Part shown: in pieces, positions 1 through 64,000 of the stretch
Position numbering within the stretch: the stretch's first letter is position 1
How the letters are laid out: each line of letters starts with the position of its first letter
Source of the DNA: Candidatus Gastranaerophilales bacterium
Lineage (GTDB): Bacteria; Cyanobacteriota; Vampirovibrionia; Gastranaerophilales; Gastranaerophilaceae
Assembly: GCA_944325155.1 (NCBI GenBank)
Contig: CALUYY010000006.1
Coordinates: forward strand, 1-64,000
Reading direction: 5' to 3'
DNA: 64,000 nucleotides
The notes under the pieces: generated by a model
What the model was told of the DNA's origin: nothing
The model's database searches: none
Seen by the model: the letters and a program-made list of their open reading frames with translations, nothing else
Program-made: the position numbers and the translations under genes

Positions 1-477
1 TTAAACTTAAACGTAAAAGACGTTAAAGAAAAAGAATATATCAAGATAAAACAGGAATTAAACAATAAAGATAAAAAAAATAACAATAATAATAAATTAA
101 ATAATAAAAACAAAAAACAACAAAAAAACGAAATACCCATTAATAAAACAATACAAAAATTAATTAAAGAAATAACAAACAAAAGAAAACCGAAAGAACC
201 TCTTTTTATCTCAAACTTCGGAGGAAGATTAGACAGAACTTTAGTATATAAAACATTCAAAGAAATAATAAATGAACTTAACCTTAAAAAAGATGAAAAA
301 AGTTCTTATTCACCGTCTTCATGGAGAAAAACATTCGGATATCATTACTATCAAAAATACAAAGACTTATCATTCTTGCAATATCTTTTCTCTCAACAAA
401 CAATCAATGAAACAATCAAATACATTGAAATAACCAACCCCTCTCAAACTTTTATTACAAGGGGGATGAATTTATGA
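1..477 (+). CDS. Tyrosine recombinase, C-terminal part (gene runs off the left edge)
   Basis: An open frame enters from position 1 without a start and gives 158 residues to a TGA at 475-477. An Asn/Lys-rich low-complexity stretch (about residues 20-45) is followed by a segment like the end of the XerC/phage-integrase catalytic domain: SSWRKTFGYHYYQK, then LQYLF, then IKYIEI, which holds the likely tyrosine nucleophile. Relatives usually read HxxRKTFGYH and FNHSS. Here the first catalytic His is Ser and the His/Trp position is Gln, so strand exchange may be impaired. The catalytic Arg I and the core-binding domain would lie outside the window. The stop overlaps the next start (ATGA at 474-477), so the glycosyltransferase is probably translationally coupled to this gene. 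Family call from remembered motifs only. Confidence 0.72.
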   Translation, partial: LNLNVKDVKEKEYIKIKQELNNKDKKNNNNNKLNNKNKKQQKNEIPINKTIQKLIKEITNKRKPKEPLFISNFGGRLDRTLVYKTFKEIINELNLKKDEKSSYSPSSWRKTFGYHYYQKYKDLSFLQYLFSQQTINETIKYIEITNPSQTFITRGMNL

Positions 478-1676
478 AGATTTTTCAAACCAAAACCGTC
501 AATAATAACGCTCACCAAAGAAAACAGATTAAAATTTTCGGTATTAAATTTACATTTAAAACCAAAGAATGGCTTGAAGCGCAAACACTGTACAACATAG
601 AACAAAATAAAATAAATCTCGGTTTTAACAAACCCGCAGGGAACAAAAATATTTTATTTATAGCGTCTAATTTTGTACAAGAAGGCGGAATTGAAACAAG
701 ATTAAGGCAATATATCGAAAAATTGTCGCCTGAAGGTTTTAATGTTTTTATTTTGAGCGAAGACAACAAAAACAAGTTTTTATCGGAACAGACTAATTTT
801 TATTTAAGCTTTGACGCTCCGAATTTTAATAATTGTTTAATTGAAATAATAAAAAATTACAATATCAATTTTATTGAATTTCAATTTAAAAATTCCAAAA
901 TCTTAAAAAAATTGAATTTGGACGTAATAAAAAAATATTCGGTTGTCGGCTGTACATTGCATAATACCGGAATTAAAAATATCAAGCTGATAAACAAATT
1001 GGATTATGCAATTATAGTGAGCAATTATTTGTATCAAAATCATTACAAAAAAATCAAAAATTCCGTAATTATCCAAAATGCAATTGATTTTTCAAAATTT
1101 GATAATATTTATTGGGAACATAAAAACCAGAACACGGCGCTTTTAATTTCAAGAGTTGCACAAGATAAATTAAATTCAATTGAATGTTTTATAAATTATT
1201 GCAAAAAACATAATATAAAATTTAAAATTGCGGGTGAAGAAAACAGCGACAGAAAAGTTAAAGACAAGCTCAAAGTAAAATACGGGCTGACAGATGACAT
1301 TTTTATCGGCAAAATAGATACAATTCCTTTTTTATCCGCTCACATGGATGATTTTTTATTTGTTGCAGGGGTCGGTCTTGTTATTTTGGAAGCGGGCGCT
1401 CTGAATTATCCCGTTTTTGTTTGTTCCGATACAAAGGGCGAATGCTATTCGTTTGTAACAAAAGAAAATGTTGATTTGTTTGATAATTTTACGATTAACA
1501 AAAAATCGCCCGTAATAATAAAACAAAAAAAAGAAAATTTGTTAAAAATAGCAAATATAGAATTTTATCAACTTAAAGGCTATATACAAATACACAGAAG
1601 GATTAATTCTTATATTGATATTTATCTTAAATCTTTAAATTGTCGAAATGTGGAGGAAAATATAAATGTTCAATAG
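474..1676 (+). CDS. GT4-like glycosyltransferase of the surface-glycan cassette
   Basis: The 400-residue protein has a GT-B fold pattern. NILFIASNFVQEGGIETRL (about residues 60-80) is the acceptor-domain start with the GGIET motif of GT4 enzymes. ALLISRVAQDK (about 223) opens the donor domain, and VGLVILEAGALNYPV (about 302) is the usual nucleotide-sugar E-x7-E region in a weak form. It should transfer a sugar from a nucleotide donor to a membrane-linked acceptor in polysaccharide or LPS assembly; the sugar cannot be told. The first 30 residues carry IKIFGIKFTFK, a tag shared with the next three proteins. A GGGG stretch at 461-465 can act as ribosome binding site. The start overlaps the recombinase stop and the end overlaps the next gene by 11 nt. 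Confidence 0.85.
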   Translation: MKIFQTKTVNNNAHQRKQIKIFGIKFTFKTKEWLEAQTLYNIEQNKINLGFNKPAGNKNILFIASNFVQEGGIETRLRQYIEKLSPEGFNVFILSEDNKNKFLSEQTNFYLSFDAPNFNNCLIEIIKNYNINFIEFQFKNSKILKKLNLDVIKKYSVVGCTLHNTGIKNIKLINKLDYAIIVSNYLYQNHYKKIKNSVIIQNAIDFSKFDNIYWEHKNQNTALLISRVAQDKLNSIECFINYCKKHNIKFKIAGEENSDRKVKDKLKVKYGLTDDIFIGKIDTIPFLSAHMDDFLFVAGVGLVILEAGALNYPVFVCSDTKGECYSFVTKENVDLFDNFTINKKSPVIIKQKKENLLKIANIEFYQLKGYIQIHRRINSYIDIYLKSLNCRNVEENINVQ

Positions 1677-2736
1677 ATTTTTTTCATTTGAGCGGAAAAA
1701 CTATCATAAAATTTTTAAAATTTTTGGAGTTAAATTCAAACTAAAAGATATGAAGGCAGTTGTCAAATTTGTGCAGGCTCAGCGAAATAATTTGAATTCT
1801 TTAACTGAATCAAATATTTTTTTATGGTCAAATAAAAATAAATTTACAAGCAGAGAAAAACTTTGGTTTTTATCTCAAGAATTTTATAGGCAATTGGGCT
1901 ATTTTCCCAATTTAAAAAATCCGAAATCATTTAATGAAAAAATAAATTGGATGAAATTAAATTATTACAATCCGATTGAAAAAAATATTATTGATAAATA
2001 TGAGTTTAAAGAGTTTGCTAAAGAAAGAATTGGCGATAAATATTTGATACCGACAATTGGCGTATACGAAAATATTTATGATGTAGATTTTGATAATTTA
2101 CCGATTCAATTTGTTATAAAAACAACAACTAATGGCTGTCAAGTTGGAGTAGATGTAATCAAGGATAAAAACAAAATTGATTTGCAAAAACTAAAACTCA
2201 AGTATTCCAATTTACTACAAGAATGGAATAGTGTTTATTATACTTGTCTTTCAAGAGGTTATAAAGATATAACGCCGAGACTTATAGTTGAGAAATACAT
2301 TCCAGAAATTGAAAAAAGTTCGTCAAAAGAATATAAAATATTTTGTTTTCATGGAGCGCCAAAGCTATTTTATATAATTAATTACAGAAACAAAAAAACG
2401 CTCACATACTATGACATCAACTGTAACAGACTGCCATTTGCAAATGGTAAATACAAAACCGACAAAAGGAGACATATAAAACCTTCAAAACACTTTGAAG
2501 AGATGCTCAAGATTTCAAAAATTTTATCAAACGATTTACCATTTGCAAGAATTGATTTTTATGACACGGATGAAAGGCTATATGTGGGCGAAATAACATT
2601 TACGCCAACGGGTGGATTTGGAAAGTACTCACCAAGAAAATATGATTATATTTTGGGAGAATATCTTAATTTGGAACAATTGCCCAAAGATAGAGTAAGT
2701 TTAATTCCCGAACTGGAGAATAAGCAGAATGTTTAA
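1666..2736 (+). CDS. TupA-like ATP-grasp ligase, copy 1
   Basis: The 356 residues match the TupA-like ATP-grasp family (named for the teichuronopeptide gene tupA): DKYEFKEF...IPTIGVYE (about 105-130), QFVIKTTTNGCQ (nucleotide-binding loop), an LQEW...SRGYKDI segment, IVEKYI, then FARIDFYD and VGEITFTPTGGFGKY near the C-terminus, which supply Mg/ATP ligands. Such enzymes activate a carboxylate with ATP and join it to an amine, so an amino-acid or peptide decoration of a surface polymer is plausible, but the substrate is unknown. The N-terminus has HKIFKIFGVKFKLK, the cassette tag. GGAGG at 1652-1656 fixes the start. It is the first of three tandem paralogues and shares a near-identical 62-nt tract with copy 3. 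Confidence 0.85.
   Translation: MFNRFFSFERKNYHKIFKIFGVKFKLKDMKAVVKFVQAQRNNLNSLTESNIFLWSNKNKFTSREKLWFLSQEFYRQLGYFPNLKNPKSFNEKINWMKLNYYNPIEKNIIDKYEFKEFAKERIGDKYLIPTIGVYENIYDVDFDNLPIQFVIKTTTNGCQVGVDVIKDKNKIDLQKLKLKYSNLLQEWNSVYYTCLSRGYKDITPRLIVEKYIPEIEKSSSKEYKIFCFHGAPKLFYIINYRNKKTLTYYDINCNRLPFANGKYKTDKRRHIKPSKHFEEMLKISKILSNDLPFARIDFYDTDERLYVGEITFTPTGGFGKYSPRKYDYILGEYLNLEQLPKDRVSLIPELENKQNV
1897..1958 (+). repeat. 62-nt near-identical tract shared by ATP-grasp copies 1 and 3 (first copy)
   Basis: This tract encodes the GYFPNLKNPKSFNEKINWMK segment of copy 1. It matches 4009-4070 with a single A/G difference (position 1909 against 4021). Flanking sequence and the equivalent part of copy 2 are much less alike at the base level. 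Confidence 0.85.
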
Positions 2737-3772
2737 AAAGTTTCATGATATTGGCGACAATTACCGACACGTTTTTAATCTGTTTGGAATAAAATTTAAA
2801 TTTTTAAGCAAACGAGCACTGATTGATACAATTAAAAACAATAAAAATAAAATTCTTATCACGGATGACAGAGCTTTTTTGTTTGTAAATCGTGATAACA
2901 TGACAAAAAAAGAAAAGGAATGCTATATACAAAATAAATTCTATAACATAGTCGGATATTTTCCGGATTTAAAGAATCCAAAATCCTTTAATGAAAAGCT
3001 TTTATGGCTTGAGCTAAATTATTATGACCCGAGACAAGAAGCATTTATTGATAAATTCGAATTTAAAAATCAAATAACCAATATTTTGGGCGAAAATTAT
3101 GTAATACCTCTAATTAAGTGCTACGACACCGTTTTTGATATAAACTTTGAAGAGCTTCCAAAAAAGTTTGTTTTAAAAACTACAAATGGCGGTTCAGGCA
3201 ATTATGGTATCTTGATTGTTAAAAATAAAAATAAATTAAATGTTGACTTTGCAAAATATAAACTTAACAAATGGGCACAAGAATGGATGAGTATTTACTA
3301 CTCGTCTTTATCAAGAGGATATAAAGACATAAGACCAAGAATTATTGCCGAAGAATATATTGAACAAGAAAACGGTCAATTATATGATTACAAATTTCAT
3401 TGTTTTCATGGGGAAATTAAAATAATCCTTGCAGTCAAAGACAGAATTTTTGGTAAAGGACACAAGATGTCTTTTTTAACCCCCGATTGGAAAGAACTAA
3501 ACATACATAGGGGCGACGCAAATTTGATTACCAAGGTGGAAAAACCGGCAGCTTTTGATGAAATGGTAAAAATTGCACAAAAGCTTTCCGCACCGTTTCC
3601 TTTTGTCAGAGTTGATTTTTATAATGCTAAAGGCAAAGTATATGTTGGAGAATTAACGTTTACGCCCATGAGTGGTTTTGGAAAATACGTACCCGAGAAG
3701 TGGGATTATATTTTAGGCGAATGGTTAGATTTAAACAAAATTAATAAAGAATACATTATTAAAGAGGGGTAG
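2729..3772 (+). CDS. TupA-like ATP-grasp ligase, copy 2
   Basis: The 347-residue protein is a paralogue of its two neighbours with the same landmarks: DKFEFKNQI (about 109), KFVLKTTNGGSGNYG (nucleotide loop), AQEWMSIYYSSLSRGYKD, IIAEEYIE, and FVRVDFYNAKG...VGELTFTPMSGFGKY near the end. It is the most divergent of the three: the nucleotide loop reads NGGSGNYG, and the block after EYI differs, with LAVKDRIFGKGHKMSFL in place of the LFYIINYR-type stretch, suggesting a different acceptor. The N-terminus carries NLFGIKFKFLSK, the shared tag. It overlaps copy 1 by 8 nt with GGAG at 2715-2718, and copy 3 begins 5 nt after its stop, so one transcript is likely. The reaction is inferred from the family only. 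Confidence 0.84.
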   Translation: MFKKFHDIGDNYRHVFNLFGIKFKFLSKRALIDTIKNNKNKILITDDRAFLFVNRDNMTKKEKECYIQNKFYNIVGYFPDLKNPKSFNEKLLWLELNYYDPRQEAFIDKFEFKNQITNILGENYVIPLIKCYDTVFDINFEELPKKFVLKTTNGGSGNYGILIVKNKNKLNVDFAKYKLNKWAQEWMSIYYSSLSRGYKDIRPRIIAEEYIEQENGQLYDYKFHCFHGEIKIILAVKDRIFGKGHKMSFLTPDWKELNIHRGDANLITKVEKPAAFDEMVKIAQKLSAPFPFVRVDFYNAKGKVYVGELTFTPMSGFGKYVPEKWDYILGEWLDLNKINKEYIIKEG

Positions 3773-3777
3773 TTTTT

Positions 3778-4833
3778 ATGCTAAAAAACACGCTATTTTC
3801 TATAAAACAGGAAAACAAGCACAAGGTAATTAAAATTTTTGGAATTAAGTTTAAATTTCTAAGCAACAATCAATTACGCAAAGAAATTGACAGTCTACCA
3901 AGATACAAAGAATTGTCTTTATTTAACTTATATATTCTGGACAAATGCAATCAACTAAATTTAGAAACAAAAAAAAGAATAATTTCGCAAAAGTTTTTTG
4001 AAAAATGCGGCTATTTTCCCGATTTAAAAAATCCGAAATCATTTAATGAAAAAATAAATTGGATGAAATTGTATTACAATAATTCAGAGCAAAAACGATG
4101 TGTAGATAAATTTGAATTCAAAAATTATGTAAATGAAAAACTGGGTCGTGGCTATACAATTCCGGCAATAGGAGTTTTTGAGGATATAGATGATATAAAT
4201 TTTGATGAACTACCAAATCAATTTGTTATTAAGTCAACAATATATGGTGGCAGATTGGGTCTTGAGATTGTCAAAGATAAGAGTAAATTAAATTTAAATC
4301 GGGTCAAGACTAAATTTACAAAATACTTGCAAGAGTGGCGAACCGCATACTATGATATGCTTGCCAAAGGCTATGAAGGACTAAAACCAAGAATTATTAT
4401 TGAAGAATATATTCCTTCAATACAAAGCTCTTCTTATGAATATAAGTTTTTTTGTTTTAATGGCGAGCCAAAATTGTTTTATGCGATAAATTATTACACC
4501 GGAGAAAAAGAATTAAATTATTATGATATGAATTTTAATATGCTACCCTTTAGAAACGGAGATTTTAAAAACTCCGGCGCAAAAAAACACACACCATCTC
4601 AAAAATTTGATTTAATGGTAGAACTTGCAAAAAAAATTTCCAAAGATTTCCCTTTTGTTCGAGTTGATTTTTACGACACTAAAGAACAATTATATTTAGG
4701 AGAATTGACATTTACTCCTACTGGCGGATTTGCAAAATATAAACCTCGTGAATGGGACTATAAGCTGGGTGATTATTTAGATTTATCAAATATTTTTGCT
4801 AATAATTTAGCCATTCCGACTGGGGTAAAATAA
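3778..4833 (+). CDS. TupA-like ATP-grasp ligase, copy 3
   Basis: The 351 residues show the same order of ATP-grasp TupA-like motifs: DKFEFKNYV, FVIKSTIYGGRLG (variant nucleotide loop), LQEWRTAYYDMLAKGYEG, IIEEYIPS, FVRVDFYDTKE and LGELTFTPTGGFAKY. It is closer to copy 1 than to copy 2, and bases 4009-4070 match copy 1 at 61 of 62 positions. The N-terminal tag is KVIKIFGIKFKFLSN. GAGGGG just before 3778 serves as ribosome binding site, and a GTG-started acyltransferase begins 2 nt after its stop. A role in ATP-dependent modification of a surface polymer is inferred. The three loops differ, so the copies may use different substrates. Confidence 0.84.
   Translation: MLKNTLFSIKQENKHKVIKIFGIKFKFLSNNQLRKEIDSLPRYKELSLFNLYILDKCNQLNLETKKRIISQKFFEKCGYFPDLKNPKSFNEKINWMKLYYNNSEQKRCVDKFEFKNYVNEKLGRGYTIPAIGVFEDIDDINFDELPNQFVIKSTIYGGRLGLEIVKDKSKLNLNRVKTKFTKYLQEWRTAYYDMLAKGYEGLKPRIIIEEYIPSIQSSSYEYKFFCFNGEPKLFYAINYYTGEKELNYYDMNFNMLPFRNGDFKNSGAKKHTPSQKFDLMVELAKKISKDFPFVRVDFYDTKEQLYLGELTFTPTGGFAKYKPREWDYKLGDYLDLSNIFANNLAIPTGVK
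4009..4070 (+). repeat. 62-nt near-identical tract shared by ATP-grasp copies 1 and 3 (second copy)
   Basis: Partner of the tract at 1897-1958, one mismatch in 62 nt, same reading frame. It fits gene conversion or a recent partial duplication between the tandem paralogues. Confidence 0.85.
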
Positions 4834-4835
4834 AG

Positions 4836-5945
4836 GTGCAAAATTCCTTGATAAAAAACATTGAATTTTTAAGAATAATAGGCTGTGTTGCCGTAATTTT
4901 ATTACACCTTTTTACAAGAATGCATATCGGTGCATTGGATGATATTGAAATTTATAATAAGTTGTTGACTATAACGCAAAATGGCGATAAGGCCGTTGAT
5001 TTATTCTTTATTTTATCGGGGTTTTTCTTTTGTTATAAATTAAATTTAAAAACTTCAATGTTTGATTTTATAAAACACAAGGTTTTAAGGCTTTGGCCCG
5101 TTTTGATTTTTGTTCTTACTCTTTATTTTCTTCTTAATATTGCAGGGATAATAGAAGTAAATTTTTATTACTATTTGTTATGTTTTCTGGGTTTAAACGG
5201 CACAAATTTGGTTTTGGTTAACAGCGGAAGCGGCGTTTTTTGGTATGTTTCCGCTATGCTTTGGGTTTTAGCCTTTTATTATTATCTTTTAAAAAATTAT
5301 CAGGAAAAAAATGTTAATTTAACAATAGCGTTGATTGTTTTCTTTTCATACGGGTTTATAATTCATGCGCTGAACGGCACCATAAAAGGTCATGACTTGA
5401 TGTTTAGAGGCATTATCTGCATAGGGACATTAAGGGCGCTTGGCGGAATCGGCACAGGGTATTTTATCGGTTTGTGGTATAAAAACAATCTTGATAAAAT
5501 CAAAAATTTTAATTATAAAATCTGGCATATTTTAGCTTTAACTTTTATTGAATTTATTTCATTATATTTTATTATCAATAATTTAATGCTTCATAAATTA
5601 AAATTTAAAAACCAAATTGTTTTTATCATAGCTTTTGTTGCGGTTATTATTGCGTTTTTAATTAATAAAGGTTTTATTTCAAGGTTTTTAAATAAAGATT
5701 GGTGTGTTAACATTGCAAAATATACATATTCTTTTTATATGACACACAGCTTCGTGTTTAATGCGATAAAAAATTCAATTTGGAAAAACCACCCTGAAAT
5801 TATTATTGCACATCCTTATTTAAACCTTTTTATCACATTGGCTTTGGTTTTTATTTTAGGGATATTTACTTATCATTTTGTTGAAGCGCCCTGTGCTAAA
5901 TATTTTAAAAATAAAAACTTAAAAATCCTCGGGGGGGGGGGGTAA
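4836..5945 (+). CDS. Acyltransferase-3 family membrane protein ending in a poly-G tract
   Basis: The 369-residue protein has about ten hydrophobic segments and the acyltransferase-3 (OafA/WecH-like) marks: NIEFLRIIGCVAVILLHLF near the N-terminus with the conserved Arg and His, LFFILSGFFFCYKL, and a final HFVEAPCAKYF, the usual family ending. Such proteins acetylate or otherwise acylate sugars of surface glycans at the inner membrane. The start is GTG at 4836, 2 nt after the preceding stop; GGGG at 4822-4825 is the only ribosome-binding candidate. The last four codons are GGG from a run of 12 G. A change in tract length would alter only the C-terminal tail. It is the last gene of the cassette, convergent with metG. 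Confidence 0.85.
   Translation: MQNSLIKNIEFLRIIGCVAVILLHLFTRMHIGALDDIEIYNKLLTITQNGDKAVDLFFILSGFFFCYKLNLKTSMFDFIKHKVLRLWPVLIFVLTLYFLLNIAGIIEVNFYYYLLCFLGLNGTNLVLVNSGSGVFWYVSAMLWVLAFYYYLLKNYQEKNVNLTIALIVFFSYGFIIHALNGTIKGHDLMFRGIICIGTLRALGGIGTGYFIGLWYKNNLDKIKNFNYKIWHILALTFIEFISLYFIINNLMLHKLKFKNQIVFIIAFVAVIIAFLINKGFISRFLNKDWCVNIAKYTYSFYMTHSFVFNAIKNSIWKNHPEIIIAHPYLNLFITLALVFILGIFTYHFVEAPCAKYFKNKNLKILGGGG
5931..5942 (+). repeat. Poly-G(12) homopolymer, candidate slippage tract
   Basis: Twelve consecutive G encode Gly-Gly-Gly-Gly just before the TAA of the acyltransferase. No other G or C run in this AT-rich window comes near this length. Eleven G would add 14 residues (KIAFISPNPYFCAI) after the glycines; thirteen would add Val-Lys and stop. 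Confidence 0.9.
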
Positions 5946-6082
5946 AATAGCCTTTATTTCCCCAAACCCTTATTTTTGCGCAATTTAGAATTTATGCAGT
6001 TCGGAACCGTGTGCTCAATTTTTAATGTTTTTGAGCTTGGATTGTTAATAATGATATGGTTTGCTAAAAGGGCATATGATTT

Positions 6083-7642
6083 TTATGCTTTCTTTTTTGC
6101 GCCCATAATTTCTGAATCAAGACGCAAAAACACTGGATAAATTTCTTCTTTAGAAATTAATTTGCCCGCTTTAACCATATTATCATCCATTGAAGCAAAT
6201 TTTTGATTAACATCGATTTTTAATTGTTTTGCCATATCGGCGGCAATGTTGGGGCAATAAGGTTCAATTAAAATTGCAACATGCGCCATAATGTTTAAAA
6301 CGGTATATAAAACCCTGCCGCATTCCGTCATTTTTTCTTCTTTTGCTAAAGCCCAGGGGGCGGTATCATTAACATATTTATTTGTTTCATCGACAAGATT
6401 AATAATTTTTTGCGCTGCAAGCGCAACTTCCATTTCATCAAAAAGCTTTAAGATTTCTTTTGTTGTTTTGTTAACCTTATCCGTCATTTCATTATTTATA
6501 AATTCTTCTTTTATTTCGCCGTCAAAATATTTAACAAGCATATTCAAAGTACGGTTTAAAAGGTTGCCCATGTTGTTTGCCAAATCGGCATTAACTTTTT
6601 CTTTAAAATCTTCATCGGAATAGTTTCCGTCTTTTCCGCCGGATGCCGCCGTTGCCATAAAATACCTTAAGGCATCGGGTTTATCCAGATTAAACGCTTC
6701 CATAACCGTTTTTGGCGAAATAACATTTCCCGTTGATTTTGACATTTTATTTTTATCAATCATAATCCAGCCGTGAGCATATATGCTTTTTGGAAGCTCA
6801 AGCCCGAGCGCCATTAAGGTTGCAATCCAATAAATTGAATGAAATTTTAAAATGTCTTTTCCTATTATATGATAATTAACGGGCCAAAATTCATCATAAT
6901 CTTCTTTTATGTTGCCCTCCGGGTTATAACCTAACCCCGTTATATAATTTGACAATGCATCAATCCAAACATAAATTACCTGGCTCGGGTCCGATTTAAC
7001 TTCAATTCCCCAGTTTACGTTTGTTTTTGCCCTTGAAACGGAAATATCCTCGATATTTTCCAATTGGTTCAAAACCTCCTGCGCTCTGAATTCAGGCTGA
7101 ATAAATTTGGGGTTTTCTTTTATGTGTTTTATGATTTTGTCTTTATATTTGGTCAGTTTAAAGAAGTAATTTTCTTCCGAAACAACTTCGGGTTTTTTGT
7201 TATGTATCGGGCAACAGCCGTTTTCATCCAAATCTTTTTCGGCTAAAAAACATTCACACCCCGAACAATAAAGCCCCGTATATTTATGTTTATAAATGTC
7301 GCCGTTTTCAAGAAGTTTTTCAAAAATGTTTTGAACGGCATCAACGTGGTAATCGTCCGTTGTTCTTATAAAATGTGAATAATTAATGTCTAAAAGTTTC
7401 CAGGTTTCAATAAAAGAATTTGCGTTTTTATCGCAAAGTTCAATCGGTTCAATTCCTAATGATTTTGCGGTTTTTTGAATTTTAATTCCGTGTTCGTCCG
7501 TGCCCGTTAAGAAAAATGCCTTATCGGCGCGTTTTTTATAATGCCTGAAAACAACATCGGTAAAAATTTTTTCGTAAGCATGCCCGATGTGCGCTTCGCC
7601 GTTAACATAATCAATTGCGGTTGTTATTGAAAATTTTTCCAT
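6083..7642 (-). CDS. metG: Methionyl-tRNA synthetase
   Basis: The 519-residue class I synthetase charges tRNA-Met. It begins FSITTAIDYVNGEAHIGHAYEK with the HIGH signature; TGTDEHG follows (about 47), then a zinc-binding knuckle CSGC...CCPIH (about 125-147) and the KMSKS loop, here KMSKSTGNVISP (about 300). The C-terminal helical anticodon domain is complete, but there is no extra C-terminal tRNA-binding (EMAP-like) domain, so it is the short form. GGAG upstream of the ATG supports the start, and a TATAAT box lies on the minus strand at 7667-7672. It is convergent with the surface-glycan cassette and stands alone. Confidence 0.97.
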   Translation of the reverse strand: MEKFSITTAIDYVNGEAHIGHAYEKIFTDVVFRHYKKRADKAFFLTGTDEHGIKIQKTAKSLGIEPIELCDKNANSFIETWKLLDINYSHFIRTTDDYHVDAVQNIFEKLLENGDIYKHKYTGLYCSGCECFLAEKDLDENGCCPIHNKKPEVVSEENYFFKLTKYKDKIIKHIKENPKFIQPEFRAQEVLNQLENIEDISVSRAKTNVNWGIEVKSDPSQVIYVWIDALSNYITGLGYNPEGNIKEDYDEFWPVNYHIIGKDILKFHSIYWIATLMALGLELPKSIYAHGWIMIDKNKMSKSTGNVISPKTVMEAFNLDKPDALRYFMATAASGGKDGNYSDEDFKEKVNADLANNMGNLLNRTLNMLVKYFDGEIKEEFINNEMTDKVNKTTKEILKLFDEMEVALAAQKIINLVDETNKYVNDTAPWALAKEEKMTECGRVLYTVLNIMAHVAILIEPYCPNIAADMAKQLKIDVNQKFASMDDNMVKAGKLISKEEIYPVFLRLDSEIMGAKKKA

Positions 7643-7666
7643 AATTTATTAACTCCAAATAAAAAA

Positions 7667-7672
7667 ATTATA
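7667..7672 (-). promoter_or_regulatory. Putative -10 box of metG
   Basis: The minus strand reads TATAAT about 25 nt before the metG start and upstream of its GGAG. No clear -35 box is seen. Confidence 0.4.
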
Positions 7673-7739
7673 ACATAAAGCAAAAAGAATGTTTCAGGCG
7701 TTTTTTAAAAACAAATTTATTTTTTGATTTGAGGAAAAA

Positions 7740-8507
7740 ATGAGAGTAGAAAAAATTAATTCAAATTATTATATACAAAATAAAAATACAAATTATAAAA
7801 CTCCGCCATCAAAAACCGATTATATAAGTTTTACGGGCGAAAAAGAAAGTTTGAAGCCTTCTTTTATACAAAAAATTGCATCGTTTTTTGAAGCGGAAAA
7901 TTTAACCCCCGAAAAAGAAACAAGCAGTGAAATAGAAGAGGTGGTCGGACATGTTCAGGATGAAGTAAGGCAGTCGGTAAAAAATGCAAAATGGGAAAAG
8001 GCAATTTTGCATGATTTAATTAAAATCGGCGAATACGGCAGATTTGAAGGCTATATACCCGTAAACAAAAAAAGCGGCGAAAAGCTTAAATTCGGAGAAT
8101 TTGACGAAAACGGACGCCCGAGAGAAATGGTTGTCATAAACACAAAAAACGGGGCTTTTAAGACCGTTTGCGCATACAGTTTATTTGACGGGGAAAACGC
8201 TTTTCAAAAAAGAGATTATTCTTTTGAAGGAGCCGTTGTTTCAAGCGATTATATAAACGGAAAATTGCTTTATTTAAGACAAACAAACAACGAAGATAAA
8301 AGCATTTGCGAAATTATTCCGTCCCGCAACGGTTTTTATTATTTCTGCGGCAGAAAAGACGAATTTGACAACGCCGAAGAAACAATTTTTGAAGTTCAAT
8401 TTTCAAACGATAAAACAAAAGATTCAACCGTAAGTCTGAAAGATGATGACGGAGTACAAAGATATTATTTATACGACCGCAAAAAAAGAATGTGGATTGA
8501 ACAATAA
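7740..8507 (+). CDS. Orphan protein with N-terminal ISFTG motif
   Basis: The 255-residue protein is not recognised. No signal peptide or membrane segment is visible. Residues 1-35 are Asn/Tyr/Lys-rich and end in YISFTGEK; a charged stretch follows (about 55-95), then a beta-rich region with repeated strand-turn patterns (GYIPVNKKSGEKL, FDENGRPREMVVINTKNG, YFCGRKDEFDNAEE, YYLYDRKKRMW) that looks like an MORN/YD-style antiparallel sheet. The ATG is preceded by GAGG. It is convergent with mnmE, with 2 nt between the stops. A short ISFNG near the N-terminus of the orphan at 51327 may be related. Function unknown. Confidence 0.75.
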   Translation: MRVEKINSNYYIQNKNTNYKTPPSKTDYISFTGEKESLKPSFIQKIASFFEAENLTPEKETSSEIEEVVGHVQDEVRQSVKNAKWEKAILHDLIKIGEYGRFEGYIPVNKKSGEKLKFGEFDENGRPREMVVINTKNGAFKTVCAYSLFDGENAFQKRDYSFEGAVVSSDYINGKLLYLRQTNNEDKSICEIIPSRNGFYYFCGRKDEFDNAEETIFEVQFSNDKTKDSTVSLKDDDGVQRYYLYDRKKRMWIEQ

Positions 8508-8509
8508 AA

Positions 8510-9838
8510 CTATTTTCCGATACAGAATTTTTCAAAAATTCCGTTTAAAATTTCATCGTTTATAACTTCGCCCGAAATTTCGCCGAGCGAAATCAGCGCA
8601 GATTTTATATCAATTGAAATTAAATCCTGAAGCTCGTTATTTTTTGAAGCAATAAGCGCATTATTTATAAATTGAAGCGCATCGGACAATTTTTCCTGCT
8701 GTCTTTGGTTTGTCGTAAATTCGGTATCATCAACGTTTATATTAATTACGTTTTGATAAATCAGACTTTTTAATTTATCAATGTTAAAACCCGTTTTTGA
8801 ACTTATTGAAATTGCGTTTTGATAATTTGTATCGTTAATATCGGCTTTGGTTGCAACAAGAATTGTTTTTTTGTCTTTTGCAAGGTTAAAAATTTCTTCA
8901 TCTTCTTTTGTAATTCCTTTTGTTCCGTCAAAAAGCAAAAGAACAATATCTGAATCTTTTATTGAATTTTTCGCCTGATTAATTCCGATTTGCTCAACCT
9001 TATCAATGTCCTCATTTTCCCTGATTCCCGCAGTATCGGTTAAGGTTGCAAAAATTCCTTCTATTTCAAAAGATTCTTTTATTATATCTCTTGTGGTTCC
9101 CGCAATATCGGTTACGATTGCACGCTCCAAATTTAAAAGTTTATTAAACAGAGAAGATTTTCCGACATTCGGACGCCCGATAACCGCAATATTTATCCCC
9201 TCTCTTAAAATATTATGAGATTTTGCGTTTTTTAAAATGTTTTCAATTTCAATTTTCACAAATTCAAGCGCATTTATTATCTCATCATAAGAAACTTCTT
9301 TAACATCTTCCGGAAAATCAATCGAAGCGGTAATTTTAGCCAGAATTTCAACAATTTTATCTTTCATGTCGGATATTTTTTTGTATAATGCGCCGGATAA
9401 ATTTGAAGCATTTTTGGATGCGGATTTTGAAGTTTTTGAATTTATTAATTCCAAAACCGCTTCCGCTTCGGTTAAATCCATTTTATGATTTAAAAAGGCA
9501 CGCTTCGTAAATTCGCCTCTGTCAGCAAGCCTTGCGCCCGAATTTAAAATTAAATTTAAAATTCTTTTTATGACAACCGGAGAACCATGGGTTTGAATTT
9601 CTATAACGTCTTCACCCGTATAGCTTTTCGGCGCTTTAAAATAAAGAACGATTACTTCATCGATTTTTTCGTTATTTTCAATTATCCAGCCATGGTTAAT
9701 TGAATTTTCTTTAATTTCTCTGTTAAAAAAAAGTTTAATTATATCTAAAGCCTTATCGCCCGATATCCTTATAACACCAATCCCGCCATAGGATAGCGGG
9801 GTAGCGGGAGCCGTAATTGTTTCAAAAAAGTTACTCAT
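8510..9838 (-). CDS. mnmE: tRNA modification GTPase MnmE
   Basis: The 442-residue protein, with MnmG, makes the 5-carboxymethylaminomethyl group on wobble uridine. The N-terminal tetrahydrofolate-binding domain starts ETITAPATPLSYGGIGVIRISG. The G domain has GRPNVGKSSLFNKL (G1), AGTTRD (G2), DTAGIRE (G3) and TKAD (G4), and the C-terminus ends FCIGK, whose Cys is the family hallmark. The frame stays open about 46 codons further upstream, but the family begins at MSNFFETITAP. The adjacent ATG at 9841 would add one Met. It is divergent from yidC with a short shared upstream region. Confidence 0.95.
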   Translation of the reverse strand: MSNFFETITAPATPLSYGGIGVIRISGDKALDIIKLFFNREIKENSINHGWIIENNEKIDEVIVLYFKAPKSYTGEDVIEIQTHGSPVVIKRILNLILNSGARLADRGEFTKRAFLNHKMDLTEAEAVLELINSKTSKSASKNASNLSGALYKKISDMKDKIVEILAKITASIDFPEDVKEVSYDEIINALEFVKIEIENILKNAKSHNILREGINIAVIGRPNVGKSSLFNKLLNLERAIVTDIAGTTRDIIKESFEIEGIFATLTDTAGIRENEDIDKVEQIGINQAKNSIKDSDIVLLLFDGTKGITKEDEEIFNLAKDKKTILVATKADINDTNYQNAISISSKTGFNIDKLKSLIYQNVININVDDTEFTTNQRQQEKLSDALQFINNALIASKNNELQDLISIDIKSALISLGEISGEVINDEILNGIFEKFCIGK

Positions 9839-9917
9839 CATTGTAAATATTATCATGTTTATAATAAAATCAACAACAGATGACAAATAAATATTAAATG
9901 GGGAAATTAGAGATATT

Positions 9918-11000
9918 ATGGATTTTAACACGCTTACGATACTATTCTTGAAGTTTTTGACAAATATAGTCGGCAACTGGGGGCTTGCGATTATTGTTTT
10001 AACCTTAATTATAAGGGTTGCTCTTTGGCCCGCTAACGTTGCACAGCAAAAATCAATGAAAACAATGCAGTTAATTCAGCCCAAAATTAAGCTCATTCAG
10101 GAAAGATACAAATCAAATCCCGAAATGATGCAAAAGAAAATGATGGAATTTTGGAAGGAAAACAAAGTAAACCCCATGGCGGGGTGTCTGCCTATGTTAA
10201 TTCAGCTTCCCATTTTTATTTTGTTATATTCCGCTCTTATGAGCCCGCAATTTATAACGGAAGCGGGAAACGCCGATTTTCTTTTTGTAAAAAGGCTTGA
10301 TGCAACAATAAGAAGCAATGCGGGTCTTTCAAACGACGGAAAATTTCAGGTTGATAAATTTTCAAGATTGCAGAGCGCAAAAAATGCAAAAGTTTATTTA
10401 ACAACGGGCGAAGTTATAGAAGACGTCAAAATCCAAGACCCGCAAAAAGCGGTTGTGGTTCAGGGAGACATAATCCCCGGAGAGCCAATTGATCTTAAAC
10501 TTGTAATTGATAATTTAAACCTTAATTATTCAACTTTAAATAAAGTAAAAGAAGTTGATGTTCAGGTTTCAAACGCACAGACAAAAGAAATTGAAACCGT
10601 AACATTTAACAAACAAGGCGACATCTTAATTGCGCAAATGCCGACAATTGAAGCGGTTCAAGCGATACACTACGATGTTATAGCATTATTGGTATTATTT
10701 GTTGTTACAATGGTTATAATGCAAAAGGTCATGATGGCTCAAACCAATACACAAAACCAAGACCCCCAGCAAGCCGCCATTCAAAAATCAATGACCACCG
10801 TCATGCCCGTTATGATAACATTAACGTTTCTTTTTGTTCCGATTCCGGCGGGCGTTCTTTTATATCTTGTAACATCTAACATTTTCCAAATCATTCAAAC
10901 AGTAATAATTAATAAACAAATTGATAAAGACAGTGAAAATAAAACTTCAAAAAATGCATCGGACGCCGTAATCGACGTAAAAGCGATTGAAGAAAAATAA
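9918..11000 (+). CDS. yidC: YidC/Oxa1/Alb3 membrane insertase, cyanobacterial-type architecture
   Basis: The 360-residue protein inserts membrane proteins with or without Sec. The first residues go straight into the conserved core, GNWGLAIIVLTLIIRVALWP (about 18-38), then the cytoplasmic hairpin QPKIKLIQERYKSNPEMMQKK and NPMAGCLPMLIQLPIFILLYSAL. There is no large periplasmic P1 domain. About 130 hydrophilic residues (118-250, with YLTTGEVIEDVKI) separate this from the last membrane segments, VIALLVLFVVTMVI and PVMITLTFLFVPIPAGVLLYLVTS. This insertion and the missing P1 domain recall cyanobacterial YidC. The C-terminus is a short charged tail. ribH follows after 16 nt. Confidence 0.94.
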   Translation: MDFNTLTILFLKFLTNIVGNWGLAIIVLTLIIRVALWPANVAQQKSMKTMQLIQPKIKLIQERYKSNPEMMQKKMMEFWKENKVNPMAGCLPMLIQLPIFILLYSALMSPQFITEAGNADFLFVKRLDATIRSNAGLSNDGKFQVDKFSRLQSAKNAKVYLTTGEVIEDVKIQDPQKAVVVQGDIIPGEPIDLKLVIDNLNLNYSTLNKVKEVDVQVSNAQTKEIETVTFNKQGDILIAQMPTIEAVQAIHYDVIALLVLFVVTMVIMQKVMMAQTNTQNQDPQQAAIQKSMTTVMPVMITLTFLFVPIPAGVLLYLVTSNIFQIIQTVIINKQIDKDSENKTSKNASDAVIDVKAIEEK

Positions 11001-11016
11001 AAAAGAAAGGGACTAA

Positions 11017-11484
11017 ATGGTAAACACGTTTGAAGGCAAACTAACAGCAAAAGAAACGGATAAATTTTGTATAGTAATTTCAAGATTTAACGATTTTATC
11101 GGTTCAAAATTATTATCGGGTGCGCTTGACGCTTTTATACGCCACGGTGTTAAAGAAGACAACATTGATGTTGTCTGGGTGCCGGGGGCATTTGAAATTC
11201 CTTTGTTGTGCAAAAAAATGGCAAAAAAAGGATATTCCGCAATTGTGGCGCTCGGCGCCGTCATTAAAGGTTCAACCCCCCATTTTGATTATGTGGCGGC
11301 CGAACTTTCAAAAGGCATAGCAAACGTTTCTTTAACGGAAAACATCCCCGTAATGTTTGGGGTTTTAACAACGGATAATCTTGAACAGGCAATTGAGCGC
11401 GCAGGAACAAAAGCGGGAAATAAAGGTTTTGAAGCCGCAAAATCCGCAATTGAAGTTGTTAATTTGTTAAATGAAATAAAATAA
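11017..11484 (+). CDS. ribH: 6,7-dimethyl-8-ribityllumazine synthase
   Basis: The 155-residue protein is a standard-length lumazine synthase, the penultimate riboflavin step, condensing the ribitylamino-pyrimidine with dihydroxybutanone phosphate. Landmarks are SRFNDFI (about 21), [10 protein letters not shown] (about 53) and [16 protein letters not shown] (about 79-94), whose His is the catalytic general acid. GVLTTDN and [13 protein letters not shown] close the fold. AAAGAAAGGG precedes the ATG. It lies 16 nt after yidC, so co-transcription is likely. No FMN riboswitch fits in this gap, and no other rib gene except ribF (42449) is in the window. Confidence 0.96.
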
Positions 11485-11492
11485 ATTTAAAG

Positions 11493-11517
11493 TAAGCCCC
11501 TTAAATTAAGGGGCTTA
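11493..11517. terminator. Bidirectional terminator between ribH and aroF
   Basis: TAAGCCCC and GGGGCTTA form an 8-bp perfect stem around TTAAATTAA. It sits between two convergent stops, with T-rich sequence on the right and A-rich on the left, so it can serve both genes. Confidence 0.8.
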
Positions 11518-11521
11518 AATT

Positions 11522-12535
11522 TTATCCCATAATTTTATCCACAACGGGTGCGATTTTTTTAAGTTTGGCATATAATTCGTCAAATTGTTCGGGATACAAT
11601 GATTGTGCGCCGTCGCAAAGTGCGCATTCCGGTTTATTATGAACTTCAATCATAAGTCCGTCGCAGCCTGCGGCAATTGACGCCATAGACATCGGCGCCA
11701 CTTTATCTCTTAAGCCCGTTCCATGGGACGGGTCAATAATAATCGGAAGATGGCTTAATTTTTTCACAACGGGAATTGCGCATAAATCAAGAGTGTTTCT
11801 TGTTGCAACTTCAAAAGTCCTTATTCCTCTTTCGCAAAGTATAACTTCTCTGTTTCCGCCCGATAAAATGTATTCGGCCGCCATAAGCCATTCTTCAATT
11901 GTGGCGGATAACCCTCTTTTTAAAATAACGGGTTTATTAACTTTGCTCAGCTCTTTTAAAAGATTAAAGTTTTGCATATTTCTTGCGCCGACCTGAAGAA
12001 TATCAACGTAATCCAAAAATAAAGGAATTTGGTTTATCTCCATGACTTCGGATGTTACCGCAAGGTTATATTTATCCGCCGCATTTCTTATGAGCTTTAA
12101 ACCTTCTTCGCCAAGCCCCTGAAAAGCATAAGGTGAAGTTCTCGGTTTAAAGGCTCCGCCTCTTATAATTTTAACGCCGGATTGTGCCATAAGCCTTGCA
12201 CATTCATTTATCTGGTCCTCGTTTTCAATCGTGCAGGGGCCCGCAATCATCCCGACATAGTCGCCGCCGAATTTTTCACCGTTAACTTCAATTATCGTAT
12301 CTTCATTTTTAAATATTCTTGATACAAGCTTATAACTTGAAGTTATTTTTATAACCTCTTTAACACCGTCTAAAAGTTCCAGGTCTCTGGGGTCCATAAC
12401 TTTTCCGCCGACGGCGCCTATAACCGTATGCAAATCACCCCTTGAAACATGGGCGTCATAACCTTTTGATTTAATAAAATCTATAACTTTTTGTATATTA
12501 TCTTCGCTTGCCCCGTGGCGCATTACTACCAGCAT
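11522..12535 (-). CDS. aroF: 3-deoxy-7-phosphoheptulonate synthase, type I-beta
   Basis: The 337-residue enzyme joins phosphoenolpyruvate and erythrose 4-phosphate, the entry to the shikimate pathway. Residues 1-70 (LVVMRHGASEDNIQKVIDFIKSKGY) form the ferredoxin-like regulatory domain found on the TM0343/AroA(G)-like subclass. The catalytic barrel has MIAGPCTIEN (about 95), IIRGGAFKPRTSPYAFQGLG (about 117), KRGLSATIEEW, and IIDPSHGTG (about 270). The N-terminal domain is usually where aromatic amino-acid feedback acts. AGGAGG upstream of the ATG is a strong ribosome binding site. It is divergent from rsmE and no other shikimate gene is adjacent. Confidence 0.95.
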   Translation of the reverse strand: MLVVMRHGASEDNIQKVIDFIKSKGYDAHVSRGDLHTVIGAVGGKVMDPRDLELLDGVKEVIKITSSYKLVSRIFKNEDTIIEVNGEKFGGDYVGMIAGPCTIENEDQINECARLMAQSGVKIIRGGAFKPRTSPYAFQGLGEEGLKLIRNAADKYNLAVTSEVMEINQIPLFLDYVDILQVGARNMQNFNLLKELSKVNKPVILKRGLSATIEEWLMAAEYILSGGNREVILCERGIRTFEVATRNTLDLCAIPVVKKLSHLPIIIDPSHGTGLRDKVAPMSMASIAAGCDGLMIEVHNKPECALCDGAQSLYPEQFDELYAKLKKIAPVVDKIMG

Positions 12536-12586
12536 TTTTTATATCCTCCTTAAAACAAATCTATCTTAGCACCAACAAAATTATTA

Positions 12587-12595
12587 TGATAAAAT
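12587..12595 (+). promoter_or_regulatory. Putative extended -10 promoter of rsmE
   Basis: TGATAAAAT fits TG-n-TAAAAT and ends only 9 nt before the rsmE ATG, which would give a very short leader. The same TGnTAAAAT form precedes both tRNA genes. Confidence 0.35.
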
Positions 12596-12604
12596 AAACA
12601 TACC

Positions 12605-13339
12605 ATGCCGCATTTTTTAATACAAAAAGACGAAATAAAAGAAGATAAAATAGAACTTAAAAACATTGAAACAATTTCACACCTTGTTCAATCCTTAAGG
12701 GTTAAAAAAGGCGAGAAAGTAAAGTTTATAGATGAGTGTGAAAATGTTTATTTGACGGAAATTATTAATGCGGATAAAAAAAATTTCGTTGCCAAGATAA
12801 TTTCAAGAGAAAAATCAAAAAGAAAACTTGATTTTAATTTGTGTACTTTAATATCCGTTTTAAAACCCGATGCAATGCATCTTGCAATTCAAAATGCGGT
12901 TCAATCGGGTGCAAAAGAAATTTATACCGTATATTCCAAAAACGCCGCCGTTAAATTAAATTCAATAACCGATAAAAAAGAAAAATGGCAAAAAATTGCA
13001 ACAGAAGCCTTCAAACAGTGTGAAAGGGCAGATATTCCGAATGTTTTTGGAATTGACACATTTGAAAATATTTTTAAAAAATTCAAAAAAGAAAATATAA
13101 TTATTTTTGCGGAAAAAGACGCAACGTTTAAAATTAAAGAGGCGCTTAACAATATTAATAAAGAAGAAAAAATTCTTGCGGTGTTTGGGCCCGAGGGAGG
13201 GTTTTGCGAGGATGAATTTAATTATTTTAAAAAAGAAAATCTAAAGCTTACGACACTTGGGAATTTAATATTCAAAGCGCCGAGTGCAATAACGGCGGGA
13301 TTGTTTGGGATAATATCCGAATATGAAAATAAAAGATGA
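12605..13339 (+). CDS. rsmE: 16S rRNA m3U1498 methyltransferase
   Basis: The 244-residue SPOUT methyltransferase modifies U1498 in the 16S rRNA decoding region. The N-terminal PUA-like part includes HLVQSLRVKKGEKVKFIDE (about 23-41). The knotted SAM-binding domain has LKPDAMHLAIQNAVQSGAKEI, FKQCERADIP, and FGPEGGFCEDEFNYF (about 196), then LGNLIFKAPSAITAGLFGIISE. The family usually reads LGxRILRTETA at the last site, so NLIFKAPSA is a variant. The ATG at 12605 has little upstream SD. It overlaps cca by 17 nt and the two likely form an operon. Confidence 0.93.
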   Translation: MPHFLIQKDEIKEDKIELKNIETISHLVQSLRVKKGEKVKFIDECENVYLTEIINADKKNFVAKIISREKSKRKLDFNLCTLISVLKPDAMHLAIQNAVQSGAKEIYTVYSKNAAVKLNSITDKKEKWQKIATEAFKQCERADIPNVFGIDTFENIFKKFKKENIIIFAEKDATFKIKEALNNINKEEKILAVFGPEGGFCEDEFNYFKKENLKLTTLGNLIFKAPSAITAGLFGIISEYENKR

Positions 13340-14639
13340 TTTAATTGAGAAAATAAAACCATATATAAAAGATTATGAATGCTATCTTGTCGGCGGTTAT
13401 TTAAGAGAATATTTCCTGAACCACGGTTCAATCGACAGAGATATTACGATAAAATGCAGCAATTTAGAAAACCTTGCAAGAAAAATATCGGATGAATCGG
13501 GGGGCAGCTTTGTCGTTTTAGACAGTGAAAACGAAATATACAGGATAGTTTTCGGTAATGAATACATAGATTTTGCAAGGCTTGAAAACGACAGTCTTGA
13601 ATTTGACACGGACAGACGCGATTTTACGATTAATTCAATAATGTATGATATCAATAATGATAAAATTATTGATAAAAATAACGGCATAGAAGATATTAAA
13701 AATAAAATCATAAGAACAAAAAATCTTAAAAATTTATCGGATGACCCGTTAAGAATGTTAAGAGCAATAAGATTTAAAGCGGAAACGGGGTTTAGAGTCG
13801 ATAAAGATATCACGGATTTTATAAAAGAAAATAACAAGCTGTTGAATAATACGGCGCCCGAGAGAATACATCAGGAATTATTAAAAATTTTTGAAGGAGA
13901 ATTTTTAATTGATTCGTTATTTTTGGCCGATGAGGTCAAAATATTGGAAATTATTTTTCCTTTTTTCAAAGAAATTAAAAAAATTCCCAAAAATTCTCAT
14001 CACCATCTTGATTTATTTCATCATTCAATTGAAACAGTCAAAAATATAAGAATAAATAAACCCTTATTAAAAATTGCGGCTTTTTTACATGACCTGGGAA
14101 AGCCCGAGTGCTGGACGATTGAAGAAGAAACAAACCGCCACAGATTTATAGGGCATGATGATATAGGTTCAAAAAAAGTTATTCCTTATCTTAAAAATTT
14201 AAAATTTTCAAATAAAGAAATTGAATATATTTCAAAATTAATCAAATATCATATATACCCTTCATCTTTAATGGCAAACCCCGATGTAACGGATAGGGCA
14301 AAAATCAGATTTGTTAAAAAAATAGGTGAAGATACAATTGATTTAATTGAACTTTCCCGTGCGGACAGATTGTCTGCAAGAGGGGAAGCAGTCAGTGATG
14401 AGATGGTTGAAAATAACCTTTCAAATTTAGATAAACTTTTAAATTTTTATTATGAAATTCAGCCCAAATTAAAAACTCTTCCGAAATTAATTGACGGAAA
14501 CAAGATTATGGAACTTTTGGACATAAAACCTTCCAAAAAACTGAAAGAAATTATTGACGAAATAAACGAAAGACAACTTGAAGGACTGATAAACACAAAA
14601 GAAGACGCCGTTAATTTTGTTTTAAGCTTAAAAAATTAA
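13323..14639 (+). CDS. cca: CCA tRNA nucleotidyltransferase with HD domain
   Basis: The 438-residue class II nucleotidyltransferase adds or repairs the 3' CCA of tRNAs. The head has YLVGGYLREYFLNHGSIDRDITI (about 22-43), with the G-G loop and a D-x-D metal pair written DRD. RRDFTINSIMYD (about 99) and the RNA-binding block DDPLRMLRAIRFKAETGF (about 140) follow. The C-terminal half has an HD domain with AAFLHDLGKPECW, suggesting phosphohydrolase activity as in Cca-HD proteins. It overlaps rsmE at the start and the SNF2 gene tail to tail by 4 nt. Both tRNA genes in the window lack encoded CCA, so this activity is needed. A poly(A) polymerase alternative is possible but less likely. Confidence 0.88.
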   Translation: MKIKDDLIEKIKPYIKDYECYLVGGYLREYFLNHGSIDRDITIKCSNLENLARKISDESGGSFVVLDSENEIYRIVFGNEYIDFARLENDSLEFDTDRRDFTINSIMYDINNDKIIDKNNGIEDIKNKIIRTKNLKNLSDDPLRMLRAIRFKAETGFRVDKDITDFIKENNKLLNNTAPERIHQELLKIFEGEFLIDSLFLADEVKILEIIFPFFKEIKKIPKNSHHHLDLFHHSIETVKNIRINKPLLKIAAFLHDLGKPECWTIEEETNRHRFIGHDDIGSKKVIPYLKNLKFSNKEIEYISKLIKYHIYPSSLMANPDVTDRAKIRFVKKIGEDTIDLIELSRADRLSARGEAVSDEMVENNLSNLDKLLNFYYEIQPKLKTLPKLIDGNKIMELLDIKPSKKLKEIIDEINERQLEGLINTKEDAVNFVLSLKN

Positions 14640-17600
14640 ACCGAGAAAATGTCTTTAATATCTTGATATGTGAGGGTTTTTGCAATGTTTCTGTCAACGG
14701 AGATAACCGAATCCACAAGAGAACGTTTTTTGGATTTTAATCTTTGGATTTTTTCTTCAACGGTGCCTTTTGTAATTAAGCGGTAAACAAAAACTTTTTT
14801 GGTCTGTCCGATACGATAAGCTCTGTCCGTTGCCTGATCTTCAACGGCGGGGTTCCACCACGGGTCATAATGAATTACATAATCCGCTCCCGTTAAGTTT
14901 AAGCCCGTGCCGCCCGCTTTTAATGATACGAGGAAAATCGGAATAGTAGGGTCAGTATTAAATCTTTCAACAACTTCCTGTCTGTCTTTGGTGGCACCCG
15001 ATAAGTACTCGTGTTTAATTCCTTTATTTTCAAGCCAGAGTTTGATTATATCAAGCATTCCCACAAACTGGCTGAATAATAAAATTCTATGACCTTCGGA
15101 AATTATTTCTTCAAGCATTGACTGCAAATGTTCAAATTTACCGGATTCATTTATGCCCAGTTTTCCTTCTTTGTCGTACAGCCTCGGGTGGCAGCAGATT
15201 TGTCTTAACCTTAAAAGTGCCGAGAAAATAGACATTCTTGATTTTTCCAGACCCACAGTTTCAATTGATTTAAAGAGTTCTTCTTTTGTTGAATCCAATA
15301 CCTGAAGATAAAGATCTTTTTGATCGGGCGTAAGTTCGCAGTATGCAACCGCTTCGATTTTATCGGGCAGGTCTTTTGCAACGTCTCTTTTCATACGTCT
15401 TAAAATGAAGGGGAAAATTTGAGATTTTAAACGTCGTTCAACCTGTTTATCCTCTTTTTCCACAATCGGATAAACGTATCTGTTATTAAATTCGTTTGAA
15501 TCAAACAAGAATCCTGGCATTAAAAAGTCAAAAACGCTCCATAATTCTTCAAGTCTGTTTTCAATCGGGGTGCCGGAGAGTGCAAGCTTATGTTTTGCTT
15601 TTAACATTTTAACCGCTTTTGAAGTCTGGCTTTGGGCATTTTTAATATTTTGGGATTCATCCAAAATAACATATCTGAAATCAAATTTCTTCAGCTGGTC
15701 AATATCTCGTCTTATAAGCGCATAACTTGTAATTATAACATCAAATTTAGGGATATTTTTAAAGTTTGATTTTCTCTCGGTGCCTGACAGCGTTAAAAAT
15801 TTCAAATTAGGAGCAAATTTTTCAATTTCATTTTCCCAGTTGAAAACGACCGATGTAGGGCAGACAACAAGGGCAGGTTCTTTTCCGTCTTTTTCTTTTG
15901 CTTTTTGCAAAAGCGTCAATGTCTGAAGGGTTTTTCCAAGCCCCATATCATCGGCTAAAATTCCGTTCAAACCGTATTTATATAAAAACCAGAGCCAGCT
16001 GTAACCTTTTAATTGATATTCTCTTAAGGTTCCGATTGTGGATTTGGGTAGCGGGGTATTTTCCATATTTGAAAAAGTTGAAATTTCTTTCCAGAATTTG
16101 GAGAATTTTCTTGACATCTTCATTTTAACGTTCATATTCTCCATCTCCGAAACAACGCCAGCACGATAGGTTTTAACTATATATTTGTCTTCATCGTTTT
16201 TATAAACATCATATGTGTTAAAAGATTTTAAAAGCGTAAAGACATTATCAACCGGAATTAAACTCTGGCCTTTGCCCGTTGACTGGTAATATCTTTGCCC
16301 GTCATAGACCAAATCCTGAATTTTTTCAAATTCAATTCTCTCGCCTTCGGCTTCCGCATACATTTCAATTTCAAATTTATCGGTTGTATCAAGCGCAAAG
16401 TCAATATCGGCACAAAGTGTTAATTCTTTTTTGGTGAGCTTATACATGCTCATATCATCTTTTTCGATAAATTCCCAATTGGGGCCGGCTTGAGTTATAT
16501 AATAGTTATAAAAATCAATGGCATTTTCCTTTTCAAGCGCAAGGTTATTTGTCTGCATCGGCGCAAAGCGACACGCAAGAAGCATTTGATAAGCCTTTTG
16601 TTCGTATGAAGAATCTCTTTTTACCCAGTATAATAAATCCTTTTCGGGATCTTTTATTGTAATATAGGGGGTTTTCGGAGTTCTTGTATACGGAACTCTT
16701 ACACCGTCATATTCAAAATCAAGCGAAGCTTTTAATGACTGGTCATAATCTATGCCAAGTTCCACTATGCATTTGGGCGGTCTTTTTTCAAAAGAAAGTT
16801 TTTCCATTTCATCGGACAGTTCGACCGTCATTACTTCTCTTAATTTGGGAAGTTCTTCATAAATAAATTTTCCGCCTTCGGCGTCTTTAATATCCGTAAA
16901 AGAAGCCTTTATAAGGTTTTGAGGAAGAACGGAAACCTGAACATCGGTTTGAAAGATTCTGTCTTTATATCTTCCCCATTTCAGACCTCTTGAAAAATAT
17001 CTTATCTCTTCAAAAGGATAAATCTCGTCTATATCGGGGCGCTTCCAATATAAAGACAACAAAACGTTTCCGACGTATGAAACGTTAACCGACAGACAGA
17101 GTTTCCAGATATCTGAGGTAAATAAGATTTTTTTATGGGTTTTTGCATCTATTACATCTTCCATTTTTGATAACATTTTGAAAAATTCGTCAAATTTGTT
17201 AATCTGGACATCATACCAGCCCGATTTTTTATCCAGCCTTGATTGTTTTAAAAGCATGGAAAACATCATCGCTTCAAGTTTTTGAACTTCGTTTAATTTA
17301 AAATCGGGATTGTTTTTTTGTTCTTCAAGAACCGCTTTAAAAATCCCTTCCAAATCTCTCATTACACGTTTTGTGTTTCTGTCCATTACAAGAATTGAAA
17401 AGAAATTCTGCCTTCTTTTGGGGTTAAAGTGAAAAATATATCCGCCTTTGGGGTTTTCGGTCATCGGAATATCTTCATCAAAAAAGACGGGCGGAATATC
17501 AAATTTTTCATACATTAATTCATCAACATGGTGGTCTTTAATCGCAGAAAGCCCCAATGCAACGACATGTTTGCACCACGGCTCATCAAGAGGACATGAA

Positions 17601-17803
17601 CAGCTTGTTTTAATTCCCGTCTTTAAAAATTTTAAAGACACATCATAGTGGTCTTTAAAATTACCTTTGACTTTTCCCGATATAACGTTATCTTTAAGAG
17701 AAACCTCTTCAACAAGCCCCTTTTGATAGCATTCATATCCCCTGCGCCAGCTGCCGGGTTTTGCTAAATCTTTTATATATTTGTTGTTAAAGTTGTATTT
17801 CAC
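14636..17803 (-). CDS. SWIM-domain SNF2-family helicase/ATPase
   Basis: The 1055-residue protein has a SWIM zinc finger near the N-terminus ([17 protein letters not shown], CxCx6CxH, about 67-84), a long middle region, then the SNF2 motor from about 580. Motif I is [13 protein letters not shown], motif II is DESQ (a DExx variant), motif III is [17 protein letters not shown], and the C-terminal lobe has [54 protein letters not shown]. It resembles bacterial HepA/RapA-like and SWIM-SNF2 proteins that translocate on double-stranded DNA. Its target is unknown. No phage-defence genes lie nearby, so a housekeeping role is more likely than a defence role. Confidence 0.93.
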   Translation of the reverse strand: [1055 protein letters not shown]

Positions 17804-17969
17804 AATAGCACTTATAAAAAGCTTAAATTCCTCAAAGTTAAAATCTTAAATGTGAAACAATTTATATACCACTCAAAATTAACTTTTACAGTTTAAATTT
17901 AGCAGAAATAATATTAAAAATCAAGGATTTTATATATTTAATTTCGTATAAAGTTTGTATAAAGATGTA

Positions 17970-18000
17970 TTGCAATTTTAAATTTTTGTTTTATTATATT
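17970..18000 (+). promoter_or_regulatory. Putative adhE promoter
   Basis: TTGCAA at 17970-17975 and TATTAT at 17992-17997 (16-bp spacing), or TATATT at 17995-18000 (19-bp), are the best -35/-10 pair in the 273-bp region before adhE. The Rex-like operator begins 2 nt after 18000, over the predicted transcription start. Confidence 0.5.
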
Positions 18001-18001
18001 A

Positions 18002-18019
18002 TTGTGAAATTAATCACGA
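18002..18019. promoter_or_regulatory. Rex operator in front of adhE
   Basis: TTGTGAAATTAATCACGA is an 18-bp inverted repeat that fits the known Rex consensus TTGTGA-(W6)-TCACAA with a single mismatch (G at 18018). It lies just downstream of the -10 box and 57 bp before the adhE ATG, where a bound repressor would block initiation. A Rex gene lies directly after adhE. Rex releases DNA when NADH is high. Confidence 0.8.
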
Positions 18020-18076
18020 ATTAAAAAATCACCATACTATTACTAAATCATATAATTTAAAGGAGAACAACGTATT

Positions 18077-20734
18077 ATGACAGCAGAAAATGAATGCAGC
18101 TGCACTTGCGTTTGCGACTGCGAAGTTGACGACAGAAAGCCTGTAACATGCGCTGAAGACTTTGAAGAAATGATTGTTCAGGTACACGAAGCACAAAAAC
18201 AATATGCTACATTTACTCAGGAACAAGTTGATAAAATCTTTAAAGCGGCAGCACTTGCGGCAAACAAAGCAAGAATTCCTCTTGCAAAAATGGCAGCCGA
18301 AGAATCCGGCATGGGTGTTGTTGAAGATAAAGTTATTAAAAACCACTTTGCTTCCGAATACATCTACAATAAATTTAAAGACACAAAAACCTGCGGCATT
18401 CTTTGGGAAGATAAAATTAACGGAATTAAAAAAGTTGCAGAACCCTTGGGGGTTATTGCAGGTATTGTTCCTACAACAAACCCGACATCAACAGCTATTT
18501 TTAAATCATTAATCGCATTGAAAACAAGAAACGCAATCATCTTCTCTCCGCACCCCAGAGCTAAAAAATCAACAATTGCGGCGGCTAAAATCGTTTTAGA
18601 CGCTGCCGTTAAAGCGGGAGCTCCCAAACACATAATTAACTGGATTGACACACCGACCATTGAATTGTCGGGCTTATTAATGAAACACCCGAAAATCGAT
18701 GCAATTTTGGCAACAGGCGGTCCCGGAATGGTTAAAGCAGCTTATTCATCGGGCAAACCGGCACTCGGCGTAGGCTCCGGCAACACTCCCGCCGTTATAG
18801 ACGAAACAGCGGATATCAAAATGGCGGTTTCATCAATATTAATGTCAAAAACATTCGATAACGGTATGATATGCGCTTCCGAACAATCGGTTGTTGCGGT
18901 TGACGACATTTATGAAGAAGTTAAAAAAGAACTTCAATACAGAGGCGCATACATCTTAAACGATGAAGAAGCCGAAAAAGTTGCAAAAATTATTCTTGTT
19001 GAAAGAGGCGGAGTAAGTGCGGTTAACCCTGCAATTGTCGGACAGCCCGCATATAAAATTGCGGAAATTGCAGGAATAAGCGTTCCGAAAGATGCAAAAG
19101 TTTTAATCGGTGAAGAAAAAGAAGTTGCGGTTGAAAATCCGTTTGCACATGAAAAATTATCACCGGTTCTCGCATTATATAGAGCCGCAGATTTCAACGA
19201 CGCCGTTCAAAAAGCTCATGACCTTGTATTATTGGGCGGTGCGGGACATACTTCCGTTTTATATACCGATGAACGTAAAAAAGAAAGAATTGATAAATTT
19301 GCAACAACAATGCCCACAGGCAGAATTTTAATCAACTCTCCTTCATCACAAGGCGGTATCGGCGACCTTTACAACTTCAGACTAGAACCGTCTTTAACAT
19401 TGGGTTGCGGTTCATGGGGCGGCAACTCGGTAAGTGAAAACGTAGGCGTTAAACACTTATTGAATTACAAAACAGTAGCTGAAAGGAGAGAAAATATGCT
19501 TTGGTTCAAAGTTCCGCCTAAAATCTACTTCAAAAGAGGCGCTACGGATTTAGCATTAAGAGAATTACAAGGTAAACAAAGAGCATTCATCGTAACAGAC
19601 AGATTCCTGTTTGATTCGGGTGCGGTATATAACATAACAAGACCCTTGGAAGATATCGGCGTTGATTATCAAATCTTCTTTGATGTTAAACCCGATCCTA
19701 CTTTGTCAACAATAAGAGAAGCAATGCAGATGGTTGAAGTTTATAAACCCGATGTCATCATTGCTCTCGGCGGCGGTTCACCGATTGACGCAGCTAAAAT
19801 TATCTGGCTGCAATATGAACAGCCCGAAGTTCAATTTGACGATATTGCAATGAGATTTATGGATATCAGAAAAAGAATCTGCATGCCTCCGAAATTGGGA
19901 GTTAAAGCAACAATGGTTGCAATTCCTACCACATCCGGCACGGGTTCTGAAGTTACTCCGTTTGCGGTTATTACCGATGATCAAACACACATTAAATATC
20001 CTATCGCAGATTACTGCTTGACACCGGATATGGCAATTATCGACGCTAACTTTGTTGATACAATGCCTAAAGGCTTAACGGCAGCAAGCGGTATTGACGC
20101 TCTTACACACTCTCTTGAAGCTTATGTATCTTCCATGGCAACAAACTTCACAAACTCTCCCGCTCTGGAAGCTGCAAAATTAATCTTCAGATATTTACCC
20201 AGATCATATAACGGCGGAAAAGACGACCCTGTTGCAAGAGAAAAAGTTCACTATGCATCATGCTTGGCCGGTATGGCATTTGCTAACGCATTCTTGGGCG
20301 TTTGCCACTCCATGGCGCACAAACTCGGTGCAGCATTTAACATACCCCACGGTCTTGCCAACGCATTTTTAATCAATCAGGTAATCAGATACAACGCTAA
20401 TGACTGCCCGAAAAAACAGGCAACATTCCCGCAGTATAAATTCCCGAATGCCAAATCAAGATACGGACAGGTTGCGGATAACCTCAACCTCGGCGGCAAG
20501 AATGATGATGAAAAAGTTGAATTATTGCTTGAAGCAATTACACAGCTTAAAAAAGACATCAACATTCCGCTTTCAATCAAAGAATGGGGAATTTCGGAAG
20601 AAGACTTCTATTCTAAACTCGACGAATTGGTTGAACTTGCATTCGACGACCAATGCACGGGCGCAAACCCCGTATATCCTTTAATGGATGAAATCAGAGA
20701 AATGTATATCAAAGCCTACAACGGCGAATACTAA
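18077..20734 (+). CDS. adhE: Bifunctional acetaldehyde/alcohol dehydrogenase AdhE with N-terminal Cys cluster
   Basis: The 885-residue protein converts acetyl-CoA to ethanol through acetaldehyde and oxidises two NADH. The N-terminal aldehyde dehydrogenase half has IVPTTNPTSTAIFKSLIALKTRNAI, LATGGPGMVKAAYSSGKPALGVGSGN and catalytic Cys266 (GMICASEQ). The linker GGNSVSENVGVKHLLNYK leads to the iron alcohol dehydrogenase half, with ALGGGSPIDAAK, GTGSEVTPFAV, DALTHSLEAYV and CHSMAHKLGAAFNIPHG supplying the Asp/His iron ligands. It aligns closely with E. coli AdhE from memory, but is about 20 residues longer at the N-terminus. That extension holds C7, C9, C11, C13 and C15 in strict alternation, plus C25. 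AAAGGAG sets the start. Regulation by Rex is indicated by the upstream operator. Confidence 0.97.
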   Translation: MTAENECSCTCVCDCEVDDRKPVTCAEDFEEMIVQVHEAQKQYATFTQEQVDKIFKAAALAANKARIPLAKMAAEESGMGVVEDKVIKNHFASEYIYNKFKDTKTCGILWEDKINGIKKVAEPLGVIAGIVPTTNPTSTAIFKSLIALKTRNAIIFSPHPRAKKSTIAAAKIVLDAAVKAGAPKHIINWIDTPTIELSGLLMKHPKIDAILATGGPGMVKAAYSSGKPALGVGSGNTPAVIDETADIKMAVSSILMSKTFDNGMICASEQSVVAVDDIYEEVKKELQYRGAYILNDEEAEKVAKIILVERGGVSAVNPAIVGQPAYKIAEIAGISVPKDAKVLIGEEKEVAVENPFAHEKLSPVLALYRAADFNDAVQKAHDLVLLGGAGHTSVLYTDERKKERIDKFATTMPTGRILINSPSSQGGIGDLYNFRLEPSLTLGCGSWGGNSVSENVGVKHLLNYKTVAERRENMLWFKVPPKIYFKRGATDLALRELQGKQRAFIVTDRFLFDSGAVYNITRPLEDIGVDYQIFFDVKPDPTLSTIREAMQMVEVYKPDVIIALGGGSPIDAAKIIWLQYEQPEVQFDDIAMRFMDIRKRICMPPKLGVKATMVAIPTTSGTGSEVTPFAVITDDQTHIKYPIADYCLTPDMAIIDANFVDTMPKGLTAASGIDALTHSLEAYVSSMATNFTNSPALEAAKLIFRYLPRSYNGGKDDPVAREKVHYASCLAGMAFANAFLGVCHSMAHKLGAAFNIPHGLANAFLINQVIRYNANDCPKKQATFPQYKFPNAKSRYGQVADNLNLGGKNDDEKVELLLEAITQLKKDINIPLSIKEWGISEEDFYSKLDELVELAFDDQCTGANPVYPLMDEIREMYIKAYNGEY

Positions 20735-20747
20735 TCTTTTGATTATT

Positions 20748-20780
20748 AAAAGCGTCCCTTTAAAAAGGGACGCTTTTTTA
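20748..20780 (+). terminator. Rho-independent terminator after adhE
   Basis: AAAGCGTCCCTT and AAGGGACGCTTT form a 12-bp stem with a 4-nt loop (TAAA), followed by TTTA. It separates adhE from rex, so rex is expressed by read-through or from its own weak promoter. Confidence 0.9.
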
Positions 20781-20794
20781 TAAAGGAAAAGAAA

Positions 20795-21415
20795 ATGAAA
20801 GAAAAAATATCGGATAAAGTAATAAGCAGATTAACGCAATATCACTGTATTTTAGTTGATTATATAAAAAAGAAAAATTATACAATCACAAGCTCCACTA
20901 TTGCGCAGTTGTTAAAAATTGACGACTCGCAGGTAAGAAAAGATATCTCGATGTTAAATAATACGGGTAAATCGCGCGTGGGGTATGATGTTAACCGATT
21001 AAAAGAAACAATAGAAAAAACTCTGGGGTTTAAAAACCCTAAAAACGCTTTTATTATAGGTGCGGGAAATTTGGGAACCGCTCTTGCAAAGTATAACGAC
21101 TTTGAAGCGTACGGACTTAATGTTATGGCATTGTTTGACGTTGATAAAGAAAAAATAGGTAAAAAAATTAATTCAAAGCCCGTTTTTGATATAAAAGAAT
21201 TATCGGAATATACAAAAAAGATGAATGTTGAAATCGGCATTTTAACCGTGCCTTCGGATTTTGCACAAGAAATTGCAAATTATGCGGTAAAATCCAAAAT
21301 CAATTATATCTGGAATTTTTCGCCAACCGTGCTTGATGTTCCAAACGGTGTTGAAGTTTGGAATGAAAACTTAATGGGCAATTTTTTGCAATTCTCTTAT
21401 AAAATTTCAAAGTGA
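20795..21415 (+). CDS. rex: Redox-sensing transcriptional repressor Rex
   Basis: The 206-residue protein has a winged-helix domain (residues 1-75, SSTIAQLLKIDDSQVRKDISMLNNTGKSRVGYDV) and a Rossmann NADH-binding domain opened by AFIIGAGNLGTALAKY (G89, G91, G94). LFDVDKEKIGKKI and GILTVPSDFAQEIANYAV follow, then WNFSPTVLDVPNGVEVWNENL. Rex dimers bind operators at low NADH/NAD and release them when NADH builds up. The fit with the adhE operator 2.8 kb upstream is direct. The ATG follows AAAGGAAAAG. It ends 9 nt inside the 3' end of the convergent permease gene. Confidence 0.94.
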   Translation: MKEKISDKVISRLTQYHCILVDYIKKKNYTITSSTIAQLLKIDDSQVRKDISMLNNTGKSRVGYDVNRLKETIEKTLGFKNPKNAFIIGAGNLGTALAKYNDFEAYGLNVMALFDVDKEKIGKKINSKPVFDIKELSEYTKKMNVEIGILTVPSDFAQEIANYAVKSKINYIWNFSPTVLDVPNGVEVWNENLMGNFLQFSYKISK

Positions 21416-22942
21416 AGAATTTTCTTTTTTTATTTTTCTTATATTTTGATAACAATAAGCAAAATAAAATATGACGCCTATTATAACCCATAAGGGGAAC
21501 AATATTGCGCTTGTGCCCAAAGTAAATAACGAATAAATCATCAATCCGCCGCAAAATAAAATCCCTAAAATCGGAAACAAAGGTACAAAAGGCACCTTGA
21601 AGGGTCTGTGCCTTTTAGGGTCGGTTTTTCTTAAAATTAAAACGGCTATACAGACAATCGTAAAAGATGTAAATGTACCGAAGTTGCAAAGTTCGGCCGA
21701 AACATTCAAATCCATAAATAATGCACCTAAAACAACAATAACACCCGAAACCCATGTTATAACATGGGGCGTATTATATTTTTTGTGGATAGTCTGAAGA
21801 CTTTTGGGTAAAAATCCGTCCCTGCTCATGGCGTATAAAATTCTTGTAGTTCCCAGCTGGTAAACAAGAAGAACGGATGTAAGCCCCGCCAGCGCTCCGA
21901 TTGAGATAAACCCCGCTATCCAATTGTTGCCCGTTTCGCTCATCGCAGCAGATATAGGCGCCAAAACATTTATTTTATCAACGGGAACAATGCCCGTTAA
22001 TACAAGCGAAGTTAAAATATATACAACGGTACATAGCGCAAGAGTTCCAATCAACCCTATCGGAAGGTTTTTCTGGGGGTCTTTGGTTTCTTCGGCTGCG
22101 GTTGAAATTGCATCAAAACCTATATATGCAAAAAATATTATAAAAGCACCGGATATAACGCCTTCAAAACCGTTCGGCATAAAAGGCGTCCAGTTTTCGG
22201 GTTTAATATAAAATACACCCGCAAAAATAAATATAAAAATTACCGCAAGTTTAATAAAGACCATAATTGTTGCCGTTCTTGCGGATTCTCTTATTCCTCT
22301 TACCAGAAGCAGAGTAATTATTAAAACAAGAATAATGGCAGGGATATTGATTGCAATCGGAATAACACCGAAAAGCCTCGGGATTTCAACCGCAGGGTCA
22401 AGCCCCAGATTTTGATAAATGCTTACTGCGGTTCTGTAATCATTTACAAGGTATACAGGCGGATTAACAAGCCATGAAGGAAGAATATGGGAAAAACCTT
22501 TTAAAAATTCAAAAAAATACCCGCTCCAGGCGGAAGCTACGGTAATATTTCCTATTGCATATTCAAGCATTAAAACCCACCCTATCATCCATGCCATAAA
22601 TTCGCCCATTGTTGCATAGGTATATGTATAAGAGCTTCCGGCAACGGGAATCATTGAGGCAAATTCGGAATAACAAAGCGCCGAAAAAAGACAGGCAAGC
22701 ATTGCAATAACCATGGAAATTATAAGCGCAGGCCCCGCTCCCACGGATTCCGGGCCGCCTGCCGCCGCTATTCCTATTATCGTAAAAATGCCCGTTCCGA
22801 TAACCGCACCGATACCAAGCATAATAAGGTCAAACGCATTCAGGGTTTTTTTTAAGTTTGCAGATTCCGCCATCTTTAAAATTTCATCGGGAGATTTTTT
22901 CTCAAAAAGATTATTCTTAAATTCCTTAAAATCAAATTTCAT
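21407..22942 (-). CDS. APC-family amino acid permease, copy A
   Basis: The 511-residue, about 12-segment transporter belongs to the APC superfamily, close to the cationic amino acid transporter/YfnA group: LIMLGIGAVIGTGIFTIIG (the unwound first segment, about 38), AGPALIISMVIAMLACLFSALCYSEFASMIPVAGSSYTYTYATMGEF, IFFAYIGFDAISTAAEETKDPQKNLPIG (about 275) and DPKRHRPFKVPFVPLFPILG. The substrate cannot be read from the sequence; neutral or basic amino acids are the usual choices. A soluble N-terminus with KKSPDEILKMAESANLKKTLNAF is shared with copy B. It lies 4 nt after copy B and is probably co-transcribed with glyQ and copy B. Confidence 0.92.
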   Translation of the reverse strand: MKFDFKEFKNNLFEKKSPDEILKMAESANLKKTLNAFDLIMLGIGAVIGTGIFTIIGIAAAGGPESVGAGPALIISMVIAMLACLFSALCYSEFASMIPVAGSSYTYTYATMGEFMAWMIGWVLMLEYAIGNITVASAWSGYFFEFLKGFSHILPSWLVNPPVYLVNDYRTAVSIYQNLGLDPAVEIPRLFGVIPIAINIPAIILVLIITLLLVRGIRESARTATIMVFIKLAVIFIFIFAGVFYIKPENWTPFMPNGFEGVISGAFIIFFAYIGFDAISTAAEETKDPQKNLPIGLIGTLALCTVVYILTSLVLTGIVPVDKINVLAPISAAMSETGNNWIAGFISIGALAGLTSVLLVYQLGTTRILYAMSRDGFLPKSLQTIHKKYNTPHVITWVSGVIVVLGALFMDLNVSAELCNFGTFTSFTIVCIAVLILRKTDPKRHRPFKVPFVPLFPILGILFCGGLMIYSLFTLGTSAILFPLWVIIGVIFYFAYCYQNIRKIKKENSSL

Positions 22943-22946
22943 TTAA

Positions 22947-24530
22947 TTATTTATCCCCTTCAACCCTTCTTTGCTTTCCGTAGCTGTATGCAAAGTAAAA
23001 AACAATACCGAGGACAATCCATAAAGGAAATAAAAATCTTGATGTCGTTAAAAATTTCATTGAATAAATCATTAATCCGCTGCAGCATATAATCCCGAAT
23101 AAAGGAAACCACGGTGAAAAAGGAACTTTGTACGGACGGGGGCGTGAAGGATCAGTTTTTCTTAAAATCAAAACCGCAACGCAGACTATAATAAATGATG
23201 TAAATGTTCCAAAGTTACAAAGTTCGGCAGCGGTTGAAATATTTAAAAAGGTTGAACCCAAAATGCATATTATTGCAACCAAAACCGTAATTAAATGAGG
23301 GGTTTTAAATTTCTTATGAACCGTCTTTAGTGCTCTGGGGAAGAAATTATCCCTGCTCATGGCATATAAAATTCTTGTGGCGGCAAGCATTAAAACAAGT
23401 AAAACGCTTGTAAGACCGGTAAGCGCCCCTATTGAAATTAACCCGGCAATCCAGCCCTGACCGACGGAACTTATGGCGTGGGCTATGGGAGCCTGAACAT
23501 CAATTTTATCGATGGGGCATATCCCCGTTAAAACAAGTCCGACAAAAACATAAATAATCGTACATATACCGAGCGAACCGATAATACCTATCGGAAGATT
23601 TTTCTGGGGGTTTTTTGTTTCTTCCGCCGCCGTTGCAATGGCGTCAAAACCGATATAGGCAAAAAAGATAATAAAAGCGCCCATAAATATCCCCTGAAAA
23701 CCGTTCGGCGCAAAAGGCGACCAGTTTTCGGGCTTGACATAGAATGCGCCCGTTATAACAAATAGGGCAATTACTGCAAGTTTTATAAACACCATAAACC
23801 CTGCCATTTTTGTCGATTCTTTAATGCCTTTAATTAAAATTGCCATAATAATTAATGTCATTAAAATACCGGGAAGATTAATAGCAACGGGAATGTTAAA
23901 TATCACGGGGATAACATCCGAAGGGTTCAGCCCTTGTTTTGTTAAAATTGAAACGGCGGATGTATAATCATTTACAAGATAAACGGGCGGATGGGTAAGC
24001 CATGAAGGAAGAAAAGGAAATCCTTGCAAAAACTGCATAAAATACCCCGTCCAAGCGGAAGCTACCGCAATGTATCCGACCAGATATTCAAGCATTAAAA
24101 CCCACCCTACAATCCAGGCTAAAAATTCGCCCATTGTTGCATAGGTATAAAGGTATGCGCTTCCCGCAACGGGAATCATCGAAGCAAATTCCGAATAGCA
24201 CATGGCGGAAAACACGCACGCTAAAGACGCTAAAACCATTGAAATAATTAAAGCAGGCCCCGCCCCCACGGATTCCGGGCCGCCTGCGGCAGCAATTCCC
24301 ACGACCGTAAAAATGCCCGAGCCTATAATGGCGCCGACACCCAATATAATAAGGTCAAACGCACCAAGTGTTTTATTTAAGCCCGCAGAATCCGCACTTT
24401 TTAACATTTCATCGGGAGATTTGGTTTTGAGCATGTTTTTCCCGATTTTTACAAGTGAGTTTATTTCATTGGAGTCTAATTTTATATCATCGGAAAGACC
24501 GTCAGGCTCCTTGAATATTTTTTCTTCCAT
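22947..24530 (-). CDS. APC-family amino acid permease, copy B
   Basis: The 527-residue tandem paralogue of the next gene has the same motifs: LIILGVGAIIGSGIFTVVG, CYSEFASMIPVAGSAYLYTYATMGEF, FAYIGFDAIATAAEETKNPQKNLPIG and DPSRPRPYKVPFSPWFPLFG. Its N-terminus is about 20 residues longer and acidic (EPDGLSDDIKLDSNEINSLVK). The two copies differ most in the loops between segments, suggesting different substrates or affinities. It starts 14 nt after glyQ, a tight spacing that points to one message. Family certain, substrate unknown. Confidence 0.92.
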   Translation of the reverse strand: MEEKIFKEPDGLSDDIKLDSNEINSLVKIGKNMLKTKSPDEMLKSADSAGLNKTLGAFDLIILGVGAIIGSGIFTVVGIAAAGGPESVGAGPALIISMVLASLACVFSAMCYSEFASMIPVAGSAYLYTYATMGEFLAWIVGWVLMLEYLVGYIAVASAWTGYFMQFLQGFPFLPSWLTHPPVYLVNDYTSAVSILTKQGLNPSDVIPVIFNIPVAINLPGILMTLIIMAILIKGIKESTKMAGFMVFIKLAVIALFVITGAFYVKPENWSPFAPNGFQGIFMGAFIIFFAYIGFDAIATAAEETKNPQKNLPIGIIGSLGICTIIYVFVGLVLTGICPIDKIDVQAPIAHAISSVGQGWIAGLISIGALTGLTSVLLVLMLAATRILYAMSRDNFFPRALKTVHKKFKTPHLITVLVAIICILGSTFLNISTAAELCNFGTFTSFIIVCVAVLILRKTDPSRPRPYKVPFSPWFPLFGIICCSGLMIYSMKFLTTSRFLFPLWIVLGIVFYFAYSYGKQRRVEGDK

Positions 24531-24544
24531 TGTTAATCCTTCGG

Positions 24545-25420
24545 TTATTTGTTAAGGAGCGGGTAGCCGAGTTTCTCTCTTTGTTTTACGTAAAGTTTTG
24601 CAACTTCCGACGCCATTTTCCTTACTCTGTTTATGTAATTAATTCTCTCGTCTTTGCTTATAACACCTCTGGCGTCAAGCAGGTTAAACGTATGTGAACA
24701 CTTTAAGACCCAATCGTAAGCGGGAAGGACAATATCCGCTTCAATACAGGAATAACTTTCGGCTTCCGCCAAATCAAACAATTTAAAAAGCCTTTCGGGG
24801 TTTGAATATTCAAAATTGTATTTTGATTGCTCTATTTCATTTTGAAGATAAATATCTCCGTATTTCAATTTTTTATTCCACATAACATCAAAAACGGAAT
24901 CAACGTTTTGAAGATACATGGCAATTCTTTCAAGTCCGTATGTAATTTCAAGAGCAACGGGCTTAACTTCAAGGCCGCCTACCTGTTGAAAATAAGTAAA
25001 CTGGGTAATTTCCATACCGTCAAGCCAAACTTCCCAGCCGACGCCCGCAGCCCCCAATGTCGGCGATTCCCAGTTGTCTTCAACAAATCTTACATCATGT
25101 TTTTCCAAATCTATTCCCATGGCTTCCAGCGATTTTAAATAAATCCCCTGAGCGTTATCGGGAGAGGGTTTTAAAATTACCTGATATTGAAAATAATGCC
25201 CCAATCTGTTTGGGTTTTCACCATATCTTGCGTCTGTCGGACGTCTGCAGGGTTCAACCATTGCGGTTGAATAAGGTTCAGGCCCCAATGCTCTTAAAAA
25301 AGTCGCAGGGTTCATCGTACTTGCGCCTTTTTCAATATCATAAGGCTGCTGGATAATACATCCGTAATCAGACCAATATTTAGATAAATTTAAAATTAAT
25401 TCCTGGAAAGTTAAAGACAT
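24545..25420 (-). CDS. glyQ: Glycyl-tRNA synthetase alpha subunit
   Basis: The 291-residue catalytic subunit of the heterotetrameric bacterial GlyRS is standard length. It has [44 protein letters not shown] at the start, [18 protein letters not shown] (class II motif 2 region), and [28 protein letters not shown] with [11 protein letters not shown] (motif 3). The beta subunit gene glyS, which binds and recognises tRNA, is not in the window, so the subunits are encoded apart or glyS lies beyond it. The 54 bp before it hold no T-box. The downstream neighbours are two permeases in the same direction. Confidence 0.96.
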
Positions 25421-25474
25421 AACTTTTGAATGTTACTACAATCATAATTTTTTTACAAGTGTATAAAAACCACT

Positions 25475-25954
25475 TTATACATTCTTAACATCTATAAGAC
25501 AAACGCTCTGTGCTTCAATTGAAAGCCCCTGTCCGGTCGAATCCAGTTTTTCTTTTGTTTTTGCTTTTATTGAAATATCATCTTCGCTTATTTTAAGCGC
25601 ATTTGATATATTTTTTTTCATTTCTTTTTTGTAATTTAAAAGTTTCGGTTCTTCACAAATAACGGTTGAATCAATGTTTATAATTTTATATCCTTTTTTA
25701 TCCGAAAGTTCGCCCGTTAATTTTAAAAGTTCAAGACTTGATATGTTTTTATATCTCGGATCGGTATCGGGGAAATGTTCTCCTATATCGCCGATATTCA
25801 TTGCACCGAAGATTGAATCTATTATTGCATGGATTAAAACATCGGCATCGGAATGCCCCAATAACCCTTTTTCATAGGGAATTTTAACCCCGCCCAATAT
25901 TAAATCCCTGTTTTCAACAAGCCTGTGGATATCAAAACCCTGTCCGATTCTCAT
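25475..25954 (-). CDS. ispF: 2-C-methyl-D-erythritol 2,4-cyclodiphosphate synthase
   Basis: The 159-residue trimeric enzyme forms the cyclodiphosphate in the MEP isoprenoid pathway. GQGFDIHRL (Asp and His zinc ligands, residues 8-10), [22 protein letters not shown] (second zinc His about 42) and [14 protein letters not shown] are the usual signatures; [14 protein letters not shown] closes the active site. No ispD gene is adjacent. It lies 4 nt after the HAD phosphatase gene, and glyQ follows after 54 nt on the same strand. Confidence 0.96.
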
Positions 25955-25958
25955 AATT

Positions 25959-26759
25959 CTACCTTAATATATATTTTTCTATTGCGTTTGATAAACCGTC
26001 TTCACTAATCGGGGGGCAGATATAATCCGCTATTGATTTTAACTTATCGGAAGCATTCCCCATGGCAATTTTAACGCCCGCATTTAAAAGCATGTCATAA
26101 TCGTTATCCTGATCCCCCGATGCCATTATTTCTTCTTTTTTTATACCCCAGAAATCCGATAAAAATTTAAGCGCATTTCCTTTTGAAGCATTGATATCGG
26201 TAAATTCAAGATAATATTTATGGCTTCTTACGACCTGAAGTTTATTTTTAAATTTTTCTTTAAATAAATCCCTGTAATATAAAAGTTCGTTTTCATCATA
26301 AGTAATTAACAAAAGTTTTGATATTACGTTTAATTTAACTTCATCAAAAGAATTAACGACCTTATATGTGGTGAAGCGCCCTTTTGTATAATCTTCCATA
26401 AATTTTTTATTGTCGTCTTCGACAATTAAAACATCATCATTATATAAATTAAGATGAAATTTCATCTCTCTTGATAAACAAATTAATTCTTTTGCAATTT
26501 TTATATCAACGGAATTTTGATAAAGAATCTTATTTTTATCCCGAACCATTGCCCCCTGATAACAAACAACGGGCGTATCAAGCCCGAGAGCTTCTCTTAC
26601 CGGGTCTGCCCCCATAAACATTCTTCCCGTTGCAAGAACAACTTTTATCCCCTTATTTGTTAAAATTTCAAAATAGTTTTTTAATTTAGGCGTAAATTCG
26701 CATTTTTCATTTAAGACGGTTCCGTCAATATCGGTTATTAAAAGTTTTATTTTATTCAT
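25959..26759 (-). CDS. Cof-type HAD phosphatase
   Basis: The 266-residue protein is a class IIB HAD hydrolase: [12 protein letters not shown] (motif I, nucleophile and acid Asp), VLATGRMF (motif II), KGNALKFL (motif III Lys) and [13 protein letters not shown] (motif IV, family GDxxND). Members dephosphorylate sugar phosphates or other small metabolites such as pyridoxal phosphate or flavin intermediates, but the substrate is not predictable. It starts the minus-strand run HAD-ispF-glyQ-permeases and is divergent from the gltD-like gene. Confidence 0.9.
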
Positions 26760-26836
26760 TTATAAAATCCGTTTTAAATTTAATTTTCTTTATTATACAA
26801 TAAAATTAATGATTGATATGAGGAGAAGAATATAAT

Positions 26837-28207
26837 ATGGCTGCAATCGAACGACAAAAACCCGTTGAACAGGATATGATTAAAAGAAGAAGCAACTTTG
26901 ACCCCGTGGAAGAAAATTTCACGGACGCACAGGCAAAACTTGAGGCTTCAAGATGTTTGAACTGTAAAAACCCCATGTGTAAAAAAGGCTGCCCCGTGAG
27001 CGTCAATATCCCCGAATTTATTCAGGAAATTAAAAACGGAAACGTTCAAAAAGCAGGCGAAATTATAAGACAAACAAACATGCTTCCTTCGGTATGCGGA
27101 AGGGTCTGCCCGCAGGAAAGACAGTGCGAATCAAAATGTATACTCGGAATCAAAGGAACACCAGTTGCAATCGGGGCATTGGAAAGATATGCGGGCGATA
27201 ATTCAAGCCCCGTTGAAGTTAAAATTACCCCCAACGGCAAAAAAGTTGCAATCGTAGGGTCAGGGTGCGCAGGAATGAGCGCTGCCAACGATTTAAGAAA
27301 CGCCGGCTTTGACGTTACGATTTTTGAAGCGCTCCATGAAACGGGCGGCGTTTTAAGATACGGAATTCCCCCGTTCAGATTACCGAGAACGGTATTAGAC
27401 AGAGAAATACAAGGCTTAAAAGAAAAAGGCGTTAAAATCGTAAAAAATGTCGTTGTAGGTAAATCAATCACATTGAAACAATTAAAAGAAGAAGGATATA
27501 ATGCGATTTTTATCTGCTCGGGCGCAGGACTTCCCAAAATGATGGGAATTAAAGGCGAAAATTTAAACGGCGTATACAGCGCAAACGAATTTTTAACAAG
27601 GGTTAATTTAATGCATGCAAACGAATTAACAACGCCCACCCCCTTGAAAACGGGAAACAAAGCCGCAATCATAGGCGGCGGAAACGTTGCGATGGATGCG
27701 GCAAGAACGGCAGTCAGAGTCGGATATAAAGAAGTTTATATAATGTACAGAAGAACGGAAGAAGAACTTCCCGCAAGAAAAGAAGAAATAAGACACGCTA
27801 AAGAAGAAGGCGTTATCTTTAAACTTTTAAGAGCACCCGTTGAAATAATCGGAGAAAACGGCTCGGTTAAAGCAATGAAATTTGAAGTTATGGAGCTTGG
27901 CGAACCCGATGCATCCGGAAGAAGAAGACCCGTAGGCACCGGAGAATATGAAACAATGGATTTTGACACGGTTATTGTTTCGCTCGGAACAGGCCCCAAC
28001 CCAATTATTCAAGATTCCGCCAAAAGCGAAAGTCTGGATCTTGAAACCGATAAAAAAGGATATATTATAATTAACGAACAAGGCAAAACTTCAATTGATG
28101 AGATTTGGGCAGGGGGCGACGTTGCTCCTTTAGGTGAATCAACCGCAATTAATGCAATGGGCGCAGGAAAAAGAGCCGCAAAGGCAATTATTGAAGCTTT
28201 AGCATAA
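26837..28207 (+). CDS. NADPH-dependent glutamate synthase small-subunit-like oxidoreductase
   Basis: The 456-residue GltD-family flavoprotein has N-terminal cysteines for iron-sulfur clusters (RCLNCKNPMCKKGCPVSVNIPEFI, about 39-62, and VCGRVCPQERQCESKCILG, about 86-104), then an FAD site KVAIVGSGCAGMSAANDLRNAGFDVTIFE and an NADPH site KAAIIGGGNVAMDAARTAVRVG. The end has EIWAGGDVAPLGESTAINAMGAGKRAA. In the short homotetrameric GltA class this is used without a conventional large subunit nearby. No gltB is in the window. It could supply electrons to glutamate synthase or act like the NfnB/SudA group. GAGGAGAAG precedes the ATG. Confidence 0.88.
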   Translation: MAAIERQKPVEQDMIKRRSNFDPVEENFTDAQAKLEASRCLNCKNPMCKKGCPVSVNIPEFIQEIKNGNVQKAGEIIRQTNMLPSVCGRVCPQERQCESKCILGIKGTPVAIGALERYAGDNSSPVEVKITPNGKKVAIVGSGCAGMSAANDLRNAGFDVTIFEALHETGGVLRYGIPPFRLPRTVLDREIQGLKEKGVKIVKNVVVGKSITLKQLKEEGYNAIFICSGAGLPKMMGIKGENLNGVYSANEFLTRVNLMHANELTTPTPLKTGNKAAIIGGGNVAMDAARTAVRVGYKEVYIMYRRTEEELPARKEEIRHAKEEGVIFKLLRAPVEIIGENGSVKAMKFEVMELGEPDASGRRRPVGTGEYETMDFDTVIVSLGTGPNPIIQDSAKSESLDLETDKKGYIIINEQGKTSIDEIWAGGDVAPLGESTAINAMGAGKRAAKAIIEALA

Positions 28208-28222
28208 ATAAAAATAAAAATA

Positions 28223-28256
28223 AAATCCGCTTAAATAAATTTTAAGCGGATTTTTT
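28223..28256 (+). terminator. Terminator after the gltD-like gene
   Basis: AAATCCGCTTAAA pairs with TTTAAGCGGATTT around a short loop and is followed by a T run. It is a clear intrinsic terminator. Confidence 0.88.
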
Positions 28257-28321
28257 ATGCTTTTTACCGGTTTTATAAATTCAAAAATATTCAATTTTTC
28301 TTTCATTAAAGTTTAACTTCA

Positions 28322-29161
28322 TTATTGGGTAATTAAAGGCCAAGATTCACGGAGATTTCTGATAATGAAGCCCGGTGCCAAATGTTCATGAAGGCAGAAA
28401 AGCGGAACAATGACAAGGAAAAATAAAATCATAAAAAATGCTGTATCAATTTTTTGAACTTTGGGATTATAGTTTTTAATCAGTCTGTTTCCTAAAATTC
28501 CCATAATAAACATAAATTTTATAACGGGAAGAGAAAATACAGACTCGGTAATTATTATTATTAGAAATATTAGAATTAAAATTCCGCCAAGGGGAAAAAA
28601 TGAAAACGCCGCAAGTAAATACGCCAGCGGATGCGAATCTAATAATGCAAATAAAAGAAAATAAAAAATAAATAACAAGGGAATATAACATCTATTATAT
28701 AAACCCCAAAAAATTGTTCCGAAAAACGCAGCAAAACTAAAGGGCGGATAATTTGTTTTGTTCTTGCCCTTAATTAAAGATAAGGTAACAATAAACAATA
28801 AAAAAGCAAGGTGATAATAAAATAAAGCGGTTGAAATTGTATCATTGCTTAAAAATGAGCCAAAATACGAAGAAGAGTCAAGAAAAGAAATTAAATATAA
28901 ATATGAAAATCCGGATAATTTTTTTTCTTTTATATCGTTAATTCTTTTTATTAAATTTACAAAAATTAAATAAGTACCTATAAGACATCCGATAATTGCA
29001 ATCAAATAACAGATAAAATTAAATTCACCGGATGATTCGGATGCAAGAACACTTCCCAACATTGAAAAAAATGAAATAACAAGAGATATTATCAAATAAG
29101 CGGCAAAAAAGCCGCTTCTTGTAATAAATCCTTTTGATGAAAAAATATTCAAATTTTCCAT
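28322..29161 (-). CDS. DUF805-like multi-pass membrane protein
   Basis: The 279-residue protein begins FSSKGFITRSGFFAAYLIISLVISFF and continues LIKRINDIKEKKLSGFSYLYLISF, which fits the DUF805 pattern (F-x-G-R-x-x-R-x-x-F...RR-x-H-D-x-G-x-S-G). The rest has about six further hydrophobic segments, and the C-terminus ends in an amphipathic tail. An ATG 11 codons upstream (29194) is in frame, but GGAG lies 8 nt before the ATG at 29161, which I chose. Function unknown; it is the only gene between two terminators. The family match is moderate. Confidence 0.7.
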   Translation of the reverse strand: MENLNIFSSKGFITRSGFFAAYLIISLVISFFSMLGSVLASESSGEFNFICYLIAIIGCLIGTYLIFVNLIKRINDIKEKKLSGFSYLYLISFLDSSSYFGSFLSNDTISTALFYYHLAFLLFIVTLSLIKGKNKTNYPPFSFAAFFGTIFWGLYNRCYIPLLFIFYFLLFALLDSHPLAYLLAAFSFFPLGGILILIFLIIIITESVFSLPVIKFMFIMGILGNRLIKNYNPKVQKIDTAFFMILFFLVIVPLFCLHEHLAPGFIIRNLRESWPLITQ

Positions 29162-29182
29162 TATTATATCTCCGAAAATTAA

Positions 29183-29207
29183 CGGGCGCTTCAAATAAAA
29201 GCGCCCG
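29183..29207 (-). terminator. Terminator after thrC
   Basis: CGGGCGCTT and AAGCGCCCG form a 9-bp stem with a 7-nt loop. On the minus strand it follows the thrC stop and is trailed by TTAATTTT. Confidence 0.75.
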
Positions 29208-29214
29208 CCTAAAA

Positions 29215-30270
29215 TTATATATGCATTAGTTTTATTATGTCTTTAATATCCGATGTTGTTTTTTGAACATGGGATTTTGCGTTTTTAATTGCGCAATCCG
29301 GGTCTTTTAGACCGTTACCCGTTAAAATGCAGACGATTTTTGAATTTTCTTTTATTGTGTCTTTTAATTTTATAAGCCCTGCAACGCTTGCAGCACTTGC
29401 AGGTTCGCAAAATACGCCTTCAAGTTCCGTTAACAATTTATACGCTTCAATGATTTTATCATCATTTACCATATCAATTGTTCCTTTTGATTCATCTCTT
29501 GCTTCTTCCGCTTTTTTCCAGCTTGCGGGGTTTCCGATTCTGATTGCGGTTGCAATTGTTTCGGGATGAAGAATTCTGTGTCCTTTAACGATTGCGGCGG
29601 AGCCTTCTGCTTGAATGCCCATCATTTTGGGAAGTTTGGAACATTTGTTCAGAGAATAAAATTCTTTATATCCCTTCCAGTATGCGGTTATATTGCCGGC
29701 ATTTCCGACCGGAATAAAGTGATAATCGGGAGCATCTTCAAGCGCTTCAATTATTTCAAATGCGCCTGTTTTTTGCCCTTCAATTCTGTACGGATTAAGA
29801 GAATTTACAAGTGTTATTGGGTAGTTTGAAGAAATTTCTTTAACCGCATCAAGCGCTTCATCAAAATTGCCGTTAATTGCGATAACTTCTGCACCGTACA
29901 TCATTGCCTGGGATAATTTACCGAGCGCAATATATCCGTCAGGGATTAAAACGTAACATTTTAAACCTGCTCTTGCGCCGTATGCGGCGGCAGCGGCGGA
30001 AGTGTTACCCGTTGAAGCGCAGATTATTGCTTTTGAACCTTCTTCTTTTGCTTTTGAAACGGCCATTGTCATGCCTCTGTCTTTGAAACTTCCCGTGGGG
30101 TTTGAGCCTTCGTATTTTAAATATATTTCGCAACTATCAAGCCCTAAATATTTTTTAATGTTGTCCGCTTTAATCAAAGGAGTATTTCCTTCGGATAAAG
30201 TAACAACGGGGGTTGAATCCGAAACGGGAAGATATTGTCTGTATTTATTGATTAATCCGTCATATCTCAT
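29215..30270 (-). CDS. thrC: Threonine synthase
   Basis: The 351-residue PLP enzyme turns O-phosphohomoserine into threonine. The PLP lysine lies in [14 protein letters not shown] (about 59-72); the phosphate loop is [18 protein letters not shown], and [14 protein letters not shown] follows. The C-terminal [11 protein letters not shown] and [10 protein letters not shown] segments complete the fold II pattern. It is the short class of about 350 residues. It sits 11 nt downstream of hom on the same strand and the terminator above follows, so hom-thrC is a unit making threonine from aspartate semialdehyde. No thrB (homoserine kinase) is present here. Confidence 0.95.
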
Positions 30271-30281
30271 AAGTTTTACCT

Positions 30282-31544
30282 TTATATAACTCTTATTAAA
30301 TTTGTAACTTCAATATTTTGGTTTTTGAATTCGCTTAATGCGTTTTGAATGTCCGCTTCAAGAGAAGTTTCCGTTATGACGATAATTTGCGCCGTGTTGT
30401 CCTCTTTAATTCCTTTTTGGATAATGCTTTGAAGATTGATGTTGTTTTTGGCGCAGATTGTTCCAATCGTTCCTATCGTTCCTCTTGCGTTTTGAGCGTT
30501 TATTGCAATATAGTATGAATTTTTGGTTTCCAAAATATCCTGCTGAATTGCATTATCCTGAGGTTTTACTCTTGAATAAGGAAGGACGGTGTCCGTGTAT
30601 GAAATTTCTGATGCTATGGCTAAAATGTCGCCCACAACCGAGCTTGCCGTAGGAGCTTCACCCGCACCGGGGCCCGTGAACATAATTTCGCCGACGGGGA
30701 AACCTTCCAATAAAACGGTGTTTGTTGCATTGTTTATGCCCGATACCATTGATTTTTCACTGACCAAAACGGGGTGAACCCTGATATCAAGCACATCTTT
30801 ATTTTGAACTTTTTTGGCTATACCCATTAATTTAATTTTATAGCCGAATTCTTTGGCGCATTTAATGTCGTCAATTGAAATTTTTGTAATTCCTTCACGG
30901 TAAATTTTTGATAAATCAATTTTTTTATGGAATACGATATTTGCAAGAATTGCCGTTTTAAACATCGTATCAAACCCTTCAACATCGTTTGTGGGGTCGG
31001 TTTCGGCATATCCTAATTCCTGCGCCTGTTTAAGGCAATCGGCGTATGAGAGGTTATCCGTTTCCATTTTGGTTAAGATATAGTTTGTCGTTCCGTTTAA
31101 AATCCCAACCACTTTATCAAATTCGTTTCCCCTTAAGGTTGTTTTAATCGGACCTATAATGGGAATTCCGCCCGCAACCGCCGCTTCGTATAAAACGGTA
31201 ACGTTATTTTCGTTTGCAAGATTGAAAATTTCATCGCCGAATTTTGCAAGAAGCTCTTTATTTGCGGTTACTATATGTTTTTTATTTTTAATTGCGGTTT
31301 TTAAAACGTCCAAACAAGGGTCAACCCCGCCCGCAACTTCGACAACAACGTTTATTTCAGGGTCGTTTGCGATTTCATAGGGGTCATCCGTTATATAATC
31401 AAGCGAAACATCTCTTTTTTTATTAATGTTTTTTACCGCAGCTTTTAAAATTTTAATGTTGTTAAATTTTTTAAGCGTTTTTACAACGCCCGTGCCTACG
31501 GTCCCGAGACCGATAATACCGATTTTTAAAATACTCTTTTCCAT
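30282..31544 (-). CDS. hom: Homoserine dehydrogenase with C-terminal ACT domain
   Basis: The 420-residue enzyme reduces aspartate semialdehyde to homoserine. It begins [22 protein letters not shown] (NAD(P) site, about 6-25), then [35 protein letters not shown] and [21 protein letters not shown] with [39 protein letters not shown] is the active-site block. The C-terminal 80 residues ([24 protein letters not shown]) form an ACT domain, the usual site of threonine feedback. The open frame continues 45 codons upstream, but that part lacks a plausible fold and would run into the gltX leader; MEKSILKIG is the family start. Confidence 0.95.
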
Positions 31545-31597
31545 AAATGTGATTATACAATAAAAAAATGCAAAATTATAATTTTGATGTATGATTT

Positions 31598-31603
31598 TAT
31601 AAT
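31598..31603 (+). promoter_or_regulatory. Putative -10 box of gltX
   Basis: TATAAT lies 35 nt before the gltX ATG in the hom/gltX divergent region. No good -35 box was found. Confidence 0.4.
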
Positions 31604-31632
31604 AAATGAAGTAATTTTTGGAGATTATAAAA

Positions 31633-33090
31633 ATGACGGATGAGATAAGAGTCAGAATTGCACCTTCGCCGAGCGGCAATTTGCATATAGGAACGGCAAG
31701 AACAGCCCTTTTTAATTATTTGTACGCTAAAAAAACGGGCGGAAAATTCATTTTAAGAATTGAAGACACGGATGCCGAAAGAACAAAGCAGGAATATATA
31801 GATAACATTTTTGATTCTCTGAAGGCTCTCGGGCTTAATTGGGATGAAGGACCGGATGTCGGCGGAAATTACGGGCCTTATACGCAATCCGAAAGATTTG
31901 ATATATATCCTAAATATGCAAAAATGCTTTTGGATAACGGATATGCGTATGAATGCTGGTGCACAAACGAAGAACTTGAACGGGAAAAAGAAGAAGCCGT
32001 CAAAAACCATAAGGCATACGTTTATTCAAGAAAATGTCTTAATATAACACCGGAGCTTAGAGAACAGTATATTAAAGAAGGAAGAAAACCTTCAATAAGA
32101 TTTAAGGTTGATCACAGGGAATTAACTTTTAACGATATGGTAAAAGGCGAATTAAAGTTTGATACAAGCCTTATCGGCGATTTTGTCATTATGAAATCAA
32201 ACGGAACGCCGACTTATAACTTTGCCGTTGTAATTGATGATATGTTAATGAAAATAAGCCACATTATAAGAGGCGAGGACCATATCTCAAACACACCCAA
32301 ACAAATTTTAATATATGAAGCACTGGGCGCTAAGGTTCCTGAATTCGGACATTTGGGGATGATTTTGGCACCCGATAGAAGCAAATTATCAAAAAGACAC
32401 GGTGCAACGGCGGTTTCCGATTTTGTTAAAGAAGGATATTTAACAGACGCCCTTATAAACTTTGTTGCACTTTTGGGGTGGTCGCCTTCGGACGGGCATG
32501 AAATCAAAACGGTTGATGAAATTGCACAAGATTTCAGAATAAATGAAATTTCAAGTTCAAATTCCATTTTTGAATATGACAAATTAAACTGGATGAACGG
32601 ACAGTATATTAAAAAAATGGATATTAAAAAATTAACGGATATGATAATTCCCTTTTTATCCGATTATGATTTATCCGAATTATCCAGAGAAAAACTCGAA
32701 AAAATGGTTGAAATTACAAGGGAGCCTTTAACAACCTTGAAAGAAATTAAAGATGACGTTCCTTATTTCTTCGGCGAAAGCGTTCCTTTGGATGAAGTAA
32801 AAGAACTTTTAACAACCGAATTATCAATAAACGTTTTAAACAGATTTAACGAGCTTGCCCAAAAGTGGAATTTTGAAGATGAAGAAGAAATCCATAACGA
32901 CCTTGCGGATTTAAGAACCGAATTTAAAGAAAAATTCGGTTACAAACCGAAAGAAACAATGTGGGCAATAAGGGCTGCCGTAACCGGCAGAACAAGAGGC
33001 GCCGATATGGCGGGAATTCTTGTTATAATCGGAAAAGATAAAACCTTAAAAAGAACAAATGAAGCACTACATATTAAAGCAGGAGTATAA
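31633..33090 (+). CDS. gltX: Glutamyl-tRNA synthetase
   Basis: The 485-residue class I synthetase opens with VRIAPSPSGNLHIGTARTALFNYL (HIGH as HIGT, normal for GluRS), then RIEDTDAERTK. The KMSKS loop reads KLSKRHG (about 253-259). The C-terminal anticodon domain follows with a standard length. Start choice: the frame opens at a TTG at 31618, but the GGAG that begins at 31620 is the ribosome binding site for the ATG at 31633 (TTTTTGGAG, then about 9 nt). A non-discriminating enzyme that also charges tRNA-Gln is possible, since no glnS is seen; the window cannot tell. Confidence 0.96.
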   Translation: MTDEIRVRIAPSPSGNLHIGTARTALFNYLYAKKTGGKFILRIEDTDAERTKQEYIDNIFDSLKALGLNWDEGPDVGGNYGPYTQSERFDIYPKYAKMLLDNGYAYECWCTNEELEREKEEAVKNHKAYVYSRKCLNITPELREQYIKEGRKPSIRFKVDHRELTFNDMVKGELKFDTSLIGDFVIMKSNGTPTYNFAVVIDDMLMKISHIIRGEDHISNTPKQILIYEALGAKVPEFGHLGMILAPDRSKLSKRHGATAVSDFVKEGYLTDALINFVALLGWSPSDGHEIKTVDEIAQDFRINEISSSNSIFEYDKLNWMNGQYIKKMDIKKLTDMIIPFLSDYDLSELSREKLEKMVEITREPLTTLKEIKDDVPYFFGESVPLDEVKELLTTELSINVLNRFNELAQKWNFEDEEEIHNDLADLRTEFKEKFGYKPKETMWAIRAAVTGRTRGADMAGILVIIGKDKTLKRTNEALHIKAGV

Positions 33091-33094
33091 GTTA

Positions 33095-33493
33095 ATGAAA
33101 TTTTTACACTCAATGATAAGATCATACGATGTTCAAAAATCAATGGAGTTTTATACAAAATTGTTTGATTTAAAACTTGACTATAAAGCAGACCTTGAAG
33201 ACTGCACATTGTATTATCTTAAAGATGAAATATCGGGCGCAGAAATTGAATTGACGGCAAATTTTGAAAAACCCGAAAACAAATACGTTAACGGAGAAGC
33301 TTTCGGACATTTTGCTTTTGAAACCGAAGATTTTGAAGAATTTACCAAAAAACTGCATTCGCTCGGTTATAAATATTTATATGAACCCTTTGACATCGTT
33401 TTAAAAGGCGAAAATGACGTAAGAAAGAAAAGGATAGCATTTATTGAAGACCCCGACGGAAACGAAATTGAAATCATAGAAAAACAAAAATAA
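33095..33493 (+). CDS. gloA: Glyoxalase I-like protein (lactoylglutathione lyase family)
   Basis: The 132-residue VOC-fold protein has the four expected metal ligands: His5 (KFLHSMIRSYD), Glu in AEIELTAN (about 56), His in GEAFGHFAFE (about 75), and Glu in FIEDPDGNEIEIIE (about 124). The spacing follows bacterial GloA, which converts the methylglyoxal-thiol adduct to lactoylthiol. Whether the thiol is glutathione is not shown. A start 12 codons earlier (33059) overlaps gltX; GGAG at 33082-33085 and the ATG at 33095 fit better. It follows gltX by 4 nt and precedes a strong terminator. Confidence 0.82.
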   Translation: MKFLHSMIRSYDVQKSMEFYTKLFDLKLDYKADLEDCTLYYLKDEISGAEIELTANFEKPENKYVNGEAFGHFAFETEDFEEFTKKLHSLGYKYLYEPFDIVLKGENDVRKKRIAFIEDPDGNEIEIIEKQK

Positions 33494-33497
33494 TTAT

Positions 33498-33531
33498 AAA
33501 CCCTTAAAAGATAGCTCTTTTAAGGGTTTTT
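33498..33531 (+). terminator. Terminator after the glyoxalase gene
   Basis: AAACCCTTAAAAGA and TCTTTTAAGGGTTT form a long AT-rich stem, followed by TT and A-rich sequence. It is probably intrinsic and ends the gltX-gloA unit. Confidence 0.8.
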
Positions 33532-33547
33532 AGTTTATAATTTTTTT

Positions 33548-34510
33548 ATGGATAAAATTTTAGGACATATTGATTTTTTAATTACGCAAAATTGCAATTA
33601 CAGGTGCGAATATTGTTCACAGTCTAAAAAATTTGTTGAAGGGAATTTTGAAGAAGCGGACGATAAAACAATTAATGCTTTTTTAAATTTTTTAGACACG
33701 CTTGAAAAACCGTATGAAATAACAATTTCAGGCGGAGAACCTCTTATACATAAAAAATTTTTCTGCCTCATTGAAGAAATTATAAAAAAAGGGCATAAGG
33801 TTTCCGTTGTTTCAAATTTTTCATACGGCATTGAATATTATAAAAAAATAAAAGACATTTCAGGCGATAATTTAGTTGAACTTTTGGTTTCGCTCCATTT
33901 AAAACAGGTTAAAAATTTAGATGATTTTTTAAAAAAAGCCGAAATTTTTAACGAATATAAAAAAAGTTCAAGGTTTATAATTGCATCCGTGCTTACTGAT
34001 GAGAATGTTTATAAATTAAAGAAAGTAAGCAAATTTTTAAAAGAAAAAAATATAAAATTCGAGCTTCAGCATTTAAGAATTAAAAATTCATTTATTGAAT
34101 ATAAAAAAGAAGCAAATGATTTTATAAAAGAATTTCCGATATCAAAAATAAAAGAAAAATCAAACACATACGGAAAATACTGTCTTGCGGGGAAAAATTT
34201 TATCATAATTTATCAAAACGGCGAATGTTACAGGTGTTATTCTTCAAGATTTAACAGGGTTCATTCAATGGGAAATATCAAAGATAAGAATTTTAAATTA
34301 TACGATAAAATTCTTCCATGTCTGAATAAAAACTGCACATGCCCGAAACCCATTATTTATAATATGATTGATTATAACCGTTCAAATTATATAAAGGCGG
34401 GGTTTTTAAGCTTATATAACGGGCTTTTTATACCTTATTACGCCGTTAAAAATTTTAAAATCATAAAATCAAAAATTAAACAATTAATCGAATTTAAAAA
34501 ACGGGGTTGA
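33548..34510 (+). CDS. Radical SAM protein with extra C-terminal cysteines
   Basis: The 320-residue protein has the radical SAM cluster motif QNCNYRCEYCSQ (C16, C20, C23), the SAM-binding ISGGEPLIHKKF, and VVSNFSYG. The C-terminal part has YCLAGKNFIIIYQNGECYRCYSSRF and CLNKNCTCPKP, seven cysteines that could hold an auxiliary cluster as in SPASM or twitch-type enzymes. Such enzymes often modify peptides or sugars, but no peptide precursor is obvious nearby. It stands alone upstream of tRNA-Pro. Substrate unknown; the enzyme class is certain. Confidence 0.85.
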   Translation: MDKILGHIDFLITQNCNYRCEYCSQSKKFVEGNFEEADDKTINAFLNFLDTLEKPYEITISGGEPLIHKKFFCLIEEIIKKGHKVSVVSNFSYGIEYYKKIKDISGDNLVELLVSLHLKQVKNLDDFLKKAEIFNEYKKSSRFIIASVLTDENVYKLKKVSKFLKEKNIKFELQHLRIKNSFIEYKKEANDFIKEFPISKIKEKSNTYGKYCLAGKNFIIIYQNGECYRCYSSRFNRVHSMGNIKDKNFKLYDKILPCLNKNCTCPKPIIYNMIDYNRSNYIKAGFLSLYNGLFIPYYAVKNFKIIKSKIKQLIEFKKRG

Positions 34511-34534
34511 TTTGTTTATTTGATTTGGTAAAAT
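34507..34534 (+). promoter_or_regulatory. Putative tRNA-Pro promoter (TTGATT / TGGTAAAAT)
   Basis: TTGATT at 34507-34512 and TAAAAT at 34529-34534 are spaced 16 bp, and TGG before the second box makes an extended -10. The tRNA starts 39 nt later. The same TGGTAAAAT precedes tRNA-Val. Confidence 0.45.
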
Positions 34535-34573
34535 TTTAAAGTGAAAAACTAAGCGGCTTGCTTAAGAAAAAAT

Positions 34574-34647
34574 CGGGACGTAGCGCAGCTTGGTAGCGCA
34601 CCACCTTGGGGTGGTGGGGGTCGCAGGTTCAAATCCTGTCGTTCCGA
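34574..34647 (+). tRNA. tRNA-Pro (anticodon GGG)
   Basis: CGGGACG pairs with CGTTCCG (one G-T pair), the D stem is GCGC/GCGC, the anticodon stem is CCACC/GGTGG with loop TTGGGGT (anticodon GGG), and the T arm is GCAGG/CCTGT with loop TTCAAAT. The discriminator is A. No CCA is encoded. A minus-strand ORF over it is a translation shadow. Confidence 0.97.
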
Positions 34648-34656
34648 AATTGTTAA

Positions 34657-34696
34657 AGCCTTTCCTTGTTTGATTTTCAAGGAAAGGCTGTTTATT
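34657..34696 (+). terminator. Terminator after tRNA-Pro
   Basis: AGCCTTTCCTTG pairs with CAAGGAAAGGCT (12 bp) around a 9-nt loop and is followed by GTTTATTTTA. Confidence 0.85.
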
Positions 34697-34818
34697 TTAG
34701 AATTGCCCCCGTTTTTATTTATTCTCGCTAAAATTCTCACAATTTTTAAAAATTTTATCAACATTTCCGTTGCGTTTTATCATGTTATTGTTCCCGGCAT
34801 AAACATTAAGCGGCAAAA

Positions 34819-35190
34819 CTATTTTGCACCCGATAAAATAAACCCGAGATACGTTGATAAAAGCCCAAAGATAAGGCTTAACAAAAGATAGGCTAAGCTT
34901 AAAAATATTTTTCCTTCTTTTATAAGTTCAAAAATTTCAAGATTAAAACTTGAAAAAGTAGTAAGCCCGCCCAAAAACCCCGATATTATAAAAAGCCTTA
35001 CAAAATTGGGAAATACATTTGATTTTAAAACAAGTCCGAATACAAGCCCGATTATAAAACACCCGATAATATTAACAAAAAAAGTTCCTATCACGGGAGT
35101 TAAAAAATATTTTTTTGATAATAATGAAATTAAATATCTTAAAACGGAACCTATGGCTCCGCCTAAAAATACGGATAATATATTCAGCAT
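34819..35190 (-). CDS. crcB: Fluoride ion channel CrcB/Fluc
   Basis: The 123-residue four-segment membrane protein has the family motifs GGAIGSVLRYLISL at the start, IGTFFVNIIGCFIIGLVFG in the second segment, and FLGGLTTFSSFNLE in the third, the polar track for fluoride. The dimer exports fluoride. The upstream region (35191-35274) shows no fluoride (crcB-type) riboswitch. The gene is alone, with its start close to a divergent acyltransferase. The 170 bp between its stop and tRNA-Pro contain only a hairpin and no gene I can support. Confidence 0.94.
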   Translation of the reverse strand: MLNILSVFLGGAIGSVLRYLISLLSKKYFLTPVIGTFFVNIIGCFIIGLVFGLVLKSNVFPNFVRLFIISGFLGGLTTFSSFNLEIFELIKEGKIFLSLAYLLLSLIFGLLSTYLGFILSGAK

Positions 35191-35274
35191 TTTATAATTC
35201 TACGATAAAAAAGATTAGGTATTAAATTTTTTTTATGCTAAATTCAAAAAATAAAATTTATAAGGAAAATTTGT

Positions 35275-36384
35275 ATGTTAAATTCACCCGTTCAAAAAAA
35301 GCCCATGTTAAATTATATCAATGTTTTCAGAGGGCTTGCAATTATTTTGATTTTAATGGGGCATACGCTTCAATTCGGCGATACGGGCTCAATTGAAAGA
35401 GCAGTTTCATTTGAAATTTTTGCGGGCGGCACGGTTTTGTTCGTTTTTATTGCGGGATATTTATTTCAATATTTATCATACAAATTTGAATATAAAAACT
35501 ATTTAAAGAAAAAATGGCAAAACGTTATAATTCCCTATATTATAACCGCAATCCCCGGGGTTATTGCATGTCTTACGGTTCCTTTAATTTATAAAAATCC
35601 TTTTTTCGGGATGAATATTTTTCTTGAAATCGGTGCATTTTTAACAACCGGAAGAGTTCATAACGTTCCTACCTGGTTTATTCCGATGATTGTTATATTT
35701 TTCTTATTAAGTTCACTGCTTCTTTATCTGGAAAAGAAAAATATTTTATATAAAATTCTGCCCCTTCTTCTTTTAATTACAATTTTTATCCCGAGAGGCG
35801 ATATTGAACCTGATTGGGTTATGGGGCTTGATTACTGGGGAAGATATCTGGCATATGTTAAATATGTTTTGATGGGGTTTGTTCATTTTGCATCATGCTA
35901 TGTTTTGGGGATGTATTTTTCAAAATATGACGATGCAATCGATAAATTTTATAATCACGGATATCTGCTTATTTTCCTGATGCTTATTGTATCTGCCGTC
36001 GATATTTATCTTAATATAAATTACGGTTTTTCAAACTGCAGCGCTTCAAAACTTTTATTTACGGTAATTGCCCTTGGTTATCTCAAACATTATGACGATA
36101 AAATTAAATCAATGGAAAAATTTAACAATTTAATGGATATAACGGCAAAATACAGTTTCGGTTTATTTTTTGTCCACTGGTATTATGTATTTTTATTCAA
36201 CCATTGTTTTTCTTTATCTGCGGCAATTCCAGTTAACGGTTTTATGCACGGGGTTATCGTGTTTTTAATTTCGGTTTTAAGATTTGTTGTTGTCTATGTT
36301 TTCAGTTTCTTTACCCTTTTTATTATTAAAAAAGGACTTCAAAAACTCAACATTAAAAACACCAGAACCTTTATCGGCGTTTAA
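35275..36384 (+). CDS. Acyltransferase-3 family membrane protein
   Basis: The 369-residue protein has about ten membrane segments and begins LNYINVFRGLAIILILMGHTLQF, with the conserved R-x10-H pair of acyltransferase-3 enzymes; GGTVLFVFIAGYLFQY and PTWFIPMIVIFFLLSSLLLY follow. It likely O-acylates a surface or periplasmic sugar and is only distantly like the acyltransferase at 4836. AAGGAAAATTTG precedes the ATG. Its last 108 nt overlap the end of the convergent GH13 gene, and both C-termini look real: a last membrane helix and basic tail here. Substrate unknown. Confidence 0.82.
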   Translation: MLNSPVQKKPMLNYINVFRGLAIILILMGHTLQFGDTGSIERAVSFEIFAGGTVLFVFIAGYLFQYLSYKFEYKNYLKKKWQNVIIPYIITAIPGVIACLTVPLIYKNPFFGMNIFLEIGAFLTTGRVHNVPTWFIPMIVIFFLLSSLLLYLEKKNILYKILPLLLLITIFIPRGDIEPDWVMGLDYWGRYLAYVKYVLMGFVHFASCYVLGMYFSKYDDAIDKFYNHGYLLIFLMLIVSAVDIYLNINYGFSNCSASKLLFTVIALGYLKHYDDKIKSMEKFNNLMDITAKYSFGLFFVHWYYVFLFNHCFSLSAAIPVNGFMHGVIVFLISVLRFVVVYVFSFFTLFIIKKGLQKLNIKNTRTFIGV

Positions 36385-38481
36385 GTTATCTTGATTTTGA
36401 ACTTCAGCTTGTTTTATTTGGGGCTCTTTTTCAAGGCGGAACCATAGGTAGCCGTAAGGTCTTAAGTATACGGTAATTTTTCTGTTCACGAGAGAAACTT
36501 TAACATCTCTTGACCTTTGGTGAATCAAATCATAAAATTCAAGCTTTTTTGTTCCCTGTTTTAAAACAATATCGATAGGAAGCTCAACTTCAACCGCCGA
36601 CCTTTTGTTTGAAAGATTATTTATTACAAAAATTCTTTCGTCTTTATATTTTCTTATATACGCAAAAACCGAATTTTTATCCGTTTTCAATTGGGTAAAA
36701 GTTCCTCTTTTTAGGGCAGGGCAATTTTTTCTTATTGAAATTAACTCTTTAACGTATCTGTATATTTTACTGTTATATTCATAATAATCTTTGCTTGAAC
36801 CGTAAAACATTTTGGCGGCGATTGCGCCTCTGTTTATATCTCTTGAATCAAAATAACTTAAGAGTTTAATTTTATTTCTTTTCTGAATTTTTTCTCTTTC
36901 CTTTGCCGAGTTAAGAGCGTTTGTGTAATTGTTTCTTATTCCGATTTCATCGCCGTAATATATGATTGGAATACCGGGCATTGATAAAAGAATGGAAAAA
37001 GCCATTGCAATTCTTTGCGGGTTATTATCCAAAAAGTTTGCCATTCTGCCCGAAACGCCAAACCCCTGTCTGAATTCCACACCCTTATTTACAAGGGAAT
37101 TATATAAAATCTCTCTTATCTCGGGTTCAATCATCTCTAACGTTAATTCATCATGCACCCTTAAAAAAACAGCCCAGGAAGCGCTCGGAGGAATCGAGGG
37201 GGTTGCCTTATCAACCGTTTTAAAATAGTTTGAATCTTTGGTAACAAGAGTTGCCCAAAGACCCGGCATATAAGGGAAATGATATGCTATTTGAAATTCA
37301 TTTGTCCTTTTTATTTCTTTTTGTCCCAATTTGTTTGCAATTTGAATTTTTCTTTCCGTGCCGAAATACGGCAGAACTTCTTTTGGCGTCTGGCAGGCTT
37401 CGGCTTGAATAACGGATCTGGGGGAAACGGCTTGTATATATGCACTTAAAAGTTTTAAAACCGCATGTGTTTTAGGCTGGTTTTCGGCATTTGTCCCTTC
37501 TTCTTTTGAAAGATAAGGAATGGCATCCATTCTGAATATATCAACTCCCAAATTTGCCCAATAATTAATTGTGCCCAGACAATAATATAAAACTTCCGGA
37601 TTTTCCCAGTTTATATCGGGCTGAAAAGGATAAAACGTATGATAAACATAATAATCTTTGCCGTTTACGGTAATTTTTCTGTAATTATTTTCCGAAATTT
37701 CAGGGAAAATTTGCCTTCTTTTTGAGATTTTACCGGATTCTTCTTTATATTCAACCACAACACCCAGTTTTTCATCGGTATAGCGCCTGTATTCAGGCAT
37801 TTTTTCTTTTACGATAAAATAATCAAGCTTTGATTCATCCCCTTTTAATAAATCCTGAAACCACTGGTGCTGGTCCGAAAAATGGTTTAAGACCAAATCG
37901 GTTTTAATTTTAAATCCTCTTTTTTTGGCCTCGATTATAAAATTTTTAAATTGGGGCATTCCGCCCAAATCCGCACGGACATTTTTAGGATTTTTAACGT
38001 CAAACCCGGCATCGTTCATCGGCGAATCGGCAAAAGGAAGAATGTGCAAAGTTGTAACGCCTAAATCCGAAAGATAATCAAGCATTTTTGCGGTGTCGTC
38101 AAATTTGTTAGGTTCTTTTGTGTCTTTTGTTCCGAACTGATCGGCATAGAATGTATAGATAATTTCATCTTTATACCAGTCGGAGTCTCTGTTTAAATCT
38201 TCTTTCAGTAATATCTCGGGACGCTCTTCCTTTGCTTTTTTTGCAATTTCATAGACTTTGTTAAAAATTTCATCCGCACCGTCAAGTCCGTATATTTTTA
38301 TGATTTCGTCTTTGATTTCTTTTTTTAATTTTTTGGGAATTACAATATCGTCTTTTTCTTCTTCAAGGGTTAAATTTGTCTGCTTTTCTTTATTGATTGA
38401 AGGCAAGCTCACGGCAAGACAGCTTGCTTGCGCATTTAAAAACATCAATAATATAAGAGCAGAGCAAATTGCTTTTTTCAT
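36277..38481 (-). CDS. Exported GH13 enzyme, trehalose synthase/alpha-amylase-like
   Basis: The 734-residue protein has an N-terminal signal peptide (MKKAICSALILLMFLNAQASCLA). Residues 30-95 are a charged, helical extension not typical of the family. The GH13 barrel opens DWYKDEIIYTFYADQF (101) and has TDLVLNHFSDQHQWFQ, the nucleophile Asp319 in FRMDAIPYLSKEEGTN, the acid/base Glu361 in IQAEACQ, and Asp444 in LRVHDELTLE. The spacing resembles the trehalose synthase (TreS) subfamily (GTNxENxPxTHAxLK), but it lacks an obvious domain for maltose chemistry, and most TreS proteins are cytosolic. A C-terminal beta domain and a Lys/Asn-rich tail end the protein. It should act in the periplasm or outside on alpha-glucans. 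It lies 18 nt after the AsmA-like gene. Confidence 0.88.
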   Translation of the reverse strand: MKKAICSALILLMFLNAQASCLAVSLPSINKEKQTNLTLEEEKDDIVIPKKLKKEIKDEIIKIYGLDGADEIFNKVYEIAKKAKEERPEILLKEDLNRDSDWYKDEIIYTFYADQFGTKDTKEPNKFDDTAKMLDYLSDLGVTTLHILPFADSPMNDAGFDVKNPKNVRADLGGMPQFKNFIIEAKKRGFKIKTDLVLNHFSDQHQWFQDLLKGDESKLDYFIVKEKMPEYRRYTDEKLGVVVEYKEESGKISKRRQIFPEISENNYRKITVNGKDYYVYHTFYPFQPDINWENPEVLYYCLGTINYWANLGVDIFRMDAIPYLSKEEGTNAENQPKTHAVLKLLSAYIQAVSPRSVIQAEACQTPKEVLPYFGTERKIQIANKLGQKEIKRTNEFQIAYHFPYMPGLWATLVTKDSNYFKTVDKATPSIPPSASWAVFLRVHDELTLEMIEPEIREILYNSLVNKGVEFRQGFGVSGRMANFLDNNPQRIAMAFSILLSMPGIPIIYYGDEIGIRNNYTNALNSAKEREKIQKRNKIKLLSYFDSRDINRGAIAAKMFYGSSKDYYEYNSKIYRYVKELISIRKNCPALKRGTFTQLKTDKNSVFAYIRKYKDERIFVINNLSNKRSAVEVELPIDIVLKQGTKKLEFYDLIHQRSRDVKVSLVNRKITVYLRPYGYLWFRLEKEPQIKQAEVQNQDNLNADKGSGVFNVEFLKSFFNNKKGKETENIDNNKS

Positions 38482-38499
38482 TCAAAGACTCCTTAAAAA

Positions 38500-41400
38500 T
38501 TACAGTTTATCATTTTTATCTTTTTTAAAAATTTTCTTAAAGAAGTTTTTAACCTTTCCGAACAATGTTTTGTTTTCGGCTTCTATTTTTGCCTGTTCAG
38601 CCTGATAAATTCTTAATTCTTCAAGCGTTGTAACGCCTTCGGGCATGGTATCGGGTATTGATGATACAAATTGTTCGGCAAGTGCGTATTCTTCTTCGGT
38701 TACAAGCCACTTAAACGATTTTAAAAGACTTAACGGTTTTGCGGCGTCGCCTTTTAAGACAAGCTGAAATTTTGTAGCGTTAAAATCCGAACGGTCTTTT
38801 GAAAAATCGGGAATTGAATCCATCTCTTCTTTTGTTATTTTTTCACAGAATACGGAGAACGTTTTTGCCATCACGACATTTAACCCCGGAGTTGCTTTTA
38901 CTATATTAACGGGGTTAACATTTGCAAGAGGCCCCAGGACGCTTGATACCATTGAACCCAATCTGCCTCTTACTTTTGTATCAAGAGTATTTTTTAAGAT
39001 ATCCATATTGCCGTCAACTTTAACACACAGTGCATTTCCCTGCATATTAACAGGATCGATATATGCTATACCGTTTTTAAACTTAATTGTACCGTCAAGT
39101 GTCTTAAATCTTGATGTATCAACGGAAACCGCAGAATGAATGACAGAACCCATTGCGGTTTTAAAGAATTCCGATTCTCTTATGTTTTCCGATAAGAAAA
39201 TATTTTCAATTTTACCGAAAGGTCCCATTTGCCCGTTTAAAACGGTAAAATTAAATTCGCCTTCAAGTGATTTTACCTGTTGTTCAAATGCAAGCCCCTG
39301 CAGGGTTATATCGGTATCAAAAGAAAGAGGTCCTTTGAGCGTATCTTTCATATTGGCAAGAACAATAAGCGCTTCGTTTGAATCGATATTCTCGCCGTTA
39401 ACGTTTATATCCATAAAGTAATTAAGAAGATTAATGTCGGCATTTCCTCTTACTTTTCCTTTAAATACGTCCGTATCAATGTTATTTACCGATAAAACAT
39501 TATTTTTTAATTTAATGTCGCCTTTATTGTTAAAAGCAACAATATTACCGGTTTTTAGAGTATTAATGTCATAATTTCCCTTTATAATTCCCAAAGGAAT
39601 ATCGCCCTGCGGTCTTTGAACGGGATCGGAGGGAATAAGACTCATAAAATTATTCAATGCGCCTGTCAGATTATCGGCATTGATATTATTTGATATAACT
39701 TTTGTGTTATCAAGAACAATTAAAGGAAGATTATTTGTATAAATATCAGAATCAAACTTAATATCGGAATCGGATATTGTTAAATCTTTTGTTGAAATGT
39801 GTCCTTCTTTTCCGTTCAGCCCGATGACCAATTTATCCATATTTAATGAAGCGTCGGGAATATTTAATTTATCAAGAGCAAATCTTCCTTTTAACCTCGG
39901 GGAATTTAAGTTCCCGAATGCGGAAATTCTTCCGGACAGTTTAAGGTATGAATCTTTAAGCCCGACGAAAGAAATTTCAAGCGGCTTTATAATTTCCGTT
40001 TTAAACATATTTATAACGGGCATGGGAGAATTTATTCCCATAACAGTTCCTTCAAGAGCAATAATTTTATTTGACTCATCCAAATTCAAATCAAAATCAT
40101 CGCCAAATTCGGTCGGAACAATTTTTGAATAAAGCCCGGTATCTTTAATTTTTAATCTGTTACCTTTAAAATCGACAAACAATTGTGCAATTGTCTGCAT
40201 ATTTTGAAGCGATTTAATATGAACGGGCGTAATATAGTTATTATCATCGGATACAATCTGGGCCCTTAGGGTTTGTTTTCTTTTATTCCCGTTCAAGGTA
40301 AGCTTAACGGGGATTATACCCTTTGAATCAATAAAAGGTTCAAAAACAGCGCCCAAAAGCTTTTTAATTTCTCCTGCAAATAAATCACCCTGAAGTTTAA
40401 AATCATATTTCGGGTTTTTTAAATAGTTATCTATTTCGCCGTTTAAGGTGATTGCGGTATTATTATTTATTTTTATCTGAGTCGGATTAAGAGTTAATTT
40501 TTTCTCATCAAATTCCGTAAGCAAATTATCGTCTTTAATGTATGAATTGCTGTAAGGAAGAGATAATTTAAACCCTTCGTTTGCAATTTTTCCCAAAAGT
40601 TCTTTTTCGTCTTTAATATCAATGACTAATTTTTTATTTTGTATAACAACGGTTGATAATTTATCATTTAAACTTAAATCTTCGACTGTTGCATTTAAAA
40701 TTGAAACGGGGTTTTTAAGTTTTCCGTTTATATGGGAATTAAGCGAGAGTTTACCTTTGGTTAATTTTATTTCATCTTTAATATCCTCCGGTGCAAACGC
40801 AAGATATAATTCGGGCAGAGGAAGTTTATTTGAGGTTATCGTTATATCGGCATTGGCTTTTTTGTCAATTGTCCCCGTGATATTGAGTTCGCCGTCATTT
40901 ATTTTTAATTTTGTGTCATTGATTGATAATGTGTTGTTGTCAAAAATTAACGATGCAAAAATATCGTTAAAGCCGAGGTTTGTTTTTTGGTTTATAACGG
41001 CGCCGTCCGTTATTTTTATAAAGCCTTTTGATTTTAAGCATTTGTAATTTGTTTTAATTGAAGCATCAGCGCTGATAAATCCTTTTCCTTTAATATATGC
41101 AAGATTGTTTTCAATGCCCAATGAATCAAGAAGCGCTTTTGAGAGCGTGATTATATCGTTAAAATAAATTCCGTCCGATAAAATTTTTAAATCAAAATCG
41201 GGGCGGAATTTGTTTTTAATCCAGCCGTTTAATTTAAGGTGCTGATCTTCTTTAATTGCAATGTCGGAGCCAAAATATGTCTTGGAGCCCAAAAAGCTTG
41301 TTTTAAGGTAGCTTTTTGGAAGCTTGTATCCGTTTATATTAAAGCTGACACCGTCAACAAAAAAATAGCCCTGTCCTTTTATGCCGTTATTTGCTTCATC

Positions 41401-42207
41401 AAGTTTTAATTTTGCGCTTATAACGCCTTTGGGGTCATAATTTTTATAAGTTAAAACGGGGTTAATAAAAGGAACCTCCGCCCTTACAGCGGGGTCATCT
41501 TCACTGTCAAGCTCGCCTTTTTTCGGAATAAAAGTATTAATATCAATATCAAAATCAATATTTTTTTCATCATTTAAATAAAGGCTTGATTTTGTTTTAA
41601 GTTTTGCTCTTTTTCTGTTTAAGTATGCAGCTTTCAGAGTGTCGCCCCTTAATAAAAGATAGTCGTTTGTTTTTTCGTCTTTTGATATTAAGCGATAGTC
41701 AACAATATTAATATTCGGTGCATTATATCTTATTAAAGATAAAAAGTTAAAACCTTCTTTTTTTGAAATTGAGTCAAGATTTTTTTCTTTTTCAATGTCA
41801 TATAATTTTCCCTCAATTGCTTTAACGGGTTTATATCCGTTATTTGAAACGTTAAAATATAAAACGGGTTTATACACCATAACATCCGTTAATTTAACGT
41901 TAAGGAGAAATAATCTCGGGATTGAAAGCTTTGCAATAATGCATGGGGTATCAAGGAGTTTATCGCCGTCCGGAAGGTTGATATCAACATCTAAAAGTCT
42001 TATGCCGACTTTAAGAGCCGGAGTTGTTATAAGTTTTGCATCAAGAAAATCAATATCCAAATCGGTATATTTTTTAAGCGTATCTTTTACTAAAGGCTTA
42101 TATGAATTAAGGTCGATTTGTTTCGGCAAAAAGAAGAGAAATTCAATATATAAACCGATTAAAACTACAATTAAAAAAATCCCAAACCATTTAAAAAAAC
42201 GTTTCAT
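38500..42207 (-). CDS. AsmA-like envelope protein
   Basis: The 1235-residue protein has one N-terminal membrane segment (FFKWFGIFLIVVLIGLYIEFLFF), then a long beta-rich periplasmic region. Near the start, VKDTLKKYTDLDIDFLDAKLITTPALKVGIRLLDVDINLPDG is the AsmA N-terminal pattern, and the C-terminal part has repeated strand-turn units such as LKGPLSFDTDITLQGLAFEQQVKSLEGEFNF, then FKNGIAYIDPVNMQGNALCVKVDGNMDI. Such proteins bridge the inner and outer membranes and are linked to phospholipid transport. It ends in a short coiled, lysine-rich tail (KVKNFFKKIFKKDK). The gene is followed by the GH13 gene on the same strand. AAAGGAAG precedes the ATG. Confidence 0.85.
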   Translation of the reverse strand: MKRFFKWFGIFLIVVLIGLYIEFLFFLPKQIDLNSYKPLVKDTLKKYTDLDIDFLDAKLITTPALKVGIRLLDVDINLPDGDKLLDTPCIIAKLSIPRLFLLNVKLTDVMVYKPVLYFNVSNNGYKPVKAIEGKLYDIEKEKNLDSISKKEGFNFLSLIRYNAPNINIVDYRLISKDEKTNDYLLLRGDTLKAAYLNRKRAKLKTKSSLYLNDEKNIDFDIDINTFIPKKGELDSEDDPAVRAEVPFINPVLTYKNYDPKGVISAKLKLDEANNGIKGQGYFFVDGVSFNINGYKLPKSYLKTSFLGSKTYFGSDIAIKEDQHLKLNGWIKNKFRPDFDLKILSDGIYFNDIITLSKALLDSLGIENNLAYIKGKGFISADASIKTNYKCLKSKGFIKITDGAVINQKTNLGFNDIFASLIFDNNTLSINDTKLKINDGELNITGTIDKKANADITITSNKLPLPELYLAFAPEDIKDEIKLTKGKLSLNSHINGKLKNPVSILNATVEDLSLNDKLSTVVIQNKKLVIDIKDEKELLGKIANEGFKLSLPYSNSYIKDDNLLTEFDEKKLTLNPTQIKINNNTAITLNGEIDNYLKNPKYDFKLQGDLFAGEIKKLLGAVFEPFIDSKGIIPVKLTLNGNKRKQTLRAQIVSDDNNYITPVHIKSLQNMQTIAQLFVDFKGNRLKIKDTGLYSKIVPTEFGDDFDLNLDESNKIIALEGTVMGINSPMPVINMFKTEIIKPLEISFVGLKDSYLKLSGRISAFGNLNSPRLKGRFALDKLNIPDASLNMDKLVIGLNGKEGHISTKDLTISDSDIKFDSDIYTNNLPLIVLDNTKVISNNINADNLTGALNNFMSLIPSDPVQRPQGDIPLGIIKGNYDINTLKTGNIVAFNNKGDIKLKNNVLSVNNIDTDVFKGKVRGNADINLLNYFMDINVNGENIDSNEALIVLANMKDTLKGPLSFDTDITLQGLAFEQQVKSLEGEFNFTVLNGQMGPFGKIENIFLSENIRESEFFKTAMGSVIHSAVSVDTSRFKTLDGTIKFKNGIAYIDPVNMQGNALCVKVDGNMDILKNTLDTKVRGRLGSMVSSVLGPLANVNPVNIVKATPGLNVVMAKTFSVFCEKITKEEMDSIPDFSKDRSDFNATKFQLVLKGDAAKPLSLLKSFKWLVTEEEYALAEQFVSSIPDTMPEGVTTLEELRIYQAEQAKIEAENKTLFGKVKNFFKKIFKKDKNDKL

Positions 42208-42378
42208 AAATAAACTTCCTTTAAATTAAACATCCTTGAATTTAAGTAAAATTTTACAATAAAAGAAATCAAAAATAAATTTTAAAAATTATTATTGCCC
42301 TGTCGGGTATATAAAATCGGATAAGTATTTTTTTACGGAGCCGAATTATTATTTGTTTAGTCAAAAAAGGAGATAAAA

Positions 42379-42459
42379 ATGGTTACTGCCGAATTTATGG
42401 GGTATTGCCTCATGTTTTGTTCCGCATTTATTGTTTTAATTACAATGATTATGTTATAG
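42379..42459 (+). CDS. 26-residue single-span membrane micro-protein
   Basis: ATG to TAG encodes MVTAEFMGYCLMFCSAFIVLITMIML. Residues 8-26 form one very hydrophobic helix with two Cys. AAGGAG (42367-42372) lies 6 nt before the ATG, an ideal ribosome binding site. The gene is alone in a 240-bp region between divergent-direction neighbours (AsmA-like and ribF both on the minus strand), and its last 11 nt overlap the 3' end of ribF. A TATAAAAT box at 42310-42317 may be its -10. I do not recognise it; it might be a small subunit of a membrane complex. Confidence rests on the ribosome binding site and the hydrophobic product. Confidence 0.55.
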   Translation: MVTAEFMGYCLMFCSAFIVLITMIML

Positions 42460-43354
42460 GAAAATTTTGAACTGAAATATAGTCTTCATTAATTTGTTTT
42501 TTTAATTCATCAACGGAAGAAAATCTTATTTCGTTTCTTATTCTTGAAGTGAATTCGACTTTGATTTCTTTTCCGTATAAATCACCGTCAAAACCCATTA
42601 AATGAACTTCAAGCGTTTCTCTTCGGAATTTATCGATGCTCGGGCGGATTCCGAAATTAATCATTGCCTGATATGTTATGCCCATATATTCCGCAAGCCC
42701 CGCATAAACGCCGTAGAGAGGTTTTATAATATCATTGTCCCAGATAATGTTTGCCGTTTTATATCCCAAACTTCTTGCAATTTTCTGCCCTTCAATAACA
42801 TATCCTTTAATTGAAAAATTTCTGTTCAGCATTTTATCGGCAAGAGAAAATTCGCCTTCTTTAATTGCATTTTTAATGTTTGTACTTGAAACAAGAACAT
42901 TATCAACGGACACGGGGGGAATTTCCGCATATTTAAATAAATTCGGGTAAGAAGACAAAAGTTTTCCGTCCCCTTTTCTGTCATGCCCGAACGTATGATT
43001 AAAGCCCGTTACAACATATTTTGGCATAAAATATTTAATTAAAACATTTTTTATATATTCATCGGCATCCATATGCATGAATTGTTTAAAATCCAAAAAA
43101 TAAATATTATCTATGCCTAAATTTTCAATCAGTTTAATTTTATCTTCAATTTTTGTTAAATATACCCCTTTTTGGTTATGAAGAATTGAATAGGGCGATT
43201 TTTGAAAAGTCAAAAGAACGCTTTTAATGCCGTTTTCTTTTGCAATTTTTACGGTTTTTTTAATTAATTCCTGATGTGCAAGGTGAACCCCGTCAAAAAA
43301 ACCTAAGGCAATTGCGCAATTTTTATTTTCAACCAGATTATAAAAAACTTTCAT
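42449..43354 (-). CDS. ribF: Bifunctional riboflavin kinase/FMN adenylyltransferase
   Basis: The 301-residue protein makes FMN then FAD. The N-terminal adenylyltransferase half has ALGFFDGVHLAHQELIKK (G-x-F-D-G-V-H-x-x-H, about 17-33), KYVVTGFNHTFGHDRKGDG and the ISSTNIKNAIKEG-type segment. The C-terminal kinase half begins GYVIEGQKIARSLGYKTANI (about 185), then GVYAG and RPSIDKFRRETLEVHLMGFDGDLYG. The gene starts directly after relA/spoT on the same strand (0 nt between), so one operon is likely. Flavin supply would serve the gltD-like and ilvB enzymes. Confidence 0.95.
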   Translation of the reverse strand: MKVFYNLVENKNCAIALGFFDGVHLAHQELIKKTVKIAKENGIKSVLLTFQKSPYSILHNQKGVYLTKIEDKIKLIENLGIDNIYFLDFKQFMHMDADEYIKNVLIKYFMPKYVVTGFNHTFGHDRKGDGKLLSSYPNLFKYAEIPPVSVDNVLVSSTNIKNAIKEGEFSLADKMLNRNFSIKGYVIEGQKIARSLGYKTANIIWDNDIIKPLYGVYAGLAEYMGITYQAMINFGIRPSIDKFRRETLEVHLMGFDGDLYGKEIKVEFTSRIRNEIRFSSVDELKKQINEDYISVQNFPIT

Positions 43355-45592
43355 TTATTTATCCGAATTATCCGATTTTTGCTGTTTTTGTTTATATTTG
43401 TGGTTCTTTTTAGACATTCTTTGGGAAGTTAAATCATTTTTTTGCTGCAATCTTCTGACCGATAATACATCCGGCATTGATTGAAGGTTTGTAATGATTT
43501 TTTTCAGTGTTTCAATATCGGATAATTCAATACCGAGGTCAATTATGCCGAATTTTTTATTTTTTGAATAGCTGTAAGCGTAAGAAACATTTGTATTTGT
43601 GTCCGCTATTTTTGTTAAGACATCCTTTAGAAGCCCGACACGTTCCTGTGCTTCAATTCTAATATGTGCAACGTATGTCCCTTGGGAAACATTATCCGCC
43701 CATCTTATATCCATCATTCTGTTCGGATCGATATCAAACAAACACTTACAATCAAGCCTGTGAACGGAAACCCCTCTTGATCTTGTAACAACGCCCACAA
43801 TGGGTTCGCCGGGCAGGGGCGAACAGCATTTTGCCAAAGACCAGACCATATCTTCAAGCCCTATAATGTCATTTTTCTTTGAAGATTTTTTCTTTTTATA
43901 AGTTTCTGTTTCATGGTCAATTGATACAATATCTTTTGCTTTGGGTTTTTGAATTTTATTTAAAACTTTTCTTAAAGTGGTTTCGCCGTAACCGAGCGCC
44001 GCAAATAAATCATCCGCCGCTTTATAATTCATCTCACGGGCGGTTCTGTCAATTTCACCGGATTTTAAAAGTTCGTCAAACAAAGGTTTTGTAAGCTCTG
44101 CTTCAAGGTTGGAGCGCCCGATTTCAACATTATCTTCTCTTTTGTATTTTTTAAACCAGGCTCTGATTTTACCTGATGCGTTTTTTGTTGCAACAAAATC
44201 AAGCCAGTCGATTTTCGGCATGCATTGTTTTGAAGTTAAAATTTCAACAATATCCCCGTTTTGAAGCTTAGTATCAAGCTGGACAATTCTTCCGTTAACA
44301 AGAGCGCCTACGGTTCTGTGTCCGACTTCGGTATGTATTCTGTATGCAAAATCAACGGGGGTCGAGCCGAAAGGAAGGTCTATAACATCACCTGCCGGAG
44401 TAAAAGTAAAAACCTGATCGGAGAATAAATCCAATTTAACCGATTCGACAAATTCTTTTGCGTCCGTTTCGTCCTTTGAAATTTCGATTAATTTTCTCAT
44501 CCAGTTAAATTTAACATCGGTTGAATCTTCCGCCTTAACGGAACCCGATTCTTTATATCTCCAGTGAGCGGCAAGACCGTATTCGGCAACTTCATGCATT
44601 TCTTTCGTTCTGATTTGAATTTCAAAGGGTTTATTTTTCAGTCCGATAACAGATGTATGCAATGAGCGGTACATGTTGCCTTTAGGCATTGCTATATAAT
44701 CTTTAAAGCGCCCGGGTATCGGCTTAAATTGGGAATGGATAATTCCAAGTGCGTTATAGCAGTCTTTTTCATCATCCACGATTACTCTTATTGCGACAAT
44801 ATCGTACAATTGGTCAAATGAAACGTTTTGACGGCGCATTTTATTATAGATTGAATAATAATGCTTTGCTCTGCCGTATATGGTTGCTTTAATGCCGTTT
44901 TCATCAAGGTGTTTTTTTGTGATTTCGATTAATGAATTTACGAGAGCATCTCTTTCGTTTTTTGTTTGTGCAACAAGCTTTGCAATTTGATAATATTTTT
45001 CGGGGTCAATATATCTTAAAGACAAATCTTCAAGCTCCGCCTTCATTTTCCCGATACCTAAGCGGTTTGCAAGGGGAGCGAAGATATCAAGGGTTTCCTG
45101 CGCAATTCTTTTTTGTTTGTTTGCAGCCATATAATTCAGCGTGCGCATATTGTGGAGTCTGTCTGCAAGCTTTAGAAAAATTATTCTGACATCTTCAGCC
45201 ATTGCGATAAACATTCTTCTGAAGTTTTCCGCTTGTCTTTCTTCTTTTGATTTAAACTGATATTTGCCGAGTTTTGTAACACCCTGAACAAGTTTTAAAA
45301 CATCTTCGCCAAAGTTTTTAACGATTTCATCGGGGCTTGTGTCGGTATCTTCCAAAATATCATGCAAAAAAGCGGCAACAATCGTATGGGTGTCAAGCTT
45401 TAATTCCGCAAGAATTTTTGCAACTTCAATGGGGTGGATTATATAGGGTTCTTCCGAAATTCTATACTGCCCTTCATGGAGCTTTGCCGCAAAAAGATAC
45501 GCTTGTTCGATTTGTTCAATGTCTTCGGGGCGCCTGTTTTGCGACATCAAAATATGTTTTACTTCAAGAAAATGTGTCAGATGAGTAGTCAT
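43355..45592 (-). CDS. Bifunctional (p)ppGpp synthetase/hydrolase, Rel/Spo type
   Basis: The 745-residue long RelA-SpoT homologue. Hydrolase domain: YIIHPIEVAKILAELKLDTHTIVAAFLHDILEDT (HD pair intact, about 50-83) and LKLADRLHNMRTL. Synthetase domain: YSIYNKMRRQN, DIVAIRVIVDD, and MPKGNMYRSLHTSVIG (about 300-318). Then a TGS domain (VFTFTPAGDVIDLPFGSTPVDFAYRIHTEVGH), a Cys-rich zinc-finger segment (AKCCSPLPGEPIVGVVTRSRGVSVHRLDCKCL) and a C-terminal ACT domain. Both catalytic centres look intact, so it is a Rel-type enzyme governing the stringent response. The start is M1 at 45592; no strong SD was seen. It is followed at once by ribF. Confidence 0.94.
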   Translation of the reverse strand: MTTHLTHFLEVKHILMSQNRRPEDIEQIEQAYLFAAKLHEGQYRISEEPYIIHPIEVAKILAELKLDTHTIVAAFLHDILEDTDTSPDEIVKNFGEDVLKLVQGVTKLGKYQFKSKEERQAENFRRMFIAMAEDVRIIFLKLADRLHNMRTLNYMAANKQKRIAQETLDIFAPLANRLGIGKMKAELEDLSLRYIDPEKYYQIAKLVAQTKNERDALVNSLIEITKKHLDENGIKATIYGRAKHYYSIYNKMRRQNVSFDQLYDIVAIRVIVDDEKDCYNALGIIHSQFKPIPGRFKDYIAMPKGNMYRSLHTSVIGLKNKPFEIQIRTKEMHEVAEYGLAAHWRYKESGSVKAEDSTDVKFNWMRKLIEISKDETDAKEFVESVKLDLFSDQVFTFTPAGDVIDLPFGSTPVDFAYRIHTEVGHRTVGALVNGRIVQLDTKLQNGDIVEILTSKQCMPKIDWLDFVATKNASGKIRAWFKKYKREDNVEIGRSNLEAELTKPLFDELLKSGEIDRTAREMNYKAADDLFAALGYGETTLRKVLNKIQKPKAKDIVSIDHETETYKKKKSSKKNDIIGLEDMVWSLAKCCSPLPGEPIVGVVTRSRGVSVHRLDCKCLFDIDPNRMMDIRWADNVSQGTYVAHIRIEAQERVGLLKDVLTKIADTNTNVSYAYSYSKNKKFGIIDLGIELSDIETLKKIITNLQSMPDVLSVRRLQQKNDLTSQRMSKKNHKYKQKQQKSDNSDK

Positions 45593-45683
45593 TAAGCTTA
45601 ATTATGTCTTATAATAACGCATGGGGATATTCTACATCTTTTTTATAAAATTTTCTATAAGCTATTGAAAGTATTTTTAAATT

Positions 45684-45977
45684 ATGGAAGAGCGCCTTAT
45701 TAAGAATATTAAAGACAAAATCAATTCAAATAAAGAAGGAATAATTTTAAATATCAAAGTTATTGCGGGTGCCAAAAAAAATTCAATCGAAGAATATGAA
45801 GAAAATATAATTAAAGTTAAAATCAATAAACCCGCCGTCGAAGGCAAGGCGAATAAAGCAATAATAGAGTATTTTTCCAATATATTTAACGTGCCGAAAA
45901 ATAATATAAGCATATTAAAAGGGGAGAGAAATTCTCTAAAATGCTTGCTAATTAAACCGAAAAGTCCTATAATCTAA
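45684..45977 (+). CDS. DUF167 (YggU-like) protein
   Basis: The 97-residue protein fits the DUF167/UPF0235 family: LNIKVIAGAKKNSIEEYEENIIKVKINKPAVEGKANKAIIEYFSNIFNVPKNNISILKGERNSLKCLLI carries the conserved PA-x-G-KAN block and the G-x-x-S-x-x-K ending. Function is not settled; members are often beside genes for envelope or cell-division factors. It is alone, divergent from the Rel gene. Confidence 0.88.
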   Translation: MEERLIKNIKDKINSNKEGIILNIKVIAGAKKNSIEEYEENIIKVKINKPAVEGKANKAIIEYFSNIFNVPKNNISILKGERNSLKCLLIKPKSPII

Positions 45978-46005
45978 CATGTTAAAAGAAGGTATGGAAA
46001 AAAGA

Positions 46006-46033
46006 TGTTAAGAAACAATACAATTTCTTAACA
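46006..46033. repeat. 10-bp perfect inverted repeat before the GGDEF/HD-GYP gene
   Basis: TGTTAAGAAA and TTTCTTAACA are separated by CAATACAA. It could be a weak terminator for DUF167 or an operator; it is not followed by a T run, which makes an operator more likely. The downstream gene starts 77 nt later. Confidence 0.5.
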
Positions 46034-46109
46034 ATTCATTTCAAAAATGACAATTAATTATATGTTCTTACTTGTATTACATGTGAAATATTGAATTGAA
46101 GGCTAAGAA

Positions 46110-47978
46110 GTGACCTCAAACAATAACCCCAAAAACAGTGAAGTGATAAATAAGCAGGGTTCAAATACGAAAGAAAAAGTAGTCCAGCCGAAAATCGGCA
46201 CGATTCTGACAAACCCCATTATGTCGGGCGGTGTCATCGGCACAAGAACATCTGCAAATAAACTGTACTCGGCAGGCTCAACCAGAGGACATCTGGCAAA
46301 ACAGGCAAATGTCGGGTTTCAGGAAATAATGCGTCTTGTAAATGATGCGTTTTTAATTAAGAACGATTTGGCACAATTGTTCTATTCATTGAACAGCATA
46401 ATGGTAAATAAACTTCAGGTGAATTTTACCGCAATGGGGCTTTATAACAAACATTCAAACTGCGTTAACATTAAACTTATTGATAAAATCGGCTCAACAT
46501 ACACAACAAAAACAATCATGACCGATGAAAACAATCCGGTTGTTAAAGCCGTTAAAACAAAAAAAATCGTAACAACTCAAGACACGGGATTTTTAAGTTC
46601 ATGGTATCAAACGCACGCTTCTACCGCCATAATACCGATGATGGCAATTGATGAATGCATGGGTGTTTATATCGTCGGAAATTATCATATCAGCGCAACA
46701 ATTGAATTTTGCCAGCTGATTGCAAACACTCTGGGTTTGTTTGCACAGACAAAAAACCTTATGGATTTGGTTGAAACAAATTCCGATACCGATTCCCTGA
46801 CCGGTCTTGCAAACCATAAACACCTGCAGGAAGAACTCCATGAACAAATCCAGTCGGCGGAAAATAAAGGAACCGTTTTATCCGTTCTTATAGTAGACGT
46901 TGCAAACATCTCAAGAATAAACAGGGACTTAGGCCATGCAAAAGGCGATGAAGTCATTAAAACGGTTGCGCAAAAAATTAAACAAAACATAAGAAATACG
47001 GATTTTGCGGGCAGATACGGCGGCGATGAAATAGCGGTCATAATGCCAAATACAAGCTCCGATGAGGCAAAATACATAGCAGAATATTTATCTTATGTAA
47101 TATCTTGCGTTTATGTTGACGACGTAGGACCGATTAAAGTTTCAATGGGTATTTCAACCTATCCCAAATCCTCGGAAAGCCAGGAGAAACTTCTTGTTCT
47201 TGCGGAACAGGCAATGTATATTTCAAAAGGAAAATCGCAGGAATTAGGCAACTGTAAGGTCATTACAAGCGAAGATTATAATTTCTGGGATGATGAAGCT
47301 CTTAAATGCTTTGCCGAAGTCTTAACCAAAAAACACGCTCAAATCGGCGTTCAGTTTGAAGATGAATTAATTAATAAATTCCATAACGAACAGATTATTT
47401 CAAATTCGCACCTGTTAGATGTTGTTACATCGCTTGCAAACACAATAGACGCCAAAGATACATATACAAAAGGTCATTCAACTTTTGTTTCAAGATACTC
47501 GGAAGCCCTTGCAAAAGCAATCGGACTGCCCGAAGCCGAGGTTGAACGTATAAGATTAGGGGCGCTTTTACATGATATCGGCAAAATAGGAATCCCTGAA
47601 AACGTTTTAAGAAAACCCACGATGTTAACCGATGAAGAGTGGGAAATTATGAAACAACACCCAGTTATAGGAGCGGAAAAAGTTTTGGCGCCCAATGAAT
47701 CATTAAGAGATTTAATCCCCATGGTTAAATATCACCACGAGCACTGGGACGGTTCGGGGTATCCTTACGGACTTAAGGGCGAAGAAATTCCTTTATCTGC
47801 AAGAATTGTTGCAATTGCCGATGCATACCATGCCTTGGTATCGGACAGGCCTTACAGAAAAGGCTTAGGGGTTGAGAAAGCTTGCGAAATATTAAAATTG
47901 GGCGCAAACGTTCAGTGGGATAAAGAACTTGTAAGACAATTCGTCATTATTGCGCCGAGCTTATCCACAAGCGTTTAA
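46110..47978 (+). CDS. GAF-GGDEF-HD-GYP cyclic-di-GMP protein
   Basis: The 622-residue protein has a disordered N-terminus, a GAF-like sensor (about 80-215), a diguanylate cyclase domain (225-385) and an HD-GYP phosphodiesterase (435-618). The cyclase signature is GGDEI (304-308) instead of GGDEF, and the inhibitory-site RxxD is present (R295-D298, five residues before). The HD-GYP part has [15 protein letters not shown] (HD at 488-489), [44 protein letters not shown], all ligands intact. No membrane segment is seen, so it senses a cytoplasmic signal. The start is GTG at 46110, with a weak SD. It overlaps the convergent GT2 gene by 4 nt. Confidence 0.9.
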
Positions 47979-48766
47979 GCATGGTGGTAATATTCGATTT
48001 CATCATTGATATCAAGTTTTCTTGCGTCTTTTTTGAAAATTTTTGATTTATGAATTGACAATCTTGCAAGAAAATATGATAAGCTTACCCCCAAAACGCC
48101 GAAACCGTATTTAATCGAGCGTTTAAGGTTAATTGAGCTTGCATCGGGGAAATATTTCGTGGGACAGGAAATTTCACCCACATTAAACCCGTGGTAAAAA
48201 GTAAGCGCAAGCATTTCATTATCAAAAACAAAATCATTGTCGCATTCTTTTAAGGGAAGCGTTTCCAAAACTTCTCTGCTGAATGCTCTAAAACCCGTAT
48301 GATATTCGGATAAATTCTGTCCCATAAAAAAGTTCTGGAATAAAGTTAAACATTTATTTGCTATGAATTTATATAAAGGCATGCCGCCTTTAAGGGCGGA
48401 ATTTGTGAGCATTCTTGAAGCAATGGCTGCGTCATATTCATTAAATGCAATCATGCAAGCCATGGCGGGAACAAGTTTCGGAGTATATTGATAATCGGGA
48501 TGAACCATAATTACAATATCGGCACCTTCTTTAAGCGCCGCCAGATAGCAGGATTTCTGGTTTCCGCCGTAGCCTAAATTTTCTTTATGAACAATTGTCG
48601 TAATGTTTAATTTTTTGGCAATTTCTTTTGTATTGTCTTTTGAATTATCATCAACCAAAATAACCTTATCCACAAGGTCTTTATATATCTCATCATAAGT
48701 GACTTCAAGAGTTTTTTCCGCATTATATGCGGGCATAACGACAACAACTTTTTTACCGTTTATCAT
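47975..48766 (-). CDS. GT2-family glycosyltransferase, dolichol-phosphate-mannose synthase-like
   Basis: The 263-residue protein is a GT-A fold enzyme: [42 protein letters not shown], and the metal/donor DXD-like [14 protein letters not shown] (about 90), then [15 protein letters not shown]. It resembles DPM1/GtrB, which move a sugar to a polyprenyl phosphate carrier. The C-terminal 60 residues carry one or two hydrophobic stretches and a basic tail. It could feed the envelope glycan pathway, but no partner flippase is adjacent. A 15-nt palindrome (CCAAATTAAATTTGG, 48780-48794) lies just before its start. Confidence 0.88.
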
Positions 48767-48779
48767 TCCGAATTCCTAC

Positions 48780-48794
48780 CCAAATTAAATTTGG
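48780..48794. repeat. 15-nt palindrome upstream of the GT2 gene
   Basis: CCAAATT-A-AATTTGG has 7-bp arms around one base. It may be an operator or a short hairpin; nothing else supports a function. Confidence 0.4.
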
Positions 48795-48824
48795 TTTCAT
48801 AATAGCATAAAAAATCAAATTCTA

Positions 48825-49442
48825 TCAATATAAGGGTTCAAATTCATAAACGGGTTTTTGTTCAATTTTTAAATACCCCGATAAAGTAACATCCAAATTT
48901 GAATAAACAATTTTTATAAAGCCGTTATCAAGCGCTTCGGCTCTTGAATATACAATTCCTTTTGCTTTATCGTCTTCATCGATGGGGCGTGCAATTAAGG
49001 TTGCAATATGTTTGTTTGCGCCCTGCTTTAATTCAAGAGTATACTTTTCGTTTTCCTTTTTAAATTCAACCTGATAATATCCGACATTAACTTTATTCCC
49101 GAATGAATCGTAAGCATTTGAAGTTATTAAAACGGTGGGCTTTTCTTCGGGGATATCTTTTAATCTTAAGGGCTGGTTGCCCGGTTTTTCATATTTTGTT
49201 TTAAAAGCTTTATCATATTTTAATTTGTCTTTTTCAAAAAACTTGAATATTTTTGTAAAGACGCCTTCTCTCGGATTTTCAAGGCGCTCCATAACATCTT
49301 CAAATTCTTTGTTTGTGGTCGGATTGGGATCCGAAAAAGCATTATTTATAAATTGCATGTCGATATTATCCGTAATATCGGCGCTGTATACGGGCGTACA
49401 TAATAAACTTAAAAAAAGGCAATACAAAATAATGTGTTTCAT
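48825..49442 (-). CDS. Exported protein of unknown function
   Basis: The 205-residue protein starts with a signal peptide (MKHIILYCLFLSLLCTPVYSA, cleavage after residue 21). The mature part is Asp/Glu/Lys-rich: an N-terminal helical stretch (FEDVMERLENPREGVFTKIFKFFEKDKLKYDKAF), a proline stretch, then beta-type repeats (VLITSNAYDSFGNKVNVGYYQVEFKK, YTLELKQGANKHIATLIARPI, IKIVYSNLDVTLSGYLKIEQK). No family is recognised. It would sit in the periplasm or on the surface. It is upstream of the GT2 gene on the same strand, 58 nt apart. Confidence 0.68.
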   Translation of the reverse strand: MKHIILYCLFLSLLCTPVYSADITDNIDMQFINNAFSDPNPTTNKEFEDVMERLENPREGVFTKIFKFFEKDKLKYDKAFKTKYEKPGNQPLRLKDIPEEKPTVLITSNAYDSFGNKVNVGYYQVEFKKENEKYTLELKQGANKHIATLIARPIDEDDKAKGIVYSRAEALDNGFIKIVYSNLDVTLSGYLKIEQKPVYEFEPLY

Positions 49443-49517
49443 ATATTTTAAAATATAATGTTTTTACGCCCGATTTCAAGTTAAATATATGATTTTACAC
49501 TTTTAGAAGTAGTTTAT

Positions 49518-49895
49518 TTAAACTTTCGGTTTTTTAAATTTATTTTTTATTGTTTCAATAAAACCGGTAAACGTTTCTTTTATTTTTGAAGTTTCCGGAA
49601 GCTTAATATCAGAACCCTTCAGCCCTTTATATGCGGCAAAAGCGCCAAGAGAAAGCATCCCTAAAAGTAAAATTGCGCTGAATTTATTGTTTTCTTTTTT
49701 TATGTTGTTTGCAGAAGGCAAATTCTGTTGATTTTGGTTTGAAGAAGGAAGAGTTTTTGTATAGGTGTCGTTACCGAATACGTAATTATTTATATCAAAC
49801 CCTACGATTTCAGAAGCCCTGTCCGTTGCATCGGGGAGCGTTTGAGGATTATATTGCCCAAAGTTTGCGGGCTGAACAGAGGGATTATTAATCAT
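49518..49895 (-). CDS. Small single-span membrane protein of unknown function
   Basis: The 125-residue protein has a Pro/Asn/Gln-rich N-terminal half (about 75 residues, with DATDRASEIVGFDINNYVFGND and many Gln), one membrane helix FSAILLLGMLSLGAFAAYKGL (about 74-94) and a basic helical tail (FTGFIETIKNKFKKPK). GGAAGG precedes the ATG. No signal cleavage site, so it may be anchored with either end out. Not recognised; it is not conserved in composition with the exported neighbour. Confidence 0.62.
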   Translation of the reverse strand: MINNPSVQPANFGQYNPQTLPDATDRASEIVGFDINNYVFGNDTYTKTLPSSNQNQQNLPSANNIKKENNKFSAILLLGMLSLGAFAAYKGLKGSDIKLPETSKIKETFTGFIETIKNKFKKPKV

Positions 49896-49980
49896 AATTA
49901 ACCTTCCTTATATTTATAGAAAATAAAACAAAAAGCGTTTATAAATTGCCTGATTTTAATTTTTTTGTTAAAAAAAATAT

Positions 49981-51279
49981 ATGAAAAAAGTTGCAATCAT
50001 TCACCACGGGTGTGCAAAAAATTTAATCGATACGGAATTGATGTCGGGAAAATTAATCGAAAAAGGGTTTGAAGTAACGCTTGACGCTTATGCAACCGAT
50101 GTTGACTACATTATAGTAAACACCTGTTCGTTTATTTTTGATGCGGAAGAAGAAAGTATTTCAAGCATATTTGATATGATTGATACGGGTAAAAAAGTTA
50201 TAATTGCGGGGTGTCTGCCCCAGAAACACCAAAAACATTTAAAAAAATTAATCTCTGAGGCCTTCGGGTTTATAGGAACGTCTGACATTGATAAAATTTC
50301 CGATTTAATAAAAAGAGATGAAGAATTTTATTATGTATCCGAAAAACCCGTATGCAAATACCCGGAAGACATTAAAAGAGCGCAAATTACGGTCGGGGCA
50401 AGCTCTTATATAAAAATTGCGGAAGGGTGCAATTATTCCTGCGGATACTGCGTTATTCCGAAATTAAGAGGAAAATTTATCTCCCGCCCCATTGAAAACA
50501 TAGTAAACGAAGCAAAAGAACTTGCAAAAAAAGGCGTTAACGAGATTATATTAATCGCACAGGATACTTCAAGCTACGGAATCGATTTATACAATAAACC
50601 GAGCCTTGATAAGCTTTTATACGAGCTTGATAAAATTGATGATTTAAGCTGGATAAGAATTTTATACACGTATCCGACCAATTTTACAAAAGGGCTGATA
50701 AGAGCGTACAGGGAAATTGAAAGAGTCGTAAAATACGTTGATATCCCCTTGCAGCATTCGCATAAAGAAATTCTTAAAGCAATGAGGCGCCCCGTTGTTG
50801 ACGGCTTGGATTTTATAAATAAATTAAGAGATGAAATTGATGACCTTGCAATAAGAACAACTTTAATAACGGGATACCCGACGGAAGATGACAGACATTT
50901 TGAACATTTATATAATTTCGTTAAAGAAGCAAAGTTTGACCGATTGGGCGTTTTTGAATTTTCAAAAGAAAAAGGAACTTACGCATACAATTTAAAACCG
51001 CAGGTGCCAAAAAAAATTAAAGCGATAAGAAAAGATAAAATTTTAAAATTACAAAAAGAAATTTCAAACGAATTAAACGAAAAAATGATAGGCAAAAAAA
51101 TCCCCTCCATCATTGAAACCATACAAAGCGACGGGCTTGCAATCGCAAGAACATATAAAGATGCACCGGATGTCGACGGTTTGATTTTTATAAATACCGA
51201 TGAAGTTTTGGTCCCGGGGGATATTTATGATGTTGAGGTAACATCATATTCGGATTATGATTTATACGGCAAAATTTAA
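49981..51279 (+). CDS. rimO: Ribosomal protein uS12 methylthiotransferase RimO
   Basis: The 432-residue radical SAM enzyme thiomethylates an Asp of ribosomal protein uS12. The N-terminal UPF0004 domain begins KVAIIHHGCAKNLIDTELMSGKL with the first cluster Cys, then NTCSFI and GCLPQKH. The radical SAM cluster is EGCNYSCGYCVIPKLRGKFISRP (about 148-170), and the C-terminal TRAM domain holds GKKIPSIIETIQSDGLAIARTYKDAPDVDG. RimO is separated from MiaB by the C-terminal D-rich form GLIFI. A TTG-start or other start was not needed: ATG at 49981, though no strong ribosome binding site precedes it. Confidence 0.94.
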   Translation: MKKVAIIHHGCAKNLIDTELMSGKLIEKGFEVTLDAYATDVDYIIVNTCSFIFDAEEESISSIFDMIDTGKKVIIAGCLPQKHQKHLKKLISEAFGFIGTSDIDKISDLIKRDEEFYYVSEKPVCKYPEDIKRAQITVGASSYIKIAEGCNYSCGYCVIPKLRGKFISRPIENIVNEAKELAKKGVNEIILIAQDTSSYGIDLYNKPSLDKLLYELDKIDDLSWIRILYTYPTNFTKGLIRAYREIERVVKYVDIPLQHSHKEILKAMRRPVVDGLDFINKLRDEIDDLAIRTTLITGYPTEDDRHFEHLYNFVKEAKFDRLGVFEFSKEKGTYAYNLKPQVPKKIKAIRKDKILKLQKEISNELNEKMIGKKIPSIIETIQSDGLAIARTYKDAPDVDGLIFINTDEVLVPGDIYDVEVTSYSDYDLYGKI

Positions 51280-51326
51280 AATTTTCAAGCATTATACTAA
51301 ACGGATTAATTTTAAGAGAAAAAAAT

Positions 51327-51833
51327 ATGCAGATAAGTTTTAACGGTATTTATCGGGTATCAACTCCGAAAAGCTATACAAAAAAGCGAGCAAAAGCGCA
51401 AAAAGACGCATTTTTAAACGTTTTAAACGGAAGAAAAACCCCCTTATATAAAAAAGAAGAACAGGAAGAATTAAGAAATTATTTTTCTTATGCCGTAAAA
51501 GATTATACGGCGCCCGGGAAAGGACAAATTAAAGATAATGAAGGTGCGCTTTGTTTCAGATTTAATAACAAAGAATATCTTTTAACGGGCGATGATAAAA
51601 AAAGATATAAAGAAGAAAAAATAAAAGCCTCATCTTCAAATTCAAAAGAAAAGGGTTTTGGCGCAATAAAAAAAGAAACGGTTGAAAGCGCTAAAAACGA
51701 AAATAATTTAGGTTTTATCGGGCTTGGTTCAACAAGCGGCAAAAGGCTTGATATAATTTCAATCAGCACGCCCGAAAAAATTGAAGAAGATGATGAAACA
51801 AAAGGTTTTTTTAATGCGGGAATAATAATTTAA
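51327..51833 (+). CDS. Orphan protein with N-terminal ISFNG motif
   Basis: The 168-residue Lys-rich protein is not recognised. It starts MQISFNGIYRVSTPKSYTKKRAKAQK, with a short ISFNG similar to the ISFTG of the orphan at 7740. The rest has DAFLNVLNGRKTPLYKKEEQEELRNYF and GALCFRFNNKEYLLTGDDKKRYKEEK, then a Ser/Lys-rich linker and a Gly-rich patch LGFIGLGSTSGKRLD near the end. No membrane segment. GAGAAAAAAAT precedes the ATG. It follows rimO by 47 nt and precedes tRNA-Val. Confidence 0.65.
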   Translation: MQISFNGIYRVSTPKSYTKKRAKAQKDAFLNVLNGRKTPLYKKEEQEELRNYFSYAVKDYTAPGKGQIKDNEGALCFRFNNKEYLLTGDDKKRYKEEKIKASSSNSKEKGFGAIKKETVESAKNENNLGFIGLGSTSGKRLDIISISTPEKIEEDDETKGFFNAGIII

Positions 51834-51849
51834 AAAACCGAAATTTTTA

Positions 51850-51858
51850 TGGTAAAAT
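51850..51858 (+). promoter_or_regulatory. Putative extended -10 of tRNA-Val
   Basis: TGGTAAAAT lies 17 nt before the tRNA and matches the motif before tRNA-Pro. It overlaps the sequence just after the preceding gene. Confidence 0.4.
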
Positions 51859-51875
51859 CATGGAATAAAATTTAA

Positions 51876-51948
51876 GGGCGATTAGCTCAGTTGGTAGAGC
51901 ACTTGAACGACATTCAAGGGGTCACAGGTTCGAGCCCTGTATCGCCCA
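51876..51948 (+). tRNA. tRNA-Val (anticodon GAC) with C at position 33
   Basis: Acceptor GGGCGAT pairs with ATCGCCC, D stem GCTC/GAGC, anticodon stem CTTGA/TCAAG around the loop ACGACAT (anticodon GAC), T arm ACAGG/CCTGT with loop TTCGAGC. The discriminator is A and no CCA is encoded. The loop base before the anticodon (position 33) is C, where T is almost universal. All stems pair fully, so the gene looks intact. A protein frame that starts inside it at 51891 belongs to the rmuC frame and is not used. Confidence 0.93.
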
Positions 51949-52001
51949 AGTTTTACGGCTTAATAATAAAAGCGGAATTTTCGGCTCGGGGATGTTTTTT
52001 A

Positions 52002-53228
52002 ATGAATAATATATTAATTTCAATTGTTTCTTTTTTGTTCGGAGCAATTATAACGGGTGCGGTTTGTTACAGAAAACTTGCTTTTGAAAAAGAAAAAAAC
52101 CTTTCATTAAATAACGAATTAAATTCTAAATCCGCTCAATTAACGATATTGGAACAAAATAAAACAAATAAAGACGAACTTATTGATTTAATCAAAAAAG
52201 AATTTCAGGCGGCTTCAAACGAAGTTTTAATCGAAAAACAAAAAACGCTTCAGGAGCAAAATTTAACCTCGCTTGAGGGGTTTTTAAAACCCCTAAAAGA
52301 AAGAATTAAAGAGTTTCAAACAAAAGTCGAACAGTTTGACGAAACGGGCAAAATCAACAATGCAACATTAAAACAAAAAATTGAAGAATTAATCAAACAA
52401 AACCAAATAACATGTAATCAAACAGAAAAACTCTCGAGTGCCATAAGCCAAAATTCAAAATTCAGAGGTACATTGGGAGAGATGATTTTAGACAAACTTT
52501 TAAAATCATCGGGGCTGATTGATAAAAAAGAAAATCCCCAAAAAGGAAATTATGAAACACAGGTTGCATTTCACACAAACGATGAAAATAATTCCCAAAG
52601 AAACGTCGATGCGGTTGTTTATTTATCCGAAGGAACAAAAAGCATTGTAATCGATTCCAAGGCTTCTTTGGTTGAATTTATGAATTTTGTCGAAGAAGAA
52701 GATGATGAAATGAAACAAAAACATCTTTTATTGTTTTTAAAAGACGTAAATGACAGAGTAAACGAGTTAAGCAACAAATATACGAATTTAAAAGAAATAA
52801 ACACGCCCGATTTTACGATTATGTTTATTCCTTTTGAAAATTCGCTTACATATATTTATCAAAACAACAAGCTTATTGAAGACGCTTTGAATAAAAATAT
52901 AATTATAGCAGGTCCCTCTACTTTAATTGCAACCTTAAGAACAATTAACTATGCCTGGGCGCAAAAAAACCAGTTTGACAATATAAAAAATATAACAAAG
53001 CTGGCGCAGACAATTTATGAAAAATGCACCGTTTTAATTCAAAAGTTTGAAAGCGTTCAGACCTCTTTTGAAACGGTAAGGAAAAATTTTGACGGCGTTT
53101 TTGCAACAATCAAGGGAAGAGGCGGGCTTATCGGCCAGGTTGAAAAATTAAAAGATTACGGACTCAGCCCTTCAAAACAAATTGAATCCAAATATTTGGA
53201 AGAAGACGCTTCTTTAATTGAAGCATAA
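52002..53228 (+). CDS. rmuC: RmuC-like DNA recombination protein
   Basis: The 408-residue protein begins with a membrane anchor (NNILISIVSFLFGAIITGAVCY), a long coiled coil (about 25-160), then the nuclease-like RmuC core: SKFRGTLGEMILDKLLKSSGLI, NVDAVVYLSEGTKSIVIDSKASLVEFM and DFTIMFIPFENSLTYIYQNN...NIIIAGPSTLIATLRTI. RmuC suppresses inversions at short repeats. The open frame runs back into tRNA-Val, but the ATG at 52002 with GGGGATG upstream and the following anchor is the natural start. It is convergent with the SIS gene at 53233. Confidence 0.9.
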   Translation: MNNILISIVSFLFGAIITGAVCYRKLAFEKEKNLSLNNELNSKSAQLTILEQNKTNKDELIDLIKKEFQAASNEVLIEKQKTLQEQNLTSLEGFLKPLKERIKEFQTKVEQFDETGKINNATLKQKIEELIKQNQITCNQTEKLSSAISQNSKFRGTLGEMILDKLLKSSGLIDKKENPQKGNYETQVAFHTNDENNSQRNVDAVVYLSEGTKSIVIDSKASLVEFMNFVEEEDDEMKQKHLLLFLKDVNDRVNELSNKYTNLKEINTPDFTIMFIPFENSLTYIYQNNKLIEDALNKNIIIAGPSTLIATLRTINYAWAQKNQFDNIKNITKLAQTIYEKCTVLIQKFESVQTSFETVRKNFDGVFATIKGRGGLIGQVEKLKDYGLSPSKQIESKYLEEDASLIEA

Positions 53229-53232
53229 TAAT

Positions 53233-54276
53233 TTATTTTACGATTTTATACAGTCCTTCCGGGTTATCAATGTCGTTTCCCGATTTTAAGGCGATATGAT
53301 ACGAAAGAAGCTGGCATATAACGGTCAGAGCCGTAATTTTTGCAATCTGTGATTTATAATTATTTAATTTTAAAGTATTTTTAAAATCGGTTTTAACGGG
53401 TGAAATTGCAATTATGTCGGGGCTAAAATTATCTTTCATTTTTTTAAACGCATAAAGCTCCGTTTCCGATATTGTTTCATCCAAAAGCGCAATAACTTTT
53501 TTGTCTCTGTTTAAAAGCGCCGTATGTCCGTGGATAAATTCGCCGGTCGGGTATGCGTTTGCGTTAATATAAGATGTTTCTTTGATTTTAAGCGCAAATT
53601 CCCTTGAAATTATATAAGGAAACCCTTCGCCGATTAAAATTAAGCCTTTTTCGTCATAAATTTCATCAATAAGAAGTTTGATTTCTTTTTCGGATTTCAT
53701 TGTTTCAATTGAAGCTTTTATTGCTTCATCGAGAAAATCTTTTTCTTCTTCCAATGAAATTTTTCCTTCTTTTATTGCAAAAGAAACGGCAATCATCCAT
53801 ACACAGACAACACTCGTTAAAAAAGATTTTGTTGCGGCAATTGCACGCTCGGTTCCCGCAAGAGAATCTATTTTGATATCCGAATTTATATATATAAAAG
53901 AATTAGGGTTATTTGTAACCGATAAAGTCATGGCACCTTTACTTTTTACAAGTTCAAGCGCAAGTTTTGTATCGTATGTTTCTCCTGATTGGCTTATAAA
54001 ACAATAGAGAGTGTCTTTTTTAATATTATTTGCACAATTTTTAATAAATTCGGAAGAATAATCAAAAGATGATCTTTTATTTGTATATTTTGAAAAAAGA
54101 TAATTTCCGATTAACCCCGCATTATATGAGGAGCCTGAAGCTATGAATTTTATTTCGTTAAAATCATAGCGCATTTTTGAAGGCAAAACAGGTTCATTAT
54201 CAATAAAATAAAATTGTTTAAGCCTTTGGAGCGCTTCTTTTTGCTGATAGATTTCTTTTAACATTAATGAGTGCAT
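53233..54276 (-). CDS. SIS-domain sugar isomerase/deaminase (GlmS C-terminal type)
   Basis: The 347-residue protein has two SIS domains, as in the C-terminal half of GlmS: HSLMLKEIYQQKEALQRL, FIASGSSYNAGLIGNYLF (about 43-60), ISQSGETYDTKLALELVKSKGAMTLSVTNN, LAGTERAIAATKSFLTSV and the second copy ILIGEGFPYIISREFALKIKETSYINANAYPTGEFIHGHTAL, with NPEGLYKIVK near the end. No N-terminal glutaminase domain is present, so glutamine-dependent GlmS is excluded. It may be a NagB-II/AgaS-like hexosamine-phosphate deaminase or isomerase. It stands alone on the minus strand, convergent with rmuC. Confidence 0.85.
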   Translation of the reverse strand: MHSLMLKEIYQQKEALQRLKQFYFIDNEPVLPSKMRYDFNEIKFIASGSSYNAGLIGNYLFSKYTNKRSSFDYSSEFIKNCANNIKKDTLYCFISQSGETYDTKLALELVKSKGAMTLSVTNNPNSFIYINSDIKIDSLAGTERAIAATKSFLTSVVCVWMIAVSFAIKEGKISLEEEKDFLDEAIKASIETMKSEKEIKLLIDEIYDEKGLILIGEGFPYIISREFALKIKETSYINANAYPTGEFIHGHTALLNRDKKVIALLDETISETELYAFKKMKDNFSPDIIAISPVKTDFKNTLKLNNYKSQIAKITALTVICQLLSYHIALKSGNDIDNPEGLYKIVK

Positions 54277-54338
54277 ATTATCATTATACCCTTATTTTTT
54301 GTTTCATAAAGGTTATTTGGCTGTTATAATCAATTTGT

Positions 54339-55430
54339 ATGATTAATTATGCTTATATTCACATTCCTTTTTGCAAAACAAAATGCAGATACTGCGCTTT
54401 TATTTCGTATGTGAATCTTAATTTAATCGATGAATATGTAAATAAGCTTTTATATGAAATTGATTTTTATTATGATAAAAAACCGCTTAAAACTTTATAT
54501 ATAGGGGGCGGAACACCAAGCTTACTTACGATTAATCAAATTGAAAAAATAATAAATAAATTTAATTTTATAAAAACGCCTGAAATTACGATTGAATTAA
54601 ACCCCGACGGCATAACAACCGAATATTTAAAAGGATTGTATAATCTTCATGTAAACAGATTAAGCATAGGCGCCCAAACGTTTAACGATAAAATTTTAAA
54701 AGAAATCGGGCGGAACCACACAAAAGAAGATATTTTAAAAACGGTTGATTCGGCAAAAGAAGCAGGGTTTAAGAATATAAGCCTTGATTTAATCTACGGG
54801 CTTCCAAACCAAACAATAAAAGATTTTATCTATGATTTGGAAATTATAAAAAAAATTGATATTGAACACTTATCAACCTACGGGCTAAAAATTGAAGATA
54901 AAACTTATTATAGAAAATATCCGCCAAAAAACCTTCCGGATGATGATAAACAAAGAAAAATGTATGAAATAATTCCTGAAATTTTAGAGGATTTTTATCA
55001 TTATGAAATTTCAAATTTTGCAAAAAACAAAAATTTTATCTCAAAACATAATATGAATTATTGGAATCTTGAGCCGTACTACGGTTTCGGCGTAAGCGCA
55101 AGCGGGTTTGAGGGGAATGTAAGATATAAAAATACGGATAATATAAAAAAATATCTTACGGAGCCCGCTTCAAATTTAAGAGAAGAAATTATAAATACGG
55201 AGAAAAAAGATTTGGAAGAAGAGATGATTTTTTTGGGTTTCAGAAAAATTGAAGGGATTGATGTTGAATTAATCAATAAAAAATTTAATACGGATTTTAA
55301 TCATAAATATAAAAAAATTCTGGATAAATATATAAATTCAAAGCACATTGAAAAAACCGGCAAAGGTTACAAATTAACCAAAGAGGGAATTTTGCTTTCA
55401 AATTATATACTGTGCGATTTTTTATGTTAA
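54339..55430 (+). CDS. hemW: HemW-family radical SAM protein (heme chaperone-like)
   Basis: The 363-residue protein opens AYIHIPFCKTKCRYCAF (cluster C12, C16, C19) and has TLYIGGGTPSLLTINQIEKI, EITIELNPDGITTEYLKGLYNLHVNRLSIGAQTFNDKILKEIGRNHTKEDI, LDLIYGLPNQT and the C-terminal winged domain (FLGFRKIEGIDVELINKKFNTDF, LTKEGILLSNYI). It matches HemW/HemN-like family members without the full oxygen-independent coproporphyrinogen oxidase signature, so heme delivery is the better guess. The start is plain ATG. The zinc-ribbon gene follows 10 nt later. Confidence 0.88.
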   Translation: MINYAYIHIPFCKTKCRYCAFISYVNLNLIDEYVNKLLYEIDFYYDKKPLKTLYIGGGTPSLLTINQIEKIINKFNFIKTPEITIELNPDGITTEYLKGLYNLHVNRLSIGAQTFNDKILKEIGRNHTKEDILKTVDSAKEAGFKNISLDLIYGLPNQTIKDFIYDLEIIKKIDIEHLSTYGLKIEDKTYYRKYPPKNLPDDDKQRKMYEIIPEILEDFYHYEISNFAKNKNFISKHNMNYWNLEPYYGFGVSASGFEGNVRYKNTDNIKKYLTEPASNLREEIINTEKKDLEEEMIFLGFRKIEGIDVELINKKFNTDFNHKYKKILDKYINSKHIEKTGKGYKLTKEGILLSNYILCDFLC

Positions 55431-55440
55431 TATTTTTCTT

Positions 55441-55755
55441 ATGGAAGATGCCAAAAAAATAATTGAAGAAATGCAAAAAGTTGCAAAAGTTATGGTTGAA
55501 GATGATATTGAAGAAAATCCCGATATCATCAACGAATATTTTGATTGCAGCGCCTGCGGAGAATATAAATGTATGGCGGGAAGCATTCAATACGGCAAAT
55601 ACAGACTTTGCAACGATTGTGTCGTTTTGGCGGAATCGGGGTTTAAATTAAAAAAAATCAAAGACATTCAGGAATTAATCGATGCCATGGAAGATAAAAG
55701 ACTTGAAGTTATGTGCGACTTTATAAAACGGGATGAAAATTCGATAAACAATTAA
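55441..55755 (+). CDS. Small zinc-ribbon protein
   Basis: The 104-residue protein has an acidic N-terminal helix (EDAKKIIEEMQKVAKVMVEDDIEENP), then a metal site C36-x2-C39, C44, C57-x2-C60 (DCSACGEYKCMAGSIQ, YRLCNDCV), and a helical tail. This fits a single zinc ribbon, common in small regulators and adaptor proteins. Not recognised. It is 10 nt after hemW, suggesting co-expression, and overlaps the convergent purN::purD gene by 4 nt. Confidence 0.7.
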   Translation: MEDAKKIIEEMQKVAKVMVEDDIEENPDIINEYFDCSACGEYKCMAGSIQYGKYRLCNDCVVLAESGFKLKKIKDIQELIDAMEDKRLEVMCDFIKRDENSINN

Positions 55756-57491
55756 TCCCCTATATCATGCCTGTATTTTTTATCTTTATATTCAATTTCA
55801 CAAATCGCATTATATATATCAGAAAGTGCATTTTTGCCCGTTTTTGTAACGGATAAAACCCTTCCGCCCGATGCATAAAATTTATCATCGGTTATTTTTA
55901 CACCGGAATAATAAATTTTAACGCCGTGTTTTTCTTTTACTTCTTGAATATTTTTAATCTCCGCCCCTTTTTTCGGGTTGTCGGGGTATCCTTTTGACGC
56001 CATAATAACGGTATATGCGGTATCATTTTTAATTTTTAAATCAAGTTCGTTTAATTTTGAATTAACCGTTTTTTCTATAATTTCAATAAAATCATTTTCT
56101 ATAAGCTGCATAAGAGATTGAATTTCGGGGTCTCCGAACCTTACGTTATATTCAAGAACATATACCCCTTCATCCGTTTCAATTAACCCCGAATAAACTA
56201 TTCCTTTATAATATGCATTTATTGAATTTAACATTTTTAAAAGGTTGATTTTATAGTCCGATAAATCGGATTTTATTTTATGCGGTGCATAAGAGCCCAT
56301 TCCGCCCGTGTTTTTGCCTTTGTTATTATCAAATTCTTTTTTATAATCTTTAAGATAAGGAAAATGAACAAGATTTTTTCCGTCATATAAAGAAAAGAGG
56401 GAAAATTCATCTCCATAGAGCCTTTTTTCTAAAATTACTTTTTTTGAAGCGTCATTAAATTTGCCTTTTAAAAATTCAATTATAATTTCTTTTGCCGAAT
56501 GAAAACTATCGGGTATATAAACACCTTTTCCCATACAAAGCCCGTCTGCTTTTATGACGGGGGGAGAAGAAAAATTCTTAAGCGCATTGTCAATTTCATC
56601 AATTTTATTTACCGTTATATATGGAGCCGTTTTTATATTAAATTTTTGCATTAATTCTTTTGCAAAACTTTTTTTTGATTCCAGTTGTGAAAAATATTTA
56701 TCGCACCCGAAAGCTTTTATTCCCTTTTTTAAAAAAATGTCAACAATCCCTTCTGCCATCGGATTTTCAGGACCTACAACAAGATAATCGACGCCCAAGC
56801 TTTTTGAAATTTGCGCCAATTCTTCATAGTCTTTATATTCAATTATTTCTCCCGAATTTTTAAAGCCGTCATTGGGGTTTGCAAGATATAATTTATTTAA
56901 AAATTCTGACTGTTTAATTTTTTCCGTAAGAACATGCTCTCTTGCGCCCGAACCTATAATAAGAATATTTTTTTTATTAAGTTCGTTTTCAATAATTTTA
57001 GGGTAAATTTTATGTTCAAGATTATGGATTTTTTCTTCCAATTCTTCAAGTGTTTTATAGGAATCAACTTTTTTTTGGATAATAATCCCGCCCGAATCAA
57101 CCTCTTTTGTTACATAATGAATTGTAACACCCGTTTCTTTTTTATCTTTAAATGCGCGCTTTATTGCGTCTTTTCCTTTGTATAAAGGAAGAATTGAAGG
57201 GTGAATATTTAAAAATTTGCCTTTGTTTATAACTTCTTCGGGTAAAATTCTCATAAAACCGGAGAGGATATAAAGGTCATAATTTTTATCTTTTAAAAAT
57301 TTTATAATATCTTCAAATTGAACAAAATAAGATTTTATATTATATTTTTTTGCCAGATTTAAAACGGGCGCATCTTTTTTATCGGACAAAAGCTCGATTA
57401 AAATGTCCGGTGAATTTTTAAAATATTTAACTATCGCTTCAAAGTTTGTTCCCTTACCCGAAGCAAAAATCAACAGTTTCTTTTTGCTCAT
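55752..57491 (-). CDS. PurN::PurD fusion: GAR transformylase plus GAR synthetase
   Basis: The 579-residue protein joins two purine enzymes. Residues 1-171 are PurN: LLIFASGKGTNFEAIV, FLNIHPSILPLYKG with Asn95 and His97, and GVTIHYVTKEVDSGG with His125 and Asp132, the formyl-transfer residues. From residue 172 PurD follows with no visible linker: ILIIGSGAREHVLTEKI, YLVVGPENPMAEGIVD, the ATP-grasp block PPVIKADGLCMGKGVYI, GSYAPHKI and LEYNVRFGDPEIQSL. PurD uses ATP to join phosphoribosylamine and glycine; PurN then formylates the product. purM, the enzyme two steps after PurN, overlaps its start by 38 nt. Both halves look complete, though PurN is shorter than usual. Confidence 0.93.
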   Translation of the reverse strand: MSKKKLLIFASGKGTNFEAIVKYFKNSPDILIELLSDKKDAPVLNLAKKYNIKSYFVQFEDIIKFLKDKNYDLYILSGFMRILPEEVINKGKFLNIHPSILPLYKGKDAIKRAFKDKKETGVTIHYVTKEVDSGGIIIQKKVDSYKTLEELEEKIHNLEHKIYPKIIENELNKKNILIIGSGAREHVLTEKIKQSEFLNKLYLANPNDGFKNSGEIIEYKDYEELAQISKSLGVDYLVVGPENPMAEGIVDIFLKKGIKAFGCDKYFSQLESKKSFAKELMQKFNIKTAPYITVNKIDEIDNALKNFSSPPVIKADGLCMGKGVYIPDSFHSAKEIIIEFLKGKFNDASKKVILEKRLYGDEFSLFSLYDGKNLVHFPYLKDYKKEFDNNKGKNTGGMGSYAPHKIKSDLSDYKINLLKMLNSINAYYKGIVYSGLIETDEGVYVLEYNVRFGDPEIQSLMQLIENDFIEIIEKTVNSKLNELDLKIKNDTAYTVIMASKGYPDNPKKGAEIKNIQEVKEKHGVKIYYSGVKITDDKFYASGGRVLSVTKTGKNALSDIYNAICEIEYKDKKYRHDIGD

Positions 57492-58410
57492 TATTTTCTA
57501 CGATTTTTCCCAAAATATAAGAATTATATTTTTTTGTTTTCTCAAGCACGTAGGGCGCATTTATTTTATCAGTGATTAAAATAAACCCTACTCCCATATT
57601 AAACGTTTTATAGCATTCTTCTTTCGGTAAAATTTTCTCCAAATCAAGAAAAATTTTATCTTTTATTATTTTATTTTCATATACAAGAGCCTTAAATTTA
57701 TTCGGGATTATTCTTTTTAAATTGTCTTTTATCCCGCCGCCCGTTATATTTGCAGAGCATTTTATCTTTTTTTCATCCGCAAGAAGGGAAACTTCGTTTG
57801 TATAAATTAAAGTCGGGCTAAGGTAGTTTTCAATATTAATCAATTTTTTTTCATCCAGTTTTCTTAAAAGCGAAAACCCGTTTGAATGAACGCCGGATGA
57901 TTTTAGAGCAATTATTACATCGTCTTTTTTTATATTTTCTTTTTTTAAAATATTATCCTTTTTAACAAGGCCGACAACAAAACCCGAGATATCAATCGAA
58001 TTTTCGGTAAATAAATTATTTAATTCTGAAGTTTCACCCCCTAAAAGCGGACAATTATATTTATTTGATTCTTTTTTTAATTCAGTGATAAAATTTGAAA
58101 TAACTTCGGGGTTTAATTTGTTTACGGCAATATAATCAAGAAAAAATAACGGTCTTGCGCCGAGGGTTAAAATGTCGTTAAAATTCATTGCAAGTAAATC
58201 AAGCGCCAATGTATTATATAATTTTCTTTTAAATAAAGGTTCAATTTTTGTTCCTATTCCGTCGGTTGATGAAACAAGATAATAATCTTTTAATAAAGGA
58301 TGTTCAAAAACGCCCGCAAATTCATTATTTGAAACCCCGTTTTTTAAAAGCAGGGATATGAGTTTATTTGAATTTTCCAAATCAACCCCTGAATTTTTAT
58401 ATGTAAACAT
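57454..58410 (-). CDS. purM: Phosphoribosylformylglycinamidine cyclo-ligase PurM
   Basis: The 318-residue protein is a PurM/AIR synthetase: VFEHPLLKDYYLVSSTDGIGTKIEPLFKRKLYNTLALDLLAMNFNDILTLGARPLFFLDYIAV (about 40-100), PLLGGETSELNNLF, DDVIIALKSSGVHSNGFSLLRKL and ANITGGGIKDNLKRIIPN. It is at the short end of the family (usually about 340), and the C-terminal end is compact. It lies 15 nt after ilvN and overlaps the purN::purD start, so ilvBN-purM-purND may be one transcript. Confidence 0.92.
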   Translation of the reverse strand: MFTYKNSGVDLENSNKLISLLLKNGVSNNEFAGVFEHPLLKDYYLVSSTDGIGTKIEPLFKRKLYNTLALDLLAMNFNDILTLGARPLFFLDYIAVNKLNPEVISNFITELKKESNKYNCPLLGGETSELNNLFTENSIDISGFVVGLVKKDNILKKENIKKDDVIIALKSSGVHSNGFSLLRKLDEKKLINIENYLSPTLIYTNEVSLLADEKKIKCSANITGGGIKDNLKRIIPNKFKALVYENKIIKDKIFLDLEKILPKEECYKTFNMGVGFILITDKINAPYVLEKTKKYNSYILGKIVENNEQKETVDFCFG

Positions 58411-58425
58411 AATAAGCCTTAAAAA

Positions 58426-58932
58426 TTAAAGATTTTTTAAATTGGTAAACTGGTTATTTCTTGAAATTGCAACCTTTCCGCTTCTTACAAATTCTTTTAC
58501 GCTATAAGGTCTTACAAGTTCAATTAGAGCCTGAATTTGTTTCTCATCGCCCACCGCCTGCAATATATATGTTTTATCCGTTATATCGATAATTTTTGCG
58601 TTTGTGGCTTCGGCTATTCTTAAAATATCGCTTTTTTCTTCGTCTTTAACCTGAATTTTAATTAATGCGATTTCTCTTTCAAGCGCTTCTTTAATGTTTA
58701 AATCCGCAACTTTAATAACGGGAACAAGCCTGTTTAATTGTTTGTTTATTTGTTCGATTGCGGCTTCATCGCCCCCCGTTACGATTGTTACTCTTGAATA
58801 CAGTTTATCTATGGTGGGAGCAACGGTTAAGCTTTCAATGTTATAGCCTCTGCCTGAAAACAGGTCGACTATTCTTGATAAGACACCCGCTTCATTTGTT
58901 ACAAGTATTGAAATTGTATGAAAATTTTCCAT
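58426..58932 (-). CDS. ilvN: Acetolactate synthase small (regulatory) subunit
   Basis: The 168-residue regulatory subunit has two ACT-type domains: HTISILVTNEAGVLSRIVDLFSGRGYNIESLTVAP (about 5-40) and EREIALIKIQVKDEEKSDILRIAEATNAKIIDIT (about 75-110). It binds valine to inhibit the large subunit and raises its activity. The frame opens 11 codons earlier (58965) and overlaps ilvB, but GGGGAAAAG lies 8 nt before the ATG at 58932, and the family starts there. It is 22 nt after the ilvB stop on the same strand. Confidence 0.93.
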   Translation of the reverse strand: MENFHTISILVTNEAGVLSRIVDLFSGRGYNIESLTVAPTIDKLYSRVTIVTGGDEAAIEQINKQLNRLVPVIKVADLNIKEALEREIALIKIQVKDEEKSDILRIAEATNAKIIDITDKTYILQAVGDEKQIQALIELVRPYSVKEFVRSGKVAISRNNQFTNLKNL

Positions 58933-58954
58933 TTTTTCTTTTCCCCGTATAAGA

Positions 58955-60661
58955 TTAACAATCATTAGACAATAAAACTTTGGTTAAGGGTTCGCCCGCC
59001 AATACCCACGGATAAACCATTTCGCATTCTTCCGTTACAAAATCAATTATAACGGGTGATTTTGCTTCAATTGCTCTTTTTATCGCAGGTACAATCTCAT
59101 CTTCATGTTCAACCCTTATCCCGAGCGCCCCGTATGCTTCCGCAAGTTTCACAAAATCGGGGTGAGAAATTTTTGTTTGAGAATAGTGCTTGTGGAAAAG
59201 TTTTTCCTGCCACTGGCGCACCATACCTAAATATCCGTTATCGATTACGCAGTTTATAACCTTAAATCCGTAATCAACACAGGTTGCAAGCTCTTGAATA
59301 TTCATCTGTATTGAGCCGTCGCCCGCTATATTTAAAACAAGAGTGTCGGGTTTTGCGGCACAAGCACCCATTGCGGCGGGGAAACCAAACCCCATTGTGC
59401 CAAGACCGCCCGAAGTTATAAATTTTCTCGGTTCATTGAACTTAAACAACTGCGCTGTCCACATCTGGTGCTGTCCTACTTCGGTGCAAACAATCGGGTT
59501 ATATTCTTTTGTTGCTTCATACAGTGTTTTTATAACTGTAAGAGCCGACAGTTTGCCCGATGTATGAACCGGAACGGCCTTTTTTTGTTTCCATTCGTTT
59601 ATTTGTTCAAGCCATTTTTGTTTATCTTCTTCATAGATATTTAAAGGTTTCTTTTCATATTGGCTTATTAATTCGACAAGAACATTTTTAACATCGCCCA
59701 CTATGGGAATGTCCGCTTTAACGTTTTTGGAAATTGAACAAGGGTCAATATCAACATGAATAACATGGGCATCTCTTGCAAATCTTTGAAGGCAGCCCGT
59801 TATTCTGTCGTTAAATCTTGTGCCGAGCGCAAAAATAACATCCGAATGAGAAACGGCATAATTTGCCCAAAAGCTTCCGTGCATTCCGAGCATTCCAAGG
59901 TCAAGAACATTTGTTGAAGGGAAAGTGCCCGTTCCCATAAGAGTGTGCGCAACGGGGATTTTTAACATGTTTGCAACTTTTTCAAGTTCTTTATATGCGC
60001 CCGATGTTAATACGCCGCCGCCCGATATTATAACGGGTCTGTGGGCTTCGGATAACATTTTAAGAGCACGCCCGATTTGAATCGGATGTCCTTTATAGTT
60101 GGGGTTATAACCTGCCAATTTTACGGTTTTGGGATAGTTAAAAGCGGTTTTTTGGGTCAGGATATCTTTGGGAAGATCAACGACAACCGGTCCCGGTTTT
60201 CCGGTTGTTGCAATATGGAACGCTTCTTTTATTATTCTTTGAAGGTCTTTAACGTCTTTTACAAGATAGTTATGTTTGCAGCATGAACGGGTAATACCCA
60301 CGACATCCGCTTCCTGAAATGCATCGTTTCCTATCTGGTTTAAGCCGACCTGACCGGTAAACACAACAATAGGATATCCGTCATAATATGCGTTTGCAAT
60401 TCCCGTTACGGTGTTTGTCGCACCGGGGCCGGATGTTACAAGTGCAACGCCGCATTTTCCGGTTGTTCTTGCATAACCTTCCGCAGCATGAACTGCGGCT
60501 TGTTCATGTCTTACAAGATAGTGTTTAATATCGTTTTGATTATATAGGGCTTCATAAATAGTTAAAATTACGCCGCCCGGGTAGCCGAAAATTTCTTTAA
60601 CACCTTCTTCAACAAGTGATTTTAAAAGTATCTCGGCGCCTGTATATAATTCATTTGTCAT
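58955..60661 (-). CDS. ilvB: Acetolactate synthase large subunit
   Basis: The 568-residue thiamine-diphosphate enzyme joins two pyruvates, or pyruvate and 2-ketobutyrate, for branched-chain amino acids. Landmarks: EIFGYPGGVILTIYEAL, HYLVRHEQAAVHAAEGYARTTGKCGVALVTSGPGATN (ThDP Glu), the FAD-associated middle domain, and the GDGSIQMNIQELATCVDYGFKVINCVIDN ThDP-Mg motif (about 445-475). Standard length. It is the first gene of the ilvB-ilvN-purM-purND minus-strand run and divergent from the permease. Confidence 0.96.
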   Translation of the reverse strand: MTNELYTGAEILLKSLVEEGVKEIFGYPGGVILTIYEALYNQNDIKHYLVRHEQAAVHAAEGYARTTGKCGVALVTSGPGATNTVTGIANAYYDGYPIVVFTGQVGLNQIGNDAFQEADVVGITRSCCKHNYLVKDVKDLQRIIKEAFHIATTGKPGPVVVDLPKDILTQKTAFNYPKTVKLAGYNPNYKGHPIQIGRALKMLSEAHRPVIISGGGVLTSGAYKELEKVANMLKIPVAHTLMGTGTFPSTNVLDLGMLGMHGSFWANYAVSHSDVIFALGTRFNDRITGCLQRFARDAHVIHVDIDPCSISKNVKADIPIVGDVKNVLVELISQYEKKPLNIYEEDKQKWLEQINEWKQKKAVPVHTSGKLSALTVIKTLYEATKEYNPIVCTEVGQHQMWTAQLFKFNEPRKFITSGGLGTMGFGFPAAMGACAAKPDTLVLNIAGDGSIQMNIQELATCVDYGFKVINCVIDNGYLGMVRQWQEKLFHKHYSQTKISHPDFVKLAEAYGALGIRVEHEDEIVPAIKRAIEAKSPVIIDFVTEECEMVYPWVLAGEPLTKVLLSNDC

Positions 60662-60735
60662 CTTTTTTAAAAAACTCCAACTTTTGCTATAATTGCATTA
60701 TAATATGAAAATATTTTTTGTGTCAGATTAGTATT

Positions 60736-61902
60736 ATGATTGACGATTTTAAGGGAAGCATAAAAGGAATATGCGATAATATACCGTATATAACGGCTCT
60801 TGGTATCATTTTGGGAACAGGAGCGCACAGCACGGTATTCGGTGCATTAATCATTTCTTTTATATTTTTATTGTTCAAATTTGATAAACCGCTTATTTTT
60901 TCAATAAGCGCCGTATTAACGGCTTCTTTAACATCAAGCATTATTTTGCTTAAAGGAAGTCTTGAAAAATTATGGGCAATATTATTTCTGGCGGGATTAA
61001 TCACGGTTATAATTTCATTGTTAAAAACGCCGAAAAAATTTATTTTATCCATCCCCAAATCCGTATCGCAAGGGTTTATAACAGGGGCATTAACAAGCAT
61101 TTTAATTTTAACCGTTCCTTTAATTTTGGGACAAAAAGGATATATTTCGCTTCCTTTATTAATAGCTTCAAAACATAACTTTTTTAATTATATAAACGAA
61201 GGAGCGGTTATTTGCTCGATTGCAACATTTGTTATTTATCATTACTTATCAAAATCAAATTTAAAATTTTTGCCCAAAAGTTTAATTTCCGTCATCATCC
61301 CCATATTTATAAATATTTTCTACAAAACCGATTTGGTTTTATCGGCGGATAGAATTGAATATTTTAAGCCCGCAGGTCAAAGCGCCGATTTTGGCAATTT
61401 AATTTATGTATTATTGTTCGCAATTTTAATTTCAATTGTCATTTTTATTCAAACATCGGCAAATTTAAGAGGATTAAAAATCAAAAACCAAAAAGAAATA
61501 AATAAAGTTCTTTTAATTGAGGGGATTTCAAATACGATAAGCGCATTGACGGGAACCGTTTCAGGGGTTGTTTCATACAACGCCGCAAAAGATACGATAA
61601 AATTAAACCCTTTAATTTCGGGGCTTATTTGTTTTATTATTCTTTTAATTTTTTCAATATTTTTTAAGCAGACAATAGGTTTAATTCCCGTATGTTCAAT
61701 TTCATCAATTCTTTTTATAAAATTGTATGAAGTTATAAAATTTAATTTGCATTCGCAGAAAATAAAAAATAAAAATGCAAAAATTATTTTTATTATCTGT
61801 TTTGTTTTAACTTTTTTGCACACGGTTACAGGGCTTATAGCTTCAATAATTCTGACGTTTTTGATAAACACAAAAAATAAAAATTTAAATAAATTGCAAT
61901 AG
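60736..61902 (+). CDS. SulP-like permease without a STAS domain
   Basis: The 388-residue protein has about 11 hydrophobic segments. ISFIFLLFKFDKPLIFSIS, IPKSVSQGFITGALTSILI and the late block LIEGISNTISALTGTVSGVVSYNAAKDTIKLNPLISGLICFIILLI...PVCSISSILFIKLYEVIKF follow the SulP/NCS2 pattern (SLC26-like). SulP proteins usually carry a cytoplasmic STAS domain after the membrane part; here the protein ends a few residues after the last helix. The substrate (sulfate, bicarbonate, or a dicarboxylate or nucleobase) is not predictable. A TTG at 60718 opens the frame, but the ATG at 60736 leads straight into the family start, without a clear SD. It is 30 nt before wecB. Confidence 0.7.
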   Translation: MIDDFKGSIKGICDNIPYITALGIILGTGAHSTVFGALIISFIFLLFKFDKPLIFSISAVLTASLTSSIILLKGSLEKLWAILFLAGLITVIISLLKTPKKFILSIPKSVSQGFITGALTSILILTVPLILGQKGYISLPLLIASKHNFFNYINEGAVICSIATFVIYHYLSKSNLKFLPKSLISVIIPIFINIFYKTDLVLSADRIEYFKPAGQSADFGNLIYVLLFAILISIVIFIQTSANLRGLKIKNQKEINKVLLIEGISNTISALTGTVSGVVSYNAAKDTIKLNPLISGLICFIILLIFSIFFKQTIGLIPVCSISSILFIKLYEVIKFNLHSQKIKNKNAKIIFIICFVLTFLHTVTGLIASIILTFLINTKNKNLNKLQ

Positions 61903-61932
61903 AAGGGATTTTTTTATAAAATCTGGTTTGAA

Positions 61933-63045
61933 ATGACAAAAAAAATTAAAGCTGCATTAATATTCGGAACAAGACCGGAAGCAATTAAAATGGCGCCCGT
62001 TGTTCTTGAATTTCAAAAAAGAAAAGAGATTGAGCCTGTTGTTATAGTAACGGGGCAGCACAGGCAAATGCTTGATTCCGTTTTAAATTTGTTTGGCATT
62101 AAGCCTGATTACGACCTTAATTTAATGAAAGAAAACCAGAATTTATGGAATTTAACATCGGACATTTTATTATCGACAAAAAAAGTCCTGGATGAAATAA
62201 GCCCCGATGTTGTTTTGGTTCACGGAGATACAACAACGGCATTTTCCGCAAGTTTATCGGCGTTTTATTCCAAAATTAAAGTGGCGCATGTTGAAGCGGG
62301 ACTGAGAACGTTTGATAAAAATTATCCTTTTCCCGAAGAAATAAACAGAGTTTTAGCGGACAGCGTCTCCGATTTTCATTTTGCACCGACAAAAGGAGCG
62401 GTTGACAACCTCTTAAATTCGGGGATAAAAACAAAAGACACGATTTTTGAAACCGGAAACACGGTAATTGACGCTCTGTTTTATACACTTGAACATCATA
62501 AAAACGTGCTTGATATCGATTTAAACCCGAATTTAAAAACGATACTTCTTACTTCCCACAGAAGGGAAAACTTTGGCGAGCCTTTAAAAAATATTTGCAG
62601 AGCGGCAATTGAAATAAGTGAAAAAAATAAAGATATTGAAATTATATATCCCGTTCACCCGAACCCGAATGTAAGAACAACGGTTTATCAATATCTTCAA
62701 AACAAAGAAAGAATTAAACTCGTTGAACCTTTGGATTATGCGCCTTTTTGCAATTTAATGAAAAAATCACATATAATTTTAACCGATTCGGGCGGAATAC
62801 AGGAAGAAGCACCGTCTTTAGGGGTTCCAGTTCTTGTTTTAAGAGATGAAACCGAACGCCCCGAGGCTCTTATTTCCGGCGGAGTTAAGCTGACGGGAAC
62901 TAATACAAAAAATATCGTTCAAAATGTTCAGGAATTATTGGAAAATAAAAGTTTATACAAAAAAGTTTCAAATGCAATAAACCCATACGGCGACGGACTT
63001 GCTTCAAAAAGAATAGCGGATATTTTAATTGAAAAATTATCCTAA
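61933..63045 (+). CDS. wecB: UDP-N-acetylglucosamine 2-epimerase (non-hydrolysing)
   Basis: The 370-residue enzyme interconverts UDP-GlcNAc and UDP-ManNAc for surface polysaccharide synthesis. Signatures are IFGTRPEAIKMAPVVLEFQKR, VTGQHRQMLDSVLNLFGI, VLVHGDTTTAFSASLSAFY (His-Gly-Asp), HVEAGLRTFDKNYPFPEEINRVLAD, LTSHRRENFG, and DSGGIQEEAPSLGVPVLVLRDETERPEA. Standard length and intact. No other wec or UDP-sugar genes are adjacent. It is convergent with the Omp85 gene, with 20 nt between the stops. Confidence 0.95.
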   Translation: MTKKIKAALIFGTRPEAIKMAPVVLEFQKRKEIEPVVIVTGQHRQMLDSVLNLFGIKPDYDLNLMKENQNLWNLTSDILLSTKKVLDEISPDVVLVHGDTTTAFSASLSAFYSKIKVAHVEAGLRTFDKNYPFPEEINRVLADSVSDFHFAPTKGAVDNLLNSGIKTKDTIFETGNTVIDALFYTLEHHKNVLDIDLNPNLKTILLTSHRRENFGEPLKNICRAAIEISEKNKDIEIIYPVHPNPNVRTTVYQYLQNKERIKLVEPLDYAPFCNLMKKSHIILTDSGGIQEEAPSLGVPVLVLRDETERPEALISGGVKLTGTNTKNIVQNVQELLENKSLYKKVSNAINPYGDGLASKRIADILIEKLS

Positions 63046-63064
63046 TCTTTTATTTTTATTATTT

Positions 63065-64000
63065 TTAGAGCATATCACCCATACCGAACGTGAAGAAGCC
63101 GTTCGATCTTGAACCGTGGGTATTTGTAAGCGGGAAGCCGTAGTCTAAGTTGACCGGACCTAGCCCGGGGATAAATATTCTAAGCCCGACACCTGCCGTT
63201 ATTGCATATCCGGGGCGGTCGTATAAATCATCCGTTAAAGATGAATTAAATACTTTACCTGCGTCAATAAATCCCGCAAGTCTTACGTTATTTATAAATG
63301 CGTTAGACGTCAATCTGTCTATGAAAGGAATAGGAGTTCTGTATTCCAAAGTTCCGAGCATATACCCGTCACCCATACCGACTTCCGATATGTTAAAGCC
63401 TCTGATTGTGTAAGGACCGCCGAGATTATACATTGCAAATTCCGGAACATCGCCATGAAGTGTGCCGCCCGCTCTTGCGGTTACGACAAACGAAGATTTT
63501 CTGCCCGCAGGGATATATTTTTTGACGACACCTTCCAGTTTACCGTATGAATCGGCGCCCGTTACGGCAAGCGCTTCTTCAAGGCTTATCCTTGCAACGA
63601 CACCGTGTCTCGGGTTTGTTGCGTTATCTCTTGTGTCATATACCAAAGCGGGGATTGCTCTTAAGTAAAATCCGCCTTCAAGCTGTTTGTTTCTCTGGCT
63701 CATTGAAAGCCCGTGCGCAGCAAACATATTTTTTATTCTTGTATAATCGCCTTCAGATAAGTCAACTTCTTCGGCACCCAAAGATATGCTTCCCGTTAAT
63801 CTCGGATATTTTTCAAATACCCTTGCCAAAGTTACATCGCCGCCGTAGCGTTTTTCAACCGCCAAAGGCACCTGATAGCTTCCGAAGCTTCTCATAAATG
63901 CTCTAAAGCCTAAAGATTGGTTTTCTTTCTTAAAGTGAGGCTCCAAAAATGACAATTCGGCCTGCCAGTTTGCACGGCGTACAACGCTGTTGTCATTCAT
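63065..64000 (-). CDS. Omp85/BamA-type outer-membrane protein, C-terminal part (gene continues beyond the window)
   Basis: The 311 visible residues are the end of a 16-strand Omp85 barrel. FYLRAIPALVYDTRDNATNPRHGVVARISLEEAL is the early barrel (about 110-143), YNLGGPYTIRGFNISEVGMGDGYMLGTLEYRTPIP contains the L6-loop VRGF/Y-type motif (here IRGF, about 203), and it ends DYGFPLTNTHG...FFTFGMGDML. The ATG codon at the window edge is accidental; the real gene must carry POTRA domains upstream. It could be BamA itself or TamA. It is one of the clearest signs of an outer membrane here. Confidence 0.85.
   Translation of the reverse strand: MNDNSVVRRANWQAELSFLEPHFKKENQSLGFRAFMRSFGSYQVPLAVEKRYGGDVTLARVFEKYPRLTGSISLGAEEVDLSEGDYTRIKNMFAAHGLSMSQRNKQLEGGFYLRAIPALVYDTRDNATNPRHGVVARISLEEALAVTGADSYGKLEGVVKKYIPAGRKSSFVVTARAGGTLHGDVPEFAMYNLGGPYTIRGFNISEVGMGDGYMLGTLEYRTPIPFIDRLTSNAFINNVRLAGFIDAGKVFNSSLTDDLYDRPGYAITAGVGLRIFIPGLGPVNLDYGFPLTNTHGSRSNGFFTFGMGDML

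Follow-up and report, generated by a model that had tools for sequence, protein, structure and literature searches.

A surface-glycan gene set headed by a degenerate tyrosine recombinase, and a candidate invertible-promoter switch in related bacteria

Gene organization at the start of the window

Which element could render the surface-glycan genes at the beginning of this DNA variable: the recombinase-family gene in front of them, the poly-G tract at their end, or a sequence located further upstream? The window, i.e. the complete stretch of 64,000 nucleotides that was analyzed (G000:C6:1-64000), belongs to a genome (G000) of 1.88 Mb in 23 contigs. Its first 5945 positions contain six co-directional ORFs (1-477, 474-1676, 1666-2736, 2729-3772, 3778-4833 and 4836-5945, plus strand), which overlap by 4, 11 and 8 nt or are separated by gaps of 5 and 2 nt. 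These coordinates agree with the original prediction of six genes on one strand, each overlapping or within 5 nt of the next. It is fairly probable, in our view, that these genes make up the first part of a recurrent kind of surface-polysaccharide operon, a judgement that refers to the whole model outlined below.

The first gene (1-477), termed RecW, encodes a pseudo-recombinase comprising the Phage_integrase catalytic domain alone (PF00589, 6.6e-13). It had been regarded as a recombinase fragment. While its affiliation to this family was confirmed, the gene is not a biological fragment but lacks its 5' end because contig C6 begins at window base 1. At the junction AAGGGGGATGAATTTATGAA (459-478, plus strand), the RecW stop codon and the start codon of the first glycan gene share the sequence ATGA. 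The glycan genes comprise a GT4-like glycosyltransferase with an N-terminal FGIKFTF tag (474-1676; PF13692/PF00534, weak match of 4.8e-5, below the curated cut-off), three TupA-like ATP-grasp ligases with N-terminal tags at 1666-2736 (PF14305, 4e-51), 2729-3772 (4e-50) and 3778-4833 (4e-51), and an acyltransferase-3 family membrane protein at 4836-5945 (Acyl_transf_3, PF01757, 1e-28, residues 7-344 of 369). Thus, the Pfam matches are in line with the GT4, TupA and acyltransferase assignments proposed earlier. The predicted near-identical tract was also found: positions 1897-1958 of TupA1 (plus strand) and 4009-4070 of TupA3 differ by one mismatch in 62 nt, the genes being 67% identical overall. 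The sequences suggest that this tract was probably shared by gene conversion. Downstream of the operon genes, the window contains a gene (7740-8507) for a 255-aa protein without a Pfam match, which lies between metG and mnmE-like genes; a similar-sized gene occupies the same place in some congeners.

RecW copies within the genome

Two further RecW copies were detected in G000, a full one of 190 aa on contig C1 and a partial one at the end of contig C16. The C1 and C6 copies are 98.7% identical over 375 nt (99% at the amino acid level), and in all three copies the stop codon of RecW and the start codon of the glycan gene behind it overlap in the same ATGA. Alignment of the three copies revealed that the identity of C1 and C6 stops at the start codon of the first glycan gene, and that the glycan sets behind them are mutually unrelated. 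On C6, GT4, three TupA and acyltransferase genes are present. C1 contains a GT8-GT2 fusion followed by nucleotidyltransferase-, CDP-sugar dehydratase- and RfbH-like genes (the latter by inspection), and C16 harbors GT2, sugar-nucleotide, pyruvyltransferase and FAD enzyme genes. C6 and C16 share a 3' segment of 92 nt including a G12 tract (window 5908-5999, plus strand; 84% over 92 nt), which is missing from C1. Another region of C1 (L190, G000:C1:286001-306000) contains ketosynthase, acyl carrier, dehydratase and acyltransferase genes resembling, by inspection, an aryl polyene cluster.

Active sites and distribution of RecW and RecC

To describe RecW and its intact sister recombinase RecC, which is frequently situated upstream of RecW in relatives, sets of both proteins were collected. 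They are samples rather than censuses, and some loci are near-identical; for RecW, duplicate loci were removed before residues were counted in the 30 unique sequences. Genes of the relatives were called by a plain longest-ORF method, while recombinase and poly-G counts stem from searches across the genome contigs. In RecW, the His of the HxxR motif is lost in all 30 sequences, the third His in 27 and Arg-I in 26. The Tyr is replaced by Phe in 18 sequences and kept in 12, whereas R-II is conserved in 30/30. The window protein has Ser instead of the HxxR His (SSWR) and Gln instead of the third His but retains Tyr and R-II; in the C1 copy Arg-I is changed to Lys, and the RecW of L222 retains Arg-I, Lys at H-II and Tyr. 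In RecC, all catalytic residues checked are intact in 47/47 proteins. RecW sequences form a single clade (100/100 support). Judged from its sequence, RecW is a monophyletic, catalytically degenerate tyrosine recombinase, whose missing catalytic residues rule out that it acts as an invertase. Hence, the assumption that the recombinase of the window is an active source of variability is not supported, since this gene lacks catalytic residues.

RecW is located at the head of glycan operons in nearly all of the 29 loci examined, which belong to several genera, and its stop is coupled or nearly coupled to the following start codon. According to Pfam, nucleotidyltransferases (11) and GT2 enzymes (10) are the most common products of the gene after RecW. 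L239 is an exception, as an HU gene lies 276 nt from RecW. Two viral homologues of RecW were found (29-30% identity). In G000, the sole intact RecC of the glycan-linked kind that was found resides on C17. A DNA element common to the upstream regions of all RecC genes was not seen by eye. The HipA profile matched eight proteins encoded upstream of RecC genes. One RecC subfamily, starting with MNVVQPIKK or MNIVEPIKS (L127, L130, L131, L132, L135, L138), adjoins HipA-size genes on the opposite strand and is often located ahead of restriction-modification genes; it lacks long inverted repeats downstream.

Inverted repeats and promoter-like elements in relatives

Perfect inverted repeats of at least 15 bp (15-30 bp) occur downstream of RecC in 16/47 loci compared to 7/723 control positions (p = 4e-16), which rules out a chance origin. 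Where RecC adjoins HipA or restriction-modification genes, no repeats of 15-30 bp were seen. Among the RecW genes without RecC, seven loci contain repeats of 18-31 bp whose end lies 26-65 nt upstream of the gene; six of these are distinct because L226 and L227 share one. At some RecW/RecC loci, including L232, L235, L238, L239 and L126, a clear inverted repeat is absent.

A comparison of L233 with L241 and L120 revealed collinear flanks, only the central ~170 bp being reversed, so that both orientations of the segment are observed between species. The sites of L233 and L241 consist of palindromic arms around a 6-bp core (TAGCCA/TGGCTA), with the arms swapped in the way that strand exchange at the core would predict. 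A promoter-like element of the TTTTTGTTTGTGATAATAT type is 11-fold enriched inside the segments, in both orientations, compared to the background. It points forward in L233, L237 and L242 and reverse in L118, L119, L125, L241, L120, L243, L229 and L236. Taken together, the repeats, the promoter-like element facing either way and the inverted locus pair indicate that relatives carry a candidate invertible-promoter switch ahead of glycan operons. At gap position 55, L233 and L241 possess a third TAGCC core, which might permit more than one inversion. On C1, the core-like sites upstream of RecW amount to no more than one degenerate pair, and the switch of the window locus itself is not visible because contig C6 ends there. 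The window stretch shows no excess of promoters or terminators.

TupA-like ligases and the terminal tag

TupA of teichuronopeptide synthesis in Bacillus is the source of the Pfam family name, but the window ligases differ from it in host, operon and probably acceptor. Their PF14305 scores (174, 171 and 174 bits) by far exceed the curated cut-off of 25, and the invariant ATP-grasp residues are K152, E209, K223, R295, D297 and E309. An AF2 model of TupA3 (mean pLDDT 79) has an ATP-grasp fold resembling D-Ala-D-Ala ligases, RimK and LysX, while no convincing sequence relatives of the trio were found in the PDB. A search of 98 genomes detected PF14305 in 14, and eight congeners gave no match; the trio is therefore rare. 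A genome outside the 98, G218 (L240), which belongs to another genus of the family, contains RecC and RecW followed by GT4 and three tagged TupA genes, whose products are 50% (GT4) and 40-51% (TupA) identical to those of the window. The fifth gene of this operon does not encode an acyltransferase. The gene order originally proposed for a search in relatives thus recurs with respect to GT4 and the three ligases, but not the acyltransferase. The G218 operon also includes exporter and pyruvyltransferase genes.

In Campylobacter jejuni, the TupA-like domain of Cj1438, encoded in a surface-polysaccharide locus, forms an amide at the C6 carboxylate of glucuronic acid (PMC11800379). The window ligases are likewise TupA-like ATP-grasp proteins, but they are separate products of three consecutive genes, carry an N-terminal tag and are not fused to a GT2. 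With this precedent for an amide on a sugar, the prediction of a surface-glycan set combining a recombinase-family gene with three TupA-type ligases is upheld, and its layout is operon-like. Based on the ATP-grasp residues, the AF2 matches and the analogy to Cj1438, our best guess is that the trio decorates a surface polymer with amides. It is quite unlikely that the ligases build a peptide-like or other metabolite instead of acting on polysaccharide. ATP-grasp enzymes form many kinds of amides, and the enzymes similar to the model would fit this reading as well, but the trio follows GT4 in both genera, in G218 within a glycan operon with exporter and pyruvyltransferase genes, and the C-terminal domain of Cj1438 provides a precedent for activity on a sugar. 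Should the best guess be correct, the trio points to amide-decorated surface polymers in this lineage, for which we know of no glycan structures. In two other loci, inspection revealed a TupA-like domain behind a GT-like region (L049, 746 aa) and a tagged TupA-like domain fused to a radical-SAM-like C-terminus (L050, 629 aa).

The tag, similar to LFSIKNxxxHKVIxIFGIKFKFK (FSIKN...LGIKIKFK), opens GT4 and all three ligases (519-563, 1681-1746, 2735-2806 and 3793-3861). Many operon proteins of relatives carry it as well, at either terminus, and the catalytic domains to which it is attached are unrelated. Among 165 operon proteins there were 22 terminal matches compared to ~1.4 in shuffles, a few of the 22 looking like chance. 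AF2 predicted three short strands for the tag with low confidence, and neither a Pfam family nor a literature search for the motif gave a match. Possibly, the tag serves for docking to a shared partner.

Proposed model and alternative explanations

The recurrent operon type, an arrangement seen in relatives, comprises RecC (a predicted active small tyrosine invertase, encoded adjacently or acting in trans), a putative invertible promoter segment of ~130-300 bp, RecW and variable glycan genes. In the window, the promoter would be located just upstream of RecW, beyond the contig end, and flipped by RecC. With the promoter facing RecW the entire operon would be transcribed, and RecW would be made only in the ON state. 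Since RecW is unable to perform normal cleavage chemistry, it is a putative site binder that probably biases or locks the switch, or else a leader regulator. Judged from the protein families, GT4 may add a sugar, the TupA-like ligases may join carboxyls, probably of uronic acids, to amines or amino acids as amides, and the acyltransferase may add an acyl group; the payloads behind RecW differ between genomes as well as between loci of G000. As a whole, this switchable glycan operon with RecC, invertible promoter, RecW and variable payload has our moderate confidence. More tentative, and somewhat short of an even chance, is the idea that RecW, a recombinase that has lost its activity, has become a regulator, which occupies the inversion sites and sets the duration of the glycan ON state as a self-made timer. 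If true, each glycan operon would carry its own timer for phase variation. An invertible promoter upstream is more likely to be the source of variability than the poly-G tract or RecW activity.

Among known systems, inverton control of surface polysaccharides comes closest, for example at the capsule loci of Bacteroides fragilis, with which Mpi and UpxY are associated. Like the candidate switch, it features inverted repeats on both sides of a promoter segment in front of glycan operons, a site-specific recombinase and ON/OFF orientations. By contrast, the recombinase described here is a tyrosine recombinase often encoded beside the switch, a catalytically dead paralogue is the first operon gene, and the core sites vary from locus to locus. 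RecC and RecW also resemble the small tyrosine invertases FimB and FimE (~180-200 aa) in having the catalytic domain without an N-terminal core-binding domain. However, they match NCBIfam PRK09871 below its curated cut-off (RecC 8.4e-12, RecW 3.7e-7) and score closer to the catalytic domains of XerA/XerC, and RecW lacks the active site. No account of phase-variable glycans in these bacteria was retrieved by a literature search. A recurring module of switch and pseudo-recombinase would account for surface diversity across the family and provide a handle for finding and comparing glycan loci. It would also make it possible to test, as a new question, whether a dead recombinase can control inversion bias.

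Instead of being switched, glycan sets might be swapped as mobile cassettes by homologous or site-specific recombination, with RecW as 5' and the poly-G segment as 3' exchange point. The sharp divergence of C1, C6 and C16 behind their common RecW, the 3' segment shared by C6 and C16, and the fact that in congeners neither metG nor isocitrate dehydrogenase adjoins glycan genes are in favor of this explanation, which nevertheless appears unlikely: C1 lacks the 3' segment, RecW is degenerate, and the ancestral neighbour genes are located elsewhere in the genome. For the latter reason, it is not demonstrated that glycan genes were simply inserted at either of these two genes, and this idea was set aside. 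On the other hand, a promoter switch would be compatible with homologous exchange at RecW. We deem it very unlikely that an ordinary glycan operon merely lies beside a decaying phage-type integrase linked to it by hitchhiking. Phage and restriction-modification genes near the recombinases of some relatives and the lacking promoter/terminator excess in the window stretch would fit, but in nearly all of the 29 loci, across several genera, RecW has been kept as an intact ORF directly before the glycan genes, with start codons that are coupled or almost so.

Least of all do we expect slipped-strand phase variation, in which the G12 tract at 5931-5942 (plus strand, final acyltransferase codons) would switch the acyltransferase. 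It is true that tracts of this kind are far longer than expected by chance: four G12 tracts were found in the genome compared to ~0.05 expected from a first-order Markov estimate, and all five sites of G10 or longer are situated inside or adjacent to genes of the surface-glycan type. The poly-G tract noticed originally thus exists. However, it is located beyond the Acyl_transf_3 domain, and the C-terminal tail varies with its length by 0, 1 or 14 residues. Because only this tail is affected, the tract is unable to switch the enzyme off; as the alternative frames add just 1 or 14 residues, this function was ruled out. Moreover, the C16 version of the segment sits after a stop codon.

The C16 tract (L026, 6354-6365) is located just past the FAD enzyme gene that closes the glycan locus. 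On C17 (L027, 7141-7152) and C1 (L023, 4397-4406), G tracts lie in frame within genes for a GT56-like glycosyltransferase and a hexapeptide acetyltransferase, respectively, while the tract on C13 (L024, 6752-6763) splits the frames of an AlgX-type gene, which is likely in an off state. In two other genomes, G10-G13 tracts occur a few dozen nt past the start codon of type-IV-pilin-like genes, which encode a leader before FTLAEVLITLG; these genes, seven copies in G012 (L062, L070, L073, L074, L075, L076 and L077) and L065 in G016, look like phase-variable pilins.
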